In this document: positions 1 through 35,115 of the stretch, piece by piece
How the letters are laid out: every line of letters starts with the position of its first letter
Numbering within the stretch: the stretch's first letter is position 1
DNA from: Acidimicrobiia bacterium
GTDB taxonomy: Bacteria; Actinomycetota; Acidimicrobiia; Spongiisociales; UBA5794
Reading direction: 5' to 3'
NCBI GenBank assembly: GCA_030064765.1
Contig: JASJEG010000006.1
Span: forward strand, 1 to 35,115
DNA length: 35,115 nt
The notes under the pieces: generated by a model
Seen by the model: only the letters and a program-made list of their open reading frames with translations
Databases searched by the model: none
What the model was told of the DNA's origin: nothing
Made by a program: the position numbers and the translations under genes

Positions 1-377
1 AAGACGTGCTCGCCCGGCACCGACAGCAGCACGACGTTGGCGTCGCCGGCCGCCGCAGCCGTACCGACCGTCTTCGGCTGCGGAGCGTCGAGACCGCCCG
101 CCGCAACGGGCTTGTGGCTCAGAGCGTCGTCCAGCACCGCGTGCGCGGCGGCAATGGCTTCCTCACTCTCGGCTCGCACCGCCAGGATCAGGTCGTTGGC
201 GCTTGCGGCACTCTCCAGCGCAAAACCCATGTCGGCGAGGAGGCTCAGGTTGAGCTCGGTCGCCATCGCCACCAGGGCATCGCTGACGCCGGCGACCCCC
301 TGCAGCGCCTTGCTCGCCTGCATGAGCCGCACCGAGTCGTGGTAGCGGCCGGGGAATACCTCGACCCGAGAGATCAT
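1..377 (-). CDS. fdrA: AllF/FdrA-like protein, N-terminal part (runs off window)
   Basis: This gene reads leftward and its 3' end lies outside the window, leaving about 125 residues. The visible part has the FdrA N-terminal signature: a first strand followed by 'YHDSVRLMQASKAL', a 'GVSDALVAMATELN' segment, 'ANDLILAVRAES', and 'DANVVLLSVPGEHV' leading into the CoA-ligase-like fold. FdrA (AllF in E. coli) is related to the succinyl-CoA synthetase alpha subunit and belongs to the oxamate carbamoyltransferase that ends anaerobic allantoin breakdown. I chose ATG at 377 because GGAG lies six bases upstream; ATG at 383 is the alternative. It follows the DUF2877 gene with essentially no gap, so translation is probably coupled. 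The family call is firm; the substrate in this organism is unknown. Confidence 0.85.
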   Translation of the reverse strand, partial: MISRVEVFPGRYHDSVRLMQASKALQGVAGVSDALVAMATELNLSLLADMGFALESAASANDLILAVRAESEEAIAAAHAVLDDALSHKPVAAGGLDAPQPKTVGTAAAAGDANVVLLSVPGEHV

Positions 378-379
378 GT

Positions 380-1237
380 TCATCTCCGATCCGTATCTGA
401 CGTGAATTGAATAATGGACTGGGCCCCGAGCACCATGCCTGCTGCGAGGGCCGGTCCCGAGCTGTGCCCCACCTTGCTGAGGTCCTCGTGGGCTGCCGCG
501 ATCTCGCCCCGGCCCGCAAAGGAGCGGAGTAGAGCCCCTGCCGGAGCCGCAACCTGGCCACGTAGGGCATGTTGGAGCAGGGCGGCGGAGAAGGTCGTTG
601 TGCGGGCGTCCGCCAACTTGGCGATGGGCCGGGCGGTGCTATCCAGCATGGCGGTGCCCGGGCGATGGCCTAGAGCCTCGCTGAGCAATCGTGTGCTCGC
701 CAGCGCTCCCGCCAAGTAGTCGTCTGTTTCCGGAGTCAGCCCCGTCCCCTTGCCGATCAGCGGCTTGGCTGCTGCAAGCAGCGCGGTAGGCGAGCACAAC
801 CTGAGGGCCGTGCCGAGCCGCGCCGCGTCCACCTCCGGAACGGTCACCGGCAGCCCCACAATCGCTGTTTCGAGCTGTGCAACCGTCATCGCCGGTAAGG
901 CCGGCCGGGGATCCCACCAGCGAGCAACGTGGACCGCCAGGTCCGGCAGCATGACACGCCCCCATCCGATCTCGACCTTCGTCCCATGGGCTACCGCCTC
1001 GAAGGGGGCATCTGCTGCCGTGGCTGCAATCTCGATACCGTTGGGGAGGCGGGTCGCGTCGCTCGTCGACACCACCACGACCGTGTTCTCGACGAGTAGC
1101 CAGACCGCAGAGCCCGCTGTGCCCAGGACCTCGGCCGTCCGGGGCACCGTAACCAGTCCGTGCACGGCGATGCTCGCCAGGCCGGCCACCCGTTTGGGGG
1201 TCTCGACCTGCGGTGCCTGAGCCGCCTCCTGGGGCAC
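380..1237 (-). CDS. DUF2877 protein, AllH-like oxamate carbamoyltransferase subunit
   Basis: A 285-residue protein starting at GTG. The diagnostic family motif is at residues 162-179, 'GKGTGLTPETDDYLAGAL', a variant of the usual G-G-LTP-GDDFLAG pattern. E. coli AllH (YlbF) carries this domain and works with AllF (FdrA) and AllG (YlbE, DUF1116) to move a carbamoyl group between oxamate and phosphate. Here it sits between the ring-opening amidohydrolase (3 bases upstream) and the fdrA-like gene (start overlapping or adjoining its stop), so the three are almost certainly one transcript. AllG and carbamate kinase are not in the window but could lie beyond the left edge. The motif has 'ETDD' where many members have 'SGDD', so the substrate may differ. 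Confidence 0.8.
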   Translation of the reverse strand: MPQEAAQAPQVETPKRVAGLASIAVHGLVTVPRTAEVLGTAGSAVWLLVENTVVVVSTSDATRLPNGIEIAATAADAPFEAVAHGTKVEIGWGRVMLPDLAVHVARWWDPRPALPAMTVAQLETAIVGLPVTVPEVDAARLGTALRLCSPTALLAAAKPLIGKGTGLTPETDDYLAGALASTRLLSEALGHRPGTAMLDSTARPIAKLADARTTTFSAALLQHALRGQVAAPAGALLRSFAGRGEIAAAHEDLSKVGHSSGPALAAGMVLGAQSIIQFTSDTDRR

Positions 1238-1240
1238 CGT

Positions 1241-2338
1241 CTATCCGAGGTCGACGATGGCGGCTATCGGTCCGCCTCCGCTGGGACCCTGGTGCAACGC
1301 GGCAACCGAGACGAAGACTGCAGGGTCGTTCACTGCAGCCCCGACAACGCCACCGACCGCACCTTTGATGTGACGGTGATGGTGTACGTCAGAGTCGTCG
1401 AGCGACACCTGGCGCCGTCCCCGCAGCCGCGACGTGGGATCCGCTTCGCACTTGACGAAGACGTTTACCAACCGATCGTCGAGGTCCTCCCACCTGGCTC
1501 GTTCGGGTAGATCGAGGCCGGCATTGCGGATAGCGCGATAGACACCTTCCTGGTCGAGGGCGTCGTTCATCACGTCGTGGCCGATGCGGTAGCGGCCGCC
1601 GGCACCGGGAGCGTTGCCGACCACGACGGTCTGTGCCTGGTCGAGCTCGACACCTGACGAGCACGATGCGACCGACGAGTACAGGCTGAGGTCGTGGCCG
1701 ATTTGTTCGGCGGTCGGCATCCCGATCTCACCCAGGGCGACGGCAATGCCGAGGGCGGATGTGCCGTTGGAGACGTTCATCGACTCCAGCGGGTCTTCGG
1801 TATAGACGGTGTGGCCCCGCGACTTGGCGTCGTTGATCGTCTCCATGACCAGCAGCGGGGTCTTGGTCTGGACGTAGTGGACGTCGGCGGGGTCCTCAAT
1901 ACCGGCTTCGGCCATGGCACGGCGTACCCCTTCTGCCACCTTCTCGACCATTGCAGGCCGGCCGATGTCCTCGGGCAGGATCACGTCGCTCATGGCATAG
2001 CCGACGGCGAGACGCGGCTCCTCGGAGGCTGGGCCGTCATCTTCGACCTTGGCGAACACGGTCGCATGCGGACACAGGATGCCGTCCGTGCCGCCGGACC
2101 ACACCATTGGGATCTCTTTGACTTCCTCGTAGGGTCGGGTGCCCTTGTCCATGAGGACTTTGCGGAAGGCCTGGTCGGCGAGAATTCGAGTGAAGTCGTT
2201 GACCCCACCGTTGCCCTCTGTCTTCCCGACCACGGCAACTACGCCGTCGGCTCCGAACACGCCATCGTCGATCAACTTCGCCAGTCCCGACGCGTCACTA
2301 ACACTCTCGAGAACGACCTTCCGTGCCTCGATGGCCAT
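1241..2338 (-). CDS. Ring-opening amidohydrolase (cyanuric acid hydrolase/barbiturase family)
   Basis: A 365-residue protein, the usual length for this family, which hydrolyses cyclic amides such as cyanuric acid (to carboxybiuret) or barbiturate (to ureidomalonate). Members have three repeated domains, each giving a Lys-Ser pair. Here they appear as Lys39 ('[10 protein letters not shown]') with Ser81 ('VWSGGTDG'), Lys159 ('VQTKTP') with a Ser in '[12 protein letters not shown]' (about 227), and Lys296 ('[15 protein letters not shown]') with Ser344 ('[17 protein letters not shown]'). 'CPHATVF' at 89-95 is also typical. Start is ATG with GGGAG upstream. It is the first gene of an operon with AllH- and FdrA-like genes. 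Which ring it opens cannot be read from sequence. The third site has 'SVAA' where I expect 'SGG(A/S)', which may mark a different specificity. Confidence 0.88.
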
Positions 2339-2507
2339 GGTGCCTACTCCCTCTCGTAGCCGGACCCTTCCCAGATCCGCGACCCTCAGATGGCGGCCGC
2401 GAAGTACCCATCATCGATCCAAACCTCACGAGAAGACTAGGGACGAACGGCCCTCACTGGGGGCGAATCGGGATGCGCGGCGGCGCTCGCCTTACACTGG
2501 CCCGGCC
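2339..2507. promoter_or_regulatory. Divergent intergenic region between amidohydrolase and dimethylargininase
   Basis: These 169 bases separate two divergent genes and must hold both promoters. On the plus strand a TACACT hexamer at 2493-2498 resembles a -10 box and lies only nine bases before the ATG at 2508, so the dimethylargininase mRNA may be nearly leaderless. There is no Shine-Dalgarno sequence before that ATG, which agrees with this. I see no convincing -35 box or operator. Confidence 0.35.
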
Positions 2508-3272
2508 ATGGCATTTGCCCTAGTCCGTTCCGTACCAGAGTCCTTTGTGGATGCCCTCGTGATGGGGGAGCGTCCTGCGATCGACGTCGACCGTGCCCGC
2601 ACCCAGCATGCGGAGTATCGACAGGTACTCGAGCGAGAGGGATACGAAGTCCGGGTCGTCGCCGCCGACGAGACACATCCGGATTGCCCGTTCATCGAGG
2701 ACACCGCGGTGGTGCTCGACACCTTGGCCGTCGCCACCCGCCCCGGGGCAGCAGCCCGCCGCGGGGAGGTAGCCGCAGTGGCCGCCGAGCTGGAGCGTCT
2801 GAAGCCGATTCGCATCATCGAAGCGCCGGGGACTCTGGATGGCGGCGATGTGCTCCGGATGGGGGACACGCTCTATGTCGGGCGCTCCACCCGCACCAAC
2901 GATGCCGGCATCGAGCAGCTGGCTGAGTTCGCCGCAACCGATGGACTTCGGGTTATTGCAGTTCCGGTGCGCGGCGTGCTCCACCTCAAGTCGGCCGTTG
3001 CCCAACTCGATGAGGCCACGGTGCTGGTTGCGCCGCGGTGCGTCGACATGGACCTCTTCTCTGGGTATGGGATCATCGAGAAGGTTTCCGGCGAGGAGCA
3101 CCTTGCCAGCGTGCTACGTCTTGGCTCGGGTCGGCTGGTGACGACCACAACCGCTCCCCGCACCCGGCAGCTCTTGCAGGAACACGGCTACGCCATTGAT
3201 GTCGTCGACTCGTCCGAGTTCCAGGCCGTAGATGGCGGTGTCACCTGTCTTTCGATCCTCGTCGAGGACTGA
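2508..3272 (+). CDS. Dimethylargininase (DDAH-type amidinohydrolase)
   Basis: A 254-residue protein, the same length as Pseudomonas DDAH, which cleaves N-omega-methylated arginines to citrulline and methylamines. Family landmarks are in order: 'HPDCPFIEDTAVVLD' (57-71), 'PGTLDGGDVL' (107-116), 'GRSTRTN' (125-131), catalytic His159 in 'VLHLKSAV', and nucleophile Cys247 in 'DGGVTCLSI'. The open frame extends far upstream, but similarity starts at this ATG, so I reject longer starts. It is divergent from the amidohydrolase operon. Both sides handle C-N bonds of ureide or guanidine-like compounds, but a joint pathway is only a guess. An arginine deiminase-like role on another guanidine is possible but less likely at this length. 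Confidence 0.88.
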   Translation: MAFALVRSVPESFVDALVMGERPAIDVDRARTQHAEYRQVLEREGYEVRVVAADETHPDCPFIEDTAVVLDTLAVATRPGAAARRGEVAAVAAELERLKPIRIIEAPGTLDGGDVLRMGDTLYVGRSTRTNDAGIEQLAEFAATDGLRVIAVPVRGVLHLKSAVAQLDEATVLVAPRCVDMDLFSGYGIIEKVSGEEHLASVLRLGSGRLVTTTTAPRTRQLLQEHGYAIDVVDSSEFQAVDGGVTCLSILVED

Positions 3273-3294
3273 GGTCTCGCCGCGGTGAGATCTC
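3271..3294. terminator. Near-perfect palindrome between convergent genes
   Basis: A 24-base quasi-palindrome starting at the dimethylargininase stop can fold into a stem of about ten pairs, with two G-T wobbles, around a CCGCGG core. It sits between two convergent genes and would work in either direction. No T-tract follows on either strand, so termination is inferred from position and structure only. Confidence 0.4.
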
Positions 3295-3305
3295 CACTGC
3301 TACAT

Positions 3306-3629
3306 CTAGTCACCAGCAAGCGGTGCCAATGCCTCCAGCAGCTGACCGCGATAGCCCAGCAGGGCGTCCCTTCCCTTGTCCGTTAGGGAGACGGTCGTTT
3401 CCGGTTTGCGGCCGTTGTAGCCCTTGACCACATCGACGTACCCGGCCTCTTCCAGCTTGATGAGGTGAGAGCCGAGGTTGCCCCAGGTGAGCCCGGTCTG
3501 CTGCAGCAGATAGGTGGCGTTGGCGCTCTCGACGACAAACAAGTTGGTCATGATCGCCAGCCGGGCCGGCTCGTGGATGAGCCGGTCGACCGTCGTCGTT
3601 ACCGTTGCCTGTTGCTCAGGCTTCGCCAT
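3306..3629 (-). CDS. Winged-helix transcriptional regulator (MarR/ArsR-like, HTH_34 type)
   Basis: A 107-residue DNA-binding protein. 'LTWGNLGSHLIKLEEAGYVDVVKGYNGRKPETTVSLTDKGRDAL' is the recognition helix, wing and following strand of the small winged-helix family that commonly pairs with a membrane protein. I chose the ATG at 3629; a longer frame exists but adds residues unlike the family. Its start lies inside the end of the upstream membrane-protein gene (14-base overlap), so the two are translationally coupled. The likely target is its own promoter, where a TACTCTG inverted repeat lies at 4312-4330. The signal it senses is unknown and I see no obvious ligand or metal motif. Confidence 0.82.
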   Translation of the reverse strand: MAKPEQQATVTTTVDRLIHEPARLAIMTNLFVVESANATYLLQQTGLTWGNLGSHLIKLEEAGYVDVVKGYNGRKPETTVSLTDKGRDALLGYRGQLLEALAPLAGD

Positions 3630-4278
3630 CGGCTGCGACCTCTGTCTCGAGAACCGGGTAGTCACGCAGGAAAGCCCTCAGCTTGTAGAAACCAACCGCC
3701 GCTACGACGAGCCCGGGACCGCCGAACGCAAGCCAGGGCGGCACCCGCACATCCCACAGCACGTCCGGCCAGATGAGGATGGGCGTGGCCAAGCCAATGA
3801 TCACGCCGTGGACATAGAACCGAGGGACGTCGAGCAGATAGGCCATCGCTCCGAAGACGATCATCGAGTTGGCGAACCAGAGCAGCGGTATCAGAAGACC
3901 GGCGACGTCGACGCTCGACTCGGATTGAAATGCGATTGTGGCCACGGCGAAAGCGAGCACCCCCAAGAGGACCGAACCGAAGAGAACCAGTCGAGTCCTC
4001 GAGATCTTGCGACGACGAGCCGGGCCCGGCTTGAACTCGCCGAGCCGAGAGCGGAGAAGGTGGCGGCGCCACAGCAGAAGCGGCACCGTGATGGCGACCG
4101 CCAGGCCGAGCGTGAGCAGCATCGACAGACCCTCGCTGCCCATGCGATCCGCAACCACGGCTGCGACCCCCATGGTGATCAGCATGGTGCCGACGTAGAC
4201 ATCGAAGATGCCGTCGTCGTAGAACTTGCGGAACGCATCGCGCTCCAACGTCTTCAGGTCGGTGAGTCCCATTGTCAT
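3616..4278 (-). CDS. Predicted multi-pass membrane protein paired with the regulator
   Basis: A 220-residue protein without recognisable enzymatic motifs. After a soluble N-terminus ('LTDLKTLERDAFRKFYDDGIFD') I see about six hydrophobic segments at roughly 25-43, 52-70, 96-116, 123-145, 152-172 and 180-200, with a basic loop ('RRKISRTR') between the second and third. The 'DDGIFDVYVG' entry into the first helix is typical of small membrane proteins encoded beside HTH_34-type regulators. The downstream regulator overlaps its last codons. Function is unknown; a sensor or stress-related membrane factor controlled by its partner is plausible, not shown. Confidence 0.7.
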   Translation of the reverse strand: MTMGLTDLKTLERDAFRKFYDDGIFDVYVGTMLITMGVAAVVADRMGSEGLSMLLTLGLAVAITVPLLLWRRHLLRSRLGEFKPGPARRRKISRTRLVLFGSVLLGVLAFAVATIAFQSESSVDVAGLLIPLLWFANSMIVFGAMAYLLDVPRFYVHGVIIGLATPILIWPDVLWDVRVPPWLAFGGPGLVVAAVGFYKLRAFLRDYPVLETEVAADGEA

Positions 4279-4296
4279 CTCTGCCTCCGCGATGGT

Positions 4297-4330
4297 CCGA
4301 GTACTGCAAAGTACTCTGCGTTACAGAGTA
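4297..4330 (-). promoter_or_regulatory. Candidate operator/promoter of the regulator-membrane protein operon
   Basis: A perfect inverted repeat, TACTCTG-CGTTA-CAGAGTA, covers 4312-4330, and a further AGTACT copy lies beside it at 4300-4305, giving AGTACT-gca-AAGTACT spacing. The block is about 20-50 bases upstream of the ATG at 4278, where a repressor site or core promoter is expected. The best candidate binder is the winged-helix protein encoded by the same operon (autoregulation). Confidence 0.5.
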
Positions 4331-4452
4331 TACGTCTCGAGGCTCTGTGTAAAGCCCTCCTTGAAAAGACGGGAGGCGCAGACCCTTGCAGGACCACACG
4401 CGCAAATCGAGCCGCCGTCGAAAGCTCTCTCGAGTCTGCATAAGCTTCCGGC

Positions 4453-5655
4453 ATGCTTGCGGCCAGTCTGCTCTTCATCCTCAGCCTGTTGGGTCTCATC
4501 GGGGCGCTCAATGCGCTGCGGGGACCGGCGACCCATCGCCGGCCTCAATACCGGCCCCCGTGGCTCCCGGTCCTGCTGACCGCTGAGGCTGTTCCCGTCC
4601 GGGTTGTTGTTCACGGCGTTTTGGCGGTCCTACTCATCTGGGCAGGGGCACTGGACCGGTTGGCCGGGAGGATCGGGCTCGTTCTCACCATCCTCACCTG
4701 GGTGGGATACGTCGCGATTCAGTGGCGGGCGGCAAGCACCAAGAGGGTGATGGCAGCAGCGTTGCGGGATGCTGGCATCGATCCGCACGGTTTCGCCCAT
4801 ATCGACTGGCGCCGTGTGCTTGGCGCCTATCCATACCGGATTCCGAAGAGCATCACCCGAATCGAGGACATCGAGTACGCATCCGGGCTGCACCTCGACA
4901 TCTATCGGCGGAGCGACCTCGAAGATGGCCATCACCCGACCCTCCTGTATGTCCATGGTGGGTCCTGGCGCGGGGGCAACCGGCGTCAGCAGGGTCGGCC
5001 ACTCCTACATCGACTAGCGGAGAAGGGATGGATTGCGGTCTCCGCGTCCTACCCGCTGGCCCCGGCGGCGACATTCCCGGATCAGCTGGTTGCCCTGAAG
5101 AAGGCCGTGGCATGGTTGCGTGACGAGGGCGCCGACTACGGCGTCGATCCCTCGTTCATCGCCATGTCCGGTGGCTCTGCCGGAGGCCATCTTGCGGCGT
5201 TGACGGCGCTGACGGCCAACCGTCCCGAATACCAGCCCGGCTTCGAGAACGACGACACCTCGGTCCAGGCCGCCATCCCCGTATATGGGATATACGACTT
5301 CCTCAACCGCAACCGCACCCGAGACGAGTGGCCGATCATTCCCCGCTGGGTGATGAAGGTCGACAAGCACGAGGACGAGGAGCTGTACCGGCAGGCATCG
5401 CCGCTCGACCAGGTCCACGCTGCGGCACCGGCATTCCTTGTCGTCCATGGAGCGGCTGATTCAGTAGTGCCTACCGCCGAAGCTCAGCAATTCGTTGCTG
5501 CGCTGCGGGCAGTGTCGGCCAACACCGTCGGCTATGTCGAGGTACCCGGTGCCAACCATGCCTTCGATGTGCTCGACTCGCTTCGCACCCACTACGTCAT
5601 CAGCGGTGTGCTGCGGTTCCTCGAGTCTGTGCGGGTCCCATCGGATCGGGCCTAG
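4453..5655 (+). CDS. Membrane-anchored alpha/beta hydrolase (esterase, BD-FAE/HSL-like)
   Basis: A 400-residue protein. The first 95 residues contain three hydrophobic helices (about 1-22, 40-65 and 74-92), followed by an alpha/beta-hydrolase domain. 'YVHGGSW' (166-172) is the oxyanion-hole HGG motif. The nucleophile elbow is 'SGGSAGGH' with Ser242; the acid is Asp336 in 'GAADSVVPTAEAQ' and the base is His369 in 'PGANHAFD'. An in-frame TAA lies 12 bases before the ATG, which fixes the start. It probably hydrolyses short- or medium-chain carboxyl esters, with the catalytic domain held at the membrane. The substrate cannot be predicted. Confidence 0.85.
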   Translation: MLAASLLFILSLLGLIGALNALRGPATHRRPQYRPPWLPVLLTAEAVPVRVVVHGVLAVLLIWAGALDRLAGRIGLVLTILTWVGYVAIQWRAASTKRVMAAALRDAGIDPHGFAHIDWRRVLGAYPYRIPKSITRIEDIEYASGLHLDIYRRSDLEDGHHPTLLYVHGGSWRGGNRRQQGRPLLHRLAEKGWIAVSASYPLAPAATFPDQLVALKKAVAWLRDEGADYGVDPSFIAMSGGSAGGHLAALTALTANRPEYQPGFENDDTSVQAAIPVYGIYDFLNRNRTRDEWPIIPRWVMKVDKHEDEELYRQASPLDQVHAAAPAFLVVHGAADSVVPTAEAQQFVAALRAVSANTVGYVEVPGANHAFDVLDSLRTHYVISGVLRFLESVRVPSDRA

Positions 5656-5666
5656 CATCCGTAGCG

Positions 5667-6083
5667 ATGCATGAGTTAGCGCTGGCCGATGCCGTGATGA
5701 AGGCTGCCCTGCGCGCCGCCGAAGACGCCGGCATGGATCGGGTCGAAAGACTGGTCGTCAAGGTTGGGGAGCTGCAACAGATCGAGAAGGATCTGTTCGA
5801 GTTCTCGTTGACGAGCGTGCTTTCCTCGCAGGACCAGCGGCTAGCCGACGCCTCCTTCCAGGTGACCGAAGAGCGGGTTCGATTTGGCTGTAACGCCTGC
5901 GGGCGCGAGTACGGCCGCAACGACATCTCACTGGATGATTCAGACCAAGGTGAGGCGATCCACTTCATTCCCGAGCTATCCCATGCGTTTGCCCGCTGCC
6001 CGGATTGCGGGAGTCCCGACTTCGAGATACTCGCTGGGCGGGGCATCACGCTGGAGCGAATCGAGGGAACCGGCGATGGGTGA
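5667..6083 (+). CDS. hypA: HypA-like nickel metallochaperone
   Basis: A 138-residue protein that begins 'MHEL', with the nickel-binding N-terminal Met1-His2 of HypA. Four zinc cysteines form two CxxC knuckles: Cys75/Cys78 ('CNACGR') and Cys111/Cys114 ('CPDCGS'). The insert between them is longer than in short HypA proteins and contains His99 and His106. HypA delivers Ni2+ to [NiFe]-hydrogenase precursors, or to urease in some bacteria. No hydrogenase, urease or HypC-F gene is in the window. The next gene, a MinD/Mrp-type ATPase, overlaps its last eight bases, so the two should be made together. Confidence 0.88.
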   Translation: MHELALADAVMKAALRAAEDAGMDRVERLVVKVGELQQIEKDLFEFSLTSVLSSQDQRLADASFQVTEERVRFGCNACGREYGRNDISLDDSDQGEAIHFIPELSHAFARCPDCGSPDFEILAGRGITLERIEGTGDG

Positions 6084-6807
6084 TGCCCTGGACCCGCGCC
6101 CGTTTGCCATCGAACAACGGCTGGCCGGGGTACGGCGCGTCATCGGAGTCTCGGGGAGCAAGGGCGGAATCGGGAAGAGTGTGATCGCCTCGACGCTGGC
6201 GCTCGCTCTGGCCGATCAAGATCGGAGGGTGGGGCTGTTCGACCTCGACTTCACCTCGCCCAGCGACCATGTCGTACTCGGGGTAGATCGGAGCTTCCCA
6301 GCAGAAGAGTTTGGAATCGACCCCCACGTTGCCCACGGAATCCACCTCATGTCGGTGGCATTCTTCGCCGGCGATGCCGCGGTTCCACTACGCGGGGCGG
6401 CCACCACGAGTGCGCTGCTCGAACTCCTCGCCATCACCCGGTGGGGAGACCTAGATGTACTCCTGCTGGACATGCCGCCCGGCTTGGGCGACACGAGCTT
6501 GGATGTGATCAACCTGCTACCCCGGTTGGAGTTCCTGCTAGTTGGTAACGAGTCGCGGGTTGTGATCGAGAGCGTGCGGCGGGCCGCGGCGCTGCTCACG
6601 GAGCTGAATGTGCCGACTGTCGGGATCCTCGAGAACATGCGGCGCGGTGACGGAGAGGCAATCCGGGCACTCGCCGAGGGTGTTGCGATGCCATACCTCG
6701 CGGCGATTCCCTTCGATTCTGCCTTGGAGGCCGCACTCGGTGATGTCGAGCTGCTCCGCAAGACGGATGTTTATCGGTCTCTGGCTCGCCTCGCCGAGTC
6801 GTTCTAG
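6076..6807 (+). CDS. MinD/Mrp-family P-loop ATPase, candidate HypA partner
   Basis: A 243-residue SIMIBI ATPase. The deviant Walker A is 'GSKGGIGKS' (27-35) with signature Lys29; 'GLFDLDFTSPSDHVVLG' (53-69) is switch I; and 'LLLDMPPGLGDTSLD' (129-143) is the Walker B/switch II of the Mrp/NBP35 branch. The C-terminal CxxC of Fe-S carrier Mrp proteins is absent, so a plain Fe-S scaffold role is doubtful. Its ATG lies inside the end of hypA. In Thermococcus, an ATPase-type HypB of this family forms a complex with HypA and raises its nickel affinity. By that precedent this is probably the nickel-loading partner of the adjacent HypA, in place of the GTPase HypB. Confidence 0.8.
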   Translation: MGDALDPRPFAIEQRLAGVRRVIGVSGSKGGIGKSVIASTLALALADQDRRVGLFDLDFTSPSDHVVLGVDRSFPAEEFGIDPHVAHGIHLMSVAFFAGDAAVPLRGAATTSALLELLAITRWGDLDVLLLDMPPGLGDTSLDVINLLPRLEFLLVGNESRVVIESVRRAAALLTELNVPTVGILENMRRGDGEAIRALAEGVAMPYLAAIPFDSALEAALGDVELLRKTDVYRSLARLAESF

Positions 6808-7442
6808 TGCCTCTTCTCTGAGTACTCCATTGCCCGTGCCATCACTGCCGCATCGGCCTTGGGCACACTCCCGGCGTCAAACGGCGGCCGCGGGTCGTAC
6901 TCGATCATCAGCTGCATTGCCTGGGCAGCGGTACTGTCGACGAGCAGTTCCGCTAGGCGCAGCGCCATATCGATCCCCGAAGACACGCCGGCGGCGGTGA
7001 TGATGCGGCGATCCAGTTGCTCGACCACCCTGGTTGCCACAGGGACGGCTCCGGTGCGCTCCAGGATGTCGTAGGCCCCCCAATGGGTGGTCGCTTCGAG
7101 CCCTTCGAGAAGACCGGCAGCACCGAGTACGAGCGCCCCGGTGCAAACCGAGGTCGTGAACCGGGTGGCCTCGTGAGCCTGTCGCAGCCAGGTCAAGACC
7201 CGCTCGTCCTTCATCAAAGGGCGGGTGCCGACGCCACCCGGGAACACCACCACATCGGGTGAAGGCACGTCTTCGAAGACGGCATCGACGGCCAGCCCGA
7301 GGAAGCCGTTGTCGGTGCGGATGTTGCCCAATTCATGGCCCACGAAGATCAGCTCCGAATCGGGGAGGCGCTGCAGCACCTCATAAGGCCCGATGGCGTC
7401 CAGTGCGGTCAGTCTCGGGAAGATGGGGATCGCGATCTGCAT
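6804..7442 (-). CDS. DJ-1/PfpI-family protein, isonitrile hydratase-like
   Basis: A 212-residue glutamine-amidotransferase-like protein. The nucleophile elbow is 'TTSVCTGALVLGAAGLL' with Cys100 followed by Thr101, and Asp15 lies in 'LTALDAIGPYEVL'. This Asp, Cys-Thr arrangement is that of Pseudomonas isocyanide hydratase, which adds water to isonitriles to give N-formamides. The same fold is the N-terminal domain of GlxA-type AraC regulators, but no HTH follows here. His120 ('THWGAYD') completes the site. Its stop overlaps the stop of the convergent ATPase gene in a CTAG tetranucleotide. The family is clear; the substrate is inferred. Confidence 0.82.
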   Translation of the reverse strand: MQIAIPIFPRLTALDAIGPYEVLQRLPDSELIFVGHELGNIRTDNGFLGLAVDAVFEDVPSPDVVVFPGGVGTRPLMKDERVLTWLRQAHEATRFTTSVCTGALVLGAAGLLEGLEATTHWGAYDILERTGAVPVATRVVEQLDRRIITAAGVSSGIDMALRLAELLVDSTAAQAMQLMIEYDPRPPFDAGSVPKADAAVMARAMEYSEKRH

Positions 7443-7510
7443 GGTTCTCTCTCGTTTGGCGCGGTGAGCATACGAGCTACGGTGACGCCACGAGGACGGT
7501 GGAGGTGACG

Positions 7511-8203
7511 GTGAAGACGATCGGTCTGCTCGGCGGGATGAGCTGGGAGTCGTCGATCGAGTATGAGCGCCTCATCAACACAGAGGTGCGCCGCCGGCTC
7601 GGCGGCGTTCACTCCGCTGATCTGCTGATTCGCTCATACGACTTTGGCGAAATCGAGGCGCTGCAGGCAGCAGGCGACTGGGAGGCGGCCGGCGCCCGGC
7701 TTGCGGCAGATGCGCGCCGTCTCCAGGATGCCGGCGCCGACCTGATCCTGCTGTGCACCAATACGATGCATCTCGTGGCACCCGCAATCGAGGCGGCCAT
7801 CAGCGTGCCCTTTGTCCACCTTGCGGATACGACGGCAGCCGCGGTCACTGCGGCAGGGCTCGACACTGTCGGTCTGCTGGGTACCCGCTTCACCATGGAG
7901 AAGGACTTCTACCGAGGCCGGCTGGAAACGCACGGGCTAGGCGTGATCGTCCCTGAGGAACCGGACCTGACCACAGTGCATGACGTCATCTACGACGAGC
8001 TGGTGCAAGGTCGCATCCTCGACACATCGCGCAACCGTTACCTCGAAATCATCGACCGGCTGGTCGACCGCGGAGCTCAAGGCGTGATTGCAGGCTGTAC
8101 CGAGATCGAGCTGCTGGTGACCCCGGAGGACATCAACGTCCCCTACTTCCCGACTACCCGGCTGCACGCATTAGCGGCGGTCAGTGCGGCGCTTCGCGAC
8201 TGA
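7511..8203 (+). CDS. Aspartate/glutamate racemase family protein
   Basis: A 230-residue protein of the Asp/Glu racemase family. The entry motif is 'IGLLGGMSWESSIEYER' (4-20). The two catalytic cysteines are Cys82 in 'LLCTNTMH' and Cys196 in 'VIAGCTEIELL', the pair that abstracts and returns the alpha proton from opposite faces. I chose the GTG at 7511 because GGAGG sits five bases upstream; a longer open frame exists but the extension is not family-like. It stands alone between two minus-strand genes. An amino-acid racemase acting on aspartate is most likely; related members act on other acids. Confidence 0.85.
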   Translation: MKTIGLLGGMSWESSIEYERLINTEVRRRLGGVHSADLLIRSYDFGEIEALQAAGDWEAAGARLAADARRLQDAGADLILLCTNTMHLVAPAIEAAISVPFVHLADTTAAAVTAAGLDTVGLLGTRFTMEKDFYRGRLETHGLGVIVPEEPDLTTVHDVIYDELVQGRILDTSRNRYLEIIDRLVDRGAQGVIAGCTEIELLVTPEDINVPYFPTTRLHALAAVSAALRD

Positions 8204-8251
8204 CAGCGCGTTCCAGCGCGGCGCGCCGTCGAGCTAGCTCCCGAAGGGATC

Positions 8252-8671
8252 TCAACCAGTCGCCAGGATCACGATTGGGATCTCACGGTCGGTGCGGCCC
8301 TGGTAGGTGGAGAAACCGTCGTAGGCGGCGAGCACCTGCGGCCAGAGACGGGCTCGCTCCTCGGGGGATGCAGTGCGCGCAGTCATCTCCGACCGGTTCC
8401 CGCGGACCTGGACGCGAACCTTCGGTTCTGTAACGAGATTGAGGTACCACTCGGGATGGTTGTCGCGGCCACCCCATGAGGCGACAACGGCCAAGTTGTC
8501 TGCATCTCGTAGGTAGAGGAGTGGCACGGTATGCGGCTTGGCGGTCCGGCGACCCACCGTGGTCAGCAGGAGCATGTCGTTGTTCACCAGCCGTCTACCG
8601 ATCACACCGCGGGTGGCCCGGTAGAGCAAGGTATGCAGAGTCGACAGATTCTTGGCAGTGCGGTCACGCAT
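8252..8671 (-). CDS. DDN-like nitroreductase/F420H2-dependent oxidoreductase family protein
   Basis: A 139-residue split-barrel protein of the deazaflavin-dependent nitroreductase (DDN) family, widespread in actinobacteria. Landmarks are 'LLLTTVGRRTAKPHTVPLLYL' (start of the barrel), 'VVASWGGRDNHPEWYLNL', a hallmark of the family, 'VRVQVRGNR', and a C-terminal 'YQGRTDREIPIVIL'. Members use F420H2 to reduce quinones or other electrophiles at the membrane. The window also has two LLM proteins of the F420 type, so the cofactor is probably made by this organism. The physiological substrate is unknown. Confidence 0.83.
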   Translation of the reverse strand: MRDRTAKNLSTLHTLLYRATRGVIGRRLVNNDMLLLTTVGRRTAKPHTVPLLYLRDADNLAVVASWGGRDNHPEWYLNLVTEPKVRVQVRGNRSEMTARTASPEERARLWPQVLAAYDGFSTYQGRTDREIPIVILATG

Positions 8672-8770
8672 CGGCGGCAGCCTAGGCCCGGAGATCGTCT
8701 TGCGTAGATGAGACCTCTATGGGGGTCCTGGCACGCCAGAGCGTATGGGCGTGGCATCTTCTACCATCTG

Positions 8771-9184
8771 ATGATGGCGGTCGAAGATGTAGTGCGGGCA
8801 GTGGCCGAATCTGCGCTCAGCGTGGATGAGCGGCTCGGGTTTCTCGAACTGTGTGAGGCGCGGCCCGTCGAACAACTGCTTGCCGACCGGGAGCGGGTCG
8901 AAGCGCATCGCCGGGTCATTGCAACCGCCGTCGAAAGCGGTGCCGCTCTCGAGGGGGAGCTGGCCGATCGCCTTGCCGACGTGCTGATGACCCTCTTGGG
9001 CAACGCAGCCAGCTGGTCGTTCGTGCAACGTCGCATTCTCGCCGGCGCGGTCGAGTACTTCATCCGGACGGAGGACGACGACAGTGACTTCGCATCGGAC
9101 CACGGCCTCGAGGACGACGCCAGAGTTGTGGCCGCTGTTTGTGAGGCATTGGGCCGGCCCGACCTGGCCGATCTGGTCAGCTGA
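8771..9184 (+). CDS. Small protein with YkvA/DUF1232-like C-terminus
   Basis: A protein of about 137 residues. The N-terminal half is helical and charged. The C-terminal segment 'ILAGAVEYFIRTEDD' plus 'GLEDDARVVAAVCEAL' follows the DUF1232 pattern (helix-YF-x-D, then G-L-x-DDA), but the usual hydrophobic 'P-D-L-I-P-D' hairpin is replaced by acidic residues, so it looks soluble. I set the start at the ATG at 8771 because residues upstream of it look non-coding. No clear Shine-Dalgarno site is present. It is isolated between the DDN-like gene and trkH, and I cannot assign a function. Confidence 0.6.
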   Translation: MMAVEDVVRAVAESALSVDERLGFLELCEARPVEQLLADRERVEAHRRVIATAVESGAALEGELADRLADVLMTLLGNAASWSFVQRRILAGAVEYFIRTEDDDSDFASDHGLEDDARVVAAVCEALGRPDLADLVS

Positions 9185-9242
9185 CCTGTAGTCGGTCCCA
9201 GCTTCCGGGCGGAGGATCTCGCCGGTTGCGGCGTGGTGGTTA

Positions 9243-10694
9243 CTACCGCCGCCACAGTTCCCGGGTGAACAGCAGGACAACGGGGAAGATCTCGAGGCGG
9301 CCCACGATCATCAGGAACGACAGCAACCACTTGCCGGCGTCCGGGACGAGCGCATAGTTCGACGTGGGACCCACGTCCGCCAAGCCCGGGCCGACGTTGC
9401 CGACTGAAGACGCTACGGCCGATGCCGAGGTGACGAGATCGAAACCCGCTCCGGCAACGTCGTTGATGATTCCGAACGCCAGTGTCCCTGTCATGAAGAT
9501 GAACATGTAGAGCAGGAAGAATGACTGCACCGACTCGACAATCGAATCGGGCACGACATTCCGACCCAGCCGCACCGGAAAGACACCTTTGGGGTGGATG
9601 ACACGTCGCAGGTCGGCCTTGGACGCCTGATACAGCACACCGAGCCGGTACGGTTTCATCGAGCCGCCGGTCGAGCCGGCCATACCACCCACGAACATCA
9701 GTCCCAGCACCATTATCTGCAGCGCGGCCGGCCACACCCCGAAGTCTGCGGTGCCGTAGCCGGTCGTCGTCACCAGCGACGTGATCGTGAACAACCCGTC
9801 CCGGACTATGTCGAGGAAGGCCCCCGACCATGTCCCGATGATGGCGACGATGGTGGCCACGATGATGATTCCGCCGTAGAGGCGGAACTCCGCATTGCGT
9901 AGGTAGTCCCGCGGCCGTGCGATTGATCTGAAGTGGAGAGCAAACGAGGCGCCTGCGATGAACATGAACAGGATCACGACCCATTGCGAATAGGGGCTGA
10001 AGGCCGCCATCGAACCTGCGTCGGTGCTGAAGCCCCCCGTGGACATCGTCGTGAAGGCGTGGGCTACTGCTTCGTAGAGTGTCATGTCGCCGATCCACAG
10101 CAGCACGGCCTCGATGGCGGTAAACGCCGCATATACCAACCACAGGCGCTTGGCGGTCTCCCGGAACCGTGGGGTCAAGCGGTCCGGCGTCGGACCCGGT
10201 GACTCGGCCCGAGCCAGCTCCACGCCACCAACGCCGAGCAAGGGGAGGATCGCAATCGACAGCACGATGATCCCCATGCCGCCGATCCATTGGGTGAAGG
10301 CCCGCCACAGCAGGATCCCCTTTGCCAGCTCGCCGGGATCGGGGACGATCGAGGCACCGGTCGTGGAGAATCCGGCCGCCGTCTCGAAGAACGCATCACT
10401 GAAGTCGGTGATCGCCCCCGAGAACAAATATGGCAGGGTCCCGAAGAAGGTCATCGCAATCCACGACAGACCGACGATTGCAAAACCCTCCCGAGCCGTC
10501 AGTGCAGTGGTGTCGCCCTTGCCGAACTGCCAGGCCCAGCCGCCGCTGCCCATTGTGACCGCGGCCGCCAGTGCCATCTGCCATGCATCAGTGACCTCCC
10601 CGTAGATGAGAGCGACAAGGACGGGTAGGAGCATGGCCACACCGATTGCGCCTACAACCGCGCCGATGACCCGGAGGAGACGGCGAACCGACAT
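9243..10694 (-). CDS. trkH: Potassium uptake channel subunit TrkH/KtrB
   Basis: A 483-residue polytopic membrane protein, the length of E. coli TrkH. Repeated membrane-pore-membrane units are visible, with pore-loop glycines in 'AAGFSTTGASI', 'TMSTGGFSTDAGSMA', 'LVTTTGYGTADFG' and 'ASSVGNVGPGLADVGP', the four half-filters of the K+ pathway. 'QWIGGMGIIVLSIAILPLLG' and 'FVGGMAGSTGGSMKPYR' are family hallmarks. It is the second gene of a trkA-trkH operon: its ATG overlaps the trkA stop in TGATG, so expression is coupled. It should form the K+-conducting subunit gated by cytoplasmic TrkA. Confidence 0.93.
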   Translation of the reverse strand: MSVRRLLRVIGAVVGAIGVAMLLPVLVALIYGEVTDAWQMALAAAVTMGSGGWAWQFGKGDTTALTAREGFAIVGLSWIAMTFFGTLPYLFSGAITDFSDAFFETAAGFSTTGASIVPDPGELAKGILLWRAFTQWIGGMGIIVLSIAILPLLGVGGVELARAESPGPTPDRLTPRFRETAKRLWLVYAAFTAIEAVLLWIGDMTLYEAVAHAFTTMSTGGFSTDAGSMAAFSPYSQWVVILFMFIAGASFALHFRSIARPRDYLRNAEFRLYGGIIIVATIVAIIGTWSGAFLDIVRDGLFTITSLVTTTGYGTADFGVWPAALQIMVLGLMFVGGMAGSTGGSMKPYRLGVLYQASKADLRRVIHPKGVFPVRLGRNVVPDSIVESVQSFFLLYMFIFMTGTLAFGIINDVAGAGFDLVTSASAVASSVGNVGPGLADVGPTSNYALVPDAGKWLLSFLMIVGRLEIFPVVLLFTRELWRR

Positions 10695-12022
10695 CAGCCC
10701 GAGAGCTCGCCGACCAGCTGGATCGAATCGGGAAGCGAGATGACGATGAGCCTGTCGCCCTCCTCGACCTTGGTTTGCCCGCGTGGCACAAAGGCTTGGT
10801 CTCCGCGGATGATGCCGCCGACTATCACATCGTGCGGCAAATGGATCTCACGCAGTGTCTGCCCGATGATGTTGCTCGACTTCGCAACTTCGACCTCGAG
10901 AGCTTCGGCTTCGCTGTCCTGGAAGGTCACCACCGAGTGAATCCGGCCGCGGCGGACGAATCGGAGGATTTCGTTGGCCGCGGACAGGCGTGAGGAGACG
11001 GCACCGTCGATACCGACGCCTGCGAGCAGAGTCACCAGGTCGAGCCGGTGGAAACGGGACACAGCCGTCGGGATCCCAACCGCTTTGGCGACCAGCGAGC
11101 CGAGGATATTGATCTCGTCCCATCCGGTCAGCGCCAGCGCTGCATCGGCGCTGTTGAGACCTTCGCTATGGAACAGCTTGGGGTCGGTCGGGTCACCGCA
11201 GACTGCCACCACCCGGGGGTTCTCTGTGGCGACATGGCGAACCCGATCCGGATCGGGATCGACCAGTACTGTCTGGATGTTTTTCTGACACAGTCGCTTG
11301 GCTGTGAGCTCGGCTACGCGGGTCGTCCCGAAGATCACCACTTTGCGTGCCGGTTCCAGATGCAGGCCGAGCATGTCGAGCGCCGCATCGGCCTTGTCGG
11401 TTTCAACCATGATCAGAACGTGGTCACCCGGGAGGATGCGGGTGCCACCGCGGGCAATGATGGTCTCACCGTGCCGGATGATTGCAGCGACCAACCAGGA
11501 CCAGCCCTCGACCGTGCCGCGTAGTTCGGTCAAGGCCATGCCGGCGGCCGGTGCATCCGGGCCGATGTAGCCGCCGATCAACTCGAGCTTCCCGTCGGCG
11601 AACTCACGTACCTCAGACACACCGCGCTGCCGGACGAGCAGTTCCAGTTCGCGGGCGGTGGCATCACCTGGGTCAATGAGCAAGTCGACCCCGAGAGCCG
11701 CTGCCCCGGCACGGAGTTGCGGGTCTTCCACCCGGGCAATACGGCGCGGAGTCCCGATCTTGGCAGCTGCGTGGCACGCCAGGACGTTCACTGCATCCGA
11801 TGATGTAACCGCAATGAAGAGGTCGGCGCGGGCCGCGCCCGCCTCTTCGAGGACCTCCTGGCTCGAGCCGTTCCCGTTGATGACGAGGCAGTCGATCTGC
11901 TCCTGTACGTCTACCGCCGTTCCGGGGTCCGATTCGACCACTACGACGTCCTGGCCTTCGACCGAGAGGCGCTCCGCTAGGTGGGAGCCAACCGCCCCGG
12001 CACCGATCACAACAATTCGCAT
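10694..12022 (-). CDS. trkA: Trk potassium uptake regulatory subunit TrkA
   Basis: A 442-residue cytoplasmic protein with two tandem RCK (KTN) units. The first begins 'MRIVVIGAGAVGSHLAERL' with an intact GxGxxG nucleotide-binding loop (7-12) and an acidic ribose-binding end ('VVVESDPG'). The second starts near residue 228 ('KVVIFGTTRVAELTAKRL'), where the Gly loop is degenerate, so it probably binds ligand weakly or not at all. Each is followed by a TrkA-C domain (about 135-215 and 360-440). It gates TrkH in response to NAD(H) or ATP/ADP. It precedes trkH with a one-base overlap. Confidence 0.93.
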   Translation of the reverse strand: MRIVVIGAGAVGSHLAERLSVEGQDVVVVESDPGTAVDVQEQIDCLVINGNGSSQEVLEEAGAARADLFIAVTSSDAVNVLACHAAAKIGTPRRIARVEDPQLRAGAAALGVDLLIDPGDATARELELLVRQRGVSEVREFADGKLELIGGYIGPDAPAAGMALTELRGTVEGWSWLVAAIIRHGETIIARGGTRILPGDHVLIMVETDKADAALDMLGLHLEPARKVVIFGTTRVAELTAKRLCQKNIQTVLVDPDPDRVRHVATENPRVVAVCGDPTDPKLFHSEGLNSADAALALTGWDEINILGSLVAKAVGIPTAVSRFHRLDLVTLLAGVGIDGAVSSRLSAANEILRFVRRGRIHSVVTFQDSEAEALEVEVAKSSNIIGQTLREIHLPHDVIVGGIIRGDQAFVPRGQTKVEEGDRLIVISLPDSIQLVGELSG

Positions 12023-12088
12023 AGGAACCTGTCAATCAGAGAGAGCCCCCAGGGTAATCGGCAGCCCGACGCCACCAATCATCTCGGG

Positions 12089-13351
12089 CTAGCCAACAGC
12101 CTGGATGATGCCATGTATCAGCAACCCGACCAGGCCGCCGACGAGTGTCCCATTGATGCGGATGAACTGCAGATCCCTTCCCACCTGGAGCTCGAGCCTG
12201 CGACTGGTCTCATCGGCATCCCAGCGCTCCACCGTGGTAGCGATGATGGCCGCCACCTCAGGCCCGGTGCGGTCGGCGAGGTGTCCGGCGAGGTTGCCGA
12301 CCCAGGCATCCACCGTTCTGCGGAGTTCCGGATCAGTTCGGAGGCGATCTCCCGTGGTGCGAGCCACCTGCTCGAGCCGGCGGCGGAGATCGGAGTCGGG
12401 CCGCTCGGCGGCCGTGACCAACGTCTGCTTGAAGCCTTCCCAGATCCCATCGGTCCAGTCCCTGAACTCGGGATGTTGCAGGAGCTGCTGTTTGAGTTCC
12501 TCGCCCCGCTCGAGGAGTTCCGGCGATGTCTTCAGATCGGCTGCCAAGGCTTGCATTCTGGCGTTGAGGATCTTGCGAATCTCGTGGTCGGGATTGCCGG
12601 CGATCTCTCCAACGAAACTCTGCAGGCTCACATAGAGCTTCTCGAATACAACGTCGTCAAGCGGCTCCGGCACCCACCAGGGAGACTCCTCGCCGATGCG
12701 GCGGCGCAGCAGAGTTCGATTCTCGGCTATCGAGTTCCCCAAACCGCGCAACGCTGCAGTTACGACCACTTCATGCTGTCCCCCTTCGATGGCTCGATCG
12801 AGCATCGCGCCGACGACCGGTGCGGCATCGATGGCATCGATACGTCCTGCCATCAGCTCCTGGATGCTGTCCTGGACCTCCTCTTCCCGCACGGTCTCGG
12901 CAAGAGCGGCAATCACGCTTGCGGCTTGCCGGGCCGCGCTAGCGGCGTTCTCCGGCTCTGCCAGCCACTCGCCGATCCGTCCGGCCGGGTCTGCGGCGCG
13001 GATTCTTTCGACGAGGGCTCCCGGGTTCATGAAGTTGCGTTGCACGAACTCGCCGAGGCCGCGTCCAATCGCATCCTTGCTGCGAGGTATGAGTGCAGTG
13101 TGGGGTATCGGGATCCCTAGGGGATGACGGAACAACGCAGTGACCGCGAACCAGTCGGCGACCCCGCCGATCATTGCTGCTTCTGCGGCGGCTTGGACGT
13201 ATCCCCAAGCGCCGCTTCCGTCGGTGAACACATGGGTGGCAATGAACACGACGGCGGCGAGTATCAGCAGACCGACGGCGTTGCGCTTCATCGCCCGCAG
13301 CCGCTTGGCCCGTTTCTCGTCGAACGCCGCCATCAGGTCAGGGGTGCTCAT
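12089..13351 (-). CDS. DUF445 family membrane-associated protein
   Basis: About 420 residues of the DUF445 (YjiN-like) family. One N-terminal hydrophobic helix ('AVGLLILAAVVFIATHVF') is followed by the hallmark 'AEAAMIGGVADWFAVTALFRHPLGIPIPHTALIPRSKD', then a long helical, charged middle region and a C-terminal 'RINGTLVGGLVGLLIHGI' helix. The family has no established biochemical role. I chose ATG at 13351 with an AGAGAG-like site upstream; ATG at 13369 would add six residues. A much longer open frame extends upstream but is not family-like. It is divergent from azlC. Confidence 0.85.
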   Translation of the reverse strand: MSTPDLMAAFDEKRAKRLRAMKRNAVGLLILAAVVFIATHVFTDGSGAWGYVQAAAEAAMIGGVADWFAVTALFRHPLGIPIPHTALIPRSKDAIGRGLGEFVQRNFMNPGALVERIRAADPAGRIGEWLAEPENAASAARQAASVIAALAETVREEEVQDSIQELMAGRIDAIDAAPVVGAMLDRAIEGGQHEVVVTAALRGLGNSIAENRTLLRRRIGEESPWWVPEPLDDVVFEKLYVSLQSFVGEIAGNPDHEIRKILNARMQALAADLKTSPELLERGEELKQQLLQHPEFRDWTDGIWEGFKQTLVTAAERPDSDLRRRLEQVARTTGDRLRTDPELRRTVDAWVGNLAGHLADRTGPEVAAIIATTVERWDADETSRRLELQVGRDLQFIRINGTLVGGLVGLLIHGIIQAVG

Positions 13352-13553
13352 CAACTCTCTATTCGCCATTGATACGTACTGCAAGTTAGACCCGGCAGAT
13401 GGGAGCGAGTTGCAGCGAGCCCTTGCGCCCTTTGATCTGCCTTGACCGAATCCGCATGCCGCGTGTGGACTGCGATTGCGTCGAGCTCCGCGCGTGAAGC
13501 CACATGCTCGGTGGGCGCTCGGTAAGGTGGCCGCTTCTTCGAGGGAGCATCTA
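13352..13553. other. Intergenic region with divergent promoters
   Basis: About 200 bases between the DUF445 gene and azlC. Apart from GAGGGA at 13541-13546, which serves the GTG start of azlC, I see no strong hairpin, operator or RNA gene. The regulator-type open frame here is compositional. Confidence 0.4.
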
Positions 13554-14249
13554 GTGGCTGCATCGGCAATGCGTGAGGGTTTGGGCGACGGAGCCCGCGC
13601 CGTTTCGCCGCTGCTACTTGCGGTAGTTCCGTTCGGGCTGGTCCTCGGAGTGACGGCGGCAGCCACGGCGGTTGGGGGACTTCTCGGTATTGCCACCTCG
13701 TCGATCATCTTCGCCGGCGCGGCTCAGCTGGTGACGATCCAGCTGTTCGATGCCGGCACCAGCCTGTTCGTTGTGATCCTGACTGCGCTGGTCGTCAATG
13801 TCCGCCACCTGATGTACAGCGCTGCGCTGGCACCCCACTTCAGTGAGTTTCCGCGGCGGTCCCGCTGGCTACTGCCCTATCTGCTCACCGATCAAGCCTT
13901 TGCAGTTTCGATGACCCGCTACGAGACCGCGGATGACCCGCTCTACAAGAGGTGGTATTTCGCCGGCGCCGGTCTCACGCTGTGGGTGTCCTGGCAGATC
14001 GCGACGGTTGCCGGGGTGGTGCTGGGAGCACAGATTCCAGACTCACTCGGCCTGAGCTTTGCCATCCCCCTGGTCTTCCTGGCGTTGTTGATCCCCGTCG
14101 TGCAAACCCGTCCCGGCTTGCTCGCAGCCGTCGTCGGTGGCCTGGTGGCGGTGGCTGCATTTGATGCTCCTTACGGGTTGGGGCTCGTTATCGGGGCCCT
14201 AGCTGGAATCACCGCCGGTGTGGCGGCCGAACAAGCCGGCCGACGCTGA
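13554..14249 (+). CDS. azlC: AzlC family branched-chain amino acid exporter subunit
   Basis: A 231-residue membrane protein. 'SPLLLAVVPFGLVLGVTAAATAVG' and 'SIIFAGAAQLVTIQLFDAG' are AzlC hallmarks, followed by 'ALVVNVRHLMYSAALAPHF' and about six further hydrophobic segments. With AzlD it forms an efflux system for branched-chain amino acids or their analogues. I chose the GTG at 13554 because GAGGGA lies seven bases upstream; ATG at 13569 would shorten it by five residues. Its stop overlaps the azlD start in TGATG, so the two subunits are translated together. Confidence 0.88.
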   Translation: MAASAMREGLGDGARAVSPLLLAVVPFGLVLGVTAAATAVGGLLGIATSSIIFAGAAQLVTIQLFDAGTSLFVVILTALVVNVRHLMYSAALAPHFSEFPRRSRWLLPYLLTDQAFAVSMTRYETADDPLYKRWYFAGAGLTLWVSWQIATVAGVVLGAQIPDSLGLSFAIPLVFLALLIPVVQTRPGLLAAVVGGLVAVAAFDAPYGLGLVIGALAGITAGVAAEQAGRR

Positions 14250-14560
14250 TGTTGGGCGCCGTTATCGCCATCGGGATTGGGACCTACCTGACCCGGCTGT
14301 CCTTCATCGGGGCCTTTGGGGAGCGAGAGATGCCGGCGTGGTTGGAGCGCCCGCTGCGCTACGTCGCGCCTGCGGTGCTCGGAGCCATTGTGCTCCCAGC
14401 GGTGGTGATGCCGGACGGCGTCATCGACTTCGCCCCGGCATCCAACCCGCGCTTTTTGGCCGGGGTGATCGCGGCGGCCGTGGCGATTCGGTTCCGCAAC
14501 ATCACTGTGGTCATAACCGTCGGCATGGCCGCGTTGTGGATTCTCGATGGGCTGCTGTGA
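14249..14560 (+). CDS. azlD: AzlD family branched-chain amino acid exporter small subunit
   Basis: A 103-residue protein with four hydrophobic helices. It shows the AzlD pattern 'GIGTYLTRLSFI' (9-20), 'RYVAPAVLGAIVLPAVV' and a final 'VVITVGMAALWILDGLL'. It is the small partner of AzlC and starts one base inside the azlC stop. Length is normal for the family. Confidence 0.88.
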   Translation: MLGAVIAIGIGTYLTRLSFIGAFGEREMPAWLERPLRYVAPAVLGAIVLPAVVMPDGVIDFAPASNPRFLAGVIAAAVAIRFRNITVVITVGMAALWILDGLL

Positions 14561-14628
14561 CGGTTGGTGTTCGTTGCCTTTCGTGCCATGCTGACACCGG
14601 CAGCACCCACCCAGCGAAGGACGGTTGA

Positions 14629-15381
14629 ATGAGGCGGATTCTGGACTGGGTGTTCACCGTGCCCTTCTTGATCTCATTCGGCCTGACGCTTGCAGTGTTC
14701 GAGCCCATCGCCCGGATTGCCCGCCTCTTCGGGCTGCGGCCGATGGAGGTAACGATGGGGGTGATGCAGCGGATCCTGCTGGGAGTCTTCCGCATTGGCG
14801 GGACCCGGCTCGATGTGGAGCGGTCTCCGCTGGTGCAACCCCGCAGTGGCTACATCGTGGTTTCCAATCATCAGAGCATGTTCGACGTCCCGATCTTCGG
14901 CGGACTGCTCTTCAGCAACTATCCGAAGTACATCTCGAAGCGGGAACTGGGTCGCTGGCTGCCATCCGTATCGTTCAACCTGACACACGGCGGCAACGCT
15001 CTCATCGATCGCAACGATCCCCGGCAGGCCCGGGAGGCAATCCGGGAGCTGGGGGAGGCAGCCGAGCGGCGCAACGTGGCCGTGGTGATCTTCCCGGAGG
15101 GATCGCGCTCGCGGGACGGCCAGCTGCGGCCCTTCAAGTTGGGTGGTCTCAGTGAGCTGATCGCCGCGGCACCATCGCTACCGATTATTCCCACAACCAT
15201 CGACGGGTCCTGGGAACTGTTGCGCTACAAGCTGTTTCCCGTCCCCTTCGGTACCAGAGTCCGCGTGCGATTCTCGGAACCCGTGGAGCGGCGCCCCGGT
15301 GAGGAGCCATCGGAGCTCGTCGAACGCGTTCGCGAAGTCATCGAAGGAACGCTGCTGGAGTGGCGAACCGCCCATGCTTGA
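14629..15381 (+). CDS. 1-acyl-sn-glycerol-3-phosphate acyltransferase (PlsC-like)
   Basis: A 250-residue acyltransferase that should place the second acyl chain on lysophosphatidate in phospholipid synthesis. The HX4D catalytic motif is 'NHQSMFD' with His81 and Asp86; the glycerol-phosphate binding motif is 'FPEGSRSRDG' (155-164); 'PIIPTTIDGS' near residues 185-194 is the fourth block. An N-terminal hydrophobic segment (about 9-25) would anchor it to the membrane. The next gene starts inside its last codons (8-base overlap). Other acyl acceptors cannot be excluded, since actinobacteria carry many paralogues. Confidence 0.88.
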   Translation: MRRILDWVFTVPFLISFGLTLAVFEPIARIARLFGLRPMEVTMGVMQRILLGVFRIGGTRLDVERSPLVQPRSGYIVVSNHQSMFDVPIFGGLLFSNYPKYISKRELGRWLPSVSFNLTHGGNALIDRNDPRQAREAIRELGEAAERRNVAVVIFPEGSRSRDGQLRPFKLGGLSELIAAAPSLPIIPTTIDGSWELLRYKLFPVPFGTRVRVRFSEPVERRPGEEPSELVERVREVIEGTLLEWRTAHA

Positions 15382-15763
15382 GGATCGTGACTGCTTCGAC
15401 GAGGTGGCGCGTTTGCACCGTTTCTTCCAGGACTGGTTTCGGGGGGATCTCGACCGGGCCGACTTCGCCATCTGCGAAGAGGCCCTAGCTCCCGGCTTTG
15501 CCATGGTCACCCCGGGCGGGGACCACATCGACCGCGACGCGATCCTCGAAGCTATTCGGCGCCATCGCGCCCGCGAGGCGAAGAGCTTCACGATCGAAAC
15601 CGTCGGTCGCGGCTACCAGCACGTCAACGGTGTTCACCTGGTGACCTACGAGGAACGGCAAGCAGGGGCGCGTTCCTCCATCCGGTTGTCTACCGCGGCG
15701 CTGACCAGGAACGGGCCCAAGTATCTCTGGCATCTAGTCCACGAGACGTGGGTCACTGTGTGA
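15374..15763 (+). CDS. NTF2-like (SnoaL/DUF4440-type) small protein
   Basis: A 129-residue protein with the shape of an NTF2-like cone fold: an N-terminal helix ('RLHRFFQDWFRGD'), 'CEEALAPGFAMVTPGGDHIDRDAILEAIRRHR' (the strand-helix entry common to DUF4440 proteins), a middle strand 'VTYEER', and C-terminal strands 'STAALTR' and 'LWHLVHETWV'. It overlaps plsC by eight bases and so is translationally coupled. No catalytic residues can be assigned; it could be a small enzyme or a ligand-binding protein. Confidence 0.68.
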   Translation: MLEDRDCFDEVARLHRFFQDWFRGDLDRADFAICEEALAPGFAMVTPGGDHIDRDAILEAIRRHRAREAKSFTIETVGRGYQHVNGVHLVTYEERQAGARSSIRLSTAALTRNGPKYLWHLVHETWVTV

Positions 15764-15796
15764 CCTAGCCTCCGCGAGACCCTCGTTCTCTGGGGG

Positions 15797-18478
15797 TCAC
15801 AGCTGCTTCCACACGTAGTCGACACCGGGATTGCTCGGATTGCGCTGAACCTGGAAGTCCATCGACCGCACGAGATCGAGCATGCGATGGTTGGCAGTGA
15901 GAACCTCGCCCTCCATCAGATCGAGGCCGCGAGCTCGAGCGATCTCCATGAGCCGCTTCATCATGCGCTGCCCGATGCCGTGGCCCTGGAATTCGTCCGA
16001 GATCACCAGAGCAAACTCTGCGCTGTTCTGGTCGGGGTTGGTCACGTAACGGACCACGCCGTGCTGCACCTCGCTTCCGTCCTCTTCGGTCACCGCGATC
16101 AAGGCCATTTCTCGGTCGTAGTCGATCTGGGTGAACCGCACCAGCATCTCCGGGGTGAGCTCGTGGATGGCGTGCATGAACCGGAAGTACTTCGCTTCAT
16201 CGGAGAGATTGCGGATGAACTCCTGCTCGATCTCGGCATCCTCGGGGCGGATCGGCCGGATGGCGACGTCGCGCCCGTCGGGCAGCTGGAAACTGGTTTC
16301 CAGATCGGACGGGTAAGGATGGATGGCCATGTGGGCATAGGCGTCGGTCGAGGGCTTTGGAATGCCGACGACGATCCGGGCGTCGACCGCCATCGCCCCG
16401 CGCTCGTCGAGAATCAACGGGTTGATGTCCATCTCCTGGATCCAGGGGAGTTCGCATGCCATGTTCGAAACCCGGAGCAGAACATCAACCAGAGCGTTGG
16501 TGTTGGCCGCCGGCATGTTGCGGAACTCGTCGAGGCTCTTCGAGATCTTGGTGCGACGGATCAGGTTGCGCGCCAGCCGATCGTTGAGCGGCGGCAACGC
16601 TACCGCCGCGTCCTGCAGAACCTCCACCCAAGTGCCGCCTGCACCAAAGCTGATCACCGGCCCGAACACCGGGTCGTTGATGACCCCGACCATGACTTCA
16701 CGTCCGTTGGTCGTGCGATGCATCTGCTCCACAGTCACGCCCTGGAGGTCGGCATCGGGTCGTTTCTGCTGGACCCGCTCGATCAACTCGCGGTAGTTGC
16801 CCCGTACATCGGCTGCATTGCGGATGTTGAGCTTGACACCGCCAACGTCTGACTTGTGGGAGATGTCCTCGGAGTAGATCTTCATCGCCACCGGGAACCC
16901 CATCGAAACTGCAAGCACCAGGGCCTCTTCAGGCGTGCGGGCGATGCCGTTGCGCACCGTCGGGATGTGGAACGCCTCCAGCAATGCAATCGATTCGGGT
17001 TCGGTCAGAACCTCTCGCTTCTCGTTGAGAGCGCTTTCGATGATCAGCCGTGCGGCCTCGATATTGGGCTCCTCATGGTCGATGGGGAGTCGTCCCGGCA
17101 CCTGCAGCAGCAACCGCTGGTTGTTTCGATAGGCGGCCAGGTAGTGGAAGGCATCGATCGCCGCCTCCGGTGTGTTGAACGTGGGGATCCGCGCCTGACG
17201 AAAGACCGCCCGCGCCGGATCAACCTGTCTTCCCCCCATCCAGGAGGTGATTATCGGCTTGCGGTTCTTGTCTGCAGCCTCGACAACGGCTTCAGCAACT
17301 TCTAGCGGTCGGGTCATTGCCTGTGGGGTGAGAATCACCAGCACCCCATCGACTTCAGGATCCCGGAGGCAGATGTCGATCGCCTCGCGGTAGCGCTCCG
17401 GAGGAGCGTCTCCGATGATGTCGACGGGATTGCGCTTCGACCAGGTGGCGGGGAGGGCGTCGTCGAGGGCTTTGATTGTCTCTTCGCCAATCTCAGCCAG
17501 GTTGAGCCCTACCTCCGGGGTATGGTCGGCAGCAAGCACGGCCGGACCGCCGGCGTTGGTGACGATTGCGATCCGATCACCGCTCGACTTGTACTTGGAC
17601 GAAAGCGTCCCAGCTGCTGCAAACACCTGGCTGATCGTCTCGACTCGGACAACACCGGATCGAGCCAGCGCCGCGGAGAAGGCTTCGTCACCACCGACCA
17701 GTGCTCCGGTGTGTGACATCGAGGCGGCCGCTCCCTCCGAGTGGCGACCTGCCTTGATGGCGATGACAGGCTTGATCCGGGCGGCTGCCCGCAGCCCACT
17801 CATGAAGCGGCGCGACTGGTTGAGGCCTTCGATGTAGAGGATGATGCTTTCCGTCTTCGGATCGGAGGCGAGATAGTCGAGCACGTCGCCAAAGTCGAGG
17901 TCGGCCGCGATCCCGGTCGAGACCACGGCGGAGAAGCCGACGTCTCGGTTCTCCGCCCAGTCGAGGATCGATGTGCACAGGGCTCCCGACTGCGACACCA
18001 GGGCGATGGTTCCCTCCGCTGCTTTGTTGTTCCCGAACGTGGCGTTGAGGCCGATGCTCGGCCGAATCAACCCGAGACAGTTGGGACCGAGGAAACGGAT
18101 CCCATGGGAGCGGGCTGCGTCGCGTACTTTCTCTTCGAGGGCGCGTCCGGTCTCGCCGACCTCACGGAAGCCTGCAGAGAGGATGATCATCGACTTGATG
18201 CCGTGAGCACCACATTGCTCGACGATCCCCGGCACCGTTGGGGCGGGAGTGGCCACGATTGCCAGGTCGATGTCTTCGCCGATCGAGTCCAGGTCGGGAT
18301 AGGCCTTCTGGCCCTGCACCTCTTTGCGTTTGGGATTGATGGCATAGATGTCGCCGGAGAAGCCGCCTTCGAGCAGGTTCTTGAAGACGACTTGGCCGAC
18401 TGAATCGGTAGTCTCGCTGGCCCCGAACATCGCCACCGATTTCGGGGCAAACAGGGCTTTCAGATAGTGCGGACGCAT
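15797..18478 (-). CDS. Bifunctional acyl-CoA synthetase-like/GNAT protein acetyltransferase (Pat/YfiQ type)
   Basis: An 893-residue protein, close to enterobacterial Pat (YfiQ, 886). Order of domains: CoA-binding Rossmann domain (about 10-130), succinyl-CoA ligase-like domain (150-460) with His256 in 'SHTGALVGGDEAF', ATP-grasp domain (about 485-710, 'FPVAMKIYSEDISHKSDVGGV'), and a C-terminal GNAT domain (735-893) with 'QGHGIGQRMMKRLMEIARARG' as the acetyl-CoA loop. Pat proteins acetylate lysines of enzymes such as acetyl-CoA synthetase in response to acetyl-CoA. Start is ATG with GAGGAGG upstream. Both ligase and GNAT halves look intact, so a catalytic ADP-forming ligase activity remains possible. 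Confidence 0.88.
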   Translation of the reverse strand: MRPHYLKALFAPKSVAMFGASETTDSVGQVVFKNLLEGGFSGDIYAINPKRKEVQGQKAYPDLDSIGEDIDLAIVATPAPTVPGIVEQCGAHGIKSMIILSAGFREVGETGRALEEKVRDAARSHGIRFLGPNCLGLIRPSIGLNATFGNNKAAEGTIALVSQSGALCTSILDWAENRDVGFSAVVSTGIAADLDFGDVLDYLASDPKTESIILYIEGLNQSRRFMSGLRAAARIKPVIAIKAGRHSEGAAASMSHTGALVGGDEAFSAALARSGVVRVETISQVFAAAGTLSSKYKSSGDRIAIVTNAGGPAVLAADHTPEVGLNLAEIGEETIKALDDALPATWSKRNPVDIIGDAPPERYREAIDICLRDPEVDGVLVILTPQAMTRPLEVAEAVVEAADKNRKPIITSWMGGRQVDPARAVFRQARIPTFNTPEAAIDAFHYLAAYRNNQRLLLQVPGRLPIDHEEPNIEAARLIIESALNEKREVLTEPESIALLEAFHIPTVRNGIARTPEEALVLAVSMGFPVAMKIYSEDISHKSDVGGVKLNIRNAADVRGNYRELIERVQQKRPDADLQGVTVEQMHRTTNGREVMVGVINDPVFGPVISFGAGGTWVEVLQDAAVALPPLNDRLARNLIRRTKISKSLDEFRNMPAANTNALVDVLLRVSNMACELPWIQEMDINPLILDERGAMAVDARIVVGIPKPSTDAYAHMAIHPYPSDLETSFQLPDGRDVAIRPIRPEDAEIEQEFIRNLSDEAKYFRFMHAIHELTPEMLVRFTQIDYDREMALIAVTEEDGSEVQHGVVRYVTNPDQNSAEFALVISDEFQGHGIGQRMMKRLMEIARARGLDLMEGEVLTANHRMLDLVRSMDFQVQRNPSNPGVDYVWKQL

Positions 18479-18663
18479 TTGAACTGGCCTCCTCGGACCC
18501 TTTTTGTCACCTTGTTCCTTTGCGGCGCCGACAGCTAGGGCCTGGCGGCCCCTGAGCCGCGCCAGCAGACCCCGAGCCTATCGGTCGTGCCTTTGCCCAC
18601 ACCCGCCACCAGATTGAGGACGATGGTCCCGGTGATTCGGGACGTAGCCTCGGCCGCTGACCC
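18479..18663. other. Intergenic region
   Basis: About 185 bases between the Pat-like gene and the DsrE-like gene, both on the minus strand. The GAGGAGG ribosome site of the Pat-like gene lies at its left end. I see no clear terminator with a T-tract, no RNA gene and no credible ORF. Confidence 0.4.
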
Positions 18664-19176
18664 TCAGACGAACAGCTGCACGTCGGCATCGGCTGCAAAG
18701 TCCAGGAAGGCCGCCGCGCCCGCGATATCGCACCCGTCGATCAGGTCAGTCTCGTCGACCCCCATGACGCCCATGGTGGTGGCACAAGCGAAGAAGCGGA
18801 CCCCGAGCCCTTGCGCCATCTGGACGAATTCGGGCACGTCGGGCATGTTGGAGCCCTTCATCCAGTTCTTCATCACCTTGGTCGCGGCGGCGGTCGCTCC
18901 TGGTACTGCGCCGAGCAGATTCGGTACCTTGATCGGGCCGGCCGGATTGGCCAGCGATGCCACCCGGAGTCTCTCGAAGCGATCCTGGTGGAGGATGTCG
19001 AGTCCGTAGAAGGTGAAGTAGATGCCGGCCTCCCATCCCAGACTGGCAGCCGTCGTTGCCAGGATGAGAGGCGGGTACGCCTGATCGAGCGTGCCTTTTG
19101 AGGCCACCAAGGCGATTCGTTTTGGCTTCGTCTCGTCGCCGGCTTCGGTTGCCGGCTGCTGGGCCGGGAGCGTCAT
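18664..19176 (-). CDS. DsrE/DsrF-like (DsrE2-type) sulfur-carrier family protein
   Basis: A 170-residue protein. 'KRIALVASKGTLDQAYPPLILATTAASLGWEAGIYFTFYGLDIL' is the start of the large DsrE2/DrsE_2 family, and Cys131 in 'VRFFACATTMGVMGV' is the conserved thiol that can carry a persulfide. Family members move sulfane sulfur with TusA and rhodaneses. It starts one base inside the tusA stop (TGATG) and is the last gene of the cysteine synthase-tusA-dsrE operon. There is no strong membrane helix, so it is probably cytoplasmic. Confidence 0.87.
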   Translation of the reverse strand: MTLPAQQPATEAGDETKPKRIALVASKGTLDQAYPPLILATTAASLGWEAGIYFTFYGLDILHQDRFERLRVASLANPAGPIKVPNLLGAVPGATAAATKVMKNWMKGSNMPDVPEFVQMAQGLGVRFFACATTMGVMGVDETDLIDGCDIAGAAAFLDFAADADVQLFV

Positions 19177-19430
19177 CAGCTGGCCCCCTTCTGGATCCAG
19201 AACCGCTGCGTATCACCTTGGTCTTCGCTGGCGACGAGCGTGTCGCCGCGCTGGCGGGCCATCGCGGGGATGTCCTCGAGCGATCCGGGATCTGTGCAGA
19301 TCAGCTCCAGCACTTGACCCGGCTCCAGTCTGCCGAGCACGATCCCGGCCTTGTAGACGGGAAGGGGGCAGAGGAGCCCGCTGGTGTCGAGCGTCTCGTG
19401 CGTGTCTGGGATGTCGGTGTGGGTTGTCAT
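19176..19430 (-). CDS. tusA: TusA/SirA-family sulfur carrier
   Basis: An 84-residue protein with the TusA signature 'LDTSGLLCPLPVYKAG'; Cys21 of CPLP is the persulfide-carrying residue. 'LELICTDPGSLEDIPAMARQRGD' completes the family. I chose ATG at 19430 because GGAG is six bases upstream; the open frame continues upstream but overlaps the cysteine synthase. Only 13 bases separate it from that gene's stop, and the dsrE-like gene overlaps its stop, so the three should be one transcript. It likely passes sulfane sulfur to the DsrE-like protein or to a cysteine-forming route. Confidence 0.9.
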   Translation of the reverse strand: MTTHTDIPDTHETLDTSGLLCPLPVYKAGIVLGRLEPGQVLELICTDPGSLEDIPAMARQRGDTLVASEDQGDTQRFWIQKGAS

Positions 19431-19443
19431 GCGAAGCTCCTCG

Positions 19444-20439
19444 TCAAACCCGGGGCCGGCCGTCATCACCGAGGATGTCGGCGAAGTAGCTGGTGTACTT
19501 ACTCCCGGAGTCGGGCGATATTCCAACTGCGATTCCACCGGCGGCTCCGATCTCGTTGACCCCATGCACCACTGCACCGGTGGAAGGTCCGACGATGAGG
19601 CCTTCGCGCCGGTGAAGCTGCTTAGTGGTCTCGTACGCCGCGGCGTCGTCGACCCGGATCACGTCGTCGATGACACCCCAGTCGAGGATTCCCGGCTGTT
19701 TCGCCTCCTGGAAGCTCTTGAGGCCGGGCAGCCGATGCCCGGGGTGCGGCTCGACGGCTACCACTCGGATCTCCGGGTTGCGTTCCTTGAGGTAGCGACC
19801 AACGCCGGTGATGGTTCCCGTGGTCCCGAATCCGGCCACGAAGTAGTCGACCTGGCCATTGGTTTGCCGCCAGATTTCCGGGCCGGTGGTCTCATAGTGA
19901 GCGCGCACGTTGTCCTCGTTCTCGTACTGGTTGGCCAGCGCAAATCGTGCGCCCCCGTCCTGCGCCGCGATGGAGCGGGCGAGTGCAATGGCTCCATCCT
20001 TGGGGTGATCGACCGGGCACAAATCGTCCGGCGTCTCCCATACCTCGGCACCCAGCATCCGCAGCATTGTCCGCTTCTCTTCGGGAACATCGGAGGGGAT
20101 CGTGACGGTCAACGACTTGCCTGCGAGGGCTGCCAACGCCGCCAGCGCAATCGCGGTATTCCCCGAGGACGCCTCAACGATGTCGCGCCCATCCAGATCA
20201 CCGCGCTCGTGCATGCCGGCCATCAAATAGTTGGCTGCCCGGTCCTTCAGCGATCCAAACGGGTTGAGCCACTCGAGCTTCAGGTAGGCGGTGAGACCGG
20301 TACCGGCGACAACGTGGTTCAGCCGCACGAGTGGCGTTGGATTGTCGACATCCGGCAGGAGCTGGCGGATGTCCTCGTAACGGCGCAGACTTCGATCGGT
20401 CTCGAGCGGCGCCAGGTCTGGGGCAACTGCTGCTGTCAA
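19444..20439 (-). CDS. Cysteine synthase-type PLP enzyme (CysK/CysM/CBS fold)
   Basis: A 331-residue fold-type II PLP enzyme. The PLP Lys is Lys65 in 'NPFGSLKDRAANY'. 'EASSGNTAIALA' (about 89-100) binds the substrate carboxylate, 'GFGTTGTITGVGRYLKE' is the phosphate loop, and 'GPSTGAVVHG' is near the end. It should make cysteine from O-acetylserine or O-phosphoserine plus sulfide, thiosulfate or a sulfur carrier. 'NPFGSLKDRAA' is the CysM/CysO-dependent style more than the CysK style. The start is TTG with GGGAG upstream. It is followed by tusA and dsrE-like genes, and preceded by a Cys-codon leader and terminator that would make expression respond to Cys supply. Confidence 0.9.
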   Translation of the reverse strand: MTAAVAPDLAPLETDRSLRRYEDIRQLLPDVDNPTPLVRLNHVVAGTGLTAYLKLEWLNPFGSLKDRAANYLMAGMHERGDLDGRDIVEASSGNTAIALAALAALAGKSLTVTIPSDVPEEKRTMLRMLGAEVWETPDDLCPVDHPKDGAIALARSIAAQDGGARFALANQYENEDNVRAHYETTGPEIWRQTNGQVDYFVAGFGTTGTITGVGRYLKERNPEIRVVAVEPHPGHRLPGLKSFQEAKQPGILDWGVIDDVIRVDDAAAYETTKQLHRREGLIVGPSTGAVVHGVNEIGAAGGIAVGISPDSGSKYTSYFADILGDDGRPRV

Positions 20440-20453
20440 CTTGTTCTCCCATC

Positions 20454-20488
20454 AAAAAAACCCGCAACGGCTGTTGCCGTCACGGGTT
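20454..20488 (-). terminator. Intrinsic terminator in the leader of the cysteine synthase operon
   Basis: On the minus strand, arms ACCCGTGACGGC-like (20476-20488) and GCCGTTGCGGGTT (20459-20471) pair around an AACA loop, with one two-base mismatch. Seven T residues (20454-20460) follow directly. This is a textbook intrinsic terminator, yet it lies just before the Shine-Dalgarno and TTG start of the cysteine synthase, so it must act as an attenuator of the operon, not as the end of another gene. Confidence 0.88.
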
Positions 20489-20537
20489 GTGGTTCTCGGT
20501 GGTGGTGGCTGGTTAGCTAGCGACATACCCGCGCGGC
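20476..20537 (-). promoter_or_regulatory. Candidate antiterminator pairing in the cys leader
   Basis: Leader bases GCCGCGCGGGT (20527-20537) can pair with ACCCG-TGA-CGGC, the 5' arm of the terminator (20476-20487), with a small internal loop. This pairing and the terminator exclude each other. The leader stretch lies 3' of the Cys codons and 5' of the leader stop codon, as needed for a ribosome stalled on Cys codons to leave it free. A further hairpin, TGTTGCTG-ttc-CAGCAACA (20542-20560), includes the Cys codons themselves. Confidence 0.65.
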
Positions 20538-20590
20538 AATGTGTTGCTGGAACAGCAACAACATGCAGCGGCGGCCAGGTCGTATCTCAT
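20513..20590 (-). CDS. Cysteine-rich leader peptide (attenuator uORF)
   Basis: A 25-codon ORF from ATG (20588-20590) to TAA (20513-20515). Codons 10-13 are TGT TGT TGC TGT, four Cys in a row after a run of alanines ('DLAAAACCCCSS'). Cys is rare in this genome, so four consecutive codons are unlikely by chance. The ORF ends 25 bases before the terminator stem. No Shine-Dalgarno sequence precedes the ATG, and the promoter-like boxes place transcription starts within a few bases of it, so translation may be nearly leaderless. Polycysteine leaderless ORFs that sense Cys are known in mycobacteria; this one pairs the idea with a classical terminator. The peptide itself probably has no function after translation. 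Confidence 0.8.
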   Translation of the reverse strand: MRYDLAAAACCCCSSNTLPRGYVAS

Positions 20591-20599
20591 TGGTCGAGG

Positions 20600-20627
20600 A
20601 GCGTAGCGATCTTGGGAGCGTCGTCAA
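20600..20627 (-). promoter_or_regulatory. Promoter of the cysteine synthase operon
   Basis: On the minus strand TTGACG (20622-20627) and TACGCT (20600-20605) are spaced by 16 bases, a good match to a sigma-70-type promoter. The -10 box ends nine bases before the leader ATG at 20590, so the transcript would begin at or within a few bases of that codon. Confidence 0.6.
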
Positions 20628-20701
20628 GACGTTTGTCCTCCGTGGGGCAATCGCCCGTCGGCAACTGCATCCGACTGTCCGCGCCGACTACCGTGCACGC
20701 C

Positions 20702-21682
20702 ATGAGATTCGGAGCATTCATTCCCCAAGGTTGGCGTCTCGACCTGGTTGACATCGAGACGTCACAACACTGGCCGACCATGCTTGCAGTCGCCAAGACG
20801 ATCGAGGACAGCGGCTACGAGTCGCTGTGGGTGTACGACCATTTCCATACCGTCCCGATCCCCACGCAAGAGGCCACCTACGAGGCGTGGACGTTGATGG
20901 CTGCGCTGGCGGCCGCGACCGACACGGTCCGGCTGGGCCAGATGTGCACGTGCAATGGCTACCGATCACCTTCGTACCTGGCCAAGGTGGCCGCCTCAAT
21001 CGATGCCATCTCCGGTGGCCGGATCGAGATGGGGATCGGCGCAGGCTGGTACGAGCATGAGTACAAGGGGTACGGGTACCCGTTCCCCAAGGCATCGGTT
21101 CGGATTGGAGAGCTGCGTGAGGCGGTGGAAATCATGCAGCGGTTGTGGACCGAGGACGTGGTGGATTTCGATGGCGATCACTACACGCTGGAAGGGGCGA
21201 TCTGCCAGCCGAAACCGGTGCAGCAACCTCACATTCCCTTCTGGGTGGCCGGCGGCGGTGAGAAACTTACTCTGAGTGTGGCGGCGCGGTATGCGTCCTA
21301 CACCAATTTCGCGATGACACCCGAGGAGTTCGTACACAAGTCGAATGTGTTGCGCGGTCACTGTGAAGATGTGGGGCGTGACTTCGGCGAGATCGTCCGC
21401 TCCACCAACTTCAACGTCGTGTGTGAGGAGACCGAGGCGGAGGTCGAGAATCGCATAAATGAGGTCAAGGACCGCTATTGCCGTTTTGTCGGCGAGGATC
21501 GGGTGCAGTCTGTGGAGCGCTTGCTCCGGGCGACCTCGGGGACACCAGAACAGGTGGTGGAGAAGATGAAGCCCTGGGCGGAAGCGGGCATGAGCTACGC
21601 AATCGTCTATTTCCCCGAAGCGGCCTACGACACGTCCGGTCTCGAGCGTTTCGCCCGCGAGGTAATCCCGGCGCTGAGCTGA
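20702..21682 (+). CDS. LLM-class (F420-dependent type) oxidoreductase
   Basis: A 326-residue TIM-barrel protein of the luciferase-like monooxygenase class. It opens 'MRFGAFIPQGWRLDL', followed by 'AKTIEDSGYESLWVYDHFHTVP', 'TDTVRLGQMCTCNGYRSPSYLAKVAASIDAISGGRIEMGIGAGWYEHEY' (the most conserved family block), and 'PFWVAGGGEKLTLSVAARYAS'. Actinobacterial members of this subfamily usually use F420, but flavin use cannot be excluded. I chose the ATG at 20702; the open frame runs far upstream across the cys leader without family likeness. Its substrate is unknown. Confidence 0.85.
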   Translation: MRFGAFIPQGWRLDLVDIETSQHWPTMLAVAKTIEDSGYESLWVYDHFHTVPIPTQEATYEAWTLMAALAAATDTVRLGQMCTCNGYRSPSYLAKVAASIDAISGGRIEMGIGAGWYEHEYKGYGYPFPKASVRIGELREAVEIMQRLWTEDVVDFDGDHYTLEGAICQPKPVQQPHIPFWVAGGGEKLTLSVAARYASYTNFAMTPEEFVHKSNVLRGHCEDVGRDFGEIVRSTNFNVVCEETEAEVENRINEVKDRYCRFVGEDRVQSVERLLRATSGTPEQVVEKMKPWAEAGMSYAIVYFPEAAYDTSGLERFAREVIPALS

Positions 21683-21718
21683 TCCGAACTAAACGCGAGG
21701 TAACGCCGAGGTGGTTTC

Positions 21719-22621
21719 GTGACCCTTACAGCTGAGCTCCGCCGCCGCATCGTCGGAACGACGACCGGCTTGTTTGCCCACGCTCCCTACCCACTGGAAA
21801 ACTCGCTCGACTATGAGGGAGATCCCGGGCTATTTGGTCCTGACTCGATCACTTGGTCCGTGATCGGTGATGTCGCCACATTCGCCGGGGGGATTCGGGC
21901 GTTGCTGGTCCAAGCCGCTCACCAGGAAGTGGCGGCAGGAGTGGCAGACCATTCCCGCTATCGAGACGACCCGCTGGGGCGCTTGTCCCGCACCTCTGCC
22001 TATGTGACGGCAACTGCGTTCGGAGCCATGCCCGAGGTAGAGCACGCAGTGGATCTGGTGAGGCGAGCGCACCGGCCGGTGCGTGGCAAGTCGCATCGGC
22101 AGCGGGCCTATTCGGCGAACCACCCGGCGCAGGCAGCGTGGGTGCACAACGTGCTGACGGAGTCCTTCTTGGCCACTCATCTTCTCTTTGGAAAGCGCCG
22201 CCTGACACCGGAGGAGGCCGACGAGTTCGTGCGTGAGCAGACGGCTGTGGGAAGGCTGCTGGGCAGCGATCCACTTCCGGAGACGGCTCGGGACCTGACC
22301 AACTGGGTGGTCGAACACCCCGACATCGGGGTTTCGCCCGGAATGGGCGGAGCCATCGACTTCCTCAAATCGCCGCCGCTGCCGATGAAGGTGAAGGCCG
22401 GTTACTGGGTCTTGTACCAGGCAGCGGCAGCAACGATTCCACGCAAGCTCAGAAGGATCCTCGGGATCCGACGGCTTCCGGGAGCGATCCTGGTGGGGAA
22501 GGCCATGTCCGGATTCCTCCGCTGGGCACTGGGCTCCTCCCCTTCCTGGTACATCGCGTTGACCCGGGTGGATGCGCCACTGCCGCGGGGCTACCGCTTC
22601 AGATCCAAGCCGTTCGAATAG
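21719..22621 (+). CDS. Oxygenase MpaB family protein (DUF2236)
   Basis: A 300-residue member of the DUF2236/MpaB family, common in actinobacteria and related to haem-dependent latex-cleaving oxygenase Lcp. Visible landmarks are 'SITWSVIGDVATFAGGIRALLVQAAHQEVAAGVADHS' near the start, 'DPLGRLSRTSAYVTATAFG', 'ANHPAQAAWVHNVLTESFL', and a C-terminal 'GYWVLYQAAAATIPRKLR'. A His in 'AAHQEVAAGVADHS' is a candidate haem ligand by analogy. Start is GTG after GAGGTGG. It lies between two LLM oxidoreductases on the same strand, about 37 and 80 bases away, so co-expression is plausible. Confidence 0.85.
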   Translation: MTLTAELRRRIVGTTTGLFAHAPYPLENSLDYEGDPGLFGPDSITWSVIGDVATFAGGIRALLVQAAHQEVAAGVADHSRYRDDPLGRLSRTSAYVTATAFGAMPEVEHAVDLVRRAHRPVRGKSHRQRAYSANHPAQAAWVHNVLTESFLATHLLFGKRRLTPEEADEFVREQTAVGRLLGSDPLPETARDLTNWVVEHPDIGVSPGMGGAIDFLKSPPLPMKVKAGYWVLYQAAAATIPRKLRRILGIRRLPGAILVGKAMSGFLRWALGSSPSWYIALTRVDAPLPRGYRFRSKPFE

Positions 22622-22703
22622 GGCCCCAATCATCCGGGTTGTGCAGCTGCATCGCAACGCGCTTGACTCCCTGTGACCTGTGATTTGCGATTGAGGAGCC
22701 TGG

Positions 22704-23579
22704 GTGGAGATTCACTACGGACTAGCGTTCGCCAACACCGGGCCGGCGACCCGACCCGAGTATGCCGTTCGATTTGCCCGCGCCGCCGAGGCCGCCGGGT
22801 TCAGCTCTTTGTGGACGGTGGAGCACGTCATTTGGCCGGTGCAATACACGTCGAAGTATCCCTATCACCCCTCAGGAAAGATGGCGGGCCACCCATCGAT
22901 CCCGTTGCCCGATCCACTGATCTGGCTCACTTGGGTTGGGGCGGCGACCGAGACGATCCGGTTGGCGACCGGCATCCTCCTTCTACCTGAGCGCCAGCCG
23001 GTGGTGCTCGCCAAGGAGTTGGCCACCCTCGACGTCATGTCGAAGGGAAGGCTGGATCTGGGTGTCGGCATCGGCTGGTTGCGCGAAGAGTTCGACGCAC
23101 TCGGCATTCCGTTTGCGGGTCGGGCGGCCCGCACGGACGAGTACATCGAAGTGCTGCGCACGCTGTGGAGCCGCGACGACGCCGAGTTCCACGGTGAGTA
23201 CGTCAGCTTCTCTGGTATCTCGTCCAATCCCAAGCCGGTCAAAGGAGGCGTTCCGATCTTCGTCGGGGGTCACTCCGTTGGTGCCGCCCGTCGGGCCGGC
23301 ACACTGGGAGACGGGTTCTGGCCACTGGGTCCGAACGTCGAGGCGCTGGCTGAGCTGTTCGAAGTTGCCCGCCGCAGCGCAATCGATTTCGGGCGCGATC
23401 CGGATGCAATCGAGTTCTGCGCCAGCCCACCGCACGGGATGGCACGGATCGAGGACGAGGTGGCCGCGCTCATGGAGTTGGGCGTCAGCCGCATCATCCT
23501 GGCGGCATATCCGTTCTTCAGCGGGAATCCAGAGGAATCGTTGCAGGAGGCAATGAGCAGACTTCCCGCGTCGGGGTAG
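22704..23579 (+). CDS. LLM-class (F420-dependent type) oxidoreductase
   Basis: A 291-residue luciferase-like TIM barrel. 'MEIHYGLAFANTGPATRPEYAVRFARAAEAAGFSSLWTVEHV' is the barrel entry, 'TETIRLATGILLLPERQPVVLAKELATLDVMSKGRLDLGVGIGWLREEFDALG' is the family core, and 'GVPIFVGGHSVGAARRAG' binds the cofactor phosphate. It starts at GTG with GAGG upstream. It is a different subfamily from the LLM protein at 20702 and closer to the TIGR03619-type actinobacterial F420 enzymes. The substrate is unknown. Confidence 0.85.
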   Translation: MEIHYGLAFANTGPATRPEYAVRFARAAEAAGFSSLWTVEHVIWPVQYTSKYPYHPSGKMAGHPSIPLPDPLIWLTWVGAATETIRLATGILLLPERQPVVLAKELATLDVMSKGRLDLGVGIGWLREEFDALGIPFAGRAARTDEYIEVLRTLWSRDDAEFHGEYVSFSGISSNPKPVKGGVPIFVGGHSVGAARRAGTLGDGFWPLGPNVEALAELFEVARRSAIDFGRDPDAIEFCASPPHGMARIEDEVAALMELGVSRIILAAYPFFSGNPEESLQEAMSRLPASG

Positions 23580-23593
23580 CTACCTGCGAGCGG

Positions 23594-24541
23594 TTAGTCG
23601 CACAGCCAGCTCAGGTCGGTGTTGCCACCGCTGATGATGACGCCGATGCGTTTGCCGGTGATCTCACCGTCCAGCCTGCGAAGTGCCGCCAGGCCGGTCG
23701 CACCAGATGGCTCCACGACGAGTTTCATCCGATGAATATGGAAGAGGGTGGCGTCTCTGATTTCCCCCTCATCCACAAGTACTACCTCGACGCCGGCCCA
23801 CTGCAGGGTGGCAAACGTGAGGTCGCCGAGCGCGGTCAGCAAACCGTCGGCGAGGGTGCTCGGATTCTGCACCCGCGGCTGGATCTCGCCGCTCAGTAGC
23901 GATCGGTAGGCATCGTCTACCGCAGCGGGTTCGGCCCCGATGATGCGGGCCGCAGGCAGCAGGTGGCGGGTTGTGATCGCGGTACCCGACATCAGCCCGC
24001 CGCCTCCAATAGGTGTGATGACGACGTCCAGATCGGCGACGTCCTCGATCAGTTCCTTAGCTGCAGTGCCCTGCCCGGCGATCACCGCCGCGTTGTTGAA
24101 AGGGTGGATCAGGTTGGCTCCGGTGCGGGCGATCACCTGCGCAGTTGCCTCCTCGCGGCCCAACTGGGTGCAGAACTCGATGGTGGCCCCGTAGCTACGG
24201 ACAGCGTCGATCTTGACTGCGGGAGCGTCTGACGGGATGACGACTGTGCACGGGATGCCCCGGATCGCGGCTGCATATGCCAAGGCTGCGCCGTGGTTGC
24301 CGGAGGAGTGCGTTACCACGCCGCGCTCCGCCTCGTCGTCGTCAAGAGAGAGCACAGCATTCAGTGCGCCACGAGCTTTGAACGCCCCGACCTTCTGCAG
24401 ATTCTCACACTTGAAGAAGACGTCGGTCCCCAACTCCTTGCGCAGCGTCGCCGAAGTGGCAACAGGTGTGCGGTGAACGTGAGGGGCGATACGCTCGGCG
24501 GCATCGCAGACGTCGGCGAAGGTCGCTGCAGGCTCTGGCAA
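23594..24541 (-). CDS. Serine racemase/threonine dehydratase-type PLP enzyme
   Basis: About 315 residues, a fold-type II PLP enzyme of the serine/threonine dehydratase group. The PLP Lys is Lys55 in 'QKVGAFKARGALNAV'; 'HSSGNHGAALAYAA' (78-91) binds the substrate carboxylate; 'PIGGGGLMSG' is the phosphate loop. The short length, without a C-terminal ACT domain, matches serine racemase, catabolic threonine dehydratase or hydroxyaspartate ammonia-lyase. I chose the TTG at 24541 because AGGAGG lies four bases upstream; a TTG at 24571 would be ten residues longer. The convergent LLM gene ends 14 bases away. Confidence 0.87.
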   Translation of the reverse strand: MPEPAATFADVCDAAERIAPHVHRTPVATSATLRKELGTDVFFKCENLQKVGAFKARGALNAVLSLDDDEAERGVVTHSSGNHGAALAYAAAIRGIPCTVVIPSDAPAVKIDAVRSYGATIEFCTQLGREEATAQVIARTGANLIHPFNNAAVIAGQGTAAKELIEDVADLDVVITPIGGGGLMSGTAITTRHLLPAARIIGAEPAAVDDAYRSLLSGEIQPRVQNPSTLADGLLTALGDLTFATLQWAGVEVVLVDEGEIRDATLFHIHRMKLVVEPSGATGLAALRRLDGEITGKRIGVIISGGNTDLSWLCD

Positions 24542-24613
24542 GGATCCTCCTAGGTGGGAACGTCGGTCCAACCTAGCTGAGCTTGCTCTGTGAGAATCCG
24601 GAGGATCCTCGGC

Positions 24614-25030
24614 TCAGATTGCCCGCATCCGGTTGTTGCGAGCATTGTGCTCGACCTCGGCCAGGCCGAGCGCTTCGAGAACCGGCGGCACGTAGTTGGC
24701 GAAGCGGCCCCGCAGCCCCTTCTTCAGTCCGTACCAGCCGCCAATCGGGTTGTCCGCCGACCGAGCCCATGCCTCAACTGTGCCCTCTTTGGCGGGTTTC
24801 TGTTCGTCTGCGTTGCCGAGCAACATCCAGTCACCGTGGGCTTGGAGCATCTTGTGGAGATCGTCGATGCACCGCAGGTCGTAGCTGAGCTGGGTGCTTC
24901 CGACCTGGCAGACCAAAGCAGGCGGATCCAACGATTCGTCGCGATACACCTGATACTCCGAGCGCAGGGTCGGCGTCTTGAGAGTCCAGGGATCGTCCGG
25001 TGTGCCGGATCCGGTGAATTCCGCTGCCAT
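24614..25030 (-). CDS. Conserved actinobacterial protein of unknown function (DUF6855-like)
   Basis: A 138-residue soluble protein. It has the strongly conserved pattern of a family I recognise from mycobacteria and relatives: 'GTPDDPWTLKTPTLRSEYQVYRDE', 'DPPALVCQVGSTQLSYDLR', 'GDWMLLGNADEQKP', 'TVEAWARSADNPIGGWYGLKKGLRGRFANYVPPVLEALGLAEVEHNARNNRMRA'. No membrane helix or catalytic motif stands out; the Trp/Gly/Tyr-rich C-terminal block suggests a compact binding domain. I think the family is DUF6855, though I cannot confirm the number. It is divergent from the SRPBCC-ArsR operon and may share its operator. Confidence 0.75.
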   Translation of the reverse strand: MAAEFTGSGTPDDPWTLKTPTLRSEYQVYRDESLDPPALVCQVGSTQLSYDLRCIDDLHKMLQAHGDWMLLGNADEQKPAKEGTVEAWARSADNPIGGWYGLKKGLRGRFANYVPPVLEALGLAEVEHNARNNRMRAI

Positions 25031-25067
25031 TGTGTCTCCCTTGTCGCCGCGAACTGGTAGCCGATGT

Positions 25068-25090
25068 GTTACCGTAACCGTGTTGTTACC
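25068..25090. promoter_or_regulatory. Candidate ArsR-family operator
   Basis: GTTACCGTAAC at 25068-25078 is an inverted repeat (GTTAC/GTAAC), and a second GTTACC half-site follows at 25085-25090, 17 bases on. The block lies 19-41 bases before the ATG of the SRPBCC gene in the intergenic space shared with the divergent gene. The likely binder is the ArsR-type protein of the same operon. Confidence 0.45.
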
Positions 25091-25108
25091 ATTTGTCCAG
25101 GAGGAGTG

Positions 25109-25531
25109 ATGACCACCTATTCCGTCAAGAAGACCATCTCTGCGCCCGCCGAGGAGGTGTGGGCCCTATTGACCAATGCCGCGGAGTATCCGGAGTGGAA
25201 CTCGACGATCGTTTCGCTCGAAGGCGAGGTCGCGCTGGGCAACCGCATCAAGCTGGTGTCGACGGTCAACCCGAAGCGGGCTTTCAAGCTCACAGTGAGT
25301 GAGATGGAGGAGCCGCGCCGCATGGTTTGGTCCGATGGCATGCCGCTCGGCCTGTTTCGTGGCGTCAGGACGTTCACGCTCAGCCCGGCAGGCGAGGGAG
25401 CAACTGCGTTCGAGATGGAGGAGGTCTTCAGTGGTCTGCTCGAACCGCTCATCTCCAAATCGATACCCGACATGAGCGACTCGTTTGAAGAGTTCGGCGA
25501 GAGTCTCAAGCGAGCTGCTGAGGCCGGCTGA
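25109..25531 (+). CDS. SRPBCC (START-like) family protein
   Basis: A 140-residue helix-grip protein. It shows the polyketide-cyclase/SRPBCC entry 'KTISAPAEEVWALLTNAAEYPEWNSTIVSLEGE', a central 'PRRMVWSDG' strand and a long C-terminal helix ('SFEEFGESLKRAAEAG'). The fold holds a hydrophobic ligand; many members are lipid- or small-molecule-binding. ATG is preceded by GGAGG at the right distance. It is the first gene of a three-gene operon; the ArsR gene starts in its stop (TGATG). Confidence 0.82.
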   Translation: MTTYSVKKTISAPAEEVWALLTNAAEYPEWNSTIVSLEGEVALGNRIKLVSTVNPKRAFKLTVSEMEEPRRMVWSDGMPLGLFRGVRTFTLSPAGEGATAFEMEEVFSGLLEPLISKSIPDMSDSFEEFGESLKRAAEAG

Positions 25532-25866
25532 TGCCGTCGGGCACAGCCGCTCACCGCGACCCGCTCGACGTGCTGGGCGACAACAACCGTCGCAAGATCG
25601 TCCATCTGCTCGGGCAGCAGGACATGTCGGTTCAGGAACTCGCGGATGCCCTTCCGATCAGTCGTCCGGCCGTTTCCCGACATCTGCGCCTGCTCAAGGA
25701 GGCCGACCTGGTAGCCGACCGTGCGGACGGGACGCGCAACATCTTCACATTGAAGCCACAAGGTCTCGAACAGTTGCACTCCGAGTTGCTCGATCTGTGG
25801 GGTAACGCAGCCGCACGGTTTCGACTTGTTGCCGACAACCTTCCGAAAGGAGACGATGGTGCTTGA
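25531..25866 (+). CDS. ArsR-family transcriptional regulator
   Basis: A 111-residue winged-helix repressor. 'DPLDVLGDNNRRKIVHLLGQQDMSVQELADALPISRPAVSRHLRLLKEADLVADRADGTRNIFTL' contains the ArsR HTH with recognition helix 'SRPAVSRHLRLLKEAGL'-type. It lacks the metal-binding ELCVCD-type cysteines, so it is the SRPBCC-associated, non-metal type. It begins in the SRPBCC stop codon, and the next gene starts ten bases before its end, so all three are coupled. Its probable target is the GTTACCGTAAC site at 25068-25090. Confidence 0.87.
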   Translation: MPSGTAAHRDPLDVLGDNNRRKIVHLLGQQDMSVQELADALPISRPAVSRHLRLLKEADLVADRADGTRNIFTLKPQGLEQLHSELLDLWGNAAARFRLVADNLPKGDDGA

Positions 25867-26305
25867 GCCGTTGGTGGTCGAATTCACCGTGCAGACGGAC
25901 CAGCAGCGCGCGTTTGATCTGTGGGCGAACCGCACCGGCATATGGTGGCCGCCGGGCCATAGGATGGCTGGCGATGACTCGGAGATCGTCTTCGAGGGGC
26001 ACGCCGGAGGCCGTATCTACGAGCGCGGTTCCGACGGGGTCGAGCATGGCTGGGGTGAGGTGCTCGAGTGGGAGCCGCCACTGCGGTTGCGCTACTTGTG
26101 GCACATATTCTTCGAGCGCGCCGAGGCAACTACCGTCGAGGTGAGGTTTGATGCCGGCAGTGCCAGCTCAACCACTGTGACCATCACTCAAACCGGTTTC
26201 GAGCGGCTTGGCGACGCGGGTCCGGCACGTCGCGAAAGAACTGGGAACGCTTGGGCGGCAATTACCGCACCCTATGTTGCAGCGTGTGAAGATCGGCTGA
26301 GCTAG
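25856..26305 (+). CDS. SRPBCC/AHSA1-domain protein
   Basis: A 149-residue AHSA1-type START-like protein. It has 'VEFTVQTDQQRAFDLWANRTGIWWPPGHRM', the strand 'IVFEGHAGGRIYERGSDGVEHGWGEVLEWEPPLRLRYLWH' (with the family 'E-x-P-xxL-x-Y-x-W' pattern) and a C-terminal helix. AAGGAG precedes the ATG, which overlaps the ArsR gene by 11 bases. ArsR plus AHSA1 pairs are a common actinobacterial regulator-target layout; two SRPBCC proteins around one ArsR is less usual. Function unknown. Confidence 0.83.
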   Translation: MVLEPLVVEFTVQTDQQRAFDLWANRTGIWWPPGHRMAGDDSEIVFEGHAGGRIYERGSDGVEHGWGEVLEWEPPLRLRYLWHIFFERAEATTVEVRFDAGSASSTTVTITQTGFERLGDAGPARRERTGNAWAAITAPYVAACEDRLS

Positions 26306-26309
26306 AGGC

Positions 26310-26402
26310 TCAGCCTTTGTCGTTGCGTCGGGATGCGACGGCGCGGGCGGTAGCCACGGCGGCCACCGCTCCCGCGACTGCTCCGATGACGATGAAGACC
26401 AT
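26310..26402 (-). CDS. Small single-pass membrane protein (possible)
   Basis: A 30-residue ORF (ATG 26400-26402, TGA 26310-26312) made of one hydrophobic helix rich in Ala and Val ('FIVIGAVAGAVAAVATARAV') followed by a basic tail ('ASRRNDKG'), a typical Nin-Cout small membrane protein. It sits in the otherwise empty 170-base space between two convergent genes. There is no strong ribosome site and no homologue that I recognise, so it may be fortuitous. Confidence 0.35.
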   Translation of the reverse strand: MVFIVIGAVAGAVAAVATARAVASRRNDKG

Positions 26403-26477
26403 TGCGCCACTGTAGATCCGACAAATGGCCTGCTCTAGGGTCCATCGGCCACGGAGAGCTGAGTCCTCCGCCAAGTG

Positions 26478-28322
26478 TCAGCGCTGTTTGGCGCGCTTGC
26501 GATCGCTCTCGGACAGGAGACGCTTGCGGACCCTGACGGCGCTCGGCGTCACTTCCACTAGCTCGTCGGGTGCGATCCATTCGATTGCGGTCTCCAAGGT
26601 CAAATCCCGGGGAGGCTTCAGCTTGATCGCTTCGTCGCTGCTGTGGGTACGGATGTTGGTGAGCTGCTTGCCCTTGGTGGCATTGACAACCATGTTCTCG
26701 GGGCGTGACGCTTCCCCGATGATCATCCCCTCGTAGATGTCGGTGGCGGGCCCGACAAACAGGTCGCCCCGCTTCTGCAGGTTGTCGAGGGCAAAGGCTG
26801 TAGTGCGTCCAATCCGATCGGCAACTATTGCGCCGCCCGTTCGATGCGGCAGTTCACCAGCCCACGGCATCCAGCCGGCATGGTGTTGATGGACCAGAGC
26901 CGTGCCGCGAGTTGCGGTGACCAGCAATGTGCGAAAACCGAGCAAGCCTCGCGCCGGCGCCTCGAGCGTGACGATCGTGCGTCCGGTATCGCCGGGCCGG
27001 AGGTCGGTGACCTTGCCCTTGCGGGGGGCAACCGTCTGGGTAACGGTGCCGACATAATCGTCGGGCACATCAACAACAGCTCTTTCAATCGGCTCGTGGG
27101 GTGAGCCGTCGATCTCGCGAATGATTACCTCCGGTCGGCTCACTTGTAGTTCGTATCCCTCGCGCCGCATCGCCTCGATCAGCACGGACAGCTGGAGTTC
27201 GCCCCTCCCGGCGACTTCGATGACCTCGGGAGACGCAGTTGGCCCGATACGTATCGAGACGTTGCCGAGCACCTCTCGCTCCAACCTGTCGCGAATCTGG
27301 CGTGAAGTCAGGTACTTGCCTTCGCGGCCGGCGAGTGGTGACGTGTTGACTCCGAACGTCATGCGGAGGACCGGCTCATCGACTTCGATTCGCGCCAGCG
27401 GGATCGGGGCCGCTGCATCGGCGATCGTGTCTCCGATCTCTACCTCGGGGAACCCGGCGACCACGAAGAGATCCCCCGCCACGCACTGTTCCACTTCGGT
27501 CCGACCCAAACCGCTGAACCCCATCAGGTGTGTGAGGCGGCGGCGCAGCGGCGGTTCCTCCTCATTCGAGTGACACAGCGCAACCTGGGTACCTCGCTGC
27601 ATCGTGCCTTCCACCACCCGCCCGATTGCTAGTCGGCCGAGGTAGTCCGAAGCGTCGAGATTGGTAACCAAGGCTTGCAGGGGGCCGCTTGGATCGCCTG
27701 CGGGTGCCGGAATTGTCTCGACAATGGTGTCCAGCAGCGGCGCCAGGTCCGCCGCCTCGCCGGGGATTCCGACGCCACGTGCCGCTCTGCCCTCGCGGGC
27801 AATCGTTGAGACGATGGGAAACTCAATGTGATGATCCTCGGCGTCGAGGTCGAAGAAGAGTTGGTATACGTCGTCGGCGACCTCGTCCAGACGGGCGTCG
27901 GGACGGTCCACCTTGTTGATCACCACGACGGCGGGAAGGCCAAGTGTCAGCGCCTTGGAGAGCACGTAGCGGGTCTGCGGCATGGGGCCTTCTGCTGCGT
28001 CCACGAGAAGCAGGACTCCGTCAACAAGAGTCAACGCTCGCTCCACCTCGCCACCGAAATCGGCGTGGCCGGGGGTATCGACGAGGTTGATCCGCGTACC
28101 GAGCCATTCGACCGAAGCAGCCTTTGCGAGGATGGTTATCCCGCGCTCTCGTTCTTGATCGTTCGAGTCGAGGACCCGGTCCACGGGAGCCTCGTGCGCG
28201 GCAAACACGCCGGTGGCGCGCAGCATGGCGTCCACCAGGGTGGTCTTCCCATGGTCGACGTGCGCGATCAGAGCAATGTTGCGGAAAGCGGGAGTCACAG
28301 CGGCGGAGATAGTAACCGACAC
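26478..28322 (-). CDS. typA: Ribosome-associated GTPase BipA/TypA
   Basis: A 614-residue translational GTPase of normal BipA length. G1 is '[16 protein letters not shown]' (about 19-34), switch I '[16 protein letters not shown]', G3 '[14 protein letters not shown]', G4 '[12 protein letters not shown]'. EF-G-like domains follow, with '[31 protein letters not shown]' and the BipA-specific C-terminus beginning '[29 protein letters not shown]'. BipA binds the 70S A site and assists 50S assembly and stress adaptation. The start is GTG at 28322; another GTG eight codons in is an alternative. Confidence 0.94.
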
Positions 28323-28402
28323 CCAAGCCTTGGGATGCTCGGGACGGTTGCCGCAATTCGGATGGAATGCGGAGCTGAAGTCTTGAGTGGGGTTCCGACC
28401 AC

Positions 28403-29389
28403 CTAGGCGTGGGGAAACCTGTCGAGACCTAGTTCAGCGATGGTTCCCGCCATGCGCTTGCGGGTGCCGGGACCGACGGGCATGCCAACGCCGTCGGCGA
28501 TCCGGTTCATCATCTCGAAGTTCCCGGTAACCGCAGCCGCATCCGCCGCAGCCGCCTTACCGAGAGTATCGACGACCGCGGTGCGCGCGTCCGCAATCCC
28601 GTTCCCAGAGAGCGTGGCACCTACGAAGCCGATCAGTTCTCTACCGCCCGGTAACAGGGGGTCGCCCTTGCCATCTGCGATGGGAAGGAGGTTGATCTGC
28701 TGGTTGGTTTCTTCGACGCTCCAACTGAGCATTCCGACATGGGCCAGAGTTCAGAAGAAACACTCATTGATGGCCGAGGTACGTGATGCCACCAACTCCG
28801 TCTGCGCTCTAGTGAGTCCGTGCGTCACAGCCGGATCGCTCATTTCCTCGTAGGTGAGGTACATCGGCCCATGGAGCATCTCCAGTGCAGCCATCTCAGC
28901 TGGGACCGCCGACAGTGACGTCGGGATCGTGGGCGGTCCAACCATCGGAACCCATGCTTTGGTGATAGTCGCCGGTGCTTCTGGGAGTTGCCGTGACGGC
29001 TCGCCGGCTGCCGCTTCGGGGAGAGGCTCGAGTTCCAGCTCTAGAGCCCGATGGAACGTATCGACCGTAGTCAGCTGTGACACGATCCCAATGAGTTCTA
29101 CGTACTGGCTGGCGCTCAGGCCCCGGCTCTCCCAGCTGACGATCAGCTCCTGGGTAATGGCGGCCGGTTGGTGAGCAAGCAGGGCTGCGGCCTCAGTCGC
29201 AGCAGCCGGCAGCGCACCCCTTTCCGCTGACTCCCCCGATTCGTATGCGGCGCGTGCCACCGCGGCGATTGCTACTCGTTCTTCTCCGGTCCACCAGGTG
29301 CCGGGCGCGGCCAGTCGATGCCACACGTGGCGAAACGCCTCAGCCCGGTCGTCGTCCACCGGCAAGGGAGCGGTTGAGAAGTCAAACAT
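28403..29389 (-). CDS. AhpD-like (carboxymuconolactone decarboxylase-fold) protein with in-frame TGA, probable selenoprotein
   Basis: Two open frames in the same reading frame are split only by TGA at 28751-28753. Read through, they give about 328 residues of an AhpD-like double domain. Before the TGA comes 'LTRAQTELVASRTSAINECFF', after it 'TLAHVGMLSW'. With Sec as residue 213 this reads C210-F-F-U213-T-L-A-H217, the AhpD pattern CxxCxxxH, with Glu198 twelve residues before C210 as in AhpD (Glu118/Cys130/Cys133/His137). The C-terminal part has the family's 'NFEMMNRIADGVGMP'. A stem-loop with a nine-pair stem follows the TGA. I chose ATG at 29389; TTG at 29398 is possible. If it is not Sec, the gene is a pseudogene cut at its active site, which the intact downstream frame argues against. 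Confidence 0.78.
28713..28753 (-). promoter_or_regulatory. SECIS-like element after the in-frame TGA
   Basis: In the mRNA, TGA at 28753-28751 is followed by a hairpin: UCG (28737-28735), a GA bulge, AUGCUC (28732-28727), loop AGUUG (28726-28722), GAGCGU and CGA (28721-28713). This is nine base pairs with one U-G wobble. The apical loop starts 25 bases after the TGA, within the roughly 16-37 base range of bacterial SECIS elements, and has a G in its first two bases, as those elements require. Confidence 0.6.
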
Positions 29390-29393
29390 GCCC

Positions 29394-29410
29394 GCCAAGC
29401 GTAGCTTGGC
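29394..29410. repeat. Inverted repeat just upstream of the AhpD-like gene
   Basis: GCCAAGC-gta-GCTTGGC, a perfect seven-base inverted repeat, lies five bases before the ATG at 29389 (minus strand) and in the space after the GTPase gene. In RNA it would fold over the ribosome-binding region. It could be an operator, a terminator-like hairpin or a translation-limiting stem; the sequence does not decide. Confidence 0.4.
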
Positions 29411-29452
29411 GCACCATGCGTAGCTCCCTGCCCAACGGGTAGCCGCAGCCTG

Positions 29453-30472
29453 TCAGGAGTGGAGTTCGAGGACATCTCCGTCGACTACGGCGTGTTCCGG
29501 TCCGACCTGCTGTCCGTCGAAGGAGGCCGTTCCCCACACACGGGCGTACTTGAGACTGCGGGCAACATCCTTGTGAACCAACCGGGCGACGTCGTGGACG
29601 GTTGCCCCGCGCCTGACGGTGAACGGGCGTGTCATGTCCGGCGGCTGTCCCGGGATCTTCGTGTACACCCGGACAACACCGAGATGACTGGTCAGCCATC
29701 GTCCGAGCTCCTCGAGCCCCTCGCCGGTCGCGGCCGACACGCCGATCCACGGATACGTATATCCGGTGAGTTCCTCGAAGACCACGACGTCGTCCTTGTA
29801 CTCAGTCTCGATGTCGATCTTGTTGACCACGAGCAGCGTGGGCAGGTACACCGCAAACGGATCAGGGTCGTCGACTCCGCGCAGGATGTCGCCGTAGACC
29901 GGCCAGTCACTGATCAGGTGGACGTTGCGCTCCGCCAGGATCGCGTGCAGCGCTTCGACTCGATCGATGGTGCCGGCATGAGCCAAGTCCGCGACCAGGA
30001 GGCAGCAATCGGCCGGTTGGAGGGCATTGGCGATCCAGGGGATGGGATGCTCGGGGGCGAGCGAGGGCAGATCGACCAACTGCAGATGGATGTCGTCGAT
30101 CAGCATCATGCCCGGTTGGGGGTATTGAGTGGCAAAGGGGTAAGGCTCCGACGCCGAATGTGATCCTGTCACTCGCGAGTGCAGAGCTGATTTGCCGCTG
30201 TTGGGCGGCCCCAGCAAAGCCACCTGAGCGGCTCCGTCTGGCTTGATGACCGTTGCCGGGCCAGAGCGGGCGCCGCCCTTCTTGGGGCCGGCGAGCTGTT
30301 CGCTGAGCTCCTTGATCTTGGTCTTGATATCGGCGCGAATGTGCTCGGTGCCCTTGTGCTTTGGGATGGTGCGGTGCATCTCCCGCAACAGCTCGAGCCG
30401 CTCTTCCGGATCGCGGGCGCGTCGAAACGCAGCCTCGGCAGCTTTGTAGGCGGGCGTCACGTTCGCCGGCAT
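29453..30472 (-). CDS. DRG-like GTPase with C-terminal TGS domain
   Basis: A 339-residue protein with the layout of the DRG branch of the Obg family. A basic helical N-terminus ('TPAYKAAEAAFRRARDPEERLELLREMHRTIPKHKGTEHIRADIKTKI') is followed by the G domain: G1 'GPPNSGKSAL' (88-97), the switch I region 'YPFATQYPQPGMM' and G4 'NKID' (217-220), then a TGS domain (about 266-338). The G3 motif is 'DLPS' at 134-137 in place of DxxG. DRG proteins are best known from archaea and eukaryotes as ribosome-associated GTPases; bacterial members are fewer. It is divergent from the RRM gene. The substitution in G3 may lower or alter GTP hydrolysis. Confidence 0.84.
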   Translation of the reverse strand: MPANVTPAYKAAEAAFRRARDPEERLELLREMHRTIPKHKGTEHIRADIKTKIKELSEQLAGPKKGGARSGPATVIKPDGAAQVALLGPPNSGKSALHSRVTGSHSASEPYPFATQYPQPGMMLIDDIHLQLVDLPSLAPEHPIPWIANALQPADCCLLVADLAHAGTIDRVEALHAILAERNVHLISDWPVYGDILRGVDDPDPFAVYLPTLLVVNKIDIETEYKDDVVVFEELTGYTYPWIGVSAATGEGLEELGRWLTSHLGVVRVYTKIPGQPPDMTRPFTVRRGATVHDVARLVHKDVARSLKYARVWGTASFDGQQVGPEHAVVDGDVLELHS

Positions 30473-30658
30473 AGCGTCATGATATTCGCCTCGAAACTCC
30501 CGTTCTTCGAAAATCCATTGTCGTCAGTGACAACCGAATGGCTAGGGTATGGAGAGCCGCATAGCGGCGACTCGCCCCTTTCTCCTGAGATACCGTCCAC
30601 CCGGGTTGAGGCCGAGTCAGATTTGAATAGTTGGACGGGCAAGGGGCGTACGCTCAGA
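30473..30658. promoter_or_regulatory. Divergent intergenic region upstream of the RRM gene
   Basis: These 186 bases, less GC-rich than their surroundings, separate the GTPase and RRM genes and must hold both promoters. RRM-protein genes often have long 5' leaders that control them at low temperature, and a leader would fit here, but I cannot identify a defined promoter or structured element. No credible ORF is present. Confidence 0.4.
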
Positions 30659-30904
30659 ATGAACATCTATGTAGGGAATCTTCCCTTCTCTTCCACCAGT
30701 GCCGATCTCGAGGACCTCTTCGGTCAGTATGGGCAAGTCGACTCGGCGGCCGTGATCTCGGACCGGGAAACCGGGCGTTCTCGCGGGTTCGGTTTTGTGG
30801 AAATGGCAAGTGACGACGATGCTCGCCGCGCTATCGAGGAGCTCGACGGCTCCGATCTCGGCGGCCGGAATCTCAAGGTAAACGAGGCACGCCCCAGGCG
30901 TTAG
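30659..30904 (+). CDS. Small RNA-recognition-motif (RRM) RNA-binding protein
   Basis: An 81-residue protein that is a single RRM domain. RNP2 is 'IYVGNL' (3-8) and RNP1 is 'RGFGFVEM' (42-49), the aromatic pairs that stack on RNA bases; 'NLKVNEARPRR' ends the domain with a basic tail. Such single-RRM proteins occur in cyanobacteria and other bacteria, often cold-inducible, and act as RNA chaperones. A perfect stem-loop follows the stop within 17 bases. The start is the only ATG consistent with the domain boundary. Confidence 0.9.
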   Translation: MNIYVGNLPFSSTSADLEDLFGQYGQVDSAAVISDRETGRSRGFGFVEMASDDDARRAIEELDGSDLGGRNLKVNEARPRR

Positions 30905-30920
30905 GAATACGAAAATCCGC

Positions 30921-30948
30921 AAAGGGAGGGAGCTTGCTCCCTCCCTTT
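30921..30948. terminator. Perfect 13-bp stem-loop after the RRM gene
   Basis: AAAGGGAGGGAGC (30921-30933), loop TT, and GCTCCCTCCCTTT (30936-30948) form a perfect palindrome. It lies 17 bases after the RRM stop. In the plus-strand RNA the A-stem/hairpin/TTT layout is that of a terminator, with the T-tract short and inside the stem; it is symmetric and could work both ways. Confidence 0.7.
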
Positions 30949-30995
30949 GGCTATGTCATCTGGAGAACTCGCCCGATCCGGTATATCCTGGCACC

Positions 30996-31874
30996 ATGCT
31001 GACTTCCGAGAGATCAGGAGCGCTGGAATTACCCGAAGGTCTGATCTCGGCTGAGCTTCGCCAGCGTATCGAGCAAGCTCCCCGCAAGGCACTCATCAGC
31101 AGCAGCTATCCGTACGACTTCAAGCTGGGACGCAGGGAGTACGAGGCGGAAAAGCGGCTTTTGCAGATAGAACTTCTGCAAGTGCAGCGGTGGGTCGAGG
31201 AGACGGGGCAACGCTTGCTCCTCATCTTCGAGGGCCGTGATGCCGCCGGCAAGGGCGGAACCATCAAGCGGTTCAACGAGCACCTGAACCCGCGGGCGGC
31301 TCGCGTGGTGGCGCTTCCCAAGCCCACCGAGAAGGAACGTGGCCAGTGGTTCTTCCAGCGGTATATCGAACGACTCCCCACCGCAGGAGAGATGGTGTTC
31401 TTCGACCGCTCCTGGCACAACCGGGCGGTTGTCGAGCCGGTGATGGGCTTCTGCACGCCCGAGGAGCATCGGGTGTTTCTGCATCAGGCCCCGCTGGTGG
31501 AGGAGATGCTGGTCGAGAGCGGCATAACACTGTTCAAGTTCTGGTTCTCGGTGAGTCGCGAGGAGCAACTCCGCCGCTTCCTGTCTCGATCGCACGACGC
31601 CCTCAAGCAATGGAAGCTGAGCCCCGTGGACGTCGAGTCGTTGGGCAAGTGGGAGGAATACACCCAGGTTAAGCAAGCCATGTTCATGGCCACCGACACG
31701 GAAATCGCCCCCTGGACTGTGGTTCGGTCCGACGACAAGAAGCGGGCGCGGCTGGCAACGATGCGCTATTTCCTCAGCAAGATGGACTACCCGGAGAAGG
31801 ACCGGGAGAGCATCGGGATTCCCGACGTCAGCATCATCGGTCCGCCGCGGGCGATCTATCTCGACGACACGTAG
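30996..31874 (+). CDS. ppk2: Polyphosphate kinase 2 (PPK2 family)
   Basis: A 292-residue single-domain PPK2 (class I-like length). Walker A is 'EGRDAAGKGGTIKR' (79-92). 'LPKPTEKERGQWFFQRYIERLP' is the substrate-lid region, and the Walker B block is 'FFDRSWHNRAVVEPVMGF' (135-152), where most members read DRSWYNRA. 'FSVSREEQLRRFLSR' and 'DDKKRARLATMRYFLSK' are also characteristic. It transfers phosphate between polyphosphate and ADP/GDP, supplying nucleoside triphosphates or storing phosphate. It stands alone. Confidence 0.92.
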   Translation: MLTSERSGALELPEGLISAELRQRIEQAPRKALISSSYPYDFKLGRREYEAEKRLLQIELLQVQRWVEETGQRLLLIFEGRDAAGKGGTIKRFNEHLNPRAARVVALPKPTEKERGQWFFQRYIERLPTAGEMVFFDRSWHNRAVVEPVMGFCTPEEHRVFLHQAPLVEEMLVESGITLFKFWFSVSREEQLRRFLSRSHDALKQWKLSPVDVESLGKWEEYTQVKQAMFMATDTEIAPWTVVRSDDKKRARLATMRYFLSKMDYPEKDRESIGIPDVSIIGPPRAIYLDDT

Positions 31875-31957
31875 GGAGCATTTCGCGAGCCGGGCATGTC
31901 GAATGGTTCGCAGCCCCATCTGATCGCTAGCCTGAGCTAGGCGGCGCGGCAGCGCGC

Positions 31958-31974
31958 AGGCGCACGAAGCGCCT
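31958..31974 (+). terminator. Weak terminator-like hairpin after PPK2
   Basis: AGGCGC-acgaa-GCGCCT at 31958-31974 is a perfect six-base stem in the 193-base gap between PPK2 and the nuclease gene. Only TT follows, so it is a poor intrinsic terminator. A shorter CTAGC/GCTAG pair lies just before it. No gene is visible in this gap. Confidence 0.3.
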
Positions 31975-32066
31975 TGGACCAAGCGATGCGCCGCACGGAG
32001 CGGTCGAAGATCGCGGCACGAAGAGCGTCCAGACCGCTTCCCTGCGGGGCAGAGAAGGGGTAGACG

Positions 32067-34991
32067 ATGGCGGGTTCTCTAGTTTCTGGACGACGGATAC
32101 GGCTGGCGGTGACCCTGGCCTTGGTCTCCTCGGTGCTCGCCTTGTCGGCTACGGCGAGTGTGCATGCCGCAGAGCCCGCGGCTGATCATTTGTTGTTGTC
32201 TGAGTTTGCGGTGACGCCGACTGCTGGTGAGTTTGTTGAGATCTTCAATCCGACGGATGCGACTGTTGATTTGACGGATGTGTATCTGACGGATGCGACG
32301 TTTGCTGGTGGTCCGACGTACTACTACCAGATTGTTACTGGTGGTGGCGGTGGCGGCGGTTTTGGGGATTTCCATGCGAGGTTCCCGGCTGGTGCTTCGA
32401 TTGCGGCGGGGGAGTATCAGACCGTTGCTTTGAATGGTTCGGATGACTTTTTGGCTGCCTATGGCGTGGCTGCGACTTATGAGTTGTATGACGACGCTGG
32501 GGCGGCTGATGGGGTTCCGGCGATGTTGGAGGCTACGGCTGGTTCGATTGGTGGTCAGGGTGGCCTGTCCGATGGGGAGGTGCTGGTCCTGTATTCGTGG
32601 GATGGCGCCACTGATTTGGTGCAGGACCATGACTATGTGGTGTTTGGGGACAAGGCCGAGGCGGTTGATAAGACTGGTGTGGCTATTGATGGTCCGGATG
32701 CGGGGACTGATACGTCTGCGTATTTGCCGGATACTTCGGTTGCGTCGCAGGATGCGGTGGCTCCCGATCAGGTGCATACCTCTGGGTTGTCCTGGCAGCG
32801 GGCTGATCTGACCGAAGGGGTGGAGACTCGTACTGGTGGCAACGGCGTCACCGGCAACGACGAAACCTCCGAAGCCAGCTCGGTTACGTGGGGAGAGACC
32901 GTACCCACTCCGAACGCCGCAACCACTCTGCCGCCTCCGGCGGCCGGTGGGGGCCTGGCGCCCTTGCCACCGCTCGGTGCGTGTGGTGACCCGTTCACCG
33001 CGATCTACGAGATCCAAGGTGCCACCGGTGACGGGGCGTTCGAGGATGGAACACCCGCCCTGACCGAAGGTGTCGTTACCGGCATCTTCGAAGGCTATGG
33101 CGGTTACAACATCCAGGACGCCACCGGTGATGGTGACGCCGCCACGTCGGACGGCATATTCGTCGCGGCGGATACAGCCGGAGTCACGGTTGGTAACACG
33201 GTTCGGATCGTAGGACGGACCATGGAACTGTTCGGGCTCTCCGAGATCACCGGAGTCGAGGGATTCCTCGACTGCGGCGCCGGTCCGGCGATCGCCCCAA
33301 CGGTTGTCGACCTTCCCTTGACTGCCGCAGAACGCGAGCCGTTCGAAGGCATGCTGATCACGCTGAGCGACACGATGGTTGCCACCGATACGTACAACCT
33401 CCCGAACTTCGGTGAGGTGTGGATTGCGGCGGACATGGTTGTGCGGCAGCCCACCAACGTGTACTCCGTCGGTGATCCTGCGCTGCAGGATCTCGCCGAC
33501 GAGAACATGGCACGGGCGATCATCCTCGACGATGGTTCGACGTCGACCCCGGCCGAGGTTCCCTACCTGCCGGCCGGTGGTACGTTGCGACTCGGTGATA
33601 CAGCTTCGACCGTGACGGGCGTAATGCACTACAGCTTCGGGCAGTTCCGCATCAACCCGACCGTCCCGGTGACGTTCACCGAAAGCAACCCAAGGCCGGC
33701 TGCGCCCGCTGTCGGTGGTGATGTGACCGTTGCGACATTCAACGTCCTCAACTACTGGACGACGTTGGGTGGTCGTGGCGCATCGACTGCCGAGCAGTTG
33801 GACGAGCAAACCGAGGGTCTGGTGGCTGCCATCATGGGTCTCGGTGCCGACATAATCGGTCTCCAGGAAATGGAGAACGATCCAGCGCACACACCGATCA
33901 CCACTCTCGTCGCTGAGTTGAACGCGGCTGAGGGCAGCACTGTGTGGGCCTGGGTCGGTGAGGTCAACTACTACAACGACTACCCGATCCGCAACGAGAT
34001 CATCTATCGCATCGGAGCGGTTGATCCACTAGGTGATCCGCTCACGATCGAGGATCCGGCGTTCGACGACATCGCTCCCGGCGGCACCAGCCAGCTGGGC
34101 CGGCCCCCGGTGGCACAAACGTTCATCGCGAACGGCGAGAAGTTCACCGTTGTGTCGAATCACTTCAAGTCGAAGAGTTGCACCGCCTCCAGCGGTGACG
34201 ACGCCGACATGGGTGACGGCCAAGCCTGCTACAACGCCCGGCGCGTCCTGCAGGCGGAACGTGTTCTCGAGTTCGTCGGTGCGCTGCAGGCCTTCACCGG
34301 AGACGACGATGTAATCGTGCTCGGCGATCTGAACGCCTACATGGCCGAGGATCCCATTCTGGAGCTCGAGACAGAGCTGACGAATGTGTTCGCCGAGATG
34401 AATGATGATCCCTACACCTACAACTTCTTCGCCGCCTCTTCGGCGCCATGGATCGGCCGAGGCAATCTCGACCACATCCTGGTGACCCCCGAGATGGCGT
34501 ACAAGGTGTCCGGTGTAGAGGCATGGAACATCAACGGTGACGAGCCGAACATGCTCGGGTGGAATACGCCGGCGTTGTCGGCACCGGGTCCGTATCGTTC
34601 GTCGGATCACGATCCGATCGTCATGGGCATTCGTACCCCGAGTCCGTTCACCGATACGGTGGGCAATATCTTTGCCGACGACATCTTCTGGGTGGCGCAA
34701 GCCGGCATCACCTTCGGATGTAACCCGCCGGTGAATGACGAGTACTGTCCAAACGACCTGCTGACGCGTGGTCAGCTGGCGGCGATGTTCGTGCGGGCGT
34801 TGTATCTGCCGGCGTCGGCGACGGACTACTTCACGGATGATGACACGTCGATCTTCGAGGATGACATCAACGCTCTGGCGGAGGCGGGGATCACCCTCGG
34901 CTGCAATCCGCCGGCCAATGACAACTACTGTCCGAACGATTCGCTGACCAGAGGGCAAATTGCTGCCTTCTGGCATCGGGCGCTCGGGTAG
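32067..34991 (+). CDS. Secreted multidomain nuclease (lamin-tail, EEP nuclease, SLH-like repeats)
   Basis: A 974-residue exported protein. A basic N-terminus and hydrophobic core (about 10-33) end at an 'VHA-AEP' signal-peptidase site near residue 34. A lamin-tail-like domain (about 37-270) contains 'LLLSEFAVTPTAGEFVEIFNPTD' and a Gly-rich loop. Then follow an OB-fold-like region (about 305-545) and an endonuclease/exonuclease/phosphatase domain (550-857) with 'VATFNVLNYW', 'GLQEMEN', 'SNHFKSK', 'VLGDLNAY', 'LDHILVTPEM' and 'SSDHDPIV', all the usual catalytic blocks. The C-terminus has two SLH-like repeats with paired cysteines ('GCNPPVNDEYCPND', 'GCNPPANDNYCPND'). It resembles ExeM/NucH-type extracellular DNases. 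Residues 39-255 use markedly different codons from the rest. Confidence 0.9.
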   Translation: MAGSLVSGRRIRLAVTLALVSSVLALSATASVHAAEPAADHLLLSEFAVTPTAGEFVEIFNPTDATVDLTDVYLTDATFAGGPTYYYQIVTGGGGGGGFGDFHARFPAGASIAAGEYQTVALNGSDDFLAAYGVAATYELYDDAGAADGVPAMLEATAGSIGGQGGLSDGEVLVLYSWDGATDLVQDHDYVVFGDKAEAVDKTGVAIDGPDAGTDTSAYLPDTSVASQDAVAPDQVHTSGLSWQRADLTEGVETRTGGNGVTGNDETSEASSVTWGETVPTPNAATTLPPPAAGGGLAPLPPLGACGDPFTAIYEIQGATGDGAFEDGTPALTEGVVTGIFEGYGGYNIQDATGDGDAATSDGIFVAADTAGVTVGNTVRIVGRTMELFGLSEITGVEGFLDCGAGPAIAPTVVDLPLTAAEREPFEGMLITLSDTMVATDTYNLPNFGEVWIAADMVVRQPTNVYSVGDPALQDLADENMARAIILDDGSTSTPAEVPYLPAGGTLRLGDTASTVTGVMHYSFGQFRINPTVPVTFTESNPRPAAPAVGGDVTVATFNVLNYWTTLGGRGASTAEQLDEQTEGLVAAIMGLGADIIGLQEMENDPAHTPITTLVAELNAAEGSTVWAWVGEVNYYNDYPIRNEIIYRIGAVDPLGDPLTIEDPAFDDIAPGGTSQLGRPPVAQTFIANGEKFTVVSNHFKSKSCTASSGDDADMGDGQACYNARRVLQAERVLEFVGALQAFTGDDDVIVLGDLNAYMAEDPILELETELTNVFAEMNDDPYTYNFFAASSAPWIGRGNLDHILVTPEMAYKVSGVEAWNINGDEPNMLGWNTPALSAPGPYRSSDHDPIVMGIRTPSPFTDTVGNIFADDIFWVAQAGITFGCNPPVNDEYCPNDLLTRGQLAAMFVRALYLPASATDYFTDDDTSIFEDDINALAEAGITLGCNPPANDNYCPNDSLTRGQIAAFWHRALG

Positions 34992-35020
34992 AAGCAGCTA
35001 GGCAAGAGGCGGGCCGTCTC

Positions 35021-35049
35021 CGGGCAACGGAGGCGGCCCTGCCGCGCCA
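35021..35049 (+). terminator. Terminator-like hairpin after the nuclease gene
   Basis: GGGCCGTCTCCG (35021-35032), loop GGCAA, and CGGAGGCGGCCC (35038-35049) pair along twelve positions with one G-U. It lies 30 bases after the nuclease stop. Only a single T follows, so termination is likely but not of the U-tract type. Nothing further is visible to the end of the window. Confidence 0.55.
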
Positions 35050-35115
35050 TGTGGCAATCCGCGGTGCGCGACGGCAGCGAATCAATGTCATGCGATCACC
35101 TGAATCAGTTTGGGA

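Follow-up and report, generated by a model that had tools for sequence, protein, structure and literature searches.

Locus and reading frame

The window, a stretch of 35,115 nucleotides from an Acidimicrobiia bacterium (contig JASJEG010000006.1), carries on its minus strand a candidate AhpD-related selenoprotein gene (28403..29389) of 328 codons including the one for selenocysteine (Sec), followed by TAG. Its frame starts with ATG at 29389-29387, ends with the TAG at 28405-28403 and is open except for one TGA at 28753-28751, with 212 codons upstream and 115 sense codons downstream. At the local base composition an open stretch of 115 codons is expected by chance with P of about 0.04, so on its own it is weak evidence. 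Numbered from the ATG at 29389, the TGA is codon 213 (28751..28753, minus strand) and lies in a CFFU motif of the form CxxU-xxx-H, with Glu198, Cys210 and His217 around it; Cys210 (28760..28762, minus strand), the presumed resolving cysteine, occupies an invariant column. In alignments with solved AhpD-like proteins the UGA, read as Sec, falls on the second Cys of CxxC.

The two neighbouring genes, encoding TypA and an Obg-like GTPase, accompany it in the two closest relatives alone and point to no functional link. At the far end of the window, adjacent minus strand ORFs at 3-2338 resemble FdrA-like, DUF2877-like and ring-opening amidohydrolase genes, which we take to be a possible cluster for purine or pyrimidine catabolism.

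Family assignment

The read-through protein was matched to the NCBIfam equivalog NF041238 (AhpD_rel_CFYUT, "alkylhydroperoxidase-related (seleno)protein") with an E-value of 1.1e-82 and 278.1 bits, above the curated cut-off of 175 bits, over model positions 1-356 of 357; Pfam CMD matches around the CxxU motif. In a 2026 review (PMC13188914) NF041238, with its CxxU, is equated with "hypothetical protein 1" from the Sargasso Sea selenoproteome published in 2005 (PMC1088965), in which Cys homologues of that protein were also counted. The kind of gene is therefore already known, and the window gene adds one member to a catalogued selenoprotein family. It shares with that family the full-length match over the cut-off, the CxxU motif and a SECIS-like element with an apical G; it has CFFU where the model name has CFYU, and nothing essential differs. 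The sequence-only reading of this DNA had warned that automated annotation would split the gene, so that it is easily missed, which need not happen today since a dedicated NCBIfam model covers precisely this family.

Homologues and constraint across the TGA

A family set of 12 sequences from 11 genomes, the window included, was collected from its own phylum and the genome collection. It covers Acidimicrobiia-related organisms and Proteobacteria, and its sequences share 31-77% identity with the window protein; L034, which a contig end cuts down to an N-terminal fragment, was left out. TGA stands at exactly the column of codon 213 in all 12, which do not amount to twelve independent witnesses, L029 being close to L030 and L031 to L033, and no TAA, TAG or other stop occurs in the family region. 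One genome of the same class (G156) holds two diverged copies of the gene, L024 (G156:C80) and L026 (G156:C156), both with TGA at this codon.

Compared with the closest relative, L027, differences at first, second and third codon positions number 28/18/84 before the TGA and 15/15/54 after it. The patterns are alike, so coding constraint is the same on both sides and purifying selection persists downstream of the TGA. A pseudogene, in which a Cys codon mutated to TGA in a decaying gene, would explain the TGA itself, TGC and TGT being one base away from it, but is effectively refuted by the sequences, since the same TGA occurs in 12 of 12 at identities down to 31%, with no other stop or frameshift and with constraint unchanged beyond it.

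Weighing against the selenoprotein reading, no Cys form of the NF041238 family was found among about 800 genomes (~400 from each of two phyla), and the Sec position is aligned with Cys only in distant AhpD-like PDB proteins; consequently the Sec/Cys exchange rests on those proteins and on the literature.

A conserved stem-loop behind the UGA

Behind the UGA a SECIS-like stem-loop, AUGCUC-AGUUG-GAGCGU, spans 28716..28732 (minus strand). Its apical loop AGUUG (28726-28722) begins at the 25th base past the TGA and has G as its second base. Folding energy is unremarkable, slightly more stable than shuffled sequences (z -0.8 to -1.4). Across the 12 sequences the alignment is gap-free over the 72 bases around the TGA, the stem core GCTC/GAGC and the loop G are invariant, and stem pairing holds in 91.7% of cells versus 25-51% when one side is slid. 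Within the stem, all 12 sequences encode Leu221 as CTC and Ser224 as AGC, though both are six-codon residues. Each of the other residues shared by 11 or more of the 12 sequences and having at least four possible codons uses at least three of them. As these two codons are frozen while other conserved multi-codon residues vary, the alignment points to selection on the stem-loop at the RNA level. The weight of the case lies with the homologues, because every one of the 12 has both TGA at this codon and the frozen stem codons.

Since none of the core pairs varies, covariation offers no proof, and RNAalifold was uninformative. At gathering thresholds Rfam had no match in the window, a result that is no argument against a bacterial SECIS. 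TGA followed by 20 bases and GCTCnGTnnGAGC is found a single time in 3.16 Mb, at the codon 213 site.

Selenocysteine machinery in the genome

The genome of the window is a draft of 3.16 Mb in 242 contigs, 77.9% complete and 3.9% contaminated. It encodes tRNA-Sec (71.8 bits, anticodon TCA), SelB (294 bits, on C194), SelD (392 bits) and SelA, the last in two pieces at contig ends, each under the whole-gene cut-off: the C-terminal piece sits immediately upstream of selB and extends to the C194 end, and the N-terminal piece lies at one end of C105. The selD gene has its own in-frame TGA (L021:1531-1533, plus strand; genome place G000:C136:6609-7532) in the context SHGAGUACKLGP, so that its product is probably the Sec-containing SelD already known. 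Another AhpD-like gene, of TIGR01926 type, has an in-frame TGA at the same catalytic position, in NECHYULAHH (L020:1759-1761, plus strand; genome place G000:C202:16117-16671), with a hairpin after it (the GGCGCGGUCUGCGCC region), and is a probable second selenoprotein of this genome.

In such a draft, machinery and gene might in principle derive from different organisms, a worry tempered by the close relative L027, where gene and SelB occur in one genome and the neighbours are those of the window gene. Of the 10 other genomes carrying the gene, 9 have SelB over the cut-off; in G399 (L030) none scored above it, though the gene is present, likely owing to incomplete assembly. Within the phylum SelB occurs in all four genomes with the gene, but in 228 of 396 genomes overall, so that this co-occurrence carries no statistical weight.

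Reassignment of UGA, or its read-through as another amino acid such as Cys or Trp, is very improbable: nothing was found in its favour, and the frame would be open under such codes too; against it stand the ordinary TGA that ends the adjacent GTPase gene, the TGA that terminates the L027 homologue itself, the tRNA-Sec (anticodon TCA) and Sec enzymes of the genome, and the conserved SECIS-like element behind UGA 213. The gene seemingly broken by a stop codon is almost certainly intact, its stop being read as Sec in the active site of an AhpD-related redox protein. As a whole, the best explanation is a functional NF041238-family selenoprotein gene at 29389-28403, to which we give a probability of about 96%; at codon 213 itself, Sec insertion is putative and deduced from sequence.

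These results bear out both what the sequence-only reading had observed and how it interpreted the gene. Its call of a probable selenoprotein is supported by the machinery, the TGA-bearing homologues and the conserved stem-loop. It had placed the TGA at the second Cys of CxxCxxxH, with Glu198, Cys210 and His217 at AhpD spacing, and those positions are correct and match the spacing of the Mycobacterium tuberculosis AhpD relay; its count of 115 codons past the TGA was reproduced. For the SECIS features it described, the loop distance of 25 bases is right and the stem-loop, with its small G-containing loop, is conserved. Both genomic checks it proposed came out in its favour: tRNA-Sec, SelA, SelB and SelD are all in the genome, and the column in the homologues holds TGA in all 12.

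Predicted structure and domain layout

The full-length protein was modelled with confidence by AlphaFold2 with Sec as Cys (pLDDT 88, pTM 0.90). An AhpD domain with the CxxU motif was assigned to about residues 151-312 (28454..28939, minus strand) by the Pfam CMD match and by the C-terminal part of the model, which matches AhpD-type structures. The N-terminal AhpD-type domain (residues 1-120; 29030..29389, minus strand) is without cysteines, the first 209 residues of the protein containing none. When the N-terminal 130 residues were modelled alone (pLDDT 90), the best 16 structural matches were all AhpD/CMD chains, with Z up to 9.5. Because both halves match AhpD-type structures, the window protein is predicted to be a fused pair of AhpD-type helical domains. 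Foldseek alone, run with the model, gave no match below an E-value of 0.05.

Human Sestrin2 ranks first among whole-length structural matches (Z 16.9, rmsd 3.6 over 241 residues, 12% identity); single-domain AhpD-type chains reach a Z of at most 12.4. Sestrins and bacterial fused AhpD dimers have two AhpD-type domains per chain in an order shared with the window protein, and fused bacterial AhpD proteins with a cysteine-less N-terminal domain have been described as Sestrin analogues (PMC11429811). In Sestrin2, however, the catalytic site lies in the N-terminal domain, whereas in the window protein the active residue is C-terminal and Sec, and the catalytic Cys in the N-terminal domain by which Sestrins are recognised has no counterpart. 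As the identity is only 12%, no Sestrin membership is claimed. Single-domain AhpD-like selenoproteins of TIGR01926 type, such as the one in this genome (L020), have the same CxxU and the same fold, but are about 200 residues long and lack the second, N-terminal domain.

In the proteobacterial members (L029, L030, L031, L032 and L033) the N-terminal AhpD-type domain contains a CxxC (for example CELC, within CELCRQRK, of L031); the actinobacterial members, the window protein included, are without it. On balance we favour, with some reserve, a selenoenzyme that is a fused AhpD pseudo-dimer in Sestrin order, of which the N-terminal site was lost in the actinobacterial branch and the C-terminal site uses Sec.

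Proposed mechanism and activity

In M. tuberculosis AhpD the relay involves Glu118, Cys130, Cys133 and His137 (PMC3141380). The window protein has the Glu-Cys-x-x-[Cys/Sec]-xxx-His spacing in common with it, and its predicted fold matches the AhpD structures 1GU9 and 1KNC with Z 8.1-8.2, at 7-8% identity; it differs in having Sec for Cys133, Phe212 for His132 and two fused domains versus one. Of the five-residue AhpD relay (Glu, Cys, His/Tyr, Cys, His) it thus keeps Glu198, Cys210, Sec213 and His217, and the position of Phe212 is Tyr in several relatives.

The stem-loop, 19-35 nt past the UGA, would recruit SelB with Sec-tRNA-Sec, and SelB would deliver selenocysteine for insertion at position 213, where Sec213 may stand in for the second catalytic Cys of AhpD in the C-terminal domain. 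By analogy with AhpD, Sec213 would attack a peroxide or a disulfide, Cys210 would probably resolve it via a selenenylsulfide, and Glu198 and His217 may take part in a proton relay. The activity is most likely that of a thiol/selenol-dependent peroxidase or disulfide reductase; we infer the redox chemistry, substrate and electron donor of the window protein.

Compatible with the selenoprotein reading, and a serious though not the leading prospect, is a protein that carries Sec but is no peroxidase, reducing disulfides, organohalides or another substrate like the same-fold debrominase Bmp8. Bmp8 fits the predicted structure no less well than AhpDs do (Z 12.4 versus 11.4), the His132 of AhpD is replaced by Phe, and no substrate is reported for the NF041238 family (PMC13188914, PMC1088965); on the other side, the protein retains the AhpD relay at its Glu, its Cys, its second catalytic position and its His.

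For the selenoprotein reading as a whole, the gene shows that a reading of raw sequence is able to recover a true selenoprotein. An uncultured Acidimicrobiia-related genome is added to a sparsely distributed family for which no known function has been listed since 2005. No publication was found that links the Sestrin architecture with the NF041238 selenoprotein family; added here are the predicted two-domain architecture, the Sestrin order, the predicted location of Sec in the C-terminal domain and the lack of cysteines in the N-terminal domain of the window protein, and this two-domain model offers a concrete target for a test of structure and activity.
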